Shown: piece after piece, positions 1 through 64,000 of the stretch
Position numbering within the stretch: position 1 is the stretch's first letter
Layout: every line of letters begins with the position of its first letter
Assembly (NCBI GenBank): GCA_963989385.1
Contig: OZ022502.1
Span: forward strand, 47,485,454-47,549,453
Source of the DNA: Ctena decussata
Lineage: Eukaryota > Mollusca > Bivalvia > Lucinida > Lucinidae
Direction: 5' to 3'
Length of the DNA: 64,000 nucleotides
The notes under the pieces: model-generated
Told to the model about the DNA's origin: nothing
Databases searched by the model: none
The model's input: only the letters and a program-made list of their open reading frames with translations
Program-made: the position numbers and the translations under genes

Positions 1-371
1 GCGTAAACTCTTTTCTTTAGGAATTTACCCCTTTTGAAACAAAAAGACAATTGAAGAGTTGCTTCCCCTGAAAGTTTACGGAAACATCTTACGCCTTATT
101 TCAAAATATAAATCTCACTATAGCACGTGCGCTGATCAAGAACGATGAAATAATCCAAACTTGTACTTATAGTCTAGGTAAGACAATGGCTTGCTCGAAT
201 TGCTTGAACTCAGCATTTTCTCTCGTGAAACTGATTGTATTGTTAGCTTTACGTCTACATATCAGAATACAAAAACTATGGAACAATCGGACCGCTTTGC
301 GCCACCTATCAGCCTTACTCTTCTCTCAGATGTAATAAGCTTATACCGTAGTGCCTTATAAAAGTTAATTT
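1..371. other. unannotated AT-rich sequence
   Basis: I see no convincing coding region, RNA gene or repeat here. Confidence 0.4.
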
Positions 372-485
372 GGGAAACGGCTGTTCACATGGCTACCGCT
401 GGTTTTGTCTTCTGTTGTGACTAATTTTGAGTTGTCTCTTTCCCACATGGTGTCTTGGTTGGATCTGGGATTAAATTGTGTCACT
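372..485 (-). repeat. fragment of dispersed repeat R2
   Basis: Read on the minus strand, this matches 53034-53148 on the plus strand over about 110 bases, sharing the blocks AAGACACCATGT and AAAATTAGTCAC. It is one of five R2 pieces in the window. A 73-codon frame crosses it, but the match is nucleotide-level and no protein family is recognised. Confidence 0.6.
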
Positions 486-555
486 TCTTGAGAATTTGCC
501 TCATTACTTTTGCTACCAGAATAGTAGAAAGTATGTATAGGATTTTCTGAAGGAC

Positions 556-790
556 CCAATTGCCTAGTGTCCCATAAAGAGGACAATGGAAAACAGTGTA
601 GATCAATATCAGACGCCGTCTGATCCGGGTCTACACTACTTGCATAAGAAGAAATTGGTATGTCACCAAAAATGAACTACAGATGATACATGTACAAATA
701 AACAAAACCAGACACCCCTTAATTTACAAATGGACTCATCGAATTTAAAGGAAGAGAGATCCCCAGAAATTAATGGTAAGATTCACCTGC
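556..790 (+). mobile_element. diverged copy of the TTAA miniature element
   Basis: The order of motifs matches the better preserved copy at 61150-61331: GCCTAGTGTCC near the left end, then GTAGATC, CAGACGCC, an AT-rich stretch with AAATAAAC and AAACCAGAC, then CCCTTAATTTA. The outer TTAACCC ends have been lost. The central CAGACGCCGTCTG is self-complementary. No coding capacity. Confidence 0.5.
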
Positions 791-1402
791 ATGTTAGAAT
801 ACCCCCGCCATGTCTACGTATCTGATGGAAAAGTCAGTAAAAAGGAAGTCCGGTGACTGAAACTAGTGTAAGCCATATCTTGTTTCGGCCGTGGCGATTA
901 GGTCGGAATTAACCTTAGAAACGGCCACATTGTAGGGATTATTGACGTTCTGTTGTCTCACATAGAACTTTTTAAGAGTTGAAAAAACTTTTGCTCTGCG
1001 ATAATCATTTGACACCAATTTGCTGGTGAGTAGCTTCCCTCTATCAACAAAGTCATGATATTGGAAACAGGCTCTTGCATAGCGGACTAACTGAGAGAAA
1101 TAAAATCTGTATGCATGTGCCGAAAGACTATTGCTACTCAGAAACTGAAAGTTAAGTTAAGGAAAATTGAAGTCGTCCCTCTTGATATAAAGATTAGTAT
1201 AATAGCATATAACAAGCTTTACATTGATAAAATAGCGATAACAATCTAAGGATGAATTTGACTCTATAGTATCCTTAATTTAGTGATCACATGGGTAGAT
1301 GATTTGTTGAAAATGTATAGTCAGAGATAAAAACGATATTCCACATTTAGTACAAAATTTAAACTATTTAGTATGAAAACTTTTTTAAGTGAATGGTCTA
1401 CA
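791..1402. other. unannotated sequence
   Basis: No supported gene or repeat. Short frames only. Confidence 0.4.
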
Positions 1403-2180
1403 CTGATGAGTATTGTATAAAGCTGATACTAATCCATTAGCTACAGCATGTGGATTATCTCTCCGTGGAGGCGGACACACTGTGAAATAACTATTACATG
1501 TATGTAACGTATCTTTGAACATCACATTTGCAATTGAAGATTGTATACTACATTGTATGTCGTTGCCTTTGGAAAGTTGCGAACAATTTGCAATATCCTC
1601 GCTATGGCACAGCTCATTTGAACAAGCTGGTGCTGGCAAGTATGTAAAATGTCGAGAATAAGTAGGTTTAGTATATCTTCTCTGTCGTGGCATAATTTCA
1701 ACCTGGATTGGGATGGAACGGAATACAATTTAATGGATAGGATAATTCATCGACCTGCTTTTTGACTAAAATTTGTTACCGGAGTCGTAATGATTCTCCT
1801 ACTGAAAATAAAGCTGAGAGCAGATGTGGAGATTATTCCTGCCATTCCCCGTTCCATTCAACTCCAATCCATTTAATTCCATCTTTAAATTATGCTCCTT
1901 TTCGTTAAGTAATTCGTTTGTGCTCGAAGGCTCCATAAATATGCAGGAGTACTGCATAATGTTTAGGATTTTCTCCTGAGGTGTAGTGTATTTTACAATA
2001 AACCTGGCGGATTTTGCAATTAATACTGTGAGATGGACGAAAATAGCACTAAAAGCCGAGAGCAGACGGTTATATCAATTCAAACATTAAAACATTTATG
2101 GCTGGCTTACACCTCCAAGAATTGGCTTTTAATTCAAATAATTGGTCGCAAAAGCTCATACATGTAAGGTAGCTGCAGAA
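1403..2180 (+). repeat. dispersed repeat R1, copy 1
   Basis: Aligns by eye with 12155-12960. Shared blocks in the same order include CACTGATGA, a CATTTGA(A/G)CAAGCT stretch, AAGTATGTAAA, GTAGGTTTA, TTTTACAATAAA, and GAGAGCAGACG before CTTTATGGCT. Copy 1 holds an extra foldback segment at about 1699-1885 that copy 2 lacks. Short frames cross the repeat, but none matches a known protein. Confidence 0.6.
1699..1885. mobile_element. foldback insertion inside R1 copy 1
   Basis: The two ends are imperfect inverted repeats: GGATTGGGATGGAACGGAAT on the left, with its complement around CCGTTCCATTCAACTCCAATCC on the right in two blocks. R1 copy 2 lacks the segment near 12660, so it reads as an insertion. 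Exact ends are uncertain. Confidence 0.45.
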
Positions 2181-2999
2181 AGTGTCACCATATATCCTCA
2201 TAGAAACATGTAACCAGTCAGCGGTAACTTGTTCCTAAATGGGTTGCCTTATTGCCGGTTCCACAATACGTCGAATGTAAGCATTTGCAGTCAGCAGGTT
2301 TTTTAGATAAATTGAGCGAGCTTAAAATGCCCGGGAAGACTTCGAGGGGAGGTCATTGTTGTCAAAAGGAATGTTAGTCCAATTTCATTTTGGGCTTCTA
2401 AATGCGTCTACTCTTTAGGTACGCCTTCGCTCCTAGGTAGTACATTCTTTCCTTTAAATCTTGGTCCCTTTCAGAATGGGGGCAAAACAGAAAATAGCAG
2501 AGTTGCTTCCCCGAAAGTGTATCAGGTCACCTTAAAGAATATTCGCATCTTAAGAAAAAAACAAAGAAACACCATATTATTAATTGTCTAATCAAGTACG
2601 GTGTCAATAAACGCGCTAAATGATTAACTATCGTATGAGGATATTGTACTGCTTTACATATTCATTTCTGAATTTCCATCTTTTATCGCTTATATTTTAT
2701 GTATTGGTTATCATCACCATACATCAGAAACAATACACGTAGATTCAGAATAAATGTGTTATGAATTCATTGTTAGATATAAATCTGGCTCAGTATTTCT
2801 CGATAATGAACGTAAGATAAAATTGATGAGAACAACATGGCAAGGCTGAGTGATATACTGCAGGTAAGTTAAAAATATATTCTGAAAGCGTAGATCCTTT
2901 GGAAGCAATGAACACAATCATAAAATGAACGAAACGATGATAATAATAAATATTTACAGTTGCCACTGACTTCCCATAGGTAAACCTTATAGAGCAGCT
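2181..2999. other. unannotated AT-rich sequence
   Basis: No supported gene, RNA or repeat family. Confidence 0.4.
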
Positions 3000-3375
3000 A
3001 GCTTCACACCGATGAACGACACTTGATCATATGACGTTGTCGTCAAGCGACGTTTACTTGGTAAACAAACTTCTTGATTGGTCCACGTAACGTTCGACTG
3101 ACGCCACTGTTAAACGTAATGGCCGAACATGTCGTTTCTATCTTTTCTTCGATGCATATTTTGCATATTCTACATTAAATTACAACGAACACAGCACAGG
3201 AAGGGACTACGTAAAAATAAAGTGTAATATAAAAGAATAAAAAATTGATTTTCAGCGTTCATCGTTTATCGAAGCTTGTGGTCGTGCTTCCCGCTTCATG
3301 GAATTATAGCTTCGCTCACTGGCTCCATTACACGATGAACGCTGAAAAATCAAATTTCAATTCTAAAAATTAAAA
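3000..3375 (+). repeat. repeat R4 copy with terminal hairpin
   Basis: Partly matches 34795-35080, sharing a GATTGG..GTAACGTT..GACG block and the spacing to an AACG(T)AA(T)GG region. It ends in a hairpin whose arms are TTTTCAGCGTTCATCGT (about 3250-3267) and its complement (about 3337-3354). It looks like part of a non-autonomous DNA element. No frame of note. Confidence 0.4.
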
Positions 3376-3933
3376 CACGCTCGGTGTTATTGACTCCATT
3401 CATGAACAGTAATGTAATTTGCTCCACTGTACCGGCATCAGATGAAGTATATCCTCAGACAGATTCGAAAGGTTTACCAGTGCACAGGAAAATAATTAGA
3501 CTGATTTTCAATCTCTTATTCTGATCATCCTATTTTACCTCTAAGGTCCCTTTTCAGGAGCAGAGAAATTCTACTTCGAGCAAATATCTAGCCGATGCTT
3601 GAACTTCAGAAAAAAACAAAAACGAGAAATTATTATGTTTTAAATAGGAGGCTGGTACAAGTCTAGAAAATTATGCAAAGTTTGCGATGCTTTTTAGGCA
3701 CTTCAGTAAGTATCGTTTCAGTCTTTCTCGAAAAACTGATTAGAAAAGTTTGTCTTATTCCAAATATCAGGCCCATTATTATGTCTCAGCTTCGAAGAAG
3801 TTACGGTTTGTATTTGTTTGGGTCTGACTGTTCCAGCTTTACATTCTTACGTACATAATATTTTAGGCATGGTCTGTTGCTCGAGGACTGGTAACTGCTG
3901 GGGCATTGATAGATATATTTCACTATAGACTGA
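3376..3933. other. unannotated sequence
   Basis: Nothing supported. A 61-codon frame at 3673-3858 has no recognisable motif. Confidence 0.35.
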
Positions 3934-4081
3934 AATGAATTTCCCTTTTTTGGGATTTATCCATAAGTAAACGCCGGCGAATCACTCACAAGCTGAATAA
4001 AGTCCGAAGGCTTTATGTTAAGTTTGTGTGGGATTCGCCGGCGTTTACAAAGCGATAAAATCACAAAAACGGAAATTCATT
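3934..4081. mobile_element. short foldback element
   Basis: An inverted repeat spans the segment. The outer arms are ATGAATTTCC and GGAAATTCAT; the inner arms are GTAAACGCCGGCGAATC and its exact complement, around a ~50-base loop. Size and layout suit a foldback miniature element. No target duplication was identified. Confidence 0.45.
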
Positions 4082-5478
4082 TCTTATAATTCCACCTTTG
4101 TCCAACAAAACGTTTTTCTTCGGCTGCATTGTCCAGCGGTTTTCTACATTGGAGAGTTTAGGTGAATAGCATTTGACAAAATCAGAGAAATGAGCATTTC
4201 AAGCATACTACCCTCTGAATTTACAAACTCTATTTGAAATTACAAGCAGCTTTTTCATAGGTTTTCGTTTTTAACCCGTTAACTTGCAGGAAAAGTCGGA
4301 AACACTCCAAAATAGTTAATTATTTATCCAAAAGCACTGTCGACGGCGCCGCCGTTTTGAAAACGTTATCAGCAGACGTAAGTTATGTCGCTGACGTTAC
4401 GTCATCAATAACGTCATACACGCGCTTGCTTTGGTCGTCTCAACACAACTTTTGTTCCTCCGTCTGAATTACAGTGAGAAAATGCAAAATTGCCAATTCT
4501 TTACGAAAAGGGGTGAAAAAAAGCGTAGTCGAAAGAGAATGCCGCGTAAAGATACAACGTCAACAGGATTTATCGGTGTATAAACGCCTCTCTGCAGATG
4601 CTGACTTGCAATCATTTGTTCGGAGCTTGTGCCAAAGAGAGGCTGATGGAATTATAAGGGAGTAAAACATGGAGGTGTATCTGTACAGCTTAACAGTGCC
4701 CAAAAGGCCTTAAAGAAATAGTAAGCATATTATTTTCCTTTTCTGTCTTTTCTAACAGAGTTATGCTTCCTTTTTCGAAAACTTGAAGCTACTGTGCTCA
4801 TATTTGATATTCTGCGAGAGAAATTATCTGATTAACCTACATGCTAAACATATGTCTGAATTAGTGTTAAGTGGCGTATGGAATTATTGCACATTTTGTG
4901 CATCTCAGTAACACAGAAAAGGTAAAATTGGTATACTTTCATGGGATGCAACTAAGTCATTTTCAGTTTTGTTTTTCTTTACAATGTTGTCGACTCGTAC
5001 AGTAGATAAAATCGATCTTTTTTTTTCTTGGAAGGGCCTTCTTTTCCACGGAAGCAAACATAAGTTACAAAATGTGCCATCCTTTTAAAATTAAAAGAAG
5101 AAGCCATAGCGTACGTTGTAGAAGTACACTTAAATACAATAATTATGTGTTCCAACTTGCTTAAAACAGAATATTGCCAACTACTTTGTTAATTACTGAA
5201 ACAACCAAAAATAATTGTAGTCAGTTTGTCTGTGTGCCTGGTGAATTAACGTTATTATTTACGCATTTTTAGCAATAAGATACCAAAATTTAGAATATGT
5301 CGTTTAATTTTCCTTTGGAAAATATTTATTATACTTAACGCTGACTGCAGCAGCATTCACGACATCAGATAGTACGGAAACCAAAATAGACAATCCGAAG
5401 CTACTTCCTGTCATCATTTTCAATTAACCTTTTCCGCAACAGACAAACCAACTGCGAATCCACAGCAGAACATAAAAT
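4082..5478. other. unannotated sequence with CRE-like motifs
   Basis: GACGTTACGTCATCAATAAC and CGTCA motifs lie near 4398-4420. A 63-codon frame at 4474-4665 is basic and charged but has no family signature. Nothing else is supported. Confidence 0.35.
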
Positions 5479-5714
5479 GAGCCTCGACACGAGAAAACCA
5501 ACACAGTGGTTGTGCGCCAAGCGCAGCCTAAGATCAGCCTGGGCATCCGCCCAACCTGATTAGAGTCTTCACTTTGCGCTTAAAGGATAGCTAAGGGTCT
5601 AAGCTACCTCCATCCAGTCAGCGAAGACTCAGATCAGACTGGGCGGATGCCCAGGTTGATCTTAGTCTGCGCTGGTCGCACAACCACATTGTTGTTTTTC
5701 TCGTGTCCCGGCTA
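5479..5714. mobile_element. foldback family F1, copy 1
   Basis: A ~236-bp hairpin element. It starts GAGCCTCGACACGA, ends with a degraded complement (TCGTGTCCCGGCTA), and its ~100-base arms contain GGTTGTGCGCC and GGGCATCCGCCCA. It is flanked by AAAT at 5475-5478 and 5715-5718, the 4-bp duplication typical of this family. More diverged than the copies at 43-62 kb, so probably older. Confidence 0.7.
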
Positions 5715-5730
5715 AAATAATGACATTTGT

Positions 5731-6007
5731 TGTTGGTTGGTTGGTTGATTTGATGCTTAACGTCCACGGTAAACAACTAAGGTCATGTCGGGACGGTCAG
5801 TTAACCTAACTACACTATTCCTGGGCAGGCTTAGACCTCCTAAGCGGTTAACCAGTACTAAGTGCACTTACTTTCGCCAGTAACTGACAACTGCCCTTCT
5901 TGAACCAGCGGAAGGAGAAACGAAAGTATGTGGCCAGACCGGGATTCGAACCCAGGACCTCTGACTTACGAGTCAGGTGCCCTACCGATTGCGCTACCCG
6001 GCCCGGC
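5731..6007 (-). mobile_element. tRNA-headed SINE, complete, 277 bp
   Basis: Flanked by the 12-bp direct repeat AATGACATTTGT (5719-5730 and 6008-6019), the mark of LINE-driven insertion. The 5' end on the minus strand is a tRNA-like head at about 5932-6003, with a pairable 7-bp acceptor stem, A box TAGCGCAATCGG and B box GGGTTCGAATCCC. The anticodon arm has an extra base, so it is a tRNA-derived promoter and not a working tRNA. The 3' end is GGACGTTAAGC followed by an AACC-type tail. Confidence 0.8.
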
Positions 6008-6280
6008 AATGACATTTGTACTTTTTAAGCTGGCGGTCATTTTGCCAAGTGCATTTGGGGCATTACCAATGCAACACTATCAATGTATGTACAAGGCATA
6101 CACAAAGAGCACTTGCTGAAAAAGTAGACACTATTTCTTTTACTTGTAGTTCCATTGTGATAAATGCAGACCCGCAGCTGTAGTGAGAGACGGTGCATAA
6201 AATTCTAGTTTATTCGTTTATACTATGAATACAGTGTAATTTCAAAATGGTATTAGTATCAAGGGTAGACCAAGTGGTTT

Positions 6281-6350
6281 GGTAGCTCAGTTTGTAGGGT
6301 GTTCGCAAAAGTAGACTGACGACCCCGCAAACGTCCGATTTAAAAGTGTG
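6281..6350 (+). repeat. decayed tRNA-like SINE head
   Basis: GGTAGCTCAGTTTGTAGGG resembles an A-box region, and CCGCAAACGTCCGA sits where a B box would be. No complete fold, body or target duplication is visible. Weak call. Confidence 0.25.
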
Positions 6351-8447
6351 CTATGCTTTTGTAAACCTGTTTTTGTTTCCACATTCATCTTATGCTTGGA
6401 ACGGTAAGTTTTTTTTTTGCGGCGCGAACATTATTACATGTTGCTCTTATTCACAATACTAACATTTGTAATCAGGACTACGTGCTCAACTATATTATGT
6501 TCTAAAATAGTCTAACTAATTTGCATCACATTTACGTTCTGGAATCAGCAGGATGGTGCAAACTTTGATATACAAAACATTAGTAAAAAGTTGTTCTCAC
6601 AAAAATGTAATTGGAAAAATATATTTAAATTGATTGAATAAGAATGGTTGGCACAGAAACATTGATAAGCTACAAACTTAATCGAATTTTCAAGGAGAAA
6701 TTGCGGAGCATAAAAAATAACAACGTAAAGTAATAAAGAAAATATCGCAATAAACTTCTTTCTTGTCCAAATTTTAGAGCGAACGCATAGTGTAAACAGT
6801 TTATGTCGATGTTTGCAAGGATATATGCACCGATGTAAACAAGTTATTCAATTCAATAAATACTTTTTGTTCCATTTATCAGTGCATTTGACTGGTGTAA
6901 GAGTATATATGCAGATATGTAGCACGCAGCTTAAAGTTTGCCAAACAGGTAAGCCATATTAGGTCAGCCATATAATTTTTGTTTGGCATGCCGGTATCAT
7001 GATTTTCTTATTTTTTTTTTTGGGGGGGGGGGGGGGAGAGAGGGGCTTTATGTACATTGTTTTTACATCGATAAAAACGTGTGCTCGAGAACAAAAGGAG
7101 CTGTTACCAAAACCGTTTGGCAAAAATCCACTTTCCTGGCACTGTGTGTTTCAATATGACCCAATGCTCTCAGACAAAACTACATATTATTACACCGTTT
7201 GTTCCACAGCAGTTTCAGTCTATTTTGTTCTACTGTATCATGACATTTATTTTCACTGAATTTTTCTTTCATCTTAATCAGACTATTTTGATTAAAGATG
7301 ATATATTTTCATGAATTTCAACGATCCGTTTCAAACAATCAGAAGAAGCAAGAATCTGTGGGATCGATTTTTTTTTTTTTTTTTTTTTTTTGCCAAAGGT
7401 AGATTCATACAACTCAAAAGAAACTGTTACAACAACCCTTCAGAGTATTAGCGAACGGAGAATACTCAGTTGTGTGACTGCTTCCGCATCAGGTGATTTG
7501 TCGTTTTGAAACAAAAATCTACGGAACATATTAAGTGATGTATACAGCAAAATGCGCAGTCTCTTTTGTCGATTCCTCGTTAAGGTCATTCTGTAATATT
7601 TTTCTAAAGCTTCATTTAATCATATCTCCCTTGATTTTAACACCATCATGTGATGTTGTAATGATAAATATATAGACGATGATTATGATAGTGAAGTAGC
7701 AATTTAATTTTATGACGCCATAACTGCCATCGTTTTAAATCTTAGTAAGCAAGGAACAGGATTAAAGCCTTATCATTTAATGCAATGTATGAAAACACCA
7801 TGATCATCTTGATAAAGGGCAAGAAAGCTGTATTCACAAGATGAAAGACGATAAAAAAATATTTTCCTGAATAGCCGAAATTTGTTAAAAATTAAGAACC
7901 ATACAGAAAATTAAATTTAACTACATCGTTTCACTTTTAAGTTAGAATTCGATTCCATACTTCAGATGATTTTTATACTTAAAAGCACAAACTGGACTTC
8001 AATTACATATCTTTCCTACCAATTACCTACCAATCTAAAATAAATATCTGTCCTCGTATCTTGTGTATCTTGTCCGCCAAATTCTTATAATTTTATTTCC
8101 TATCATGCAGTACTGATCTGAAGTATAATATAGCTTAGAGCCTGATTAGACGATAATGTAAAATAACCTGTAAATACTCATAATATGCCGCTGTGATCAT
8201 TCCAAATGTAGTAATCACTGATTCTTATCTTGATGGTTTTCCTATGGCGAGATAAATACTGCTCTCGAAATAACTGTTTGGATTTCTTTGATGAACCCTT
8301 CTGTCTGCGACCAGGATTTAGAAGTTGCCTCTGTCAGAGACTGTTCACAATTGTGTTGGCAGGACAGCAAACACTCCACATTTTAACTAGAACGCTGCTT
8401 TATAACAGTCTGAAGAGGAATTAATGTGGGCAATGTTAATTTTTAAG
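6351..8447. other. unannotated sequence with homopolymer runs
   Basis: Contains a T run followed by a G run at about 7010-7036 and a ~21-base T run near 7370. Small frames in 6999-7314 start in the G run and have no family features. Nothing else is supported. Confidence 0.35.
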
Positions 8448-8621
8448 AAATAGATCAGCTCTAGCAGTGCATTGTTGAGTAATAATTTACTGTATTTCGG
8501 TCAGTTGTAAAGAAGATCATTTCACGAGCGCGGAGGAGCGCTCGTGATATGATCTTCTTTACAACTGACCGACAAACAGTGAATTATTATTCAACAATAC
8601 ACTGATAGAGCTGAACTATTT
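8448..8621. mobile_element. long foldback element
   Basis: Nearly the whole segment is one inverted repeat with arms of about 85 bases. The left arm contains GGTCAGTTGTAAAGAAGATC and CACGAGCGC; the right arm is its complement with a handful of mismatches, around a loop of only a few bases. A transcript would fold into a long hairpin. No coding capacity. Confidence 0.6.
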
Positions 8622-8993
8622 CGATTCTTACGCTCAGAACCGCCGAAAAAATAGTCTTTTCATTCAAAGTCTCCCAACCTTCCTGCCAGCACTTTCATGC
8701 TCCCGCCAATATTCTTAAATGTATCTAAGTATATGTACGTTTTTATGGTGATTTTAGAAAGAAAAAAGAGACGTTACCAAAACGTCACAAAATGACGTCG
8801 GTAATGCAAGTGACGTCAGCAATTAAACTCACGCGCTCAGAAACAGTGAACTGTTGCAGAATAAAACACGGAAACTTTCCACTGCTTCTACAGGCACATT
8901 GTGTTAGAATTGTTCATGTATTATCAATCTAGCAGCTTGGTTGGTAAGACATGGGGCATAATTGATACAGTTATAAAGGACAAAACAAATTAT

Positions 8994-9148
8994 TGTCACA
9001 GGGTATAGGTTAGGTATAAACTACACTTGTACTGCCTTGCGGTACAAGCCGGCTTTTATAGCGACGTGGTAGAGTGCGAGACTTTAGAACGAAAGGTCCC
9101 GGGTTCGATCCTCGGCCCGGGCGTGAGATTTTTTAAGAGTCCGTGACA
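8994..9148 (+). repeat. TRIM 5' LTR
   Basis: 155 bp, TGTCACAGGG to GTGACA. It contains a GTATAAA box at 9014-9020, a 7-bp hairpin CTTGTAC/GTACAAG (9026-9032, 9042-9048), a tRNA-like region, and a T6 run at 9129-9134. Confidence 0.88.
9059..9134 (+). ncRNA. tRNA-like Pol III unit in 5' LTR
   Basis: A box TAGCGACGTGG at 9059-9069 (consensus TRGCNNAGTGG, one mismatch), B box GGTTCGATCCT at 9102-9112, and a T6 terminator at 9129-9134. The T arm CCGGG-TTCGATC-CTCGG pairs. An anticodon-like arm ACTTT-AGAACGA-AAGGT also pairs, but has G at position 33. The 5' side of the acceptor stem does not match the 3' CCCGGGC, so a functional tRNA is unlikely. Pol III promoter activity is the inference. Confidence 0.65.
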
Positions 9149-9150
9149 AA

Positions 9151-9163
9151 TGGCGCCCAACGT
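9151..9163 (+). promoter_or_regulatory. TRIM primer-binding site, tRNA-Lys(CUU)
   Basis: TGGCGCCCAACGT is exactly complementary to the last 13 bases (including CCA) of the conserved eukaryotic tRNA-Lys(CUU). It sits 2 bases inside the 5' LTR, where minus-strand DNA synthesis is primed. Confidence 0.85.
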
Positions 9164-9250
9164 AAATGACCCATATGTGCATTAGAACTCCTTAAGTCTC
9201 ATTTCCAGTGATTCTTGTAACTCCTTAGAATTCGAGGACGAATTCAATAT

Positions 9251-9262
9251 GGAGGGGGAGAA
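9251..9262 (+). promoter_or_regulatory. TRIM polypurine tract
   Basis: GGAGGGGGAGAA abuts the 3' LTR, the position of the plus-strand primer in LTR retrotransposons. Confidence 0.8.
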
Positions 9263-9417
9263 TGTCACAGGGTATAGGTTAGGTATAAACTACACTTGTA
9301 CTGCCTTGCGGTACAAGCCGGCTTTTATAGCGACGTGGTAGAGTGCGAGACTTTAGAACGAAAGGTCCCGGGTTCGATCCTCGGCCCGGGCGTGAGATTT
9401 TTTAAGAGTCCGTGACA
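9263..9417 (+). repeat. TRIM 3' LTR
   Basis: Appears identical to the 5' LTR over 155 bases. Its A box is at 9328-9338, B box at 9371-9381 and T6 at 9398-9403. Confidence 0.88.
9328..9403 (+). ncRNA. tRNA-like Pol III unit in 3' LTR
   Basis: Same sequence as the unit in the 5' LTR, 269 bases downstream. Confidence 0.65.
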
Positions 9418-9539
9418 TTATGGCGGTATTCCAACTTGCACATAACTTCGAAAAGCTGTCATTTCGATGTTAGTACAATGCTTTTGATGGTGTGTGCCTT
9501 GTGGAAACTTTTCTGGGTAACCTTCAGACCTACAAATTT

Positions 9540-9677
9540 GTATAATGCGGGTGAGGGATGTTTGGATATTTTCATCTCTTTTTGTTCTTTTTGTTCTTCC
9601 TCATTTTGGGAGACGGCTCTATATAGACTGAAATACTATCTCAAACCGCTAATTCCAAGACAATCAACTAACCAACT
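9540..9677 (+). repeat. SINE-like repeat S-A, 3' part
   Basis: Matches the 3' halves of 13478-13708 and 41515-41715: a TTTGGATATTTT block, a pyrimidine-rich stretch, GGGAGACGGC, ATATAGACTGAAATACT, and a CAATCAACTAACCAAC tail. The 5' part is missing or unrecognisable. Confidence 0.6.
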
Positions 9678-11257
9678 ACGGTTTATATTTTAATACCTCA
9701 AGCTATCCATCCTTGGTTCAAAAATTATTTTTCTTGTTTTTTTTATGGTGTATAAACGTTTTATTTATTTCGTTTTAAATTTATAAAACACTAGTTTCAT
9801 TAGTTAACATGTTACGTTTATATTATCGTATTGTCTTTTTTCAATATGGCAGACTCGAGATCGCGATGCCAAACGTTTACATAAACTGAAAAATGGAACT
9901 GATGAATATGTTTCAGTCTTATTAATCTGTCATATAACAAGGCGCGAATCTCCTTGAATTCTATCCAAGATCACAAAGAGTAAATCAGAAAGCAAATAAT
10001 CTGGTATCATAGGGCAGGCGCTTAATCATAAGTCGGTATTGTAGTTGCGTTGTGGATACGGTAAATAGGTCCTGTCGAGGTCGAAGTAGGTAGCAAGCAT
10101 TTGATATAGAGGTTATTGTAAGATCGAATTTTATTTCACGGACCATGTACCCAAATCAGTATTTCAGTAAATACGTAGCAACAAGTGGTACTGCGACACA
10201 AAGGAAATCATGTTTTGAGCTCATGTTGAAAGAAAAAAAAGGCATAATTATAAACTCTTTGTTGAGAACAAAATACTGTGAGCTCTACAATAGTATATTT
10301 TTGCTAGCACTCATTCGTACGAGCATATACTAGTCTTTCCTAGGTTTGCGCAGTTCAAATCTGGCTTTTTACAGATATTTTTTAACAGAAATCTATAAAA
10401 GTTGCCTTTTGAAACAAAGAGCACATACAATAACAACAATCGGAGTCTCAGCTTTATTTAGACACCTCGTTTATCAGTACTGTCAATTGCAAGGCTGCAA
10501 ACCACAACCCCACCCCTCCTCCCCACAGCTTTAATAGTACTTGATTTTCAAAGTTACAAGCATGTGCCTAATGATCCCAAAGGAAATAAAAACGCACTAT
10601 GCTGAAGTGCGGAAGTATGTTCGGCCTGCCGCACAGCACTTAACATCGTTCTCAGATTAGTCAAAATCTGTAACGGTTGCCCCTGGAACCAAAGCGCACA
10701 TACAATACCGAAGATGGTAGACTTATTGAGACTTTTCATAGAGCAGCTTGGAAAAGTACGGTCATTCATGTTGACATGGATCTTTCCTTCTCGCATATCA
10801 AACGCGGTAATTTGTTCCTTCGAAGATCCAGTTTAATTAAAGTTTCAATTACGACGTGTAGCAATAATCAATTGACAAATAGCATTTATTTGATGAATTA
10901 CAACTAGGAAAACTGCTGATAAAATGTATCAATCAAAGTTTGAAGTGTATGTTAACGGCAGCGTTTTAATCATAGAAGTGGAAACAGCTTCAATGGCCGT
11001 ATTTGTAACATTATCTCATAGCGAACCATCAAGTTGATAAGGTCTTCTGAAGAATGAAACCAATCTTGTGTTCTTTAAATTTCTATCAATCAAACTCAAA
11101 GAACACTGCAAGTACGTCATTTATATATGTTCTGCATTCCCTAAATAATTATTTTACACACCTTATTCTTATTCCTTTTACATTTAAGACGCAGAAATCA
11201 GAAGAAAAAAAAACCAAGAAACTCGAACGAAAAAATAAGGGAACAGCACTTTTTTGA
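9678..11257. other. unannotated AT-rich sequence
   Basis: Two similar ~50-base pieces (around 10400-10450 and 10674-10725) share AAAGNGCACATACAATA. Small frames overlap them with no family signature. Nothing else is supported. Confidence 0.35.
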
Positions 11258-11545
11258 GAGGCGCCGTAGTCGAGTGGTTAGAGTGGCTTGGCTATTGTGC
11301 AGAAAGTCACCGTAAGGTCGTGAGTTCGCGGCTCACTGTCGCCATACGGTGACTGGAAAACTCTCTCTGTCAACCCAGCAGTAAATGGGTACCTTTTTCG
11401 AATCAGGGAAGGATAAGGCAGCGAAAGGAGAGGGATGGGCTCCGCCTTTCATCAGCTGTGCCCAAGATACAGTGGGTCTCTAACCCCCACTGCCCCTACG
11501 GCTATTAGGCTATGAGAAACCTTTACCTTTTTTACTTTTTCGATA
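11258..11545 (+). mobile_element. tRNA-headed SINE S-B, near complete
   Basis: The head GCCGTAGTCGAGTGGTTAGA with the B-box region GTGAGTTCGCGGCTCAC is tRNA-like (Ser/Leu-type A box). The body has GTCAACCCAGCAGTAAATGG, CGAATCAGGGAA, AAGGCAGCG, and CCCCTACGGCTA.AGGCTAT. The body recurs at 51100-51350 and a fragment at 41770-41910. Confidence 0.65.
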
Positions 11546-11604
11546 AAAGGCAAACTCAGTTTTAATCATAGAAGTCCGGGAAACTGCAACAGAATGTCCG
11601 CCTT

Positions 11605-11797
11605 GACATAAGATGGATAGATGGATGAATTGTGATTTTACGTCTTCAGTCATATTAGGACGATGGGAGGACGATAATGAAAGGATGTGTGCAATGGAAC
11701 CCCGTTTATGGTAGGAAAGATTCGCGGCTCCAGCGGGGCTCGATCCCAGTTCGCTAGATCAGTAGGCCAGCGCTTAACCCACTGAGCTACCGCTTGA
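11605..11797 (-). mobile_element. tRNA-headed SINE S-C
   Basis: Read on the minus strand, the head has GGTAGCTCAGTGGGTTAAGC and a GGGATCGAGCCCC-type B box. The body has CATTATCGTCCTCCCATCGTCC and ATATGACTGAAGACGTAAAATC. The same family is at 18754-19014, 46103-46316 and, as a piece, 41195-41345. Confidence 0.65.
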
Positions 11798-12154
11798 AAT
11801 AAGATAAACTAATCAAACTCATTCACATTTAATACTTCGTGGCAACGTGCTTTATTATATATAAAAGTACGTCGTTGTAGTAGATTCTTTGTCATCTGAA
11901 TATCAGTGCATTATCATAATATCGTCTGTAGATCAAACCCTAGCATCACGTCAAAACTGGTATCATTAAATGGTAAGTTGACAACATAAGGCACCCATTC
12001 AGTATTTTGTATTGTCTCTTTACAGAATCGAATATTATTCTGATTAGAAAAAATAAAATATTATAAAAAAAAGCATCCTTGTTGAAACTGCACGTGAATG
12101 AAAGGTCTGAGATAAACGTACTATTCAACACTTGCTATAAAACGCAAAATACAA

Positions 12155-12960
12155 GGTATACACTGATGAATATGGTATAAAACAGTTAGGGTCGAGTCTG
12201 GTAACTTCGGACAGCGGGTAAAATCGGACATACAATTGCAAACAGTGAAAATCCAGACGAGTCTCATCAGGATTTTCACCGTCTGCCCAGTGAATTTTGT
12301 TTTAATTCCAAACAACTGGCATATAAAGGAAACAGTGTCACTGTCCGAATTTACCCCCTGTCCGAATTTCCTCGACTTGACACTGTACCACTGTTTATCC
12401 ACCAATACGATGGATAATCCACTTGCATAGAACTCTAGGATTATCTTCCCCCATAGGCGGCCAAGCTGTTGAATGTTTTTAAAGGTAACGTATCCATCAA
12501 GGTCACATTAACAATGGGTAAGTCTTTTTAATTGTATAAGGTTGCCTTCGCAAAAGTGCATAAAAGTCGCAACGTATCATCATGGTAGAGTTCATTTGAG
12601 CAAGCTCTCCGGGAAAGTATGTAAAGTGTCGCCAATATGTAGGTTTATCTCGTCTGTGTCGTAAAGTACGATTCTTTTGTGCCTGAGGGCTTCATCAATA
12701 TGCAAGAGTATTACGCAGTCTAAAGGAGTTTCCCCTGAGGTGGAGTATATTTTACAATAAAACAGGCGGATTTTACAATTAACAAACAGTTTGATAGACG
12801 TATAAAGCACTAAAACCTGAGAGCAGACGATTAAATCAATTGAAAAACTGAAACCTTTATGGCTTTCTTACAGTAGACATTAATGAATATAAATCTGAAG
12901 AAAAATTAAACAGGCAGATGTGTTGAAATAACAATAATTGGTCGTTACAAACAATTGTAT
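12155..12960 (+). repeat. dispersed repeat R1, copy 2
   Basis: Pairs with 1403-2180. It carries its own foldback insertion at 12187-12383 that copy 1 lacks. No supported protein. Confidence 0.6.
12187..12383. mobile_element. foldback miniature element inside R1 copy 2
   Basis: Terminal inverted repeats of about 36 bases: GTCGAG..TTCGGACAG.GGGTAAAWTCGGACA at the left end and its complement at the right end, with some mismatches. Absent from R1 copy 1. No coding capacity. Confidence 0.55.
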
Positions 12961-13240
12961 TACCATTGCTATACAGAGTGTCGTTATATACCCAGCCGGC
13001 TCAGACCAGAATTTTCGGGTTACTCTTCTCGCTATAGTGAATAGAAACACAGGCGAAACTATTGAAGCATGTCATCAACAAAGAACGTTATGACCACAGA
13101 GCGATAGCACGCTGATAAAGGCTTTATTCTACTCCCAACGCAAGCAAATATATTGAAGCATCTCAGCCATGAGTGAAATTCGCTGATATAACAATTCCCT
13201 TTCACAAGAAGTCGTTGCCTTGGGTGAAAAAAAAATATAT

Positions 13241-13404
13241 GAGCCACGACACGACAAAATCTACAAAGTGGCATGTGCGCCCAGTGAAAACTCAGATCAA
13301 CCTCAGAATCCGCCCATTCTGAGCACAGTCTTTGCTGAGCGCTGAAAGGGAAGCTAGCTTAATGCCGATGGTGAAGACTCTGATCACAATGGGCGGATGA
13401 TTCC
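13241..13404. mobile_element. foldback family F1, truncated copy 2
   Basis: Starts GAGCCACGACACGACAAAA and follows F1 through TGTGCGCCCAGTGAAAACTCAGATCA (in pieces) and GAAGACTCTGATCA to GGGCGGATG, then stops. The outer right arm is missing. Confidence 0.6.
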
Positions 13405-13477
13405 GATGTACGTAATAAAAGCCATCGAATGCGACTGTTGCGACAATCTAATCCCAAGTTTGTCTATAAGGTAGGGG

Positions 13478-13708
13478 GTGGTTGGATACTGCGCTGGTGC
13501 TGCGTGTTACTTCCAGTGCCGGGGCGTCCTACTGATTTGGATAATGGTATCACAAGGGCCTACTGTGCTTGCAGTGGGTGCCGGTTGGGGTTGTTTGGAC
13601 ATTTTTTCTCTCGTCTATCATTTCTCTCTTCTTTCTTCCACTCTCTGGGAGACGGCCCGATATAGACTGAAATACTGTCTCAAAGGGCGTTAAACTCAAA
13701 ACAATTAA
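13478..13708 (+). repeat. SINE-like repeat S-A
   Basis: Shares its whole length with 41515-41715 and, inverted, with 60260-60455: GGTGCTG, TTCCAGTGCCG, GGCGTCCT, TTTGGACATTTTTTCTC, GGGAGACGGCCCGATATAGA, AATACTGTCTCAAAGGGCG, TTAAACTCAAAACAA and an AATCAATCAA tail. No clear tRNA head, so the promoter type is unknown. Frames of 71-78 codons run through it by chance. Confidence 0.65.
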
Positions 13709-14174
13709 TCAATCAAGTCTATGAGGTAAGGTAATGAAAGATTGGGCCATTTTTCGTTATTTTTGCAATACTGAATTTAGATTAATTTATTTCATTTGAA
13801 AAATAATGAATGAAAAAAAGCATAGTTTTAAAAAAAAATCCAGTGACACAAACATAAAACAAACAATCTAAAGTAAGTCACTTTCCTGAGAAGTCGATGA
13901 GAGCTTACACAGTTTCGAAGTACCTTCTGAAGCAATAAACCTGTTTTCGCCTTCATTAAGGTCTAATTTCCGTAACATGATGCATTTCAGAGCTTATATA
14001 ATGCAACTTAACATCAGTTAGTTTTTCATCGGATATTTCAGCAAACTTCAAACGTTTTGAGCACGAAACAGGAAATTAATGACACAGTTATAAGGAAATT
14101 CACCCTTCAGTTATAAGCTTGCACGGAAAGCATATGATTTACTAATGGCAAACCGCTAGCAACAAAGCGTCCAT
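13709..14174. other. unannotated AT-rich sequence
   Basis: Nothing supported. Confidence 0.4.
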
Positions 14175-14705
14175 ATAAAAAGTATCTAACTTGCTTGCAA
14201 TATCAGAGTGTCCGGCTAAAGAGTGTCTAACTTGCTTGCAAAATACTGTCTGCCTTTGTTCCTTTATCGTTTTCGGAATTGCGGCCACCAATTAAGACTA
14301 GTATATGAATGCTTATATTTTTTTCTATTTTTTTGCGGCCGTTCTTTCGTTACAGAACGACAGCATATGTTGTAGTCACCCTGATTAAACATTAGTTAGA
14401 GACCTAGCCATGATCTGCCGAACTTCCAACATAACACAGCATTTGATTGAACAATCCGAGCATGGTCATACTAAACACTGCTAATTTCGTATTTGTATCT
14501 TGGAATGCAAGTCTCATTATAGTTATTCTCTTTCCACACTGCTAAGTACAACATAACCCGTGACCAGTATATGGTAAAATTTCAAAATTTTGTGAGGTTT
14601 AATGACGCTTTCCGGCCCATCACCCGTACAAATAGTCATGCCAGTGTATCTGTTAGAGTCGGTATTTAAATTTGTAAGAAGTAACAGAGTGTTCGGAGAA
14701 AAATC
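14175..14705 (+). repeat. 519-bp tandem repeat, unit A
   Basis: Landmarks are CTTGCTTGCAAAATACTG (from 14231), GCGGCCGTTCTTTCGTTACA, CATATGTTGTAGTCA, CAACATAACCCGTG, and TAGTCATGCCAGTGTA before a GTATTTAAATTTG junction. The same landmarks recur 519 bases later in unit B. The only uninterrupted unit on this side. Confidence 0.75.
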
Positions 14706-16610
14706 TGACTTGCTTGCAATATCAGAGTGTCCGGAAAAAGAGTATCTAACTTGCTTGCAAAATACTGTCTGCCTTTGTTCCTTTATCGTTTTCGGAATTG
14801 CGGCCAACAACTGAAGTTACCCAATAAAGACTATATGAATGCTGATTTTTATGCTCCCCGAAGGGTGAGCATATAGTTGCCGCTTTGTCCGTCCGGACGG
14901 AGCATATCTCTGAAAGTATAAGGCGGAACTAAACGAAACTTCATACATGGATAGAACACAACGAGGGGAAGTGCAGTGCACAAAACCCGTAACCCTGTCA
15001 CAAGTATTTACAAAGTTAGCTCCCTTTCCAGTTTTTTCCATATTTTGCTTGTCCGGAGCATATCTCTGAAAGTATAGGGGGGAACTAAATGAAACTTCAC
15101 ACATTGATAAAGGACAATGAGAGGAAGTGCAGTGCACAAGAACCGTAACCCTGTCACAAGTTTTTACGAAGTTACCTCCCTTCCCAGTTTTTTTCAATAT
15201 TTTGCTTGTCCGGAGCATATCTTTGAAACTATAAGGGGTAACTAAATGAAACTTCACACATTGATAGAGGACAATTAGAGGAAGTGCAATGCACAAGAAC
15301 CGTTACCCTGTCACAAGTATTTACGAAGTTAGCTCCCTTTCCAGTTTTTTCAACATTTTGCTTGTCCGAAGCATATCTCTGAAAGTATACTAGGGAACTT
15401 AATGAAACTTCACACATTGATAGAGGGCAATGAATGAAAGTGCAGAACACAAGAACCATAACCCTGTCACAAGTATTTATGAAGTTAGCTCCCTTTTCAG
15501 TTTTTTTTTCAATACTAAGCTTGTTCGGTACATATCTCCAAAAGCTTTAAAGGGAACTTAATGAAACTTCATACATTGAAAGAGGGCAATAAGAGAAAGT
15601 GCAGAGCACAATAACCATAACTCTGTTTTAAGTATTTACAAAGTTAGCTCTCTTCCTATTTTTGTTAATATTTTGCATGTCCTGAACATATCTCTGAAAG
15701 TATACAAGGGAACTTAATGAAACTTCACACATTGATAGAGGGCAATGAATGAAAGTGCAGAACACAAGAACCATAACCCTGTCATAAGTAATTACAGAGT
15801 TAGCTCCCTTCTTAATTTTTGCTTTATTTTGCTTGTATGAAGCACATCTTAGGAAGTATTGAAGGAAACCAAATGAAATTTTACACATTGATAGTGGGTA
15901 ATAAAAGGAAGTGCAGAACATTACCTTTAGTAATTATGGAATTAGTGCCTTTCCTCATTTTTCAGTTATTTAGCTTGTCTGGAGTATATCTATGTACATA
16001 TTTAAGGGAACATTAATGAAACTTCACATATTGATAATAGAGGGCAATCACAAGAAGTGCAGAGCAGAAGAACCATAACTGTATCCCAGGTCATTTTGGA
16101 GTTACTTCCCTTCTTATTTTTTCTCCATTGTATGCATGTCTAGAGCATTGCTCTAAAAGTATTGAATCGAATTATTTTTCCATTTTGAATTGCATTTAGT
16201 GTACACAGAAAATCACTCCTTCACCAAGATACCCATTGTCCCATTCCAAGCCTTCGGGGAGCATCCATCGGTTCCACCGATTTTCTTGTTTTGTATTTTT
16301 GCGGCCGTTCTTTCGTTACAGAACGACGGCATATGTTGTAATCACCCTGATCAAACTTTAGTTAGAGATCTAACCATTGTCCCCCGAACTACCAAAGCAA
16401 CACAGCATTTGATTGGACAATCCGGTCATGGTCATTCTAAATACTGCTAAGTCTAATTATGCTTATTCCCTACTCACATAGCAAAGTACAACATAACCCG
16501 TGACCATCATATGGTAACAAACCAAATTTTGTGGGTTTTTATGACGCTTTCCAGCCCAACACCCGTCCCAAATAGTCATGCCAGTGTATCTGTTAGGGTC
16601 GGTATTTAAA
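14706..16610 (+). repeat. 519-bp tandem repeat, unit B, split
   Basis: Left part 14706-14850 and right part about 16296-16610, with the hairpin/tandem-repeat element between them. Comparing units A and C shows a T-rich junction where the insertion lies. Confidence 0.75.
14851..16295 (+). mobile_element. hairpin-headed tandem-repeat element H1
   Basis: Starts with the hairpin ATGCTCCCCGAAGGGTGAGC and a GTCCGTCCG run. About eight degenerate ~156-bp units follow, each marked by a GAAACTTCAC block (14936, 15091, 15249, 15409, 15563, 15719, 15873, 16017). It ends with CTTCGGGGAGCATCCATCGG and CTTGTTT in a T-rich target. The layout resembles bivalve 'pearl' elements and Helentron-type non-autonomous elements. 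Frames of 76-159 codons on the minus strand only repeat the unit and are not genes. Confidence 0.7.
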
Positions 16611-18720
16611 GGCCTAGGGTCGATAAGGGGTGTTTTTGGCCTCATGTCCAAAACTAGTTTTACGCTGACAAATTATTGTACAATCATTTGGGATAAGTGT
16701 TACATGCATTGTTTTGTTATCTAATGCACGTTGCCATGGCAACGAGTTTTACAAGAGCATGGGCTATTTCTTTCGTTTTTTAATGCGGTTGTCTACCGTT
16801 GTGATTACATGAAACCCTCTTTTGATTTGCTTTAAGCAATATCAGTTTCATATCACTGGATTATGGGTAATCAACACAATAAAGTGGCGAACGGTTATTG
16901 TCGCTCCTTAGTAACACGTGGAAATCCTTAGCAACGATCTGATAAATAGGTTTAGGTTTTCCCCCTTTCTTTTCGTTTATGCTTATTTTTGTTTAGATTT
17001 GAAAAAAAAATAACTACAAGTATTATGCCGTCAGGTTCAGCTCACACTAACGAATCCTTATTGATTATTTTAAAATTTTGTTGTCTTTTTTATACGTTGC
17101 CTCTTAATAAAAAATACTGTGACGTCATGTACGTGAGCAAGGTTGAATTCTGACGTCACGAGCGTCAAAGGAGAAAGACGATGCGTAAGGATGCTCTTGC
17201 AGAAACTTAGCTTGGCACGGATCTCGGATCGAACCTGTCTAACCAAATCTGTCTCACAAACGTCCATATCAGAGAGAAAATAACGCTCGCCGGTTCGTGT
17301 CACCGCGTAACAAGCATTGCCTTACTAGTTCGCGTGACAATCCTTTTCCAAATGACTTTATTTGGTAATTTATTATTTAATTGCTTTTGCTTTAACTTCT
17401 TAAATAAAACCCCAAATATTCATTCTGTATTTTACACCCTTAAAGAAAAGGAATAAGTCTTTCATCAGTTGCTCTCAGTTTATAAGCCTAGCGCACATTA
17501 AACTCAAATATAGACTTGTCATAAAACGCTCCACCACGGTTGGTGAAAAGCCCGTGAAAATATATTTTTATGAAAAGCAATATATTTTTCCTTGCAAAGT
17601 CTGTGTAATGACTAATATGCATGCAATAAAGCGCGCGTGTGCGTGAGGAGAGCGGGAGAGGGGGTTTGGGAAGAGGCGTAGTCAGAATTGTTGTAACCTG
17701 ACAAGTCTGTCCTCAAAATAGCGATTTGTTCTGCTCCTCCATCGAATACTAAAATATAAACAAAAGCGAAACGAGGAGCGGGATCCTCGTCCTGTACAGT
17801 GTATTTTACTATATATTAAAGTTAATAATAATTGGTCACTCAGTTTCCCAACAAATTTTTCAGATAATTCTATACCAATTTTTATCAGACAATAGTGTCT
17901 GTTTTGTTTAAAGCGTCAGCCATAATGACGAAAAGGTAATGAAAGCTCGAGGCAATAGAAAAGAAAATTAGCGAAATTACATTTTAACGTCGGGCAGGAG
18001 TTGGAGGGGGTGGGGCCAGGTTAACAAAATCATTTAAAAAATATCGTGAGAGGTAAATTAAGATTACAAAATTTAATATGATAAAGATTACAAATATTTA
18101 TAGTACCACCAGAATCATAATAAAACATAACACAACCTGTTCTTGCGTTAAATTTCAGAAGGTGGTTGTAGGATACGCTAGAATGCCTCGAAACTTTCGG
18201 CATTGGGGCATTCTACAGGTATTGGCTTTAAGTCCCATTGCCCTCTCAGTGGTATAAATGCATGAAATATTTTATCGCGAGGTATCACTGAAATTACTGT
18301 TTCGTCATTGCAAATGACCGTGATTAGCCAACTTTAACCGTGACAAAATGTGGTATTGAAGTATTATCCCACCTAAATATATTTTCAATAACAATGTTAT
18401 TTTTGGATGTTTGCGCAGAATATTGCCTATTTTCTTTCCACATCAACAAATATGGCGAGTTTGAACTTCTAATTTGTGAGAAACAAAATAAAGAAAGCAT
18501 CTGCATATGTTGAACTTTCAGCAATTTTTTGCAGGGTTTTTCATTCACCACAGATCAGTGATTACCACCACCTTAATAATACTAGTTTTAAGAACAAGAC
18601 TGTTGGCTCTGGGAATACAAGTTTTCTTACGATTCGCGAAAGAATTTAGTTTGGGTACAAAATAACAAACTGAAACGATTAGCTAGCAGTGAAGTTGCTG
18701 CATTATAAGCGAAAATGTAT

Positions 18721-18751
18721 TCTCTCTCTCTCTATCTCTCTCTCTCTCTTC
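18721..18751 (+). repeat. CT microsatellite
   Basis: TCTCTC array directly upstream of SINE S-C. Confidence 0.9.
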
Positions 18752-18753
18752 GA

Positions 18754-19014
18754 TCGATAGCTCATTGGGTAAAGGGCTGGCTTGCTGATCTAGCGGTCCC
18801 TGGTTCGATTCCCGCTGGAGGGTGGTGACGGCATTCTTTTCAATTGTAAACGGGGATACATTGCACACCAAAGTAAAAAGATGGGCAATGATCAGAAATT
18901 AATACAATCAAATCCCACATTCCGCTCTCAAAACCAAAGCCTTCTATTATCACCTTTCCATATTCCTGGTAGGACTGTGACTGAAATACTGTTGAAAAGG
19001 ATGTAAATTTGCAA
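18754..19014 (+). mobile_element. tRNA-headed SINE S-C
   Basis: Head GATAGCTCATTGGGTAAAGG with B box CTGGTTCGATTCCCGC. Body AAACGGGGATACATTGCACA. Tail GACTGAAATACTGTTGAAAA and GGATGTAAA. Same family as 46103-46316. Confidence 0.7.
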
Positions 19015-19030
19015 ACAAGTCATCCATCAA

Positions 19031-19033
<3 letters not shown>

Positions 19034-19089
<56 letters not shown>
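19034..19089 (+). repeat. CT microsatellite
   Basis: About 56 bases of CT dinucleotides with one TTT break. Confidence 0.95.
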
Positions 19090-19090
<1 letters not shown>

Positions 19091-19436
19091 ACGTGTACAA
19101 AATGCATGCACGGTTACGACAAAAAAACAAAATGTTTACATCATACACGAGACATAAGAAAACGGTTCATGTTCACAATTGAGCATCATATACCTCTTTC
19201 TGCTCATTTTAGAAAAATATGTATACTTTTATGTATGTAGTCGATACATTAAAATATGGCGGAGCCCCGACAACGTCATAATTATACCAGTGAGAAAATG
19301 TATGCAAAAGAAGAACGACTATTGATGATATTAACCCTCAGTTCTCGAGCAAGAAGAAAGAACACGAAAGCTTAAAATATATATATTGAACAGTTTATAA
19401 TTGACAATACTGGTCAAAAAGCGACAAAATGTTCTT

Positions 19437-20152
19437 GGTTACCATGGCAACAGCATGGAAATTTAAAGAGTAACTACACAGAAGTGAATCCATTTTATTT
19501 TATTCAATTCAGGAAAAAGAAGAAACAACATAAAACTTTGAAAAGGAGCATAAAGGTGTTTAAAGGCTTTTTACTGACCTAAAAACGATGATTTGTGCTT
19601 CGTTACCATGACAACGACATTAGTGCGAGAGGAATACTCTTTGCAATTCGATATTTCAACCCTCAGCTCTCGAGCAAGAAGACACAAAGTCAAACAGTCA
19701 AACAAATTTGAACCTTGTAAATGAAACTGTTTGCCAAAAAAATACGAAAAATGACCATGGTTACCATGGCAACGGCACACTTACCTTAACAACGGAAACG
19801 AACTGTATTTTAGGATTGATGCACACAAATATAATTCCATACTGACTTCCTTAGTCGGACTCTCAGAGAATGTCAAGCTCAAAACGGCTTTTGTCAGCCT
19901 TAGATAATTATTCAGAGTGCAAGGCGCACGTGGCTAGAGGACATATTTTATTTTTAAAAGCGCCTCCACATGCAACAAACAACATGAAACTTTTTATAAA
20001 AGTTCCATTTTAGTAATAAAATTGTTTGATAAAGTATGAAGTTGTTTGTCGAATGTGGAGGTATTAGAATTTTTGTCTGAATACATTAAAATTGGCTAAA
20101 AAGTGCAAAAAAGCGAAAATGTAGCATGTTTGGAGCGTTGCCATGGCAACGT
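19437..20152 (+). promoter_or_regulatory. cluster of RFX-type (X-box) palindromes
   Basis: GTTACCATGGCAAC near 19438, GTTACCATGACAAC near 19600, GTTACCATGGCAAC near 19759 and a perfect GTTGCCATGGCAAC near 20136. A fifth, perfect copy lies near 16733. The palindrome matches the known RFX dimer site. The copies sit in degenerate internal repeats that also share a CAGYTCTCGAGCAAGAAG block, so they may mark the repeat and not regulation. Confidence 0.5.
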
Positions 20153-20295
20153 CATGAACAGAACTTGAAAACCAACATCTGATTTGAAAATAATGTACCG
20201 TCACATATTCATGTAAAGGAATTTTAAGGAAAATATTCAAATTTTATTTTCTCTGAAATTTTGAGGCCAAAATTGATGCTTATCGCACCTAGGCC

Positions 20296-20840
20296 TTTGG
20301 AAGAAGAAACAGAGTGTCCAGAAAAAGAGTATCTGACTTGCTTGCAATATCAGAGTGTCCGCCAAAAGAGTATCTAACTTGCTTGCAAACTACTGTCTGC
20401 CTTTGTTCCTTTATCGTTTTCGGAATTGTGGCCAACAACGGAAGTTACCCAATAAAGACTACATGAATGCTGAAATTTTTGTATATTTGCGGCCGTTCTT
20501 TCGTTACAGACCGATGGCATATGTTGTAGTCACTCTGATCAAACTAACCATGATCCGCCGAACTTCCAAAGTAACACAGCAGTAGATTTGACAATCCGAG
20601 CATGGTCATACTAAACACTGCTTACTTCGTATTTCTATCTTGGAATGCAAGTCTCATTATTCTTATTCCCTTTTCACAGTGCCAAGTACAACATAACCCG
20701 TGGCCAGCATATGGTAAAATTCCCAAAGTTTGTGGGGTTTAATGACGCTTTCCAGCCCAACACCCGTCACAAATAGTCATGCCAGTGTAACTGTTAGAGT
20801 CGGTATTTATTTGGAAGAAGAAATAGAGTGTTCGGAGAAA
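20296..20840 (+). repeat. 519-bp tandem repeat, unit C
   Basis: Same landmark order as unit A, with CTTGCTTGCAAAC at 20378 and ending in GTATTTATTTGGAAGAAG. Subtracting the two insertions, B to C spacing agrees with a ~519-bp period. Confidence 0.75.
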
Positions 20841-21255
20841 GAACCACAGCATGTATAAAGAGAGAATCAAAACAGACTTTGTCTTATCTTTGTCAGAGAA
20901 TGCGGTCAGCTCGTAACCCCTGATCCTTTAAGCAGTGTTGGGATTCCCTGCTTCACTGCGCGTCATAGTCTTCATATAACAAAAAGGCAAACCCTCCTGG
21001 ACTTATCCTGATCTTCGATGTAGTCCAAACACCTCAAAATTTATCATATAGACTTCACTGGCTTATACAGTCTATATCTGATCAGACTACATTGAGCAAT
21101 ATGTAATACATGGTGGGCTGGAGATACATGCATATATATCTCTGTATTTTTGGCTTGTGGTTTCGGCCACAAGCCAGTATTCATGTCGTTTAGTGATACC
21201 GAGTTATTTTCGGAAGAAATGACGTCACGCTCATTCGGAAAATACCAGGAGAGTT
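20841..21255. other. unannotated sequence with a short hairpin
   Basis: GGCTTGTGG and CCACAAGCC form a perfect 9-bp stem near 21151-21176. Nothing else is supported. Confidence 0.4.
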
Positions 21256-21642
21256 GGCATATACTAAAATATGGAGTGGGGTCAACCTATGGAGTGGCGT
21301 GGTTTTTTGGAATGGTATTTTGGAGTATTCTGTACAAGAAACCATGCCTCACCATTTTCGGGCAATGACCAGTTGCAAAATGCAAAGGGGCATGTTCTAA
21401 TTTATCTCCTGGACTAGCCAGATTATGTGAAATAACATAATAGCTTGCTTGAAAGCATAATACTATGAACCAAGCTAGGCCAAGCCAAGTATACTTTGGG
21501 GAACAATAATTAAACATTATCGCCATACTGTATATTTATCCGAGTCAGCAGCATTAAGTCTTGGCAGTTTGAAAAAAAAAACCCACTCCACTCCAAGGCT
21601 CCACTCCGAAGGTTGACTCCACTCTATATTTTAGTATATGCC
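21256..21642. mobile_element. 387-bp miniature inverted-repeat element
   Basis: Terminal inverted repeats of about 42 bases start GGCATATACTAAAATAT and continue through GTCAACC and GGAGTGG, with about five mismatches between ends. Small frames inside have no family signature. The target duplication is unclear, because the ends are themselves palindromic. Confidence 0.6.
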
Positions 21643-21749
21643 GGACGATTTTTTTGTACCTTCGCGTACGTCATAATATACATACAATTTCGCCGCTACT
21701 TTGCCTCGGTGCATTTTTTTTATCCACATCCGACAACAGAAAATGTATA

Positions 21750-22531
21750 TGTCAGGGGTTTTAACTGAGCGTCTCTGCTATTACAGACGTTCCCAGCCCT
21801 CGCAGGTTCTCACAATATCAAAGGAAGCCTGCAATATATTATATAAATATATTGAGAATGAAACAATACAAGTAAATATTGAGAACAACAGTTCACAATG
21901 ACGTTTCTAATGTAAATGCCATGAAATACAAACATGTGTCATATAAGAACAAACAAGATAAATGTAAACAGTATATGGATGGATGTATAACTTCATACAT
22001 CATGAATGAATTGGGTATTCCTAGCTATTCCACCTTGCTGACGTCACACGTCGACTACACACGCCTATGCATATGACTGATTATGGAACGATAAAAAGAG
22101 CAAAATATTCCAAGTTCGTTATATGCTAAAAGCATCGTTTTAGCATACAGGAACGTAGAATAATGAAAGCATGAAACAAAGATGATAAACTAACATACCT
22201 GCAATATATTATATAAATATATTGAGAATGAAACAATACAAGTAAATATTGAGAACAACAGTTCACAATGACGTTTCTAATGTAAATGCAATGAACCGTT
22301 GAAGTCATGAATATTTGTTAGCGCTGTGTGAATAGGTTAATCACTGTACACTAACCTGTACGTCTAACTACCTACTTGTATGCTAGAACTAAAACGAAGG
22401 CAATGTGTTAACGAACGCGACATGGTTTAACGGACCTCGGCATTGGATAAAGTGTATAGGAAATATAGGATATAGGGAAATGAAATGAAACAAACAAAAA
22501 TTAACTTTCACTCTTATTATACCCTGTGACA
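21750..22531 (-). repeat. gypsy 3' LTR
   Basis: 782 bp, the same as the 5' LTR by eye. The internal direct repeats are at 21828-21919 and 22198-22289, about 370 bases apart, both containing ATATTATATAAATATATTGA. Confidence 0.93.
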
Positions 22532-22546
22532 TATTTCCCCGCCTTG
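22532..22546 (-). promoter_or_regulatory. gypsy polypurine tract
   Basis: In the sense direction, AAGGCGGGGAAATA directly precedes the 3' LTR. Confidence 0.75.
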
Positions 22547-23423
22547 AAGAAGGTCGTCCTCGACATTCCAAACACATGCCACGGTATGCAAGTATGTAAA
22601 TGTGGGTAATGTAAATGTAATGTGAATGTGAAGATGTTGTGATGTAATGTTATTCTGGTATAAACCCAGAAAATGCAGCAAGATATGTTACTGGCCTCGA
22701 AAACAACAAATCACAAAACCCACGCTGGCTACCAACTTGCCCGAGTTTAGGATGCCTGACTTCTCAGACCAAACAATGTCAAGAAAGCAATTGCTAAATC
22801 TTGCTGATCTGAAATGAGGAAATAATGAAATAAACAATGAAAGTATATCTGCGTGTGCTTCCAGCTCCTACTCAAAATCCTTCTTGATGAACAAACGCAA
22901 ATCTCTGTACACACCTGCAAAATGTCAAAGGTGTTGGTTAATGGTAAAGATATCTCCACGAATGTGGACTTAAAATTAGTAAGAAGTGAAAAGGTTACTC
23001 ACCTTCTTATCTGCCCCTATATACCTACAAAATCCAAAGAATCTTAAAGTGATCAGATTAATCACTATTTTTATACTAGGTACAGCACAGGCTAACATTT
23101 TATTTATTAGATAAGTTCAACGAACTATCTGACATGAAAGCTTCTGTGCTTATGAGTACTGAGTATTTGGTCATCTGAATAACCTCTATAGTTACGTCTA
23201 TACGTACATAGGGGTCAGCCCTCTGATAGCAACACACTAGAACGCAGATATGATCGAAGTGAAATGATGAATTCAATGAGGAGTTAAATGATGAATGAAA
23301 GTAAGCTTATTTCATACTACAATATGGAATGACTCTACATATGATGATCTACAAAGATATGGCTTTTAAAATTATTTACAACTGATCTTGACTTCTAGTT
23401 ACACTCTGGTCTCCTACTTCCCA
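22547..23423 (-). other. gypsy 3' region, non-coding
   Basis: Between the end of pol and the purine tract. Small frames only; no env-like protein. Confidence 0.7.
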
Positions 23424-26400
23424 TCAAAGATGTGTCATGTTACTGCCACCAATAGAAACTAAGTGCGGCTGAGACAGAACCCACTCGTTGGAATTCATCC
23501 AACCTGGTTTCCGTTTTGCTCGGGATGGTCGTGCTGTGCGCTCACCAGACTCTGTATCTGAGTCAGTCCTAGATCTTGGACTCAAACCAGGAGTTCCACG
23601 TGCACGGCGCTGTGGTATAACATAGCGTTCGACCTGTTCTGTCTCATTTGCATCAGTCGATCCTGGTGTAGTCTCTTGGTCCATCTGATGCGACCGATCG
23701 GCTGTCGGTACTGAGACAGGTACCTCATCGGTATGGGCGTCAGATACTGGTGGCCCATCTGCACTTAGAGCAGTACCCAACCGGGGAGCCCCCTCTGTGA
23801 CACGGGCGTTTCTTTGTGGCAATCCCATGAACGGAAGCAAGAGATTCCTATGTAACGTCCTGATCTTTCTAGACCGAGAGTTCTCCAACTTTACGTTGTA
23901 CACTGGAATATCTGGATTGGGCTGCGATAGGATAATATATGGCTGTCTTTCCCATCGATCGGCTAATTTCTGTTTACCTCGCAAGCCGACGTTTTTGACG
24001 AGGACACGATCTCCGGGGTAAAGAGCGCCAGGGCTCCTGACTTTCAGGTCGTAGTACCTTTTATGCTGGGCAGTGCTACGCCTTGCAGCTTGTTGAGCTG
24101 TTTTATATGCATAGGCGAGCCTCTCTCTGAGCTTTCTGATGTATTCCGTCTGATTGGCAGCGGACAATGTGTCTGGAGACAATCCAAGAAAGGCATCTAT
24201 TGCCAACCTTGGATGTCTGCCGAACATCAGAAAGAATGGAGAATATCCAGTAGTGTCATGGAAGGTGGCATTATACGCATGCACCAGAGTTGGTACATGC
24301 GCCTTCCAATCACTCTTTTGATATTCTTCTAGAGTGCCCAACATCTTCAGGAGCGTCTGGTTGAAACGCTCACACTGTCCATTCCCCATCGGATGGAAGG
24401 GTGTTGTCCTAGATTTCTCAACTCCAGCAATGTTCGACTCGAAGGTCTGACCTTGATCACTATGTAACCTTGCTGGAAATCCATAGTGAACTATGAAATT
24501 GTCGAACAACACCCTGGCTGTCGTTCGAGCCGTCTGGTTTTTCGTGGGGATGGCTTGTGCATAGCGTGAGAAATGGTCGGTGATGACCAGTATATTCTCT
24601 ACGCCTCCCTTCGATCGTTCGAGGGAAAGATAATCAAGACAGACGATTTTCATTGGCGCAGATGAGACAATGTTCACCAGGTTGGCATTTCGCTGTTGAC
24701 GTGTCTTCCGTAGAATACAGCGATCACATTGTCTCACTTTCTCCTGAATGTAGGAGTCCATAGCTGGCCAATAGAACCTCTGCTTGATTAGAAAAGTTGT
24801 GCGGTCTCTACCTTGGTGACCGAGATCATCGTGGAAAGCACGGAAAACAACTTCTCTAAATGCCATAGGAAGTACAAGCTGCTGGAATTCTTGCCCATTC
24901 AACTGAATCTTGCGGTAAAGTACATCATGCAACATGAAAAGACGATGCGAATCCTTGAAGTATCGGCGATCCACCGTTGAACTACACAGGGTTTGCGGAG
25001 CAAGAACCCTTGTACCTGCCTCCAAATGATCTATGATACATTTCAAGGTAGTATCGTTTCTTTGTGCCTTGCGCCAGTCTTTAGAAGACAAAGCATGAGA
25101 TAAAAGCTCATCCGGAATATTGTCCGTTGCAGGCACATTGTTTGACAATGATATACTTTCCACAAGAGGGCTAGAAACTGTGGCAGACTGGCATATGGCT
25201 TTCAACACCTCTGGGAATATTACTTCCTCTCCAGATTTTTCATCCCTTCTGGAGAGTCCATCAGCGTCGGCATTGTTACGCCCAGACCTGTACTTTATAC
25301 AGAAGTTGTAAGCGGAAAGAGCAGCTACCCATCTCTGCCCTGTGGCATCCAACTTGGCGGTCGTGAAAATGTAAGTGAGGGGATTATTGTCTGTGACGGC
25401 CTCAAACTTACTCCCATAGAGATAATCGTGGAATTTTTCCACAACCGCCCACTTGAGTGCCAAAAACTCAAGTTTGTGTGCTGGGTAGTTCTTTTCCGCT
25501 AATTTTAGACTTCTGCTTGCGTACGCTACTACCCTCTTCTTGCCTTCTTGTTCTTGGTAAAGAACAGCTCCAAGTCCACTAGAGGAGGCGTCAGTATGAA
25601 GCTCAAAGGGAAGGCTGTAATTGGCGTACGCAAGTACAGGCGGGTTGGTGAGACTGCTGATGATGGTGTCGAAAGCCTGCTGTTGCTCTTCTCCCCAAGT
25701 GAATGGCGTTCCAGGCTCGCACTTCTTTTTCTTCGATTTTGATCCAGTTGGATGCCCAATCAACAGATCATTGAGCGGTCTGGCGATGGCGGCATACCCC
25801 TTGACAAAGCGACGGTAATAACCCGTAAATCCGAGAAATTTACGGACGTCTTTGGTGCACTGAGGAATAGGCCAAGACTTTACCGCTTCTATCTTCGAAG
25901 GATCTGCATGTATGCCCTCCCTTGAGACAACATGCCCAAGGTAAACCACTTGGCTTCGGAACAACTCGCATTTTGAGGGCTTCAGTTTTAGGCCATGCTC
26001 CTGCAGACGCTGAAAAACTGCTTGCTGTTTTTCGACATGTTCCTCAAAGGTTTTGGAGAAAATGACAATGTCGTCAAGGTAAATGAGGCAATCTCGAAGA
26101 TTGAGATCGCCCATGCACCTCTCCATAAGCCTTTTAAAGGTCGCAGGTGCATTGCAAAGCCCGAAAGGCATGCGGTTGCACTCGTAGAAGCCAAGTGGTC
26201 CAGCCTGGAATGCTGTCTTGGCTTTGTCCTCCTCCTTCAGCTCCACCTGCCAGTAGCCACTTTTAAGGTCCAATGTTGAAAAATACTTAGCGCCAGCTAG
26301 CAGGTGAAGTGTATCGTCAATCCGAGGGATGGCATAGGCGTCCTTAATAGTTCGCTGATTCAGCTTTCTGTAGTCAATACAGAACCTGATGCTGCCATCC

Positions 26401-27035
26401 TTCTTCCTGACGATCACGACGTTGGAGCTGAAGGGGCTCGCCGATTCCCTAATAGCACCTATCTGCAACATTTCGCGCAGGTGCTCACGGACTTCTTGAA
26501 TTAGGGAAGGAGGGATATGCCTGTATGGTTCCTTGAATGGCAAATCATTGTCAAGGTGTATCTCGTGGTAGACCGTTTTAGTATGACCAAGGTCCAAAGG
26601 TCCACTAGAGAAGATGTGCTGCCATCGCTTTAAGAATTCCCTGGTGTCCTTCTTCTGTCCCTCAGTAAGACAGGATTCTTCAAGGTCTATTTGGTCATAG
26701 GTCATATCTGGCTTGGTGTTAGCAGTTTGTTGATGTAACCCAGCAGAATTCGTAACTGCTACATCCGCTGACCTCAAAACGGTCACTTCCTTCAAGTGAG
26801 AAATTGGTGACTTCGCTGGTATTGTCACAGGCTTGGCGGACATATTAAAGAGTTTCACAGGAACTCTAGCTGAAGTGCCAGGTTTATTTAAAGTGATCAC
26901 CCTGGGACACACTGTCACTTTTGATGAGCCTTCTTCTGTTGATTCAGTCACGGCAGACTCAACATCACGGGTTTTCCTTGCAAAACCAGTGATAACCTTG
27001 CTTCCATAGGCTGCAGTATGACACTGTGGGTTGTT
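23424..27035 (-). CDS. gypsy pol: RT, RNase H, integrase
   Basis: Open from 27035. Counting from a GTG at 26951 gives 1175 residues; that GTG is a convenience, since no ATG start is evident. Reverse transcriptase ~175-350, with catalytic Asp in LDLKSGYW (~228) and YLDD (291-294). RNase H has HTDAS (Asp ~454), LEFLALKW (Glu ~495) and VTDNNP (Asp ~521). The integrase zinc finger is H707, H712, C742, C745. Its catalytic Asp are in LDYLS (~773) and SDQGQ (~832), and Glu in CERFN (~861). Only 28 residues separate the second Asp and Glu, against the usual 35. A C-terminal region (~960-1050) with RVLVKN and QPYIIL fits the GPY/F-type module. Overlapping short frames on both strands are not genes. 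Confidence 0.93.
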   Translation of the reverse strand, partial: NNPQCHTAAYGSKVITGFARKTRDVESAVTESTEEGSSKVTVCPRVITLNKPGTSARVPVKLFNMSAKPVTIPAKSPISHLKEVTVLRSADVAVTNSAGLHQQTANTKPDMTYDQIDLEESCLTEGQKKDTREFLKRWQHIFSSGPLDLGHTKTVYHEIHLDNDLPFKEPYRHIPPSLIQEVREHLREMLQIGAIRESASPFSSNVVIVRKKDGSIRFCIDYRKLNQRTIKDAYAIPRIDDTLHLLAGAKYFSTLDLKSGYWQVELKEEDKAKTAFQAGPLGFYECNRMPFGLCNAPATFKRLMERCMGDLNLRDCLIYLDDIVIFSKTFEEHVEKQQAVFQRLQEHGLKLKPSKCELFRSQVVYLGHVVSREGIHADPSKIEAVKSWPIPQCTKDVRKFLGFTGYYRRFVKGYAAIARPLNDLLIGHPTGSKSKKKKCEPGTPFTWGEEQQQAFDTIISSLTNPPVLAYANYSLPFELHTDASSSGLGAVLYQEQEGKKRVVAYASRSLKLAEKNYPAHKLEFLALKWAVVEKFHDYLYGSKFEAVTDNNPLTYIFTTAKLDATGQRWVAALSAYNFCIKYRSGRNNADADGLSRRDEKSGEEVIFPEVLKAICQSATVSSPLVESISLSNNVPATDNIPDELLSHALSSKDWRKAQRNDTTLKCIIDHLEAGTRVLAPQTLCSSTVDRRYFKDSHRLFMLHDVLYRKIQLNGQEFQQLVLPMAFREVVFRAFHDDLGHQGRDRTTFLIKQRFYWPAMDSYIQEKVRQCDRCILRKTRQQRNANLVNIVSSAPMKIVCLDYLSLERSKGGVENILVITDHFSRYAQAIPTKNQTARTTARVLFDNFIVHYGFPARLHSDQGQTFESNIAGVEKSRTTPFHPMGNGQCERFNQTLLKMLGTLEEYQKSDWKAHVPTLVHAYNATFHDTTGYSPFFLMFGRHPRLAIDAFLGLSPDTLSAANQTEYIRKLRERLAYAYKTAQQAARRSTAQHKRYYDLKVRSPGALYPGDRVLVKNVGLRGKQKLADRWERQPYIILSQPNPDIPVYNVKLENSRSRKIRTLHRNLLLPFMGLPQRNARVTEGAPRLGTALSADGPPVSDAHTDEVPVSVPTADRSHQMDQETTPGSTDANETEQVERYVIPQRRARGTPGLSPRSRTDSDTESGERTARPSRAKRKPGWMNSNEWVLSQPHLVSIGGSNMTHL

Positions 27036-27565
27036 TTAACAACACCAACTTGTGTGCTAGTCAGGGCGCTAAACGCTGTTTTCCAGCTAGCTGGGACTTC
27101 GCTTACTTCCTCGTCAATGTTGTGGAAGCGACTCAGTATGTTAGTCCCTGCAATAACAGGAACTGTCTTATTGTAGTCAGTCTGAGACACAATAAGCATT
27201 GGTATCAGCTCTGATTCCCCCTCAATAAAAGGGACAGATACTTCAGCTATAATATATCCCTTGTAGGGAACGGAATGTCCGCCAGCCGATCTAATATCCA
27301 GCTCGAAATCATCTAATGATCTTATTTCTGGCTTTGGATGTAGCTCTTCTAAACACTCCTCTGTGATTGTACTAATCTGTGACCCAGAATCTAACAATAC
27401 TTTTATATCTACATTATTGATGTTGATAATGCCTTCATTTCCCTTACCTATCATACGTTCTAGTATGTTACTATTAGGGCTTTTGCTGTTTTCTGTTTCG
27501 CCTCTAATCTGCCCCGCGATAGAGACGTTTATGCGTTTAAAGTTTCGTCTTTCTCTATTGGGGTC
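26948..27565 (-). CDS. gypsy aspartic protease
   Basis: The frame is open from 27565. Its first ATG is at 27454, giving 168 residues, but entry by -1 frameshift from gag is more likely. The retropepsin active-site motif LLDSGSQ has its catalytic Asp about residue 22 from that ATG. VPVIAGTNIL toward the C-terminus is where the second conserved Gly-containing strand of the fold is expected. The enzyme would cut the gag-pol polyprotein. The frame ends in TGA at 26950-26948, overlapping the start of the next open frame. RT lies in a third frame, another -1 step. Confidence 0.88.
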   Translation of the reverse strand, partial: DPNRERRNFKRINVSIAGQIRGETENSKSPNSNILERMIGKGNEGIININNVDIKVLLDSGSQISTITEECLEELHPKPEIRSLDDFELDIRSAGGHSVPYKGYIIAEVSVPFIEGESELIPMLIVSQTDYNKTVPVIAGTNILSRFHNIDEEVSEVPASWKTAFSALTSTQVGVVKTTHSVILQPMEARLSLVLQGKPVMLSLP

Positions 27566-28875
27566 TTAACTTCTGTATTTTGAATTTGATTTGGCTGATT
27601 AACGCCAGTATTATTTCCGCCTCTGTTACTTCCATATCTTCCTCTATAATTTGATCTTCTGGGATTTCTATTGGAAAATTGCATTGTCTTTTTCATTCCT
27701 TTTACATCTTTAGCTAAGTCTATTAAAAGCTGAGTGTTGGAATCTTGTTGAACTTGATGTTGTTGGAGCCCAACTTTTACTGTGTCATCTTGCTCTTCTG
27801 CTGTCTCTACTTTCATGCTCTTTACTTCTGACCTTTTATCTTTTACTCCGAATCTTTTTTCCTGAGACATCTCATATTCTTCAGCCCTTATCTTCCTTCT
27901 CAATGTTTCAAAATTTATTTTGTCTGATACAAAATAAACGTGAGTGGCATTCTTAAGGTCAGTTCTATACAGACCACGCCAGAACTTATTTCTCAACATG
28001 TTTTCCTTCTGCTCTTTTGTCACATGACCCTTTTCTCTAGCTTTCTCAAAAATTTCTTCCAGACGTATTCCCCACAATGTTGTGCTCTCACTAGGCTTTT
28101 GATAAGCATTATAAAATTCTTGGACTATACTTTCTCCACTGGCAACATTGCCAAACACACTCTCGAGCTTTTCTATAATCTCTGCTGTAGTAACGTTCGG
28201 TCTCAAAGTATTAACTACCTTTCTTGCATGCCCTCGCAATGAATTTCTTAGAGCTTGATTAATTATCAAGTCAGGATACGGACTTGAATTAATTAGATAT
28301 TTTGTTTCAAGCTTCCAGTCATCAAAGCTGACTTCCTTTTGGGGTACAGGATTAGCTCCCGAGAAACCGCTAATGAAAGGTTTTACTATGTGTGTAACTT
28401 CTTGTTTTGTTACAGCTTGAGCTTCTATCTTTTTCGCATCTTCTTTAGTATCTCCTGTCTTCAACATGTGCTCTGCAACTGTGGTTATATTCTGTTCTTC
28501 ACTCTTTATGTCTGATATAGGGTCTAAGTGTAATTTTCCTCGTATCTCGTTCTCTTTCCTGTTTAATTCTTCTTCTAATTGCTTTAAATATCTTTCCTTT
28601 TTCTGTAATTCCTCTTCTCGTTCTGTATTAGACTTTGAGTCCATATTGAGCTTAGAATTGGGTTCTGTTTTATCTTGACACTGTATTGTCTCCTTTAAAT
28701 CAGTGTTTCCTCTACTCTCTGTATCAGGTTTTTTCATACGGTTTGCATGGGGTTCCGTTTTATTCTCTTTGTCAAACTCTATGGTCCCCTTTTGTTCAGG
28801 GTCTAATTCTCTTTTCTGAACTGAATAAGAGTCAGTTTCCAATTCACATTGCTTCTTCGCGTCTGTATCAGGCTG
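27529..28875 (-). CDS. gypsy gag, capsid part
   Basis: In frame with the upstream part across one TAA; no nearby ATG starts it, so readthrough or mutation is implied. Roughly the first 150 residues are polar with coiled-coil character. A capsid-like domain follows, beginning near PFISGFSGANPVPQ and running through SFDDWKLETKYLI, SLRGHARKV, LESVFGNV, and LRNKFWRGL. This pattern resembles Ty3/gypsy gag and the PNMA proteins derived from such gags. The C-terminus is Arg/Gly/Asn-rich (RRSNYRGRYGSNRGG), likely the RNA-binding nucleocapsid, without a CCHC knuckle. The last codons contain the T TTA AAC slippery site, 6 bases before the end of the stop codon. Confidence 0.88.
   Translation of the reverse strand, partial: QPDTDAKKQCELETDSYSVQKRELDPEQKGTIEFDKENKTEPHANRMKKPDTESRGNTDLKETIQCQDKTEPNSKLNMDSKSNTEREEELQKKERYLKQLEEELNRKENEIRGKLHLDPISDIKSEEQNITTVAEHMLKTGDTKEDAKKIEAQAVTKQEVTHIVKPFISGFSGANPVPQKEVSFDDWKLETKYLINSSPYPDLIINQALRNSLRGHARKVVNTLRPNVTTAEIIEKLESVFGNVASGESIVQEFYNAYQKPSESTTLWGIRLEEIFEKAREKGHVTKEQKENMLRNKFWRGLYRTDLKNATHVYFVSDKINFETLRRKIRAEEYEMSQEKRFGVKDKRSEVKSMKVETAEEQDDTVKVGLQQHQVQQDSNTQLLIDLAKDVKGMKKTMQFSNRNPRRSNYRGRYGSNRGGNNTGVNQPNQIQNTEVKTPIEKDETLNA
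27535..27541 (-). promoter_or_regulatory. -1 frameshift slippery site T TTA AAC
   Basis: Reading minus, gag codons ACT TTA AAC give the canonical heptamer in the zero frame, followed by GCA TAA. A 7-base spacer then leads to the stem CGTCTCT/AGAGGCG (7 bp, one G-U) around a 15-base loop. A -1 slip enters the protease frame, open from 27565. The loop GGGGC could pair with GCCCT downstream as a pseudoknot. Confidence 0.8.
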
Positions 28876-30063
28876 TTACTCCATTTGCCGTTCTGAGAAG
28901 AATTCGTTTCCTAATCTATCTTGTGATCTCTCTCCTGTTTTAAGCTGTGGAAGTGTAGTAAGTTCCGGGTAGATTTCTTTTCCACATCTTAACCTCAGCT
29001 GCCTTTCATCTTCTTCCATCTCTCTCTTTAGTAATGCTTCTTGTTTATAAAGCATATCAAGTCGCTGCTTTTGCTTTACTTCTTCATCTCTTCTCTGTTC
29101 AAGTTGCCTTTCCAACTTCTCTTCTTCTTGCTTCATCAATAAGAACTTATGTTGTCTTTCGATCTGGTTATTAAATTGTGTCCGCCTAGCGTCCATCATT
29201 CTTATCTTCTCTTTTAGCTGGCTTTCTTCTGATATTCTCTCTTGACTCCTCCTTGCTATTTGTTCAGCCTGAGATTGTAATGCTTTAATTCTGTTCATTA
29301 TTTGCGAGTCATCGTACTCATCCTCCTCGGCCTCTTGTAAACTACCTGCTTCCAAAATTGTTATATCTTGTCCTGGTAGAGAATCTATATCTTGAATAAC
29401 TGTCCTTGCAATTGGAATGTTAACTTTCTGCTCCTGAAAGGAAAAACTATCTACAAATGGCTTTTGTTCCTGAAAGGCAGTTCTGTCTCTTCTATCTCCA
29501 AACTCTTTCTGTTCCTGAAAAGAAATTGTATCTCTTCTATCTCCAAATACCCTTGGAGTAGAATGCCTCACTATCTGCTCCGGAAAGATAGGGCGGTTTT
29601 CATATCTTACTTTCGCCTGCGTATTATCAGGCAAAGATTCTTCATCTTCTCTGTCTACTATCTGTTTGTACGCCGGGGTACTAAACCTCTTCTTGAGAAT
29701 ACTCTTTGGAGCTGTAGGCAAGCTTTCTTCCGGCATTCTTAGGAACGATGGTGTCGGAATTGACACTTTACTTGTGACAGGGGTCTCCCAAAAACTTAAT
29801 CTTTCTACTGGATCACTTGGTTGCATATACTCTTCTGTGTCTGTACCATCTAAGGTCACAAATCGGTCAGGTCCTAAATCCAGGGTCAAATCATGTTGTA
29901 TTTGTCTCGCTGTCCTATCCCTTATTTCCCTGTCTAAACTCTCACGTAGTCTTTCAAGATCCATTCTTCGTTCATCTAATTCTCTCTGCATTTGTCTTTC
30001 ATCTCTTTCTTGTGCTCGCCTATCTCTATCTTTTCGCTGTCTCTCCCTAGCATTGGTTTCCAT
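28876..30063 (-). CDS. gypsy gag, N-terminal part (395 aa)
   Basis: Starts at a true ATG and ends at TAA (28878-28876). The protein is highly charged, rich in Glu, Arg and Gln. Residues ~1-60 and ~265-365 have heptad-like coiled-coil character. In the middle, around residues 170-215, three short repeats end in SFQEQK or AFQEQK. No zinc knuckle or capsid signature is visible here. The next frame (27529-28875) is in the same reading frame and directly follows the stop, so the two look like one gag polyprotein interrupted by a single TAA. The role as a structural assembly segment is inferred from position and coiled coils. No close family recognised. Confidence 0.8.
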   Translation of the reverse strand: METNARERQRKDRDRRAQERDERQMQRELDERRMDLERLRESLDREIRDRTARQIQHDLTLDLGPDRFVTLDGTDTEEYMQPSDPVERLSFWETPVTSKVSIPTPSFLRMPEESLPTAPKSILKKRFSTPAYKQIVDREDEESLPDNTQAKVRYENRPIFPEQIVRHSTPRVFGDRRDTISFQEQKEFGDRRDRTAFQEQKPFVDSFSFQEQKVNIPIARTVIQDIDSLPGQDITILEAGSLQEAEEDEYDDSQIMNRIKALQSQAEQIARRSQERISEESQLKEKIRMMDARRTQFNNQIERQHKFLLMKQEEEKLERQLEQRRDEEVKQKQRLDMLYKQEALLKREMEEDERQLRLRCGKEIYPELTTLPQLKTGERSQDRLGNEFFSERQME

Positions 30064-31587
30064 AGTTCTTCTGTTCTGTTAATTCCCTTCTTATAGTTAT
30101 TAAGCTGAAACTAAATAGCAGTTTGTTTTGATCCGAACTGTAAAACGGATTTCGTATCTAACTACTCTTTAAATCTCGTATCCTATATTATAACCTAACA
30201 CAGAAGTGCGCTAACCTAACACAAAAGTGTGCTAGTCAATAAAAAATGCGTTTCAGCTTCAAGAAATATTCTAAGGTTTGTGCAGACAGTAATTTGCCTC
30301 CGGCATTTAACTGATCTTCATACAAGAATGAACCTTAACTGACACATACACACATGTTCTATTAATTAGTGTTCTCTTTCTGACCAATTTTAAACTTAAT
30401 CTTAATTCAGCACCGTACCACTCACTTATGGCCGTACCACTATACCAACAGTGATTTCAAACTTAAATTCCTACGCCGTACTACCTTCCTACCTGTTAAA
30501 GATTCCTACTCAGTACTATCTTCCTACCTGGTACCGATTTCTAATTCGTACTATCTCCCTACCAGTTAATGAAACGTACTCAAAACAACACTTCAGATCA
30601 GAACGTTCACTACCTGTCGAGTTTCTACTACTGCTCTTCCGACCGACTTCACGAAGTAAATAATGCAAAAATTCGCATTTTGTTCCGCAGTAAATACAAC
30701 ATAGAGTACTCAACTATAGTCCTATGTTATAGTTTGTTCCTCCGTGATTCACGTATAACTGCCCCGGTCCATAAAACAACCGACACACAAAACAACAAAA
30801 CAACCGGTAACCTTCAAAACAGTGACTACAACACAGGAAAATAAACTATTCCAATAGTATGGTATCCTGTGATTTACGTGAATCACTTTAACTTAGGCCC
30901 TTGGCATATTTTTAATTTTATCACAGAAGCGCAGTGTAGACCCAACTTACCATGTAGTTAACTGCAATAACTTACCTTGTGCAGTATATCTTGCTATCTT
31001 TTTTTTCTTTTTAATTTGCTGATTTATGCACAAATGTTTATGCTGTGATATGCACGCAAAAACAATATTTTGTGGCAATCAGCTCATTCGCGCATATTGC
31101 CGCGTACTGTACTATGTACAGTGTTTTTCAGTTGCTGTGGTCACAAAATATCTGTCAAAATGTGCGCAAATGTAAGCGATCACAAAAAAATCGATTTGAG
31201 AAAATGACACGATAGGAACGCAATGCTGTTTAGAAGACCGACGAAGAAAATATGAATTTGGCAATGAACAATTATTTTCTTGAACGGATATTTCCTTCCA
31301 AGAAAACAGATTTTCAAAGCAAAGAACTTCTACACATACATGTATGATCTGTGTATCCGCGTTTGCAATACTGAATACTGTAGCGTTTGCATAATCCTTG
31401 TCATTGAAAACAAAGATTTGTTTTCTGTCACAAGATCATTGGATTGACTTTAGGTGTATGTTTGGTTTATTGATTGTTAATTAAAAGTTTTAATTAACAG
31501 AGCAGTGGATGCATAACGAAAAAAAAATGTGAACATATATATTGGTTTCTTCTCAAAGAAAGAGAAAAAAAAAAATATTTAAACTAG

Positions 31588-31665
31588 TGAGCCTCGAACC
31601 TACACGAGACAGTCAATACTGGGTTGTAAGCGTTGATGCCTGCTCACTGCGCTAGCGAACCTTTA
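31588..31665 (-). repeat. tRNA-like sequence in gypsy leader
   Basis: On the minus strand, CTAGCGCAGTGAGCAG resembles an A box and GTAGGTTCGAGGCTC a B box, at normal tRNA spacing. The stems pair poorly. It may be a SINE relic or part of the element. Confidence 0.4.
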
Positions 31666-32808
31666 CTACCCTAGTGGGGTTTTTATTTGGTATATAAACC
31701 TAATTCACGGACAGGTGCGACGGCCTCTCGCTTCAAATGTAAGAACCGAAAATATTTGCGCAGAAAACTATTTTTGCAGTTTTACAGCTTAAATACGCAT
31801 CTCAACTGAAGAATTCTTAGGCAAGTGTTAAAGTATTGCATTTTGGATACGATTGGGCGTATATGGAAGCGGAACATGGAGTTAGCCGAGGATAGCTGGA
31901 TTAAGTAATTGGGAGTGAAATGACAAGGGGTGTGGCTAAATGTCACGCTACGCCTGATCAGAGTTTACACTGGGCGGGGGTAGAGGGAACACAGGAGTGT
32001 ATAGGACATGATAAACCCTTGAAGAACTCTGCACTATACTAAATCTACTGTTTTGGGTTAGTACGTTAGCAAATGACAGATGACAAAAGATGATCGCTGC
32101 ATATGAAGGTGTAATGACCCATATATATACACAGAATGTAAACAGACGTGGTCAAGGTTGATATATATGTGTATTGCTGTGTAGTTTTGAAGTATAGATT
32201 TATTCAGACAATCGGGTGGACTGTACGAAGAAATCTATCGATTTTTCAACCATGAACACGTGTGTGTACATACATAACACTCAAATACATGATAAATGAA
32301 GGATTACTATCATCATATGGAGTATAATGGACCAAATAGACACTGTACAGATGATATACATGAGGAAACAGTAAACATTGAGTACCTATGTCAATAACCA
32401 GGTAATACCTATGTCGGACAAGATATGCTTTGCAAGGTGGAATAGTAATATAAGGTCTTACCTTAATCAAACCCGATTCCATCCATCCTTAACTAATGAA
32501 TCACAATCACAAAGTTTATGTACACAGTTTATATGCTATAATCCATATTCAATACACGGATTGCAGACAACGTCACTCACACGCGATCTTGAGAGATGTT
32601 CCTGTTCTTTTGAAAACGAATCAGTTCTACTGGTCGCAGTCAATGTCACAAGAAGTCGTGGGCCCACTAAATAAATATTGATGCACGTGCTGGTGTAAAT
32701 AAACACAAGGAGTTCCGGTTTGAAATCAGTGACGTCAGAAGAAGGTCAGCTGGCCGGCGATCCGCATACATGAGATGTTCCATTCATCATGGCTGCCGAA
32801 AGTTGATA

Positions 32809-32826
32809 TGTGCTCACTGGCCACCA
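32809..32826 (-). promoter_or_regulatory. candidate gypsy primer-binding site
   Basis: TGGTGGCCAGTGAGCACA begins 3 bases inside the 5' LTR in the sense direction, the right place for a primer site. I could not match it to a specific tRNA. Confidence 0.45.
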
Positions 32827-32829
32827 ATT

Positions 32830-33611
32830 TGTCAGGGGTTTTAACTGAGCGTCTCTGCTATTACAGACGTTCCCAGCCCTCGCAGGTTCTCACAATATCA
32901 AAGGAAGCCTGCAATATATTATATAAATATATTGAGAATGAAACAATACAAGTAAATATTGAGAACAACAGTTCACAATGACGTTTCTAATGTAAATGCC
33001 ATGAAATACAAACATGTGTCATATAAGAACAAACAAGATAAATGTAAACAGTATATGGATGGATGTATAACTTCATACATCATGAATGAATTGGGTATTC
33101 CTAGCTATTCCACCTTGCTGACGTCACACGTCGACTACACACGCCTATGCATATGACTGATTATGGAACGATAAAAAGAGCAAAATATTCCAAGTTCGTT
33201 ATATGCTAAAAGCATCGTTTTAGCATACAGGAACGTAGAATAATGAAAGCATGAAACAAAGATGATAAACTAACATACCTGCAATATATTATATAAATAT
33301 ATTGAGAATGAAACAATACAAGTAAATATTGAGAACAACAGTTCACAATGACGTTTCTAATGTAAATGCAATGAACCGTTGAAGTCATGAATATTTGTTA
33401 GCGCTGTGTGAATAGGTTAATCACTGTACACTAACCTGTACGTCTAACTACCTACTTGTATGCTAGAACTAAAACGAAGGCAATGTGTTAACGAACGCGA
33501 CATGGTTTAACGGACCTCGGCATTGGATAAAGTGTATAGGAAATATAGGATATAGGGAAATGAAATGAAACAAACAAAAATTAACTTTCACTCTTATTAT
33601 ACCCTGTGACA
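32830..33611 (-). repeat. gypsy 5' LTR
   Basis: 782 bp. In the sense direction it starts TGTCACAGGGTATAATAAG, which includes a TATA-like box near the tip. It holds an internal ~92-bp direct repeat, as in the 3' LTR. Confidence 0.93.
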
Positions 33612-34794
33612 TATAGGATCGCCCACATGATAATGATCAGACTGCGCAAAATGCAGTCTGATAGGTACCTTTGTTGTTCGCATATGGCATAAAGCAGGAT
33701 TCTTTTATGAATCGCCTATGGCATGTTTCAAGGGAGGTAATACTTATATAATTTGCAACAGGTCTTCGTTAATTTTGTATGACTCAGTAGACTAGTTTCT
33801 TAAAGGTAAAGATAATTTTTAAACAACATGATAAATATACAAATTTGAACGTAAATAATTACATGTCAGAGTGATAGCCAGCAGAATGTATATATTTTTG
33901 AAAGCTTGACGTATAAATGTATATTGACCTTTCACTAATAAAAAATAAATAAATTATATTAAAAAATTGGATTAAACGAAGTTCAAATTTCCGAACAATG
34001 TGTTCCTAGTGGCTGAACCAACCTTTGGGGAAGTCGTTAGGAAAACTGAACTGAAGTGCAACATACACGTTTCCTCCTATCAATATATGCAGAATTACTG
34101 CGTCCACAATCTACATTACTATGGGCAAAAATATCCATGTTAAGTCCTGTTACATGGAGTAAAATATGATGAAACCTAGAGTTGAAGTCTATTTCCAATA
34201 TTACATAAGGACATGCTATCTCTCGCCTGTTTGCGCATTGTCACAAAAACCACTCAACCAAAAAACGTTAAGTATACGACACCGGCACCGACGGTGATAA
34301 TGCCGCAGACACAGGAACAGTAAAGTAATACACATGTAGATCTACATATAGCTAGTTTCTGCTAGTAGCAGGCGAAACTAAAGTATTATCTGAATAGAAA
34401 ATAAATCCGAGCAGATCAGAAATCCATCATTATGATGCATGTTTGTCAAGAACCTGCCCACATGCTTATGGCGTATACAGTAGTAGCAGAAAGCCAATAA
34501 ACTATAATCAGCTTCACAACACCGTATAACTCTATATTAGACTACCTTTGCTTGTGTCGAGATTCCTGTATATGTGCACAGTTAGGCCTACTGGTCGCAG
34601 AAGCTAAATGTGACTGACTTTCATGGCGTATTGATGCTTTGCATCAATGTTTTCTTGTAACAGTCTCTAATGTTGCCTTTTTATTTCACCTATACAAATG
34701 TACAGAGAAATATTTACAAATGTCGACGATTTCCTTAGATGAACCTTTACTGGGCTGACGATGTACATACATCCATGAACAACACGCAGTCATG
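33612..34794. other. unannotated AT-rich sequence
   Basis: Nothing supported beyond the TATA target duplication at its left edge. Confidence 0.4.
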
Positions 34795-35080
34795 CAATGT
34801 TACGCTTAAGCGACGTCACGGATTATTCGACGTCACGGATTATTCGATAAGTTGATTGGCCGAAGTAACGTTTGATATACGTCATGTCATAGTGACGGCT
34901 GTTGAACGTCATTACCAAACACGTTGGTAAATAGCTATTCTTCGTCCTTTCCTTGGCGTAAAATTAGCCAGAACTTCACAAATAAGTACCAAAATTGATG
35001 TGAAAACATAGTATAAATGTAAGAGAAAAATTTCATTTTTCGGAAGTTCATGGGAGTATGAACGCAATGGGTTCCGTGCT
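34795..35080 (+). repeat. repeat R4, second copy
   Basis: Similar to 3000-3270: CGACGT-rich start, GATTGGCCGAAGTAACGTTTGA, GACGGCTGTT.AACGT. Contains a perfect 18-base tandem duplication of CGACGTCACGGATTATT at 34813-34847. Divergent. Confidence 0.35.
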
Positions 35081-35454
35081 TTATTGTTCCCAAATGTTGT
35101 AAAGCAAGCAAGTTATTATCTCAAAAAATAGTAGCATGCATTTTCTTCTCAGAGTGTCAAAATTTCCTTCTAGTCACTGTCACTGATGCTACTAAAACCA
35201 AAAATATAGTTCAGTGAATATATATTTGTTGTCTTTTTTTGATGCCAAGTTCAGATGTGCCAAGATTCCACAGACACAGGTTTGAAACAGTCTTTCCTAA
35301 AATATTGATTCAAACTAAATGTGACTTAGCAGCCATATAGAACAGACTTGAAATAGGTCCATATAGTAATTTTCCTTGAGACATGCCTAACGGCTTAAAC
35401 GTTGGAAAACTCTCTTTCTCTCTCTCTGTGCGTGCGTACGTGTGTGTGTGTATG

Positions 35455-36386
35455 TGTTTGTGTGATTTGTCGCTTAACGTCCACGGTAAACAGCAATGGT
35501 CAATTCGGGACGGTCAGTTAACCTAACCACACTATTCCTGGGCAGGCTTAGACCTCCTACTCTCTTGTTGAGGCACTCCAGCAAGTGGTTTTTAGTGGAA
35601 CTTTTTTCTTTAAAGATGCTTAAATATCAAAATTTTAGGTTTAACATACCCAAAACCATTTCTGGTAGCTAAATACTGACTTGCAGCATATTGCATGACC
35701 TCTTTTGTCTATTTTTATCATTTTTTGTTTTGAGGTGGGTTTTCCAATAGTAAAAATATTCCTTCTGGTTTCCAGCATTTGATGAGGTTCATTTTAATTT
35801 TAATAAAGCTGGGAACCACCCATTGTGACATCACAACAGAAATGATGTCATCACTAATGACCTGATCTGTTTTGGAATATGACCATTTCAGCAAAGGGTT
35901 GTTTGCAGTGTCAGCTACACTTATGCATCTTTTTGTTTTCCAAAAAGATATTACTTATGAAAATAAATGCTATAAGATATAAGCATGAATTCTTCTGAAA
36001 TGATTTCATGTTAATTTTATATGAAATGGTAATTTTCAAGAATGTGCTTGAAACATGCCACCCCTACAACAATAATGGTTATCTTGAGGCGGCCATTATG
36101 AAACTGAAAAAAATACATTGCAAGAGATTACTTTCCAAGCTTGAGAGCATGCCAATGAATTTCAAAAACTCTACTGGACAAATCTGACTACGAGAAATGG
36201 TAGTAAACTGAACCATGTAAGTGGAATTTGCTGTTTCTTTATCCTTTAAGTATAAACTTCGAAAAACCACTTGCTGGAGTGCCTCAACAAGAGAGTAAGC
36301 GGTTAACCAGTACTAAGACCGGGTTTCGAACCCAGGGCCTCTGACTTATGAGTCAAGTGCCCTACCGATTGCGTAACACGGCCCGT
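35455..36386 (-). mobile_element. tRNA-headed SINE split by a transposon
   Basis: The outer parts match the complete SINE at 5731-6007: 35461-35559 is its tail half (CTTAACGTCCACGGTAAACA..GACCTCCTA) and 36296-36386 its head (GGTTCGAAACCCGGTC B box on the minus strand, CATAA anticodon-like loop). Between them lies the miniature transposon. This copy also lacks part of the SINE body. Confidence 0.8.
35560..36295. mobile_element. 736-bp TA-flanked miniature transposon
   Basis: Perfect 34-bp terminal inverted repeats (35560-35593, 36262-36295) start CTCTCTTGTTGAGGCACTCC. TA is duplicated at each side (35558-35559, 36296-36297). The uninterrupted SINE at 5731-6007 reads CCTCCTAAGCGG, so one TA was duplicated. 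Fits a Tc1/mariner-type non-autonomous element by target site; no transposase inside. Confidence 0.85.
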
Positions 36387-36733
36387 GTGTGTGTGTTTAA
36401 ATATTTCCTCAATCTGTTTTTCAAATAAAGTCTACACTTGTTTTTACCTCACACCTGTAGATAATGCCACCATTCAAGAAGTTAAGAAATTTTACTTTGC
36501 TAAATAAAAATTAGCAACAGAAAGTGCACTTACAACTGGGTTTACTTGAATAAACAACTCATGAACATTTCACTGTCTTAGCTGGACAAGCCTTCCTTTT
36601 AAAAGGAAATTTTATCTATATTCTGCGTTTCAGGCATGGCCTCCTAGTATGGGCTACTTCAGCACTGAAATTATTACGGACATAGTATTATTGGTATCCT
36701 TCATGGGTGTAAGGTGCGGATAGAAAAAAAAAA

Positions 36734-36804
36734 ACGTCACAAGGGAAACTGTTCGGCATCACGAGGCTTGCCGAGTGATGACGAACAGTGATCCCGAGTG
36801 ACGT
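36734..36804. repeat. foldback hairpin
   Basis: Arms ACGTCAC..GGGA..ACTGTTCG.CATCAC and its complement, about 30 bases each with a few mismatches. Likely a miniature element core. Confidence 0.5.
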
Positions 36805-36854
36805 AATTTTCTGAACGCATTTCACAACCATAATAAATTTAAAAGTAACTACAT

Positions 36855-37260
36855 TTCAGGAACTGACTGAATCAGATCCCAAACCCTATCCCCAACATCA
36901 AAGGGAACGATTGACAAAGACATCCCAACACACAATAAATTACAAGTGATAAGCCGAGTCAGCAGCTCTTTCCCAAATAGGTGGCAACTCATCTATCTTT
37001 ATTGAACTAAATAATTTAGACCAACAGAAGGGTTACAACAGACTAAGCAAATTATACGAAAAACATTTACAACTATTTTTACCTATTTTCTATTTTTATT
37101 ATAGAAGAGTTAAAATGAGAACACAATAAATTAAACAGCACCGAACATAAAACAAAAGCAACCGCAACGAAAGTACCGCCTTGGGACGGTCAGTAATAAC
37201 TACTGGGGGTTTAAACCGGTTTTACTGGGCCCAAACCGCCTTTTTCTTGCACACCTTCTG
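36855..37260 (+). repeat. dispersed repeat R2
   Basis: Shares AGCTCTTTCCCAAATAGG and TTTTTACCTATTTTC with 42201-42475, and GCCTTGGGACGG plus ACTGGGGG with 53440-53700. Function unknown. A 72-codon frame continues past it without a known family. Confidence 0.55.
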
Positions 37261-38436
37261 GTTTTCAAAGCAGAACTTAGTAAAATTCACAACTTTAGCG
37301 CATCAGAGGTTTCAAGTATATCTTGAAAGAAGTCAACACTATCAACGACTCACATTTGGCACTTTACGGGAAGATCCGATATGGTATAAAGTGGCTTAAT
37401 TTTCAGCAAGACCCGATATGGTATAAACTGGCTTAATTTCCCGTCGTCTTTACGTCATCATCTAAAAAATCAACTTCAATTGATGATGCCGGTACGTGAG
37501 CTCCTATACAACCAATGTATTGACTACACGTGATTGTTATCCGGCTCTTGGTGAAATAACAAGCCAGTAACTTTATTTTACGTGCAAGAAACTCATATGC
37601 ATTGAAGGCACACAAATGTTAACACTTGTATCTACACTTTTTCCACCTGTATCTCCAAAGATGGTAGCTTTGCCGGTTGTTAGCAATTGGTGTCAATAAC
37701 AGCAACGATCTACGATACTTGTTATGCTATTTTTCCTGAATATTAGATTTACACTCAAACTTACTAATAATGAAAATATACCTTTTTCTAAATCTACTTG
37801 TCGTGAAGAATAGTCTAGGGTTACTCTTAACGGAAAAACAATCACGACTTCAAAACTTGATTTTTTCAATAGAGAAAATTGAAGAAATAGCCAAGGAAAT
37901 ATGTATGTCATATTGTATGCGGTATAAACACTGGATACATAACAACTTCAGATTCCATAAGGAACTACATTCCGAAAGGTCTTCAGACCTTTCCACAGTG
38001 TTTACTTTGCAAGCAGGACATTTTAATCTGGTTCTGCATTTATTACTCCGAAATCTGTCATCGCCAGCATATAAAAATCGATAAAGCGATTTCCAGACCA
38101 AAATCACAGTAACTGTGCTTATTAAGGTACGGTAGCTAACATTATTTATTGCAAATTTTCACTGTTTTGAAGAACGTACGGAGTATTTTTTTTTTTTTTT
38201 TTTTTGAGCACTGCACTTTTATCAAGGAACGAATGTTTTTTTTTATTATAAATATGTATTCTCCTACTACATCTAATTCGCAAATTAAAACTAGCAACAG
38301 CGTTTCATTCTGCAGTAGGTATTGAACAATAACGATAAAGATGATGCGTTGTACCCTAGTTAACACAAAGATTTGCAACTGGGTTTAATTTTCTCGTTTT
38401 TCTTTCCTTTTTTCAAGTTCTATGCATTATTCATTT
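37261..38436. other. unannotated sequence
   Basis: Frames of 60-104 codons overlap on both strands at 37690-38107 with no family signature. A T run lies near 38187. Nothing supported. Confidence 0.35.
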
Positions 38437-39693
38437 TTATGCCCCCGTCATTTAAAATGGGGGGCATATAGTATCACCGCTGTCCATACGTACGTCCTGT
38501 CCTGTACGTACGTACGTCATGTCCTGAACCTACGTACGTCATGTCCTGTCCTGTACGTACGTCCTGTACGAAAATGGTGTCCGTTTGATATCTTTTGAAA
38601 ACATTGGTGTATTGAATTCATATTTTATACACATGAATATAATCATAAAATACAGGTCAAGTTCGATGCTGGGTAAAATCCATCAATTATTGTGGGAGTT
38701 ATGGCCCTTTTCCGACTCAATTTTGTATGAAAAAATGGTTTCCGTTCTATATATTTTGGAAACATTGGTGTATTGAATTCATATTTTATACACATGAATA
38801 TAATATTGAATACAGGTCAAGTTCGATGTTGTGTAAAATCCGTTAGTTATTGTGGGCGTTATGGCCCTTTTTCGACTTCATTTTGTATGAAAAACTGGTT
38901 TCCGTTCATTATCTTTTGAAACATTGGTATATTGGATTCATATTTTATACACAGGTATATATTCATAAAATACAGGTCATGTTCGCTGTTGGGTAAAATT
39001 CGTCCATCATTGTGGAAGTTATGGCCTTTTTTTTGACTCCATTTTGTATGAAAAAAATGGTTTCCGTTCCTTATCTTTCGGAAAGATTAGTGTATTGAAT
39101 TCCTATTTTATACAAAGGTATATAATTATAAAATACAGGTCAAGTTCGATGTACGGTAAAATCCATTAATTATTTTGGAAGTTATGGCCCTTGTTCGACT
39201 TTATTTTGTACAAAAAATATAGTTTCCATTCATTATATTTTGAAAAGATTAATGTATTGGATTCATATTTTATACACAGATATATAATTTTAAATACAGG
39301 TCAGTGTCAATTTAGGGTAAATTCCGCCAATTACTTTTGGAGTTATGACCCTTTCTCAACATCGTTTCATACAAAAATGGTCTCCGTTTGTTTTGAAAAG
39401 TTACTTGTGTCCGGGCTATTTTTCTTTTGAAAAGTAGCATGGAATCCATTTCTGTGATACGATACAGAATGTTGTCACATATCTTTGTCATGGCACCCCC
39501 CCCCCCCCCCCCCCCCACACACACACAGAAGCATAATACATCTGACTAAGGAAAACAATAAAACATGTACCACACAAGTCTGCCGTTGTGAACCGAATTA
39601 TCCTACAAGTGTCAGTACCTTAAACAAGGCGCCATCTTACTTAGGGCACTAGGCGGGGGCATCCGTGTCCTATGGACACATTCTAGTTTTTAA
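38437..39693 (+). mobile_element. hairpin-headed tandem-repeat element H2
   Basis: Starts TTATGCCCCC, forming a hairpin with GGGGGGCATA. An ACGT-type microsatellite follows (38490-38570), then five ~160-bp units marked by GGTGTATTG-like blocks at 38606, 38767, 38926, 39088 and 39250. A C run at 39488-39515 and a terminal GGGGGCATCCGTGTCC, TATGGACACATTCTAGTTTT close it. Same plan as H1 and H3. Confidence 0.75.
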
Positions 39694-40186
39694 ATAAGAA
39701 TTGATTTAACTTATCTTATAGGTAAACTTAATGTTCTCTTTAGCCACAGAAATGCAACAGCCATATAAGAATGGGTAAAAAATTGTACCCAACGCACTTA
39801 CGTGCTTGCTTTTTAGAGTTTCCTTCTTTTGGAGAGGACACTAAACATGTTGTGCTTTTACCACCTGTTATTGATCTATCGCACTGGGAGACTCATGGAG
39901 ATTGGGCATAGACGTGGGGGGTCTTATTTCTTTCCAGCAAGTCAATGACTTGCCCACTGCCTAGGATATAAACAACCAGACTCAACGAGCCCCAGTGATT
40001 GGGCCTATCCGTAACCTACAATGGCCCCTTTAATCTAGCTGTTTTATCGATCAGCATTGCTGGCTCGGGTATAACCGGTAACACTTGACTCAGATTCGAG
40101 TTCTAATCCTGGCCGTAGAAACACAATTTCCGTCCAGTGACGCTGTGTTCACTGGTTTACTGGTTTTGTTTAATCTAAAACCTATC
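39694..40186. other. unannotated sequence
   Basis: May include the decayed upstream end of the LINE fragment that follows; nothing else is supported. Confidence 0.35.
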
Positions 40187-40860
40187 TTTTGTGCAGAAGT
40201 TGAGATTACAGTAGCAGCACTGAAAATGGGGAAGTCTACCAGCAGAACTTGCTGCAGGTGGCAAGGAGACCATGATTGATGTTTTAACAGAGATCTGTAA
40301 CAGGATCTAGAGAAAAGGAGAACGGCCTACCCCATGAAATCAGTCACTGATCATTACACCACATAAAAGGGGCAACTTACAGAACTACAGAACCATCAGC
40401 ATTATCAGTCATTCGAGCAAAGTCATGCTGAAAGTCATATTGTAAGCCTTAAAACCAAAGACCACCAGATAATCGCCGAAGAACAGGTTGGGTTCTGAGC
40501 CGGAAGGAGCACCACAGAACAGATCTTCAACCACAGAATCCTGTGTTAAAAGTACTTCCAAAACCTGCACCATGTCTTCATTGATTAATAGAAAACCTTC
40601 GTCAGGGTATGGCATGCAGCCGTATGGGCCACTATGCGAAAGTATAATATCAGTGCAAATCTAGTTCGCATCATTGAGCAGCTCTACGACAGGGTTACAA
40701 ATATAGTCCAGATGAATGGCAGCACGGGAGAATAGTTCATAAGAACAGATTGAGTTAGCCAGGAATGTCTCATGTCACCCACCCTCTTCAGCATAAGGTA
40801 TAAGGTGGATATAGTGCAGAGAAGATCAAACTAATGACAAACAGCACCAGTGGCTTCTAG
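40187..40860 (+). pseudogene. decayed non-LTR retrotransposon RT fragment
   Basis: Translating in shifting frames gives pieces of a LINE reverse transcriptase: VAALKMGKS at ~40210, a KKGNLQNYRTISIIS-like block near 40365, a SRKEHHRTDLQ/TEQIFN-like stretch near 40505, and an EQLYDRVTNIVQMNGSTGE-like stretch near 40675. Several stops and frameshifts make it non-functional. It resembles the LINEs often annotated as 'craniofacial development protein 2-like' in invertebrates. The catalytic box was not found. May be the same element type as 45344-45895. Confidence 0.6.
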
Positions 40861-41194
40861 AGGAAAAGCAAGGTAAAAGAGCAGAAGCTGGATACCGAAC
40901 GAGCTTCAAATACGGCAGTTTTCAAATTTTCGTGGAATCTTAGCGTCTACAACGTTTACTTTCTCTAGACGATTTAACGGGTCAGTGACAGGCATAACTG
41001 TAACGTCTCAAAGACCTGCGACTCTTGTATTGAGTACACATGATTCTATAACGGTAGAGAGATGTAATCAGTAGCCGGAAGTGTCAATCAATTTCTGCGC
41101 TTGAAAAGATGTTTAGCTGCTTTGACTAGCTAACAAATTCGGATCTGCTACCTCTATTAGATTAATTTGTTGAAAATCAAACCTATAAATGTTT

Positions 41195-41345
41195 GTCGAT
41201 GGTGAATGAATCACGATTTTACGCCCTTTTTAACATAATTTCAGCCATATCAGGACGATGGGTTGGTGATAATGAAAGGCTGTTTATGACTGAAAAGATA
41301 CCCGCTTCCAATGCGTCTCGAGCCCGGGATTTATGTACGAATGCA
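41195..41345 (-). repeat. SINE S-C fragment
   Basis: Shares GAATCACGATTTTACG, ATATCAGGACGATGGG and GATAATGAAAGG with 11605-11797. The head is decayed. Confidence 0.55.
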
Positions 41346-41514
41346 GAGTCTAATCCCAGACCGGGCAGCTCGCTAATTTCCCATCGTCCCTTTTACCGAC
41401 GCGTAAAAGGGCGTTAGGGCATATGTAGGCTTTGGTGACTCACACCAACCTGTGTTTTGTGCACAACAGCTAAAGCATTACTTTTAGCCTGACGACTCTC
41501 ACGTGTGTTATCGG

Positions 41515-41715
41515 GGTGGTTTGGTGGTGCGATGGTGCTGGGTATAACTTCCAATTCCGTGGCGTCCTTGCTTGCAGTAGATGCAGGTGGGGCTGTTTGG
41601 ACATTTTTCTCGAGCTATCACACCTCTCTTCTTTCTCCCTCTCTTTGGGAGACGGCCCGATATAGACTGAAATACTGTCTCAAAGGGCCGATAAACTCAA
41701 AACAACCAACCAACG
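41515..41715 (+). repeat. SINE-like repeat S-A
   Basis: Close match to 13478-13708, ending GATATAGACTGAAATACTGT, CTCAAAGGGCC and an AACAACCAACCAA tail. Confidence 0.7.
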
Positions 41716-41769
41716 TGTGTTACCAGAGTTACAGACTTTTGGACTGCACAGTTTTCTAGTGATTTATGT

Positions 41770-41910
41770 GTCATGCCGTAGTCCATTTGTTAGAGCGCAT
41801 AGCTATTGCACAGAAAGTCGCGGCTTCGAAACCCGGCCCGGTCAACGACTGAAAATTTTGTCAACCCAGCAGTAAAAGATTAACCTCTTGATGCATGACT
41901 GCATGCAGCT
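41770..41910 (+). repeat. SINE S-B fragment with tRNA-like head
   Basis: CCGTAGTCCATTTGTTAGAG, GCTATTGCACAGAAAGTC, then GTCAACCCAGCAGTAAA as in 11258-11545; the rest of the body is missing. Confidence 0.55.
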
Positions 41911-42200
41911 GAGCTGATGACTTCGACTATGGACAACACACTCGCGATATGATATGCCTCGCCAAAAAATGCAAGCTATGCCATCACGCTGTGTAAAGTG
42001 ATCAAACTGAATCCTCACTTTTATTCCCCAGTATCGGATTATCTAAGCAATCAGACTGCGCGGAAGCGCAGGCTGATCTTTACCTTCCATATTCCCCCAT
42101 TCGTTTTAAGGTTCAGTTTCAGGTGATGTTATGCCCAATGTTGCTTCGTCTTATTTATTATGGTTTCTTTACACTAACTTACAGTTTTTGATTTCATTTG

Positions 42201-42299
42201 AACAGCTCTTTCCCAAATAGGCGGTCATCAAAAACAACAGTAACATTTACTTTTACCTATTTTCTATTATAAATCACACACACACATACACACACACAT

Positions 42300-42348
<49 letters not shown>

Positions 42349-42475
42349 AAAGTGGGCAGCTTCACAGGTGACCATATTGCCAGAAGACCACAGACAAGCG
42401 GACCTAAGAACACGTAAAATTGAAGAACCACAACAGAAGTGCCGCCTTGGAACGGTCAAAAGAACTATACGGCAA
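42201..42475 (+). repeat. dispersed repeat R2 with microsatellite
   Basis: Starts AGCTCTTTCCCAAATAGG, passes through an AC then AG microsatellite (42273-42347), and ends AGAAGTGCCGCCTTGGAACG. Frames here are driven by the microsatellite. Confidence 0.6.
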
Positions 42476-42879
42476 ATCCATTTGGGAAGAGCCGTATTGT
42501 CAGGATCCACATTAAGCCCGTGGTCAAGATACCGTAAACAAAGCTATTACGGTTGTGTCGAACTAACTTGTTATGTCTGTCAAAATTTATTTAGTCAGCT
42601 TAAAGTACATCAGTCTTATTGGTAGTCTCATAATTATTATTGATCTATATTACCCGCCTCCCTTTCACCCGATCTTCAAATGCGTAGCGAGCGCAACTGA
42701 ACTAAACTGCAATATGTACAAAATGCGACCTTTTTATTTGACATGGAGTTAATGATATAGTCATTGGCAAGCTTAAAAAGAGAAAAAAGAAAACCAGTGT
42801 TTAACAGGCCCTTTTAATAGCCAAAACCGGAGCTCATGGGAAAAACTCCTGACGTTTCGCAAGCAGAACTGTTGTCGGC

Positions 42880-42965
42880 CTGTGCGCTGAGCGAGGCTCG
42901 AACCCACAGCAGTCACAGAGATGACGTATAAGAGCCAGCGCTCTTTCCCACCAGGTCACTGGAGC
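42880..42965 (-). repeat. tRNA-like SINE head
   Basis: On the minus strand, CTGGTGGGAAAGAGCGCTGG resembles a tRNA D-arm region and GTGGGTTCGAGCCTCGC a B box. No target duplication or body is defined. Confidence 0.4.
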
Positions 42966-43081
42966 TATGAACAGAATAAATTATTTTCTATTTGTGCGAT
43001 TATTTTTTAACTTTTGTGGTCCATGTAAGTGTTAATTTGTGCGTGCCGATTTTCCCTTTAGCGATTTTAACAAAAACAAAT

Positions 43082-43317
43082 GAGCCGCGACACGAGAAAA
43101 CCAACAATGTGGTTGTGCGCCCAGGGTAGACTCAGATCAGACTGGGCATCCGCCCAGTTTACTCAGTCTCTTCTTTATGTGCTCAAAGGGTAGCTTAGGG
43201 TCTAAGCTACCTCCATGCGGTCAGCGAAGGCTCTGATCAGACTGGGCGGATGCCCAGGCTGATCTGAGTCTGCGCTGGGCGCACAACCACATTGTTGGTT
43301 TTGTCGTGTCGCGGCTC
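43082..43317. mobile_element. foldback family F1, copy 3
   Basis: 236 bp, GAGCCGCGACACGA to TCGTGTCGCGGCTC, flanked by AAAT on both sides (43078-43081, 43318-43321). One arm reads AACCAACAATGTGGTTGTGC. Confidence 0.88.
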
Positions 43318-44071
43318 AAATGCCTTTGCAAATGTAAAACTTCGTATTTTGATAAGCCCCCGGACAAGTAAGCATAGACTTTCTGATGTCAGAACTGTCA
43401 AGTTTTACCTTCGATTGTATCATTAAACCTGCACGCGACAATAATAAGTGGCGTGTCTTGATAAGGGAACGCTGCAACAGGGCAGTCTCGAAGGTGATTG
43501 ACGTTCACTGAATTGACTATCTTAGATATGCAAATCCGTAAAACTGTTGGTTTGATAGCTAAAAGATATACGTCACAGCTTATTAATTAGTTCATTCATG
43601 AAATATAGAAAACATGATTTTGCCGCACGGATCAATAATCAAATGTATGCATCGAAATGAAGGAAAAATAAGAGGTGAGAAGTCTGTTTTATAAATCAGA
43701 ACTCCGCATGGCAAAATCACAGAACTTGTATTAAATTACATGAAAACGAAACTGACTCTGCCGCGCGGATGAATTCTCAAAGTTTTCGGACTATTAAACA
43801 TTAGGCCTACAGCCCATACATGTAACAGTTTTCCCTCGTTTTGCTGCGTGTTCGAATATCTTATTTTTTCTTTTCAAAGTTGTTTCCCAGGAAGCCAAGG
43901 AAGAATCATTGATGTGTATCTTCTATCTGAGCCCGGCACTGAGTCTGATGGCGTCCTTTCAGAATCGGAGAAATGATTTCTGTGATTGAAAATTTTACCT
44001 AAATACTCTATGTGTAAAATGGTCGCCTTTACTATAACAAACTTTTAATGTGTGTGGGTACACCTGCATAT

Positions 44072-44146
44072 GAGCCACGACACGAGAAAACCAGCAATGT
44101 GGTTGTGCGCCAAGCGCAGACTCAGATCAGATTGGCCAGTTTGTTT
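44072..44146. mobile_element. foldback family F1, left-arm fragment
   Basis: GAGCCACGACACGAGAAAAC through GCGCAGACTCAGATCAGATT, then unrelated sequence. Confidence 0.65.
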
Positions 44147-45343
44147 TGGTTAAGAGTTGATCTTATAATGTATTTGATCAAACTTTAGAAGTGAAAAGGA
44201 TACATGGTATGTCCCGTATTGGTTGATATCGGGAAAGATCTGTCTTAAGGTGAATGGGCACACTTTTCGGGGAAGCAACACTGCCATTTTCATTTTTACA
44301 TCCCTTTCTGAATGGAGCAAATCCTTTTCTTATTAAAAGTGTTGACCCTATGAAAATGACATCATTTGGATTCAAGCCGCGTCGTTGCCCAAACAAGCAT
44401 ATATGTAAAAACAGCATGATAGGCACATGTTGCAGGATAGGTGAATCATACGGTGTATGCTCTGACCAGACTGTACAGTAAACTGCGCAGATACACATAA
44501 CACGCGGATCTTTTTTATAATAGCGTCCCAAAAGCCGAGTCGTCTTCCCCTGTCGACTGAGTAGATCCTTTTATAGACTGTCTCGAACGACAGCCACTTT
44601 TGCACGTATATAATGATTATTCGATCAAACTCGGATCAGCCTGTGCATATGCAATGTTAGCAAAATCACCTCGTTCCTGATCAACAATAAATGAAGTCTA
44701 CAGCAAATAGCGAACACTCTGCTCAGATCAGACTTGCAGGCTGTTCTTAGTATTCGCTATTTGCCCATGTCTAAAGGTACTTCTTTCTCACGTCGCGACT
44801 CAATTAAAATGACAGCTCAGGTAGGGGTATTGACCAGTATTACCAGTATGTACACGGGCGGCGAATTATGTTATCTTTATTGCCTGAGTGTCGTATACTT
44901 GTAGATTGTCTCATCTTTACCCCTTAGTGCTAAACTATCACCGCCGTTTTAAACCACCAGGAACTCTGCACTTCTCTATCATATAATAATAATAACAATG
45001 CCTTATCTCATTTTATAGCGCATTATTTACGCAGTCGGGCTTGACTGCTTATCCTTTTTTACTATTATTATTCGATTGATTTCACCGTATTTTGTAACTT
45101 CACAGTTGAAGAGCATTGCCACGTGCTTGGTGATTTATGCGTTAATAATACCGCTGACAGGTACCGTTAAGTTTGTGACAAGACGGTTTGCTTTGAAGCT
45201 AAACTACCGTTGTACACCTGCACTTTAGTAGCGGAGAAAACCGTTATCCTGTCTAATTTAGTTTAAAAAGAGAAACATTTCAGACAGTCAGATTTTGCGT
45301 AAATATGAAACGGGCTGTACCTTAAAACAGTTGTCTCAGATGA
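44147..45343. other. unannotated sequence
   Basis: Opposed frames of 75-117 codons overlap at 44178-44605 with no recognisable domain. A CTCAGATCAGACTTGCAGG stretch near 44722 may be another F1 scrap. Nothing else supported. Confidence 0.35.
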
Positions 45344-45895
45344 TTGATCAAAGCCGGAGGTTCTCTAATGTGCACCTTTTACAAAGCTGAAGCCAATTGG
45401 AGAGATAAAAGCGTACCTCTTGGACCAAAGGTAAAACTTATGCGCTCCCTTGTCATTTCCATATTTCTGTATGCCTGTGAATCGTGGACATTGACATCAG
45501 AGTTAGAGAAAATAAGGCATGCCTCTGAGATGAGATGCTACCAAAAGTTAATGAGTATTTTGTACAAAGACCACATAACTAATGAGGGGGTTCGCAGAAA
45601 GGTCAAAGCAGCCATTGGTGATTAAAATGAACTGATTATGGTCAAGAAATCCAAACTAAGGTGGTTTGCTATGCCTCAAGGTCTTCTGGTTTAGCAATGA
45701 CGATTCTACGGGACACGGTGAAAGGAAAAAGAAGAAGTAAGCAGAAGAGGAGGTGGGAAGGCAGTATTAAAACGTGGACAGGGATGGACTTTGCCAGTTA
45801 AACTAGAGCAGCTGAAAACAGGACAAGGCGAAAAGGGATTGTTTCAAAGTCATCTGTGGTGCTCCAACGACCTTGCAAGAATACGGGATAAAACA
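45344..45895 (+). pseudogene. decayed LINE RT C-terminal fragment
   Basis: A 93-codon open stretch reads LVISIFLYACESWTLTSELE and RCYQKLMSILYKDHITNE, typical of the region C-terminal to the RT domain in non-LTR retrotransposons. After a stop at 45623-45625, further matching pieces continue in shifting frames (KLRWF, TVKGKRR, IKTWTGMDFA) to about 45880. An AACAGAAT-type tail near 45893-45910 may be the 3' end. No RT catalytic core, so a 5'-truncated dead copy. Confidence 0.75.
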
Positions 45896-46102
45896 GAATA
45901 GAACAGAATATATGTAGTCCACGTTTGTATTAGCAGTGCGTATGCAAGTTTTTTGAAACCTCAAAGCTGTTGGTTAAAAGACTAGTGAAAATACAGGTAG
46001 TACAGGTATCACTTAATTGCTTATAAGATCCATGACCATTGTGACTATTTTCTCCATTGACTACTAACGATCGGGCACATGGTAACGTGACCTTTCAGAT
46101 CC

Positions 46103-46316
46103 AGCCCGTGTAGCTCAGTACGTTAAGGGCTGGCCTACTGATCTAGCGGGCCCGCATTCGAGCCCGCTACCGGGCCACTAGACGCGAGACTTTTTCTATC
46201 CGTAAACGGGGTTTCATTGCACATAGCCTTTCACTATTTCCCTCCCATCGTCCTGATATGACTAAAATACTGTTGAATAGGACGTTAAATCGCGTCATTT
46301 ACCCATCCATACCGGT
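46103..46316 (+). mobile_element. tRNA-headed SINE S-C, near complete
   Basis: Head GCCCGTGTAGCTCAGTACGT with B box GCATTCGAGCCCGC and a closing GGGCC. Body AAACGGGGTTTCATTGCACA, CCCTCCCATCGTCC. Tail GACTAAAATACTGTTGAATA, GGACGTTAAAT, then CATT/CCAT-type repeats. Confidence 0.75.
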
Positions 46317-46637
46317 TCTGACTTAGCTAGTGATTGGCTGGTGTATAAACATTGGTGAGTGTAAATGTAAATGGCTGCTACGAATAAGCAGTCGTTTATG
46401 ACCATTTTGTCAAATCTGACATGCAGTTATTAGCCTTTCACTATTTCCCTCCCATCGTCCTGATATGACTAAAATACTGTTGAATAGGACGTTAAATCGC
46501 GTCATTTACCCATCCATACCGGTTCTGATTTAGCTAGTGATTGGCTGGTGTATAAACATTGGTGAGTGTAAATGTAAATGGCTGCTGCGAATAAGCAGTC
46601 GTTTATGACCATTTTGTCAAATCTGACATGCAGTTAC
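46224..46637 (+). repeat. 207-bp tandem duplication
   Basis: 46224-46430 is repeated at 46431-46637 with only a couple of differences. The unit starts inside SINE S-C (TAGCCTTTCACTATTTCCC) and runs into unique DNA ending ATGCAGTTA. Confidence 0.88.
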
Positions 46638-47257
46638 ATATGCAGCAGACGTCACTGACGAGGTTTCGATTGAAAACCGGTTTCTAAACTGTATAAGACA
46701 CTGCAGCAGACCTTTCTAGGATTCTTTTTTAAGAAGCCAACTTGTATTATTTGCGTTGATTAATTTGAAACTTTGATAATGCGGCTTCATAGCGTCATTT
46801 AAAATCAAAACAAACACCCCTTGACGTCACGTCATATTTTGTTGTGAAAACTTTTAAAACAAGAAACCTATCCTTTTGGAGACTTGATGTCAAACAGACA
46901 CGTAAATATTCTCAACTCGATTCGGTTTAGATTATTTTGTTTATATTTTGCCAACAGAGCAATTAGACTAATCGTCAGGACGTTTTTCTCGTAGGAGTGT
47001 CTGCAATAATGCAATAGTTTTAGACTTTGTGCGAAAGATCGGAAGTCAAATCTTTGTCGATATACTACACGCTCATGTAGTTGTTGATTTTTTTTTTTTA
47101 CTTTTAAATAGGAACGCGATTACATGCATGCTTATTTGTTTTGATTGTCACTGCGATAGATAGACCAACTTTTCGGAACTTTATTTGGCCATGAAAACTA
47201 ATTATTATTGATAAATCTTATTCCTCACTCTCATACAAATCTGTGTCTTCAACATTT
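46638..47257. other. unannotated AT-rich sequence
   Basis: Nothing supported; a T run lies near 47090. Confidence 0.4.
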
Positions 47258-49252
47258 TTAGCTCACCTGAGCCGAAGGCTCAGAGGTGAGCTTATAGGAT
47301 GGGAGTCGAGCCGTTGTCCGTCCGTGCGTGCGTGGGTGGGTGGGTGCGTCAACACTTTCAAACATAAATATCTCAGAGACCAGTGGGCCGATCGCAATCA
47401 AATTTTATCTGAAGCATCATTTGGGTAGGAGAAAGGCTGCGTTAGGTTTTGGTGCCGATCAGCTTAGAACTCTGGTTTCCATGGCAACAGATAGCCCCCA
47501 TAGGGTTATAATGGGGAAAATGGCGTCATCACGTTTCCTCGACTGTTTTTGATTAGATCCTTATCATACTTGCAGGTAATGATGACATACAAAAGAGCTT
47601 GGATGAGTTCGAAATTTGGCCGGATTCGAGCACAGACTACGGAGTTAGCTGCCCTTGAGCGTTTGAAAAAAATCCCATGGGGTTATAATGGGGAAAATGG
47701 CGTCATCACGTTTTCTCAACTGTTTTTGCTTAGATCCTTATCATACTTGCAGGTAATTATGACATACATAAGAGCTTGGATGAGTTCGAAATTTGGCCGG
47801 ATTCGAGCACAGACTGCGGAGTTAGCTGGCCTTGAGCGTTTGAAAAAAATCCCATGGGGTTATAATGGAGAAAACAACGTCATCACATATTTTTAGAAAA
47901 ACTTTGTCATCGCTCTTTTGCCTACATTTCTCAACGGATTTTAAAATATCTTCACACAAATGTAGGGCATGACAATATCTCGAGCAAGTTCGACTTTCAG
48001 GATGCTGCGCCCAAGGTCAAGGTCACTTTGGCTATTTTTAGAAAAAACTTTGTCAGCGCTCTAGCACCTACATTTCTCAGCAGATTTTAAAATAACTTGA
48101 CAATATCTCGAGCATGACAATATCTCAAGCAAGTTCGACTTTCAGGATGCTGCGCCCAAGGTCAAGGTCACTGTGGCTATTTTTAGAAAAACTTGGTCAT
48201 CGCTCTAGCGCCTACATTTCTCAAGGGATTTTAAATCAACTTCACACAAACGTAGGGCATGACAATATCTCAAATAAGTTTGACTTCCAGGGTGCTGCGC
48301 CCAAGGTCAAGGTCACTGTGGCTATTTTTAGAAAAACTTTGTCAGCGCTCTAGCACCTACATTTCTCAATGGATTTTTAAAAAAATCACACAAATGTAGG
48401 GTATGACAATATCTCAAGCTAGTTTGACTTTCAGGATGCTGTGCCCAAGGTCAAGGTCACTGTGGCTATTTTTAGAAAAACTTTGTCATCGCTCTAGCAC
48501 ATACATTTCTCAACGGATTTTAAAATAAATTCACACAAATGTAGGGCATGACAATATCTCGAGCAAGTTTGACTTTCAGGGTGCTGCAATCAAGGTTTTT
48601 GATTATATCCTTATCATTCTTGCAGGTATGACATTCATAAGAACTTGGATGAGTTCGAAATTTGGCCGGATTCGAGCACAGACTACGGAGTTAGCTGCCC
48701 TTGAGCGTTTGAAAAAAATCCCATAGTCTTATAATGGAGAAAACAAAGTCATCACATTTTTCATTTTTCATCGGATCCTCTTCATACTTGCAGGTAATGA
48801 GGATATGCATAAAAGCTTGGATTAGTTAGCATTTCGGCTAGGATTAGTTAGCATTTCGGCTAGATCCCACTACTACTTATGGAGTACCTGCCCTGAGCAT
48901 CCAAAAAATCAATGTCGCCACTTTTTCTTAGTTTCTACTGACCCGATCCTTTTCAAACTTGCAGGTAATGAGGAAATGCATAATATCTTAAACAAGTTCA
49001 AATTTTGGCCAGATCAGACCAACCACTACGAAGTTAGCTGCCCTTGACAGCTCTGTCTATTGTGCTGTTGATCGGATACTTTTTAAACTTGCATATATTA
49101 AATGAGGGCATACATAATGTTTTGGATGAGTTTAATTTTCAGCCTGATTGGACAACTGACTGTGGAGTTAGCTGCCCTTGAGCATCTTAAATATCCCTAT
49201 AGGTTTACAATGTCTCTCAGGTGAGCAATTGTTGCCCTTTGGGCTACTTGTT
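47258..49252 (+). mobile_element. hairpin-headed tandem-repeat element H3
   Basis: Starts TTTAGCTCACCTGAGCC, pairing with GGCTCAGAGGTGAGCT around a GAA loop, then TCCGTCCGTGCGTGCGTGGG. The interior is a composite array: ~178-bp units marked by GGGTTATAATGG (47502, 47680, 47857), then ~145-bp units marked by CCCAAGGTCAAGGTCAC (near 48010, 48157, 48300, 48444), then diverged ~178-type units. It ends GGTGAGCAATTGTTGCCC, TTTGGGCTACTTGTTT. Frames inside only follow the repeats. Confidence 0.75.
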
Positions 49253-49448
49253 TAATTATAAGTGTTTATTCTTTTTAATATGGTGCATCAATGGTGAGTT
49301 TTCTTAGAAGGTCCTGCGCATATTACTTTAACCTTCTTCAACTGTACAACGTGCAGATATTGTCGGAGCAAGCTAATTATGCCCAGACTATTAGGCGAAA
49401 CAGAAGATTCTTCAAACTGTTTTCTAAATCCTTTGTTTCTAGGTATTA

Positions 49449-49565
49449 AAAGGGCGCTCCGGCGTCTCGGCTTCTACATGTATCTGGCTAGCGACACACT
49501 GCCAGACAGGACCGTCGTGTCTGGCATTGTATAGCCAGCTAGATATATGTAGAAGCCGAGTCGCA
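49449..49565. repeat. foldback hairpin
   Basis: Arms CTCGGCTTCTACATGTATCT..GCCAGACA and the complement TGTCTGGC..AGATATATGTAGAAGCCGAG, about 35 paired bases around a short loop. Confidence 0.6.
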
Positions 49566-50360
49566 GGCGGATGTGGGCATGTTAAGTTTTCATTGTGTGC
49601 CTGAATACATGTAATTCCTCGAAGCGACTCTTTTCATTTGCTTTCTAAATTTTAACGGTAATGATTTATCTATATAAATGTCTTATTAAAGACAAAAAAT
49701 ATTTTATCAGGTTATTGTGAGTTCTAAACATCTAAGAGCTTGCCAATTTAATGATAAACAAGGAAACTTGGCGGCATTTATTTCTGATAACTAATGCTGT
49801 TTATATCACTGAAGATCAGTTGAATAGTTGGATTAACTGAGAAACTATATTTTCTGGAAACGATCACCTTACATATCTTTCTCATTAAGATCCATGCTGA
49901 CTGTAAATATTGGAACTAGAGTACCTGAGCGAGCAGTGTAGACTAAGATCAGGCTGAGTCTGCGTAGGATTTGTATTAATTGCCATTTTTACATTATTTT
50001 CATAATTCGACCAGCGAATTTGACCACTTTGTTGAAAGGTAAACTGGTCTTGTTCAGTTTTTAAGACAAAAGTAGTACAATTGCTTATCTGGCGTGCCAT
50101 TTGGGTGATTGCGGTTATATAAGGGTTCCTTGCGCCCCAGTAAATTTGACATATTCATCAATCATTTAACTAGTGTCGGTTCAGATGGAGTAGTCGAAAT
50201 GATATGATTAATTTCCGTTCTAAGAATTACCGTAATTACCAAACATGCCAAATTATTGGGACAGCTTTGCTAATTAGCGGAATTAATCTGAAATTCTAAT
50301 AAGCCCGTTGTAATTAGGGGCAATATGTCTAACAATTCAGTCCGAAGAGCATACTTTTCA
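49566..50360. other. unannotated sequence
   Basis: Nothing supported; a 71-codon minus-strand frame at 49885-50100 has no family signature. Confidence 0.4.
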
Positions 50361-50432
50361 GACCCTGATCAAAACGCTGCTGAAGAGCTGCTTCTCTTCA
50401 GCCGCGATTTGATCAGGGTCTGCTTTGATTGC
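50361..50432. repeat. foldback hairpin
   Basis: CAGACCCTGATCAAA..GCTGAAGAG pairs with CTCTTCAGC..TTTGATCAGGGTCTG, about 28 paired bases around a 6-base loop. Confidence 0.6.
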
Positions 50433-51099
50433 TCAGGGACATTTCTGTACCAATATCAGAAGCATTACGGTATGAAGTGCACAAAGTAAATCTGCTTGTC
50501 AAGGAGAGATATTCTAAGGGGTATCAATATTCAACTGAATGGTCAGGCTTGTATCTTCTTAGGTAGCTGCTTGTTTGTTTATTATGAAACCAGATGGAAA
50601 CATCCGTGACGTTTAATATAAAGGATATATAACGGTTCTAAGCGCTTTTAATAGTGTTTTGGGTTGTTAATGAAGTTTGGTATCATCATAATTATAATCA
50701 GAACAATACTGACAGGACTGGGACACAAAAATACAAATTTCATTAAAACTTGCTTCGAAGCTATTTTTGGCCCCTAGTTTGAAAGAAACTTGTGACAGAA
50801 GTTAACAAGTAGGGGCATCAAAACTCGATGGGCTTGAAAAACATTTGAGTGATTCTTCTTTTATTTGCGAAGGATTAAACCGATCTTAAATTCTGTAAAA
50901 TGTTGAATGAATATGAGATAGGCAATGCAAGATTAAGAAGGTAAGTTTGATTTTGTCAGAAGTATTATACTTAAAGCGCCAGAGACAAATATAGCTGCTT
51001 ACATGTTTGAAAACAACATAGATCTTGATGAGGCGCCTAATTTAGATTTACACTGTTTACCCATGCAAGGCAGGTAAATTTGCTTTAGTTAGCAACTCA
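50433..51099. other. unannotated AT-rich sequence
   Basis: Nothing supported. Confidence 0.4.
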
Positions 51100-51350
51100 T
51101 CATGGTTAAAGCAACTAAGTTATGATGCAGAAGGTAGCGGGCCAAATTCCGGGTCGGCTCAAATGGCGACTGGAAAATTCATTCTGTCAACCCAGCAGTA
51201 AATGGGTATCCTTTTTTCGAATCAGGGAACGGTAAGGCAGCGCAAGGAGAGGGTTGTCTCTGCCTTTGATATGCTGTGTCCAAGATAAAATGGGCCTCTA
51301 CCCACCACTACCCCTACGGCTACCAGGCTATGGAAACCTTAACCTTTACT
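51100..51350 (+). mobile_element. SINE S-B, body
   Basis: GTCAACCCAGCAGTAAATGG, CGAATCAGGGAACGGTAAGG, CAGCGCAAGGAGAGGG, CCCCTACGGCTACCAGGCTA as in 11258-11545. The head is decayed. Frames of 71-89 codons start inside it by chance. Confidence 0.65.
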
Positions 51351-52328
51351 ATTTCTGCGCACCATATCCCAATCAACATTTGGAATATACATGTATCTTT
51401 GAAAACGTTACATCCATGTACGTTAGGTCAAGACAGAATGTCGCATATAAGGTTATTTTCGCTTTGTTACTTTTGGAGTTGCAGCCTCTGATTCTTTTAA
51501 GACTCATTTTGTGTACGCCATAACTAGGTAATCATTTGGGATATCTTGAAGAAACTTTATGGGATTGTGTATTACGTTGAAACGGTGGGTTAGGTATAGA
51601 TATGAGCGCTCCCCCATACCTAAATTTGGAGTTGTATACCTTCGATTAGTTTTTACAAAGCATCCTAGTGCGCACATTAATTGGTATGTATGTGGCTTTT
51701 CGTCAGATCTGCTCGAGGGTACTGAATGGGGCTTAACGGATGTAGATTGCTCCCCTTGCGTAGCTCATGTTTGTTTGTTTTGTTTTCCAAGTTTGATTTG
51801 TTTTTTGTGTGTGTGATTTGTGTAATAACATTGAAATAGACTAACCCTTAGGTGTTTTTTTTTTGCTGTTTTGATAATCATGCTGTTACTTTTACATCAA
51901 ACAGTTTGATAAATTCTCTTATTATCTGATAGACGAATTCAGTATATGCCAAACTGTCAAGTTTAATTAATCAAGCTGTTTGCAGCAAAATTGGCTTAAC
52001 TAAGTATTATAAAGAGAAAATGTTTCCATGATACAGATGCCCCTTGCAACGAGTCTTCCTGACAACATATACAAACAACAAATACTCAGGTCAACCTGTG
52101 ATAGTTCGCAAAGCGAGCAGGGTCTATCTTTGTACTCTATATTCTTACATTGCTGTTGCAAACAATGCGGATGCAATCAGCTTGTCTAGATACACAGGCT
52201 TTTATTGTGTACTTTTGCTACCACAAAAAAACTTCGGACACCTAAATTAATTAATTGTCCTAAACATTAAACAGTGTTGTTGTACAATACGGTGTAGCGT
52301 CCAAATGATGCAGATGTATGGCAAACAC
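51351..52328. other. unannotated, with repeat R3 copy
   Basis: R3 at about 51890-51970: CAGTTTGATAAATTCTCTTA, TTATCTGATAGACGAATT, GCCAAACTGTCAAG. It gives the empty site for the F1 insertion at 59425. Small frames have no family signature. Confidence 0.5.
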
Positions 52329-52332
52329 AGTT

Positions 52333-52568
52333 GAGCCGCGACACGACAAAACCAACAATGTGGTTATGCGCCCAGCGAAGACTCAGATCAGCCTGGACAG
52401 CCGTTCATTTGGATCGGACTCTTCGTTAAGTGCTCAAACGGTAGCTCAGGGTCTAAGCTAGTTTCATGCGGACAGCGAAGACTCTGATCAGACTGGGCGG
52501 ATGCCCAGCCTGATCTGAGTCTGCGCTGGGCGCACAACCACATTGTTGGTTTTGTCGTGTCGCGGCTC
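52333..52568. mobile_element. foldback family F1, copy 4
   Basis: 236 bp, GAGCCGCGACACGACAAAAC to its complement, flanked by AGTT (52329-52332, 52569-52572). Confidence 0.9.
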
Positions 52569-52572
52569 AGTT

Positions 52573-53033
52573 TACCTTGATCAGACTGTTCCAATACATA
52601 GATGTTTTTTTTTATATTTTACGGTGTATGCACTTCTCTTTTTTTATACAGAAGAGTACATCTGGTCAAGTTCTGTTTTGTGAACAGCATGCTTGCTTTC
52701 AGACACATCTGTACCAATAAATATAATCATTGACACTTACTTTTGTGGACGTTGTCTAGAAGCATGCAGTTCTATTACCGGTCTCTTACTATTGATAGAT
52801 GGGTGTAGAACGTGTATAAATTGATAGTATGGACAGCAGCAATTTTGGAAAAAAATGTGTTTGGAGGCATTGTATTTCAAAAACAATTTTTCTAGTTACG
52901 ACGGAAATAACTATCGTGGCGTTCTGCTTGCTCCCCTGGACCACGTTTACCGTCCAAAATTGGGTCTACTTTTCAAGGAAACATTTAGCTCCTAGAATAG
53001 CAATTTTGTTTTCAAAGAAAATTCTCAGGAACT
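52573..53033. other. unannotated sequence
   Basis: A 68-codon frame at 52829-53035 has no recognised family. Nothing else supported. Confidence 0.35.
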
Positions 53034-53320
53034 GACACAATTCAATTCCAGATCCAGCCCAAGACACCATGTTGGAACGAGACAACACAAAATTAGTCAC
53101 CACCAAAGACAACACCAGCGGCAGCCATTAGAACAGCCATTTTCCATGTAGGTGTTCAACGGGCTATCCTACACATCACACACAATAAATATATCAATAA
53201 CGGACATAGCAACTAAGAACACATAAAACAACCAAGAAGAACCAAAACAGAACTGCCGCCTTGGGACGTTACTGGGGGACTTCCAGTTAGTGGTCGACCA
53301 ACCTTCGCCCTTTGTTCTAC
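53034..53320 (+). repeat. dispersed repeat R2
   Basis: Its left part matches 372-485 inverted (AAGACACCATGTTGG, AAAATTAGTCACC). Its right part shares AGAACCAAAACAGAACTGCC, GCCTTGGGACG with the other R2 copies. Confidence 0.6.
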
Positions 53321-53439
53321 CTTGGTCCATCAGATACTTAGTTGTTCAGTCCAATAAAAACAACCACCGATCACACTCCAGGCTTACAAAAAGCACCAAT
53401 CCCGACGATTAGGACAAACCAAACATAACGTATTTAACA

Positions 53440-53700
53440 TCTGTTTTTACCTATTTTCAATATGTATTTTAATGTAAGGGCTAGCCTTAAGATAACAAAC
53501 CATATATCAAAATAGTCAAAGCTACAAACAACGCATGAAACAACTAGGAAGAACCAAAACAGAAGTGTCGCCTTGGGACGGCCATCAATAAAATTACTGG
53601 GGGGGGGGGGGGGGGGGGGGCTTAACCAGTTTTGCGTACGAGCCCTTGGACCTGCTTTGGTTCATCAGACACTTAGTTGTTCGCTTTGCGTGGAAGATTC
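53440..53700 (+). repeat. dispersed repeat R2 with G run
   Basis: GAAGAACCAAAACAGAAGTG and GCCTTGGGACGG, then a 21-base G run (53600-53620) where other copies have a short ACTGGGGG. CATCAGACACTTAGTTGTTC closes it, as at 53330. Confidence 0.6.
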
Positions 53701-54440
53701 CGCCATTGGAGAGGGCGACGAAGTTGCTTGCCTTGTAAAAGTACACATACATCTTTAGATGCTCAAATGTTGAGTGTGGCAAAGGGAGAGTTAGTTGGTA
53801 GCAGCGTGCTTGCTATGTCTTCTTCTTCCAATATAAGGACCGGGATCATGTAAATGAACGTAATTGGTCCCGCGGGACAAAAGCACGGCGGGCAAGAAAC
53901 ATCAGTCCGAGAGTTTCGGTTAAAACATAAAATTATTTACAAACAGGGCGATGATATCCACTCTGTTTAGATTGGGCCTAGTCTAGCAATCAGACTAGCC
54001 CGGAAGCCATCAACAGTTCGTACTTGCAGAGATCACACTGTTTGGTAGGCCATTCCATTCCTTAACTGTTTTCGGGAAGAATTCCTCATGGCTGATGTAC
54101 TCCAGGAAGAACCCTTAAAGGCTTCTTGTTCGGCTGTCTCCTGGCTTGGTTTTGGCTTTCTGGTCTATGTCCACTAAACCATGGTGGATCCGGTAAAGTA
54201 GAGAAAGCCTCGCTATGCGGCCTCATTCTGCTTAGACATCCATATAACCAATACTCAAATAGTCAGCCGTTCATTAAGTTCTCTTGTTTTAAAACTGTGC
54301 AGGAGCATTCCGAACTGTCAAGTTGAATTAATCTGTTTTCAAAGGGAATAGCGGTATCTAAAAGCTTTTCCCGTTAAGGTAGCTAAAAGCAGTGCGATTG
54401 TGCGTGATTGCATATCTGTGTCAGTATTGTTTTAATATTT
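53701..54440. other. unannotated sequence
   Basis: Nothing supported; a 66-codon frame has no family signature. Confidence 0.35.
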
Positions 54441-54673
54441 GAGCCGCGATATGACAAAACCAAACTGGCATGTAGGCCAGCTAAGACTCAGGTCAGCCTG
54501 GGAATCCGCTCAGTCTGATCAGAATCTTTATTGTGTGCTTAAAGTGTAGCTAAGGGTCTCAGCTAGCCGCATGCGGACGGCGCAGACTCTGACCAGACTG
54601 TACGTCGGGTGCCCATGCTGATCTGAGTCTTCGATGGGCGCACATGCCACTTCTGTTGATTTTGTCGCGGTTA
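54441..54673. mobile_element. foldback family F1, diverged copy 5
   Basis: GAGCCGCGATATGACAAAAC at the left; the right end TTTTGTCGCGGTTAA is decayed. Many differences from the clean copies; no intact target duplication. Confidence 0.75.
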
Positions 54674-55380
54674 ACAGTTGTTTTATTCAGAACAAAGAGT
54701 TCAGAGACAGGACTGTTGTCTCAGATAATTCGACATGTCTTTAAGTCAAAACTGTGCCACGACAGGGGAACAAGGTCTTACGACGTCTCTGAACAGAATA
54801 GATAAAAATCGGCCTATGCTCGCACAACATCTGACCAGCGTCGTATGATCCATGGCGATTATTGCTGCAGGTAGGAAGACTCTGATCAGACTCTGCAAAT
54901 TCGCAGATGATACGTAATTCTCACGTGGTGTGGTTCATGTTTTTGAGGTAATCACACGTTGCACCAACTGTCCTCTGTCTGAAAGCTTTTATTTTATTAA
55001 TGTTTTCCTGAATGAATTGATTTGTGGGACGATCTAAAACAGTCCCAAATCTCTATGAACTCGTAGTCAGGGGTGTAAAAAATTTGTTAACCTCACTCGC
55101 TGTGAACCAGCAGCTGAAATAGGAGCTTTCCAGCGGCTGAAAGTTTGTTTAATCTTCTTGTTTCGTGTGTTCGATATTTGTTATCATAAATGTCTGTTAT
55201 AGCTGGAAACAATATAAAATAGGCATCCTGAGTCTTAGGTATACCTGGTCCACCTGATAAAAATGTAACTAAACCAATAAACTAAAGGATACTATTGTGG
55301 TAATCCCAGTGGCCAAACAATATACAACTTACAACTTTATTCACAACTTAAGCATACATAGCTCATCGTAATTGTGAAAC
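54674..55380. other. unannotated sequence
   Basis: Nothing supported. Confidence 0.4.
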
Positions 55381-55384
55381 ATAT

Positions 55385-55620
55385 GAGCCGCGACACGACA
55401 AAACCAACAATGTGGTTGTGCGCCCAGTGAAGACTCAGATCAACCTGGGCAGCCGCCCAGTTCGATCAGACTCTTCGTTAAGTGCTCAAAGAGTTGCTAA
55501 GGGTCTAAGCTACCTCTATGCGGACAGCGAAGATTCTGATCAGACTGGGCGGATGCCCAGGCTGATCTGAGTCTGCGCTGGGCGCACAACCACATTGTTG
55601 GTTTTGTCGTGTCGCGGCTC
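55385..55620. mobile_element. foldback family F1, copy 6
   Basis: 236 bp with clean inverted ends, flanked by ATAT (55381-55384, 55621-55624). Confidence 0.9.
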
Positions 55621-55624
55621 ATAT

Positions 55625-56176
55625 ATACAAACAAATGAACAGTGTTGATCAACGCTGAATCGACGTTGTGTCAAACTGTGTGCCGGTGGTTTTACCACAG
55701 TGACTTTAAATGACAGAATATCACCTGACTGAACTTTGACTACACTTAATCCTACAAACTCTGACAGCAGACAGGGTATGACTTGACAAAAGTTAGAATT
55801 TGATTTGAAACATGAAAAAAGTATCATGACTAAGCTACTTGTCTTGACTATACATGCCAGTATTTAATTCAGTCATTTTAGAATCCCACACTGACTTTGG
55901 CTTGTTTGCGAAAATACTGCTTTAAACGTTTGTGACACTGTGTATCATCATTTAACTGACTGCCTAGTAAATCGAAGCGCTGTAATCGTGAACAAAGTAG
56001 CCTTAGGCACTTCTATGCTTACCTTGACACAAGACCAAACTATTTGCTATTTGGGCTCAGATTCACTGGCAGATAGTTTGTTGGTCGCTCTTGCGGGCCC
56101 TTGGAAATTATGACAGATTATGTCATGTCAATGACGCTCGTTCGTTTGTTTATTGTGTCCCTTTGTTAATCCATTT
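55625..56176. other. unannotated sequence
   Basis: Nothing supported; a 95-codon minus frame includes part of the neighbouring F1 copy. Confidence 0.4.
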
Positions 56177-56178
56177 TA

Positions 56179-56940
56179 CAGTACCGGCAGCGCAAAATCG
56201 TACATGCGCTTCGCAAGAACTTCGCGTTCAAAACGCGTTCGAAACGCGTATTTTTCAAACGCGTTTAGCGATTTAGAAACGCGTTTGTGAAAGAACCAAT
56301 CAAATTGCTGCATAATATCGCGAATAATCGCGTTTGTACGCGAAAATCTCTTTAGCCAATCAGAACTGCGATTCCAGTTCGCGTTTTTCGTTACTTCGCG
56401 TGCGCACGCGTTCGGTGTCTAGACCAATGAAAATTGCGTTTGCCGAACGCGTTTCGGTCTCGTATAGACTGGTTCCTAGTTCCATTGACAATGCTATTGA
56501 AAAACTGAGAACCAACTAGATTTGATAGGTACTTAAAGTAGGATTTGCCTTTTTTCCCAATTATTTTCGACGAAGTATATAAAGAAAATTAGATCTATAG
56601 AAATAATAATGAAATCCCGGTGCCAGGTTCAGGGCTGAAAAAAAACACATTTTTCTAGAACTTGAAATTATTTAAATTTAAGCCCTTTGTGACTCTCCAA
56701 CTCCCTCAAAACTATGGTAAAAGCTTGAGAGAATAAACTTTTACAGCGTCAACGGATGCCGCAAGTTACAACGGAAACAGGAAAACGATCCAAGTCATAA
56801 ATTTTGCATGAAATCATATTCGTTGGAGTCGGACGGTTTGAGTGTGGGGCAGCCAGAACCAGAGACCCTCCCCTCCAAAAATTTTTAACAGGAAAGGCAA
56901 CATCATACTTCTAGGATCCCCTCCCCTCTCCCCACTTCCC

Positions 56941-57000
<60 letters not shown>

Positions 57001-57961
57001 AAAAAAAGACATGAGGCCCTAGTCCCCCAACCCTCTTGAAAATCTTACTACATCTGTGGAAACTTTGTTTCGTACTGAACAGTATATTTCAAAAAAGAAA
57101 GAAAGAAAACAGATTCCATTTGCATTGATTTGACACAGACTCGATCGGCGCCAAGATCAGGAGCACCATTCGGCCTCTTGGAGACATAGAACAGCGTTTT
57201 TCCAATTCTCATAACGTTCCCCAGGATGCTCAGGGTTGCACATTTCTGGCACAGAGTCTCTCTGTCCGTTGTCCCCAAATTGTGGGTAAGTCTAATCCGG
57301 GCGTTTGACGTCCCTAGCTTCCGGAAACTTTCTAAACAATTATGATTCTGGCGAGGATATAAACAACCAACCAACGATCTAAACAACGAGACTACTGATG
57401 CAAATGCGCCATACCGTCATGATGCAGGTCCAAAATGATGTGTTTGATCGCTACCGAAAATCTCATCTTTAATTCCGGTTACCTAAAAACTGCAAACAAT
57501 ACTTCAATACTTTGAACGAAAATATATTATGAGACTTACTGCGAATACAATATAATTAAATCACAGAAAACGAACTAAAAATATTTATATGTAAACAATA
57601 TGACTCTGTTTATAAATCCAATTGATAATTCACTTTAAAACGCTGCAAAAATACTGATAAATTGTGATGCGCGTACGATCATATTATGGCTGCTTCGCAC
57701 GCGTTTTGATAAAGCGTTTTGATTGGCTTATTATGAATCGCGATTTTCGCGTTATCTACGTCACAGAGAAACGCAAATGAACTTTTCTGATTGGTTAAGT
57801 TATGCTACGCGAAAATCGCGGATAACACGCGTTTCGCATGGGTTTCTCGGGAAGCGATTTGATTGGATATTTGGAAAACGCGTTTCATACACACGCACGA
57901 AAAACGCGTTGGACACGCGTTCAAAACGCGAAAATTGTACGGTTTTGCGCTGCCGGTACTG
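56179..57961. mobile_element. 1.8-kb TA-flanked element with ACGCGT-rich ends
   Basis: Terminal inverted repeats CAGTACCGGCAGCGCAAAA.CGTACA (25 of 26 match) with TA on each side (56177-56178, 57962-57963). About 280 bases at each end are dense in ACGCGT (six left, five right) and other CGCG motifs. The centre is AT-rich with a CA microsatellite (56942-56996). A 112-codon minus frame (57048-57386) has no family I know. CAGT ends plus TA suggest a Tc1/mariner-like non-autonomous element. Confidence 0.75.
56942..56996 (+). repeat. CA microsatellite
   Basis: About 27 AC/CA repeats inside the TA-flanked element. Confidence 0.95.
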
Positions 57962-58220
57962 TAGCTTTTCAAAAGAAAAGTAAAAATAAAACTGATTTCA
58001 TCTGATAAAGGGTTCATCTTGCGCAACAAAAGGACCTGTGCTTATCAGTTTTCATACGTGTTTTTTTTTCTCATCGACATTTTAATTGCCTTTACGACGG
58101 ATGAAGATTGCTGAGTCTTGACCTTATGTTACTTTTCGTAGTTAATGAGAATTAGTTTGGAACGTGCTTCTATTTGATATATCAAAGGAAAAGTCTTACC
58201 AGAAGTGAAATGTCTGCATT

Positions 58221-58500
58221 TTAATGCCCCAGCTTTGAAAAATTGACGGGGGACATACTGGTTTTGTCATAAATGTTTTGTTATATATGGCTGTATATGA
58301 AAAATAAACGGAACCCTCTCTCTCTCTATTTCTATGCCGGTCTTGTCATTCAGGAGGTATGTCCCTTATTTGCAACAGTCATTTAATGCAGGAACTAGCT
58401 TGTGAACAAATATCTGGAGAATTCTCTGCGTAAACTAGATCTAGTATCTTTTTTTTGGGGGGGGGGGGGGGGGGGGACGGGGGGCATACAACAAGAAACT
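58221..58500 (+). repeat. fragment of hairpin-headed element
   Basis: TTTTAATGCCCCAGCTTTG..GACGGGGGACATACTGG resembles the 5' hairpin of elements like H2. A 20-base G run and GGGGGGCATA follow at about 58457-58488. No tandem array. Confidence 0.45.
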
Positions 58501-58701
58501 GAGACGTAGTTGACATGATTAGTTTTTACTTTATTTTGCTAATATTTAGTGGAATTATGCCCCTTTTTCGACCAAGGCATTTTATACAGGCACAACCTTT
58601 GTGATGTGTTATACTAAAATTTGTAAACTCTCTTTCTGATTTTAAACAACATTCCATTGACTTACCTCTCCATCCGGTTTGAAAGCGAATAATCTTAAAA
58701 T

Positions 58702-58915
58702 GAGCCGCGACGCGACAAAACCAACTATGTGGTTTTGCGCCCAGTGAAGACTCAAATCAGCCTGGGCATCCGCCCAGTTTGAACGGACTCTTCGTTAAGT
58801 GCTCAAAGCGTAGCTAAGGATCTAAGCTACCTCCAAGCGGACAGCGAAGGCTCTAATCAGACTGGGCGGACACTGGGCGCACAACCACATTGTTGGTTTT
58901 GTCGTGTCGCGGCTC
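58702..58915. mobile_element. foldback family F1, copy 7
   Basis: 214 bp, GAGCCGCGACGCGAC to GTGTCGCGGCTC, flanked by AAAT (58698-58701, 58916-58919). About 20 bases shorter, with a deletion in the right arm. Confidence 0.88.
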
Positions 58916-58919
58916 AAAT

Positions 58920-59389
58920 GCATTCGTTTCTTTATGTGGCATATAGAAAATGTGCTCTAAAAGGTTTTACTGTATCTTGATCTTGATTGATGTATTTCTA
59001 TCACCCAATGCATTAAACACTTCTTTGCGATGCGATTTAACTTTATGTGGTAAGTGTGAGGTTGCCGATAATATCACAAATAACATTTTTTAAAACAGCT
59101 TAACTGTCGCCTAAGGCTTTGAAAAACATACATTGACTGGTTATATGTTATGTAGTGGGACAAACTATACGAAAGTTTTATGACTATCTGGTATAATAAG
59201 CAAGCCTGAGTCGGAGGGTGGATGGGTGGGGTCTGAGTCTGACTGCAAAGCATTAGACTAACACATAATTATTACGTATAGAATATTTGGCAGAAACGCA
59301 ATTTGTATTGTTTTCTTATTTTTTTAAAGGTTTCGTTAGTTTATATTGTCCTGATTTGATCGAACATATATAAATGCTATTTTGATACC
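58920..59389. other. unannotated AT-rich sequence
   Basis: Nothing supported. Confidence 0.4.
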
Positions 59390-59735
59390 ATGTTGTTACT
59401 TCTACAGCCAACAGTTTGATAAATGAGCCGCGACACGACACGACAAAACCAACAATGTGGTTGTGCACCCAGCGCAGTCTCAGATCAGCCTGGGCACCCG
59501 CCCAGTCTGATCAGAGTCTTCGCTGTCCACATGGAGGTTGCTTAAACCCTTAGCTACCCTTAAATCACTTTGCGAAGAGTCTGATCGAACTGGGCGGTTG
59601 CCCAAGCTGATCTGAATCTGCAGTGGGCGCACAACCATTTGGTTGGTTTTCTCGTGTCGCGGCTCACATTCTCTAATTATCTGATAGACAGATTTAGTAC
59701 ATGTCAAACCGTCAGTCTCTGTTTTTGTTTGAACC
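59390..59735 (+). repeat. repeat R3 split by F1 copy 8
   Basis: CAACAGTTTGATAAAT before the F1 copy, and ATTCTCTAATTATCTGATAG, TGTCAAACCGTCAG after it, rejoin into the R3 sequence at 51890-51970. A third, diverged R3 is at about 62790-62870. Confidence 0.65.
59425..59665. mobile_element. foldback family F1, copy 8
   Basis: 241 bp; the left end carries a 5-base duplication (ACACGACACGAC). Flanks are AAAT and ACAT, one mismatch. Empty-site comparison with 51890-51970 indicates an original AAAT. Confidence 0.88.
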
Positions 59736-60259
59736 CCAAAGAAACGATACGCAATCTACGCTGATGCCCTGTCTGATCTGAGGCCTCTATTTTTGCATAT
59801 GCTACGATTTCAAGACTCAACTTCTCGTTTCAAAAATCAAGAGGGCATCTGCGGAAATTAAAAAATGAAGTTTCAGTCTTCGGGCATGCTCTTAGACAAG
59901 TCTCTGTGAAACAAAAATTGTTACTTTGGGTTAAGGGAAGTGAGTCCGAAAGAAAAGAAAACAATTGATTTTATCATCGGTCGCTTAGCTTATGTAGCTT
60001 ATGGGATGGTCAATATAGTTTCAAGGTTGCTACAGCACAATATAGGTTACACTCTTCACAGCTCATCGACATGGAAAGTAGTTATGTAACCATAGCCATT
60101 AGTAGGATATATAAGGGCACTGGGCGTCTTGAGTCCTTGATCCAATCCCTATTGGACACAGTGTATCTGCTATTGCTGATATTCTTGTTTAGTTATAATT
60201 ATTATTATCATTTTATGAGCTTGGCTGGAGTGTGCTCTGTGATTCTGTATTTTTCCGGT
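59736..60259. other. unannotated sequence
   Basis: Start of a 142-codon frame (60071-60499) that runs into repeat S-A; not supported as a gene. Confidence 0.4.
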
Positions 60260-60455
60260 TATTGGTTGGTTGGTTGGTTGTTTTGGCAACTCTTTGAGAT
60301 AGAAATTTTGTCTATATTCAGCCCCAGAGAGAGGAAAAAAAGAAGAGAGATCATAGGCGAGAGAAAACATTCCAAACATCCCCAAACCACAGCTACTGCA
60401 AGCACAGTAGGCCCTTGTCCTACTATTATCCGCCCAGGCACTGAAAGTGAGCCAC
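60260..60455 (-). repeat. SINE-like repeat S-A
   Basis: Reverse orientation of 13478-13708: AACCAACCAACCAA tail at 60260-60285, ATCTCAAAGAG, TTTGGAATGTTTTCTCTCGC, GGGCCTACTGTGCTTGCAGT, TGCCTGGGCGG. Confidence 0.65.
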
Positions 60456-61149
60456 CATCAACGCCCGCCGCAATAGCCGTTGATTTTGTTTTCGGTTAAA
60501 GTAAACGGATACAATACCATGTTTTACCGCAAATTTTACACATGTATTCCCATTGTGTTTGCCTGGACGATATAACTTATCAAAACTGGTACCCAGGAGC
60601 AAATTCTTTTCTTACAGAGTTGTTTCCCAATAAGAATGGAGACAAAAGTGAAAATGAAAGAATTACGACAGCCGGAAGTAAACCCATTCAATCTTAAACA
60701 CATTAAATCATAATTAGGTTTTTGTGACTTTCATTGTCATAATTAGAATGCATATTAATAAAATATTGTTTTAAAGCGGGCAGTTGTTGTTGTATTTTTC
60801 ATTCCACTGACTGTTATGGTGAGTGATCTCGAATAGGCAGAGAAGGCCAAACAGGACATTACTAAGGAAGTCTAAAAGTATAAATATATCTTCATTATCT
60901 CGTATGAAATATCTGTTGGTAATAAAAAATTAAATATTGGATAAACGCTTATGTGAGTGCCCCTTAGTCTTACAAACGCCTGAAGGCCCGGCCAAAAGTT
61001 GCGAAAATACCAAACGCCAACAATCAAATATTGCTCCTGAAACAGAAAGGACCATTCTTCTTATTTGTATCAATGCATTTTGTCCAGTTTGTTTTACCTT
61101 TTAATGTAAACAAAACTTTGCCTGGTAAAAAGTAATGGAATGGAGCTGT
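60456..61149. other. unannotated AT-rich sequence
   Basis: Nothing supported. Confidence 0.4.
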
Positions 61150-61331
61150 TTAACCCATTTATGGCTAGTGTCCCCAAAAAGGGACATTGACAGGCAGTGC
61201 AGAGCCAGATCAGACGCCGCAAGACGCCGAAAAATGTCAAAAATAAACTAAACCAGGTAACCCTTAATTAAGACAAATAGTCTCATTCAATTTATAAAGA
61301 TAGATGAATCCAACTGGCATATATGGGTTAA
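61150..61331. mobile_element. TTAA-flanked miniature element
   Basis: TTAA-CCCATTTATGGCTAGTG at the left, GGCATATATGGG-TTAA at the right. CCC-type ends with TTAA duplication match the piggyBac style. Contains AGATCAGACGCCG, as in 556-790. No transposase. Confidence 0.7.
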
Positions 61332-61696
61332 TTAACTGTAATGAAAGCAGAGCCGATCACTCTGCCACAATCTGATATCCTTTTCCTATACACGTGTGAG
61401 GTCAATATACAAAAACATCTGCTTAGAAAGATACCTTGAATTATTCATTGTCCACAAAGACAAATGCAGCTTAAGGCTGTGTCTTCTTTGCGTATCAGAT
61501 TAAGATGAATTGATATCTTACTTGCGTGCCTTCAATAAAATAGAAAATAAAACCTCTCTCCTGTTTTATTGCATTAACGTATATCGATATGCTTTATTTA
61601 AATCCACTTCGCCTTTCTGTCCTACAAGCCGCGGCTATCAATGGTTTCCTATTCACTACGTCTATTTCAGGTGCCTATTAAGGCGGATGGATACAC
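61332..61696. other. unannotated sequence
   Basis: Nothing supported; a 98-codon frame crosses into the adjacent F1 copy. Confidence 0.4.
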
Positions 61697-61700
61697 AAGT

Positions 61701-61936
61701 GAGCCGCGACACGACAAAACCAACAATGTGGTTGTGCGCCCAGCGCAGACTCAGATCAGCCTGTGCATCCGCCCAGTCTGATCAGAGTCTTCGCTGTCCG
61801 CATTGAGGTAACTTAGACCCTTAGCTACCCTTTAAGCGTTAAGGAAAGATTTTGATCAGACTGGGGAGATGCCCAGGCTGATCTGAGTCTGCACTGGACG
61901 CACAACCACATTGTTGGTTTTGTCGTGTCGCGGCAT
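61701..61936. mobile_element. foldback family F1, copy 9
   Basis: 236 bp, GAGCCGCGACACGAC to GTGTCGCGGCAT, flanked by AAGT (61697-61700, 61937-61940). Confidence 0.9.
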
Positions 61937-62080
61937 AAGTATGTTTTTCACCATATTTCAAAGCGTTTCCAACATGTTTTCAAAGGGAAACAAACTTTGT
62001 GACTGCCTGCCTGCCTCCTTGGACGATTACCTCTTTCAAAAATAGGGACTACTTTTAAAGGAAAGGATTTGCTGTTACAA

Positions 62081-62201
62081 AAGTTAATTCTTTTCTCTAA
62101 GAACTGGTCTAATTCCGGCAAAAATGTAAGGTACCAATCCAAAGTTAATTCTTTTCTCTAAGAACTGGTCTCATTCCGGCAAAAATGTAAGGTACCAATC
62201 C
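62081..62201 (+). repeat. 61-bp tandem duplication
   Basis: AAGTTAATTCTTTTCTCTAA..GGTACCAATCC twice in a row, with one or two differences. Confidence 0.92.
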
Positions 62202-63465
62202 ACCTCAAATATTTCTGCATTTTGCAATATCTGTGACATTTGACCTTTATTCATGAATTGAAATGTCATTTTTAAACCGTCATGGTGTCACAGTGGACGA
62301 AGTTTGATTCCATAAAGGGCGAATAAAAAATGTAAACTCCGCCCACTGTCACCATTACAACATCGAAGTTTAAATAAAAGCGCTTTGCAGAATTTTAGCT
62401 CCGCACACTGTCGTCACAATAAAGTCAATTAATCGTACGTCCACTTCTTCCATATGTTTAAAAATGATGAATAGAAATTAAAGAAAGTTTGAAACGTTCG
62501 CGGTTGGCCACATACACACTACCCAGACATTTAAACAAATAGAGGAGCCACAACTAAATGTATTCAAATCTATAACAAAAAAAAGGTATGGGCAATTCGG
62601 GGATTGCGTAGCATTTAAGAACGACGTGAAATGCATTTTAAGCTGGTTACAGTAAAGCAATGGCTAAAACGAGATGTTATGTTCCATTTTAACTACCAGT
62701 GGTTTACTTCTGCAAAACTGTATTAGTCTCTCCGTAGTTCGCCCACAAAATTAAAGTTATTTCAATTACAGCTGTGGCAGCCCATACAGATATTTGAACA
62801 TCCAGCAGCTTGATCAATCGTTTTGTTATCTGAAAGAAGGAGTGAGTACTTGCCAAATCGTCTGGTTACATAGAACAAACAAGTCTCTGTGAATATGATT
62901 ATTTCATACCTTTATTTATCATGAAACAATACACCTTTGCATTTCCTTGTCACACAAAGTTACCTTCGAATTGGCCAGTGACACGAAAACAAAAAAAATA
63001 AACAAGTAAATAAAAGTGAGGTTTTGTATAAAAATGTTATATAAATTGAAACCTTAATGCATTCGTTGTAAAATACGTTGTTTCTTAAAGTTTAATCCGG
63101 TATACAGAAATGTATCGTATCATGTAAACTCCGAAACACAGACTACAATGTCAGATTCTTCTAAATGTTTCAGCATAAAATTGTTTATTTACACAGATTG
63201 CGGATAGGCAGTAAGTGTTAGTAGCATCCTGCTGCAATGTTGTGTTCAAACTGTTTGAAGTCAATGATTTTGCGGGCTGTGTATGAGCTATCTGTTTTCT
63301 TATGCTATTAAATAATTATAGTTATATTTATCCATTTATCGAATTCTTCAGTCAAGAAGCTTATGCGAAACAGTAAGAGTTTGTATTGTCGTAAAGAGCG
63401 GTCCACGCATGTCACTGAGGTTCAAACAAACCAAGCAGACTCTCTCACGGATTCTATGGATTGAA
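62202..63465. other. unannotated, with diverged R3 copy
   Basis: A diverged R3 lies at about 62790-62870 (CAGCTTGATCAATCG, TTATCTGAAAGA, GCCAAATCGTC). No gene is supported. Confidence 0.4.
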
Positions 63466-63882
63466 GACCTAGAACAATAAAGTATCACAATATATTTATT
63501 ATGATGGTAAATGCCATAGAACTAGGTACAAATAAATATAAATGAACTGTTTACGACAATCCAACAATAGACATAAGTAGCATGTGCAAGTGAGAGAACT
63601 AAAGTATATTTTTGCAAATAAACTTGTAAGTAGATAGATGGACAAAGCGTACCTTGCACTGACACACTTATAATTACATAAGCATACATAAGCATAGCAC
63701 AACAATGACAGATGATTTACAAAATCTGCGAATCGTTTGACATTGACAGAGTAAAGAATATCCTAGAACAATATATTATCACAAAATATTTATTTTCTAT
63801 GTACAAATATATGAGATGAATGGACTCTTTGCAACAATCCAACAACAGACATAAAGACGCATGTGCAAGTTAGTGAGAACTC
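63466..63882 (+). repeat. ~293-bp diverged direct repeat pair
   Basis: 63466-63605 and 63759-63882 share CTAGAACAATA, TATCACAA.ATATTTATT, CAATCCAACAA.AGACATAA and GCATGTGCAAGT in order. Confidence 0.7.
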
Positions 63883-64000
63883 AAGGGCGGTAACTGCCCA
63901 TAAGGTTACAGTTGACCATCTAAAGTGTAAAACTACGTTACCTACACAAAGTTTGTCTATCATCCATAAATCAATATTCAGGACATGATTATAGGATAAT

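What the first reader, a model, noticed from the sequence alone, without database searches (positions are those of the whole stretch)
8994..9417. Miniature LTR retrotransposon with a tRNA-like Pol III unit in each LTR
Seen: 155-bp LTRs that match by eye, tRNA-Lys primer site, purine tract, 4-bp duplication, no coding capacity. Inside each LTR are A box, B box and a T6 stop in order and at tRNA-like spacing. Known: plant Cassandra TRIMs carry a 5S rRNA promoter in the LTR. A tRNA-type equivalent in an animal would be a parallel solution that I do not recognise as described. Inference: Pol III may drive expression, although T6 would end the transcript before the LTR end, so full-length RNA would need readthrough or Pol II (a GTATAAA box is also present).
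Basis: partly seen in the sequence, partly recalled or inferred. Interest (0 to 1): 0.92.

Follow-up and report, generated by a model that had tools for sequence, protein, structure and literature searches.

The report
tRNA-promoter mini-retrotransposon in a clam
A tiny clam jumping gene carries a copy of a tRNA-type promoter at both ends; such elements were named in 2024, but this one sits in a new host lineage and its broken copies seem to record where its RNA starts and which tRNA primes its copying.

Summary
Window 8994-9417 is a complete 424-bp TRIM: two identical 155-bp LTRs, tRNA-Lys-type PBS, PPT, 4-bp TSD TTAT, and in each LTR a degenerate tRNA-like unit followed by T6.

The kind is already described: TRIMs with a tRNA-like LTR are "Helenus" (Kojima 2024), including 51 families in pteriomorph bivalves. 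The host here is the lucinid Ctena decussata, absent from that paper's host table.

What is added: aberrant copies that look like fossil reverse-transcription intermediates. Nine of 11 head-to-head LTR pairs share one centre, placing a cDNA stop at about LTR base 55, 11 nt upstream of the A box. Of 12 loci fetched with an extended PBS, 10 carry the 18-nt tRNA-Lys copy (four of them ambiguous), absent from 58 ordinary copies; one holds a whole tRNA-Lys(CUU). One copy is a hybrid of two such families.

This supports Pol III initiation without proving it. Verdict: new member of a known kind, with evidence on mechanism.

The parts
8990..8993 (.). TSD TTAT, left
8994..9148 (+). 5' LTR, 155 bp, ends TGTCAC...GTGACA
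9015..9020 (+). TATAAA, LTR 22-27; TATAA kept in 75 of 82 LTR copies, TATAAA in 44 of 82
9026..9048 (+). 10-bp-stem hairpin CTTGTACTGC-CTT-GCGGTACAAG, LTR 33-55, least variable of the LTR stretches compared
9048..9048 (+). inferred RNA 5' end (LTR 55) from fold-back copies
   Evidence: inference
9059..9069 (+). A-box-like TAGCGACGTGG
9102..9111 (+). B box GGTTCGATCC
9129..9134 (+). T6, possible Pol III terminator
9149..9262 (+). 114-bp internal region, no ORF of 120 aa or more
9151..9163 (+). PBS TGGCGCCCAACGT, tRNA-Lys type
9251..9262 (+). polypurine tract GGAGGGGGAGAA
9263..9417 (+). 3' LTR, identical to the 5' LTR
9328..9338 (+). A-box-like sequence of the 3' LTR
9371..9380 (+). B box of the 3' LTR
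9398..9403 (+). T6 of the 3' LTR
9418..9421 (.). TSD TTAT, right
21750..33611 (-). Ty3-type element with identical LTRs (33611-32830, 22531-21750), gag/protease/pol ORFs; shares the first 14 LTR bases and a similar PPT region with the TRIM but has another PBS

Best explanation
The feature is a young Helenus-type TRIM, a non-coding LTR retrotransposon whose LTR carries a tRNA-derived Pol III promoter. Most likely TFIIIC and TFIIIB, on the A and B boxes and perhaps the TATA at about -33, start RNA at about LTR base 55. A minority of transcripts reads through the first T6, crosses PBS, internal part and PPT, and stops at T6 of the 3' LTR. That gives U3 = 1-54, R = 55 to about 140, U5 = about 14 nt. 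A tRNA-Lys(CUU) primes the minus strand. Proteins of a Ty3/gypsy element copy the RNA and integrate it with 4-bp TSDs. Shown: anatomy, dispersed copies, TSDs, tRNA-derived unit, tRNA-Lys sequence joined to this LTR in aberrant products, a common fold-back centre. Inferred: Pol III use, readthrough, exact RNA ends, identity of the helper.
For: Exact 4-bp TSD in 25 of 39 copies chosen by whole-element match and 9 of 20 chosen by the internal region alone; all 20 of those carry this LTR on at least one side. Regex counts: PBS in 35 of 39 loci, PPT in 36 of 39. tRNA ancestry, 0 of 500 shuffles. A T run of 5 or more after the B box in 82 of 82 LTRs and 118 of 120. Pattern TGACANNTGGCGCCCAACGTGGG, which extends three bases beyond the element's own 13-nt PBS, has 38 genomic matches against 0 for the same pattern read backwards. 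Twelve of the 38 were fetched: 11 have this LTR directly upstream (all but L118). The pattern fixes 16 nt; 10 of 12 go on to the full 18 nt TGGCGCCCAACGTGGGGC; of these L120, L125 and L126 run further into tRNA-Lys sequence and seven leave at 18. L126 holds a whole tRNA-Lys(ctt) by ARAGORN. 0 of 58 ordinary PBS copies have GTGGG. Nine fold-back palindromes at six loci (L069, L111, L112 x2, L120 x2, L121 x2, L125; duplicates L066 and L117 removed) are all centred between LTR 57 and 58, in GCCGGC 55-60; in L120 and L125 one arm continues into tRNA-Lys sequence. L083 begins at LTR 54/55.
Against: No RNA data. A Pol II start set by TATAAA would fall at nearly the same base, and a cDNA stop at 55 could be pausing at the hairpin that ends there. 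Two further head-to-head pairs have other centres (L118 at 23.5, L113 at 27), and other 5' breakpoints lie elsewhere: L080 at 44, L118 at 10, 19, 22 and 29, L113 at 51. Four of the ten 18-nt loci (L117, L119, L121, L128) run into GCCA of a head-to-head second element, so their last bases could also come from that joint; L122 resumes the TRIM interior and could be an older PBS variant; the 18-nt and fold-back sets overlap in loci. The A box lacks its conserved A. The box-versus-rest conservation difference is weak (p = 0.04). Only 4 of 12 internal 3' breakpoints fall at LTR 137-140, and two of those are in complex loci. T6 should end most Pol III transcripts early. No autonomous partner sharing PBS, PPT and LTR ends was found.
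Confidence: 0.7

Rival explanations
1. A TRIM transcribed by Pol II from the TATA box; the tRNA-like unit is a captured SINE or tRNA relic that now serves only as R sequence.
For: TATAA about 33 bp upstream of the inferred start, kept in 75 of 82 LTRs; A-box defect; T6 would block full-length Pol III RNA.
Against: No AATAAA or ATTAAA in any of 82 LTRs, though the window's Ty3 LTR lacks them too; T run kept; 4 of 12 internal 3' breakpoints in T6.
Confidence: 0.22
2. The breakpoint at LTR 55 marks a pausing or recombination hot spot at the hairpin 33-55 and the palindrome GCCGGC, not the RNA 5' end.
For: The hairpin is strong (-12.3 kcal/mol, z -4.9) and ends exactly at base 55; GCCGGC is self-complementary.
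Against: Promoter geometry independently places the start near 55; L083 shows a plain truncation at 54/55.
Confidence: 0.3
3. A tandem tRNA-SINE unit, not an LTR element.
For: Tandem three-LTR arrays exist (L027, L028, L079).
Against: Most of the 59 copies examined are LTR-internal-LTR; PBS, PPT and 4-bp TSDs are common.
Confidence: 0.01

Closest known systems
Helenus TRIMs (Kojima 2024, PMC10886601)
   Same: TRIM size, tRNA-derived LTR unit with A and B boxes that is mostly not a functional tRNA, PBS, PPT, 4-bp TSDs in animals, tRNA-Lys primer among bivalve families, solo LTRs; tandem arrays reported for one fish family.
   Different: Host is a lucinid (Heteroconchia); the paper's table lists bivalve hosts only in Pteriomorphia. 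The A box here reads TAGCG, where most Helenus have TRGCY. Sequence relation to published Helenus families could not be tested.
Cassandra TRIMs (plants)
   Same: Small-RNA-gene promoter inside the LTR of a TRIM; tandem arrays (PMC7215508, passages).
   Different: Cassandra has a 5S rRNA unit; here the unit is tRNA-derived.
biv-TRIM (Satovic 2019, PMC6934838)
   Same: Bivalve TRIM, including Heterodonta hosts; similar PPT (GGGGAGA); tandem copies.
   Different: 202-218 bp repeats, 77-80 bp internal part, no clear PBS and, in most species, a conserved TGATCCCAAAGGAC segment; here 155 bp, 114 bp, clear PBS, no such segment.
Ty3/gypsy element at 21750-33611 of the window
   Same: First 14 LTR bases, similar PPT region (42 of 54, E 1e-6), 4-bp TSD.
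   Different: 782-bp LTR in which the TRIM LTR matches only the first 14-15 bases, and a different PBS (TTGGTGGCCAGTGAG).

Membership tests
Helenus | TRIM: two LTRs, short, no proteins | tested here: met
   424 bp, LTRs 155/155 identical; no ORF of 120 aa or more
Helenus | tRNA-derived sequence with A and B boxes in the LTR | tested here: met
   63-column alignment to a tRNA, 0 of 500 shuffles; A box has 1 mismatch; Rfam tRNA model does not match
Helenus | PBS next to the 5' LTR and PPT next to the 3' LTR | tested here: met
Helenus | 4-bp TSD (animal Helenus) | tested here: met
   25 of 39 and 9 of 20 exact
Helenus | Mobilised by an autonomous Gypsy element | tested here: inconclusive
   LTR start and PPT region shared with a Ty3 element in the window, but its PBS differs
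Helenus | Sequence match to published Helenus families | not testable with these tools
   Repbase and the paper's supplement could not be searched
TRIMp3 (Pol III-driven TRIM) | Transcription by Pol III | not testable with these tools
   Only indirect: fold-back centre and T-run breakpoints
Cassandra | 5S rRNA sequence in the LTR | tested here: not met
   Only RF00005 elsewhere in the window reaches an Rfam threshold
biv-TRIM | 202-218 bp repeats, 77-80 bp inner domain, no clear PBS | tested here: not met
tRNA SINE | No LTRs, PBS or PPT | tested here: not met

The most novel reading that the evidence does not exclude
The Ctena genome holds integrated dead-end reverse-transcription products that read out the life cycle of a Pol III-driven animal TRIM: RNA from the Pol III start at LTR 55 to the T6 terminator, primed by tRNA-Lys(CUU). 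Several unrelated tRNA-promoter TRIM families are copied in the same particles and recombine: L116 is a hybrid with a different LTR at each end and one TSD. In one locus (L126) another element's U3 runs straight into a whole tRNA-Lys that is joined at its CCA end to this element's cDNA, which leaves open that a tRNA unit carried by one element can serve as primer for another.
Probability: 0.35. Interest if true: 0.7.

Novelty: new member of a known kind. Interest (0 to 1): 0.5.

Why it matters
Kojima stated that Pol III use by Helenus cannot be concluded without experimental validation. A young family in a sequenced clam, with breakpoints that predict one start base, one stop and one primer tRNA, makes that question directly testable. 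If it is related to the pteriomorph families, Helenus in bivalves is older than the pteriomorph ancestor or has moved between lineages; if not, it arose again.

Tried and rejected
Rejected: SINE reading (TSDs, PBS, PPT); functional tRNA (ARAGORN default and Rfam negative); biv-TRIM; the window's Ty3 as a full match (PBS differs). The first impression that L097, L105 and L106 show the same LTR on autonomous elements failed for L106, which is a TRIM interrupted by another repeat-bounded element (L115); in L097 (L114) the long pol-like ORF runs on the opposite strand to the LTR; L105 was not followed. Absence of AATAAA in the LTR does not separate Pol II from Pol III, since the Ty3 LTR lacks it too. 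A COI search for the host gave a 77% unnamed best hit, named hits all being at 68% or less among the 120 listed; assembly size and chromosome lengths settled it. Genome-wide counts of LTRs and palindromes failed: only first-look candidate numbers exist (1590 whole element, 1831 LTR, 760 internal), with 40 scored each.

Full report
What is there. The window lies on chromosome 5 of a 1.658-Gb assembly. The lengths of C1-C18 and a 53,285-bp mitochondrial contig match Ctena decussata xbCteDecu1.1 (PMC12485333, passages); the held copy has 245 contigs where the paper gives 260 scaffolds. Ctena is a lucinid in Heteroconchia. At 8994-9417 lies LTR (155 bp), 114 bp, LTR (155 bp); the LTRs are identical and flanked by TTAT. 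PBS TGGCGCCCAACGT follows the 5' LTR after two bases; GGAGGGGGAGAA precedes the 3' LTR.

The tRNA-like unit. A-box-like TAGCGACGTGG (one mismatch), B box GGTTCGATCC and T6 stand in order. The unit aligns to the tRNA at 5931-6003 over 63 columns with one gap, better than all 500 dinucleotide shuffles, but neither ARAGORN at default nor Rfam sees a tRNA. It is tRNA-derived promoter sequence and no longer a tRNA.

The family. A whole-element search listed 44 matches from 40 scored of 1590 candidates. The non-window full-length rows were covered by 39 fetched loci: 25 have exact 4-bp TSDs, 3 have 3 bp, 11 none, complex loci such as L036 and L040 counted as none. The PBS regex is present in 35 and the PPT regex in 36 of 39. 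Of the 40 rows of an internal-region search (760 candidates), 25 were new and 20 of them were fetched: all 20 carry this LTR on at least one side and 9 have exact TSDs. An LTR search (1831 candidates) led to 19 further loci: two are solo LTRs with TSD (L095, L103), one (L098) is a solo LTR without; the others are complete, interrupted or rearranged. Tandem three-LTR arrays occur (L027, L028, L079).

Conservation. In 120 LTR copies deviations per site are 0.9% in the A box, 2.0% in the B box and 3.6% in bases 78-104 (the anticodon-arm region); boxes against the rest of the unit p = 0.04. The least variable stretch compared is LTR 33-55 (0.36% against 2.8%, p = 3e-5), which folds as a 10-bp hairpin (z -4.9). 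These tests ignore shared ancestry of copies, so they are indicative only.

Fossil intermediates. A pattern with the LTR end plus a PBS longer than the element's own (GTGGG in place of GTAAA) found 38 places against 0 for the backward control. Twelve were examined: 11 have this LTR directly upstream, L118 does not. The pattern fixes 16 nt of the tRNA end; L124 and L127 leave after 16 and 17 nt, seven (L117, L118, L119, L121, L122, L123, L128) after exactly 18, and L120, L125 and L126 continue into tRNA-Lys sequence; L126 contains a whole tRNA-Lys(ctt). Ordinary copies do not have it (0 of 58). The natural reading is that reverse transcriptase copied the primer tRNA, 18 nt being the usual length of that copy (recalled). 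Two cautions: in L117, L119, L121 and L128 the next bases are GCCA of a head-to-head second element, so the last few bases could belong to that joint; and L122, whose interior resumes, could be an older variant with a longer PBS.

Fold-backs. Leaving out duplicate loci (L066 = L069, L117 = L112), there are 11 head-to-head LTR pairs in the fetched loci. Nine, at six loci (L069, L111, L112 twice, L120 twice, L121 twice, L125), centre between bases 57 and 58; L118 has one at 23.5 and L113 one at 27, both in rearranged loci. In L120 and L125 an arm runs into tRNA-Lys sequence. This fits minus-strand strong-stop DNA ending at GCCGGC, so that the RNA would start at G55. L083 begins at 54/55. Other 5' breakpoints are L080 at 44, L113 at 51 (its junction has a short overlap with 51-55) and several in L118; L123 has lost part of U3 and matches from 50. 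Base 55 is 11 nt upstream of the A box and about 33 nt downstream of TATAAA, so it suits Pol III and also a TATA-driven Pol II start. Of 12 internal 3' breakpoints, 4 fall at 137-140, in the T run; two of the four (L113, L118) lie in complex loci and L099 could be aligned otherwise.

Hybrids and helpers. In L116 the 5' LTR is this family's, while PBS, internal part, PPT and 3' LTR are another's; that 3' LTR also has a B box and T7. The TSD is CATT, and a repeat copy in the same locus shows the empty site. L123 contains other LTR-like stretches with tRNA-like units (ARAGORN: two tRNA-Thr). In L127 the second LTR is followed by TTTGGTGGCCAGTGTGGG, close to the PBS of the window's Ty3. That Ty3 (21750-33611) has PNMA-type gag, protease, RT, RNase H and integrase matches, some of them below the Pfam cut-off, and shares the LTR start and PPT region with the TRIM. 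L101 has this LTR followed by AATTGGTGG and what looks like gag-type coding sequence (judged by eye), perhaps a recombinant with such an element.

Literature. Helenus (PMC10886601): text parts 1-4 of 6 and the figure/table section read, passages. It reports 51 families in five pteriomorph orders and gives no heteroconch host in Table 1. A search for papers with at least two of Helenus, TRIMp3 and Kojima, 2024 on, returned three: that paper, a meeting report (passages) and an insect checklist (listing only); I saw no lucinid in them, and the library holds only open-licence papers. A search on tRNA-like, TRIM, LTR and A box and one on tRNA-derived LTRs in molluscs were seen as listings. biv-TRIM, PMC6934838: abstract, passages and section 5. 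Cassandra: passages of PMC10853983 and PMC7215508. Bivalve TE survey PMC10294476: passages, in which TRIMs occur only in a reference title. A search for fossil strong-stop products gave nine papers, seen as listing only, none with a title on this subject.

Verdict. The element is real and young, and it belongs to a known kind. The host lineage is new relative to the paper read, and the aberrant copies give testable predictions on start, stop and primer. Pol III transcription itself remains inferred.

Noticed in passing
21750-33611 (-): Full-length Ty3/gypsy element with identical 782-bp LTRs, TATA TSD, separate PNMA-type gag, protease and pol ORFs.
   Followed up: partly
9026-9048 and 9295-9317: 10-bp hairpin just upstream of the inferred RNA start is the least variable LTR stretch compared; function unexplained.
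   Followed up: partly
L116:67-489 (reverse complement): Hybrid TRIM with LTRs of two different tRNA-promoter families, one TSD, and an empty site in a nearby repeat copy.
   Followed up: partly
L126:1442-1516: Whole tRNA-Lys(ctt) between another element's PPT/U3 and this element's U5, joined at the tRNA's CCA end.
   Followed up: partly
L123:1551-1624 and 1785-1858: LTR-like stretches with tRNA-Thr-like units: possibly other Helenus-type families in the same genome.
   Followed up: no
5931-6003 (-) and 36316-36385: tRNA gene or tRNA-SINE head; the two stretches are 90% identical over 70 bp.
   Followed up: no
L048 (contig C245, 53,285 bp): Unusually large mitochondrial contig; a cox2-like stretch of 338 codons between stops.
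   Followed up: no
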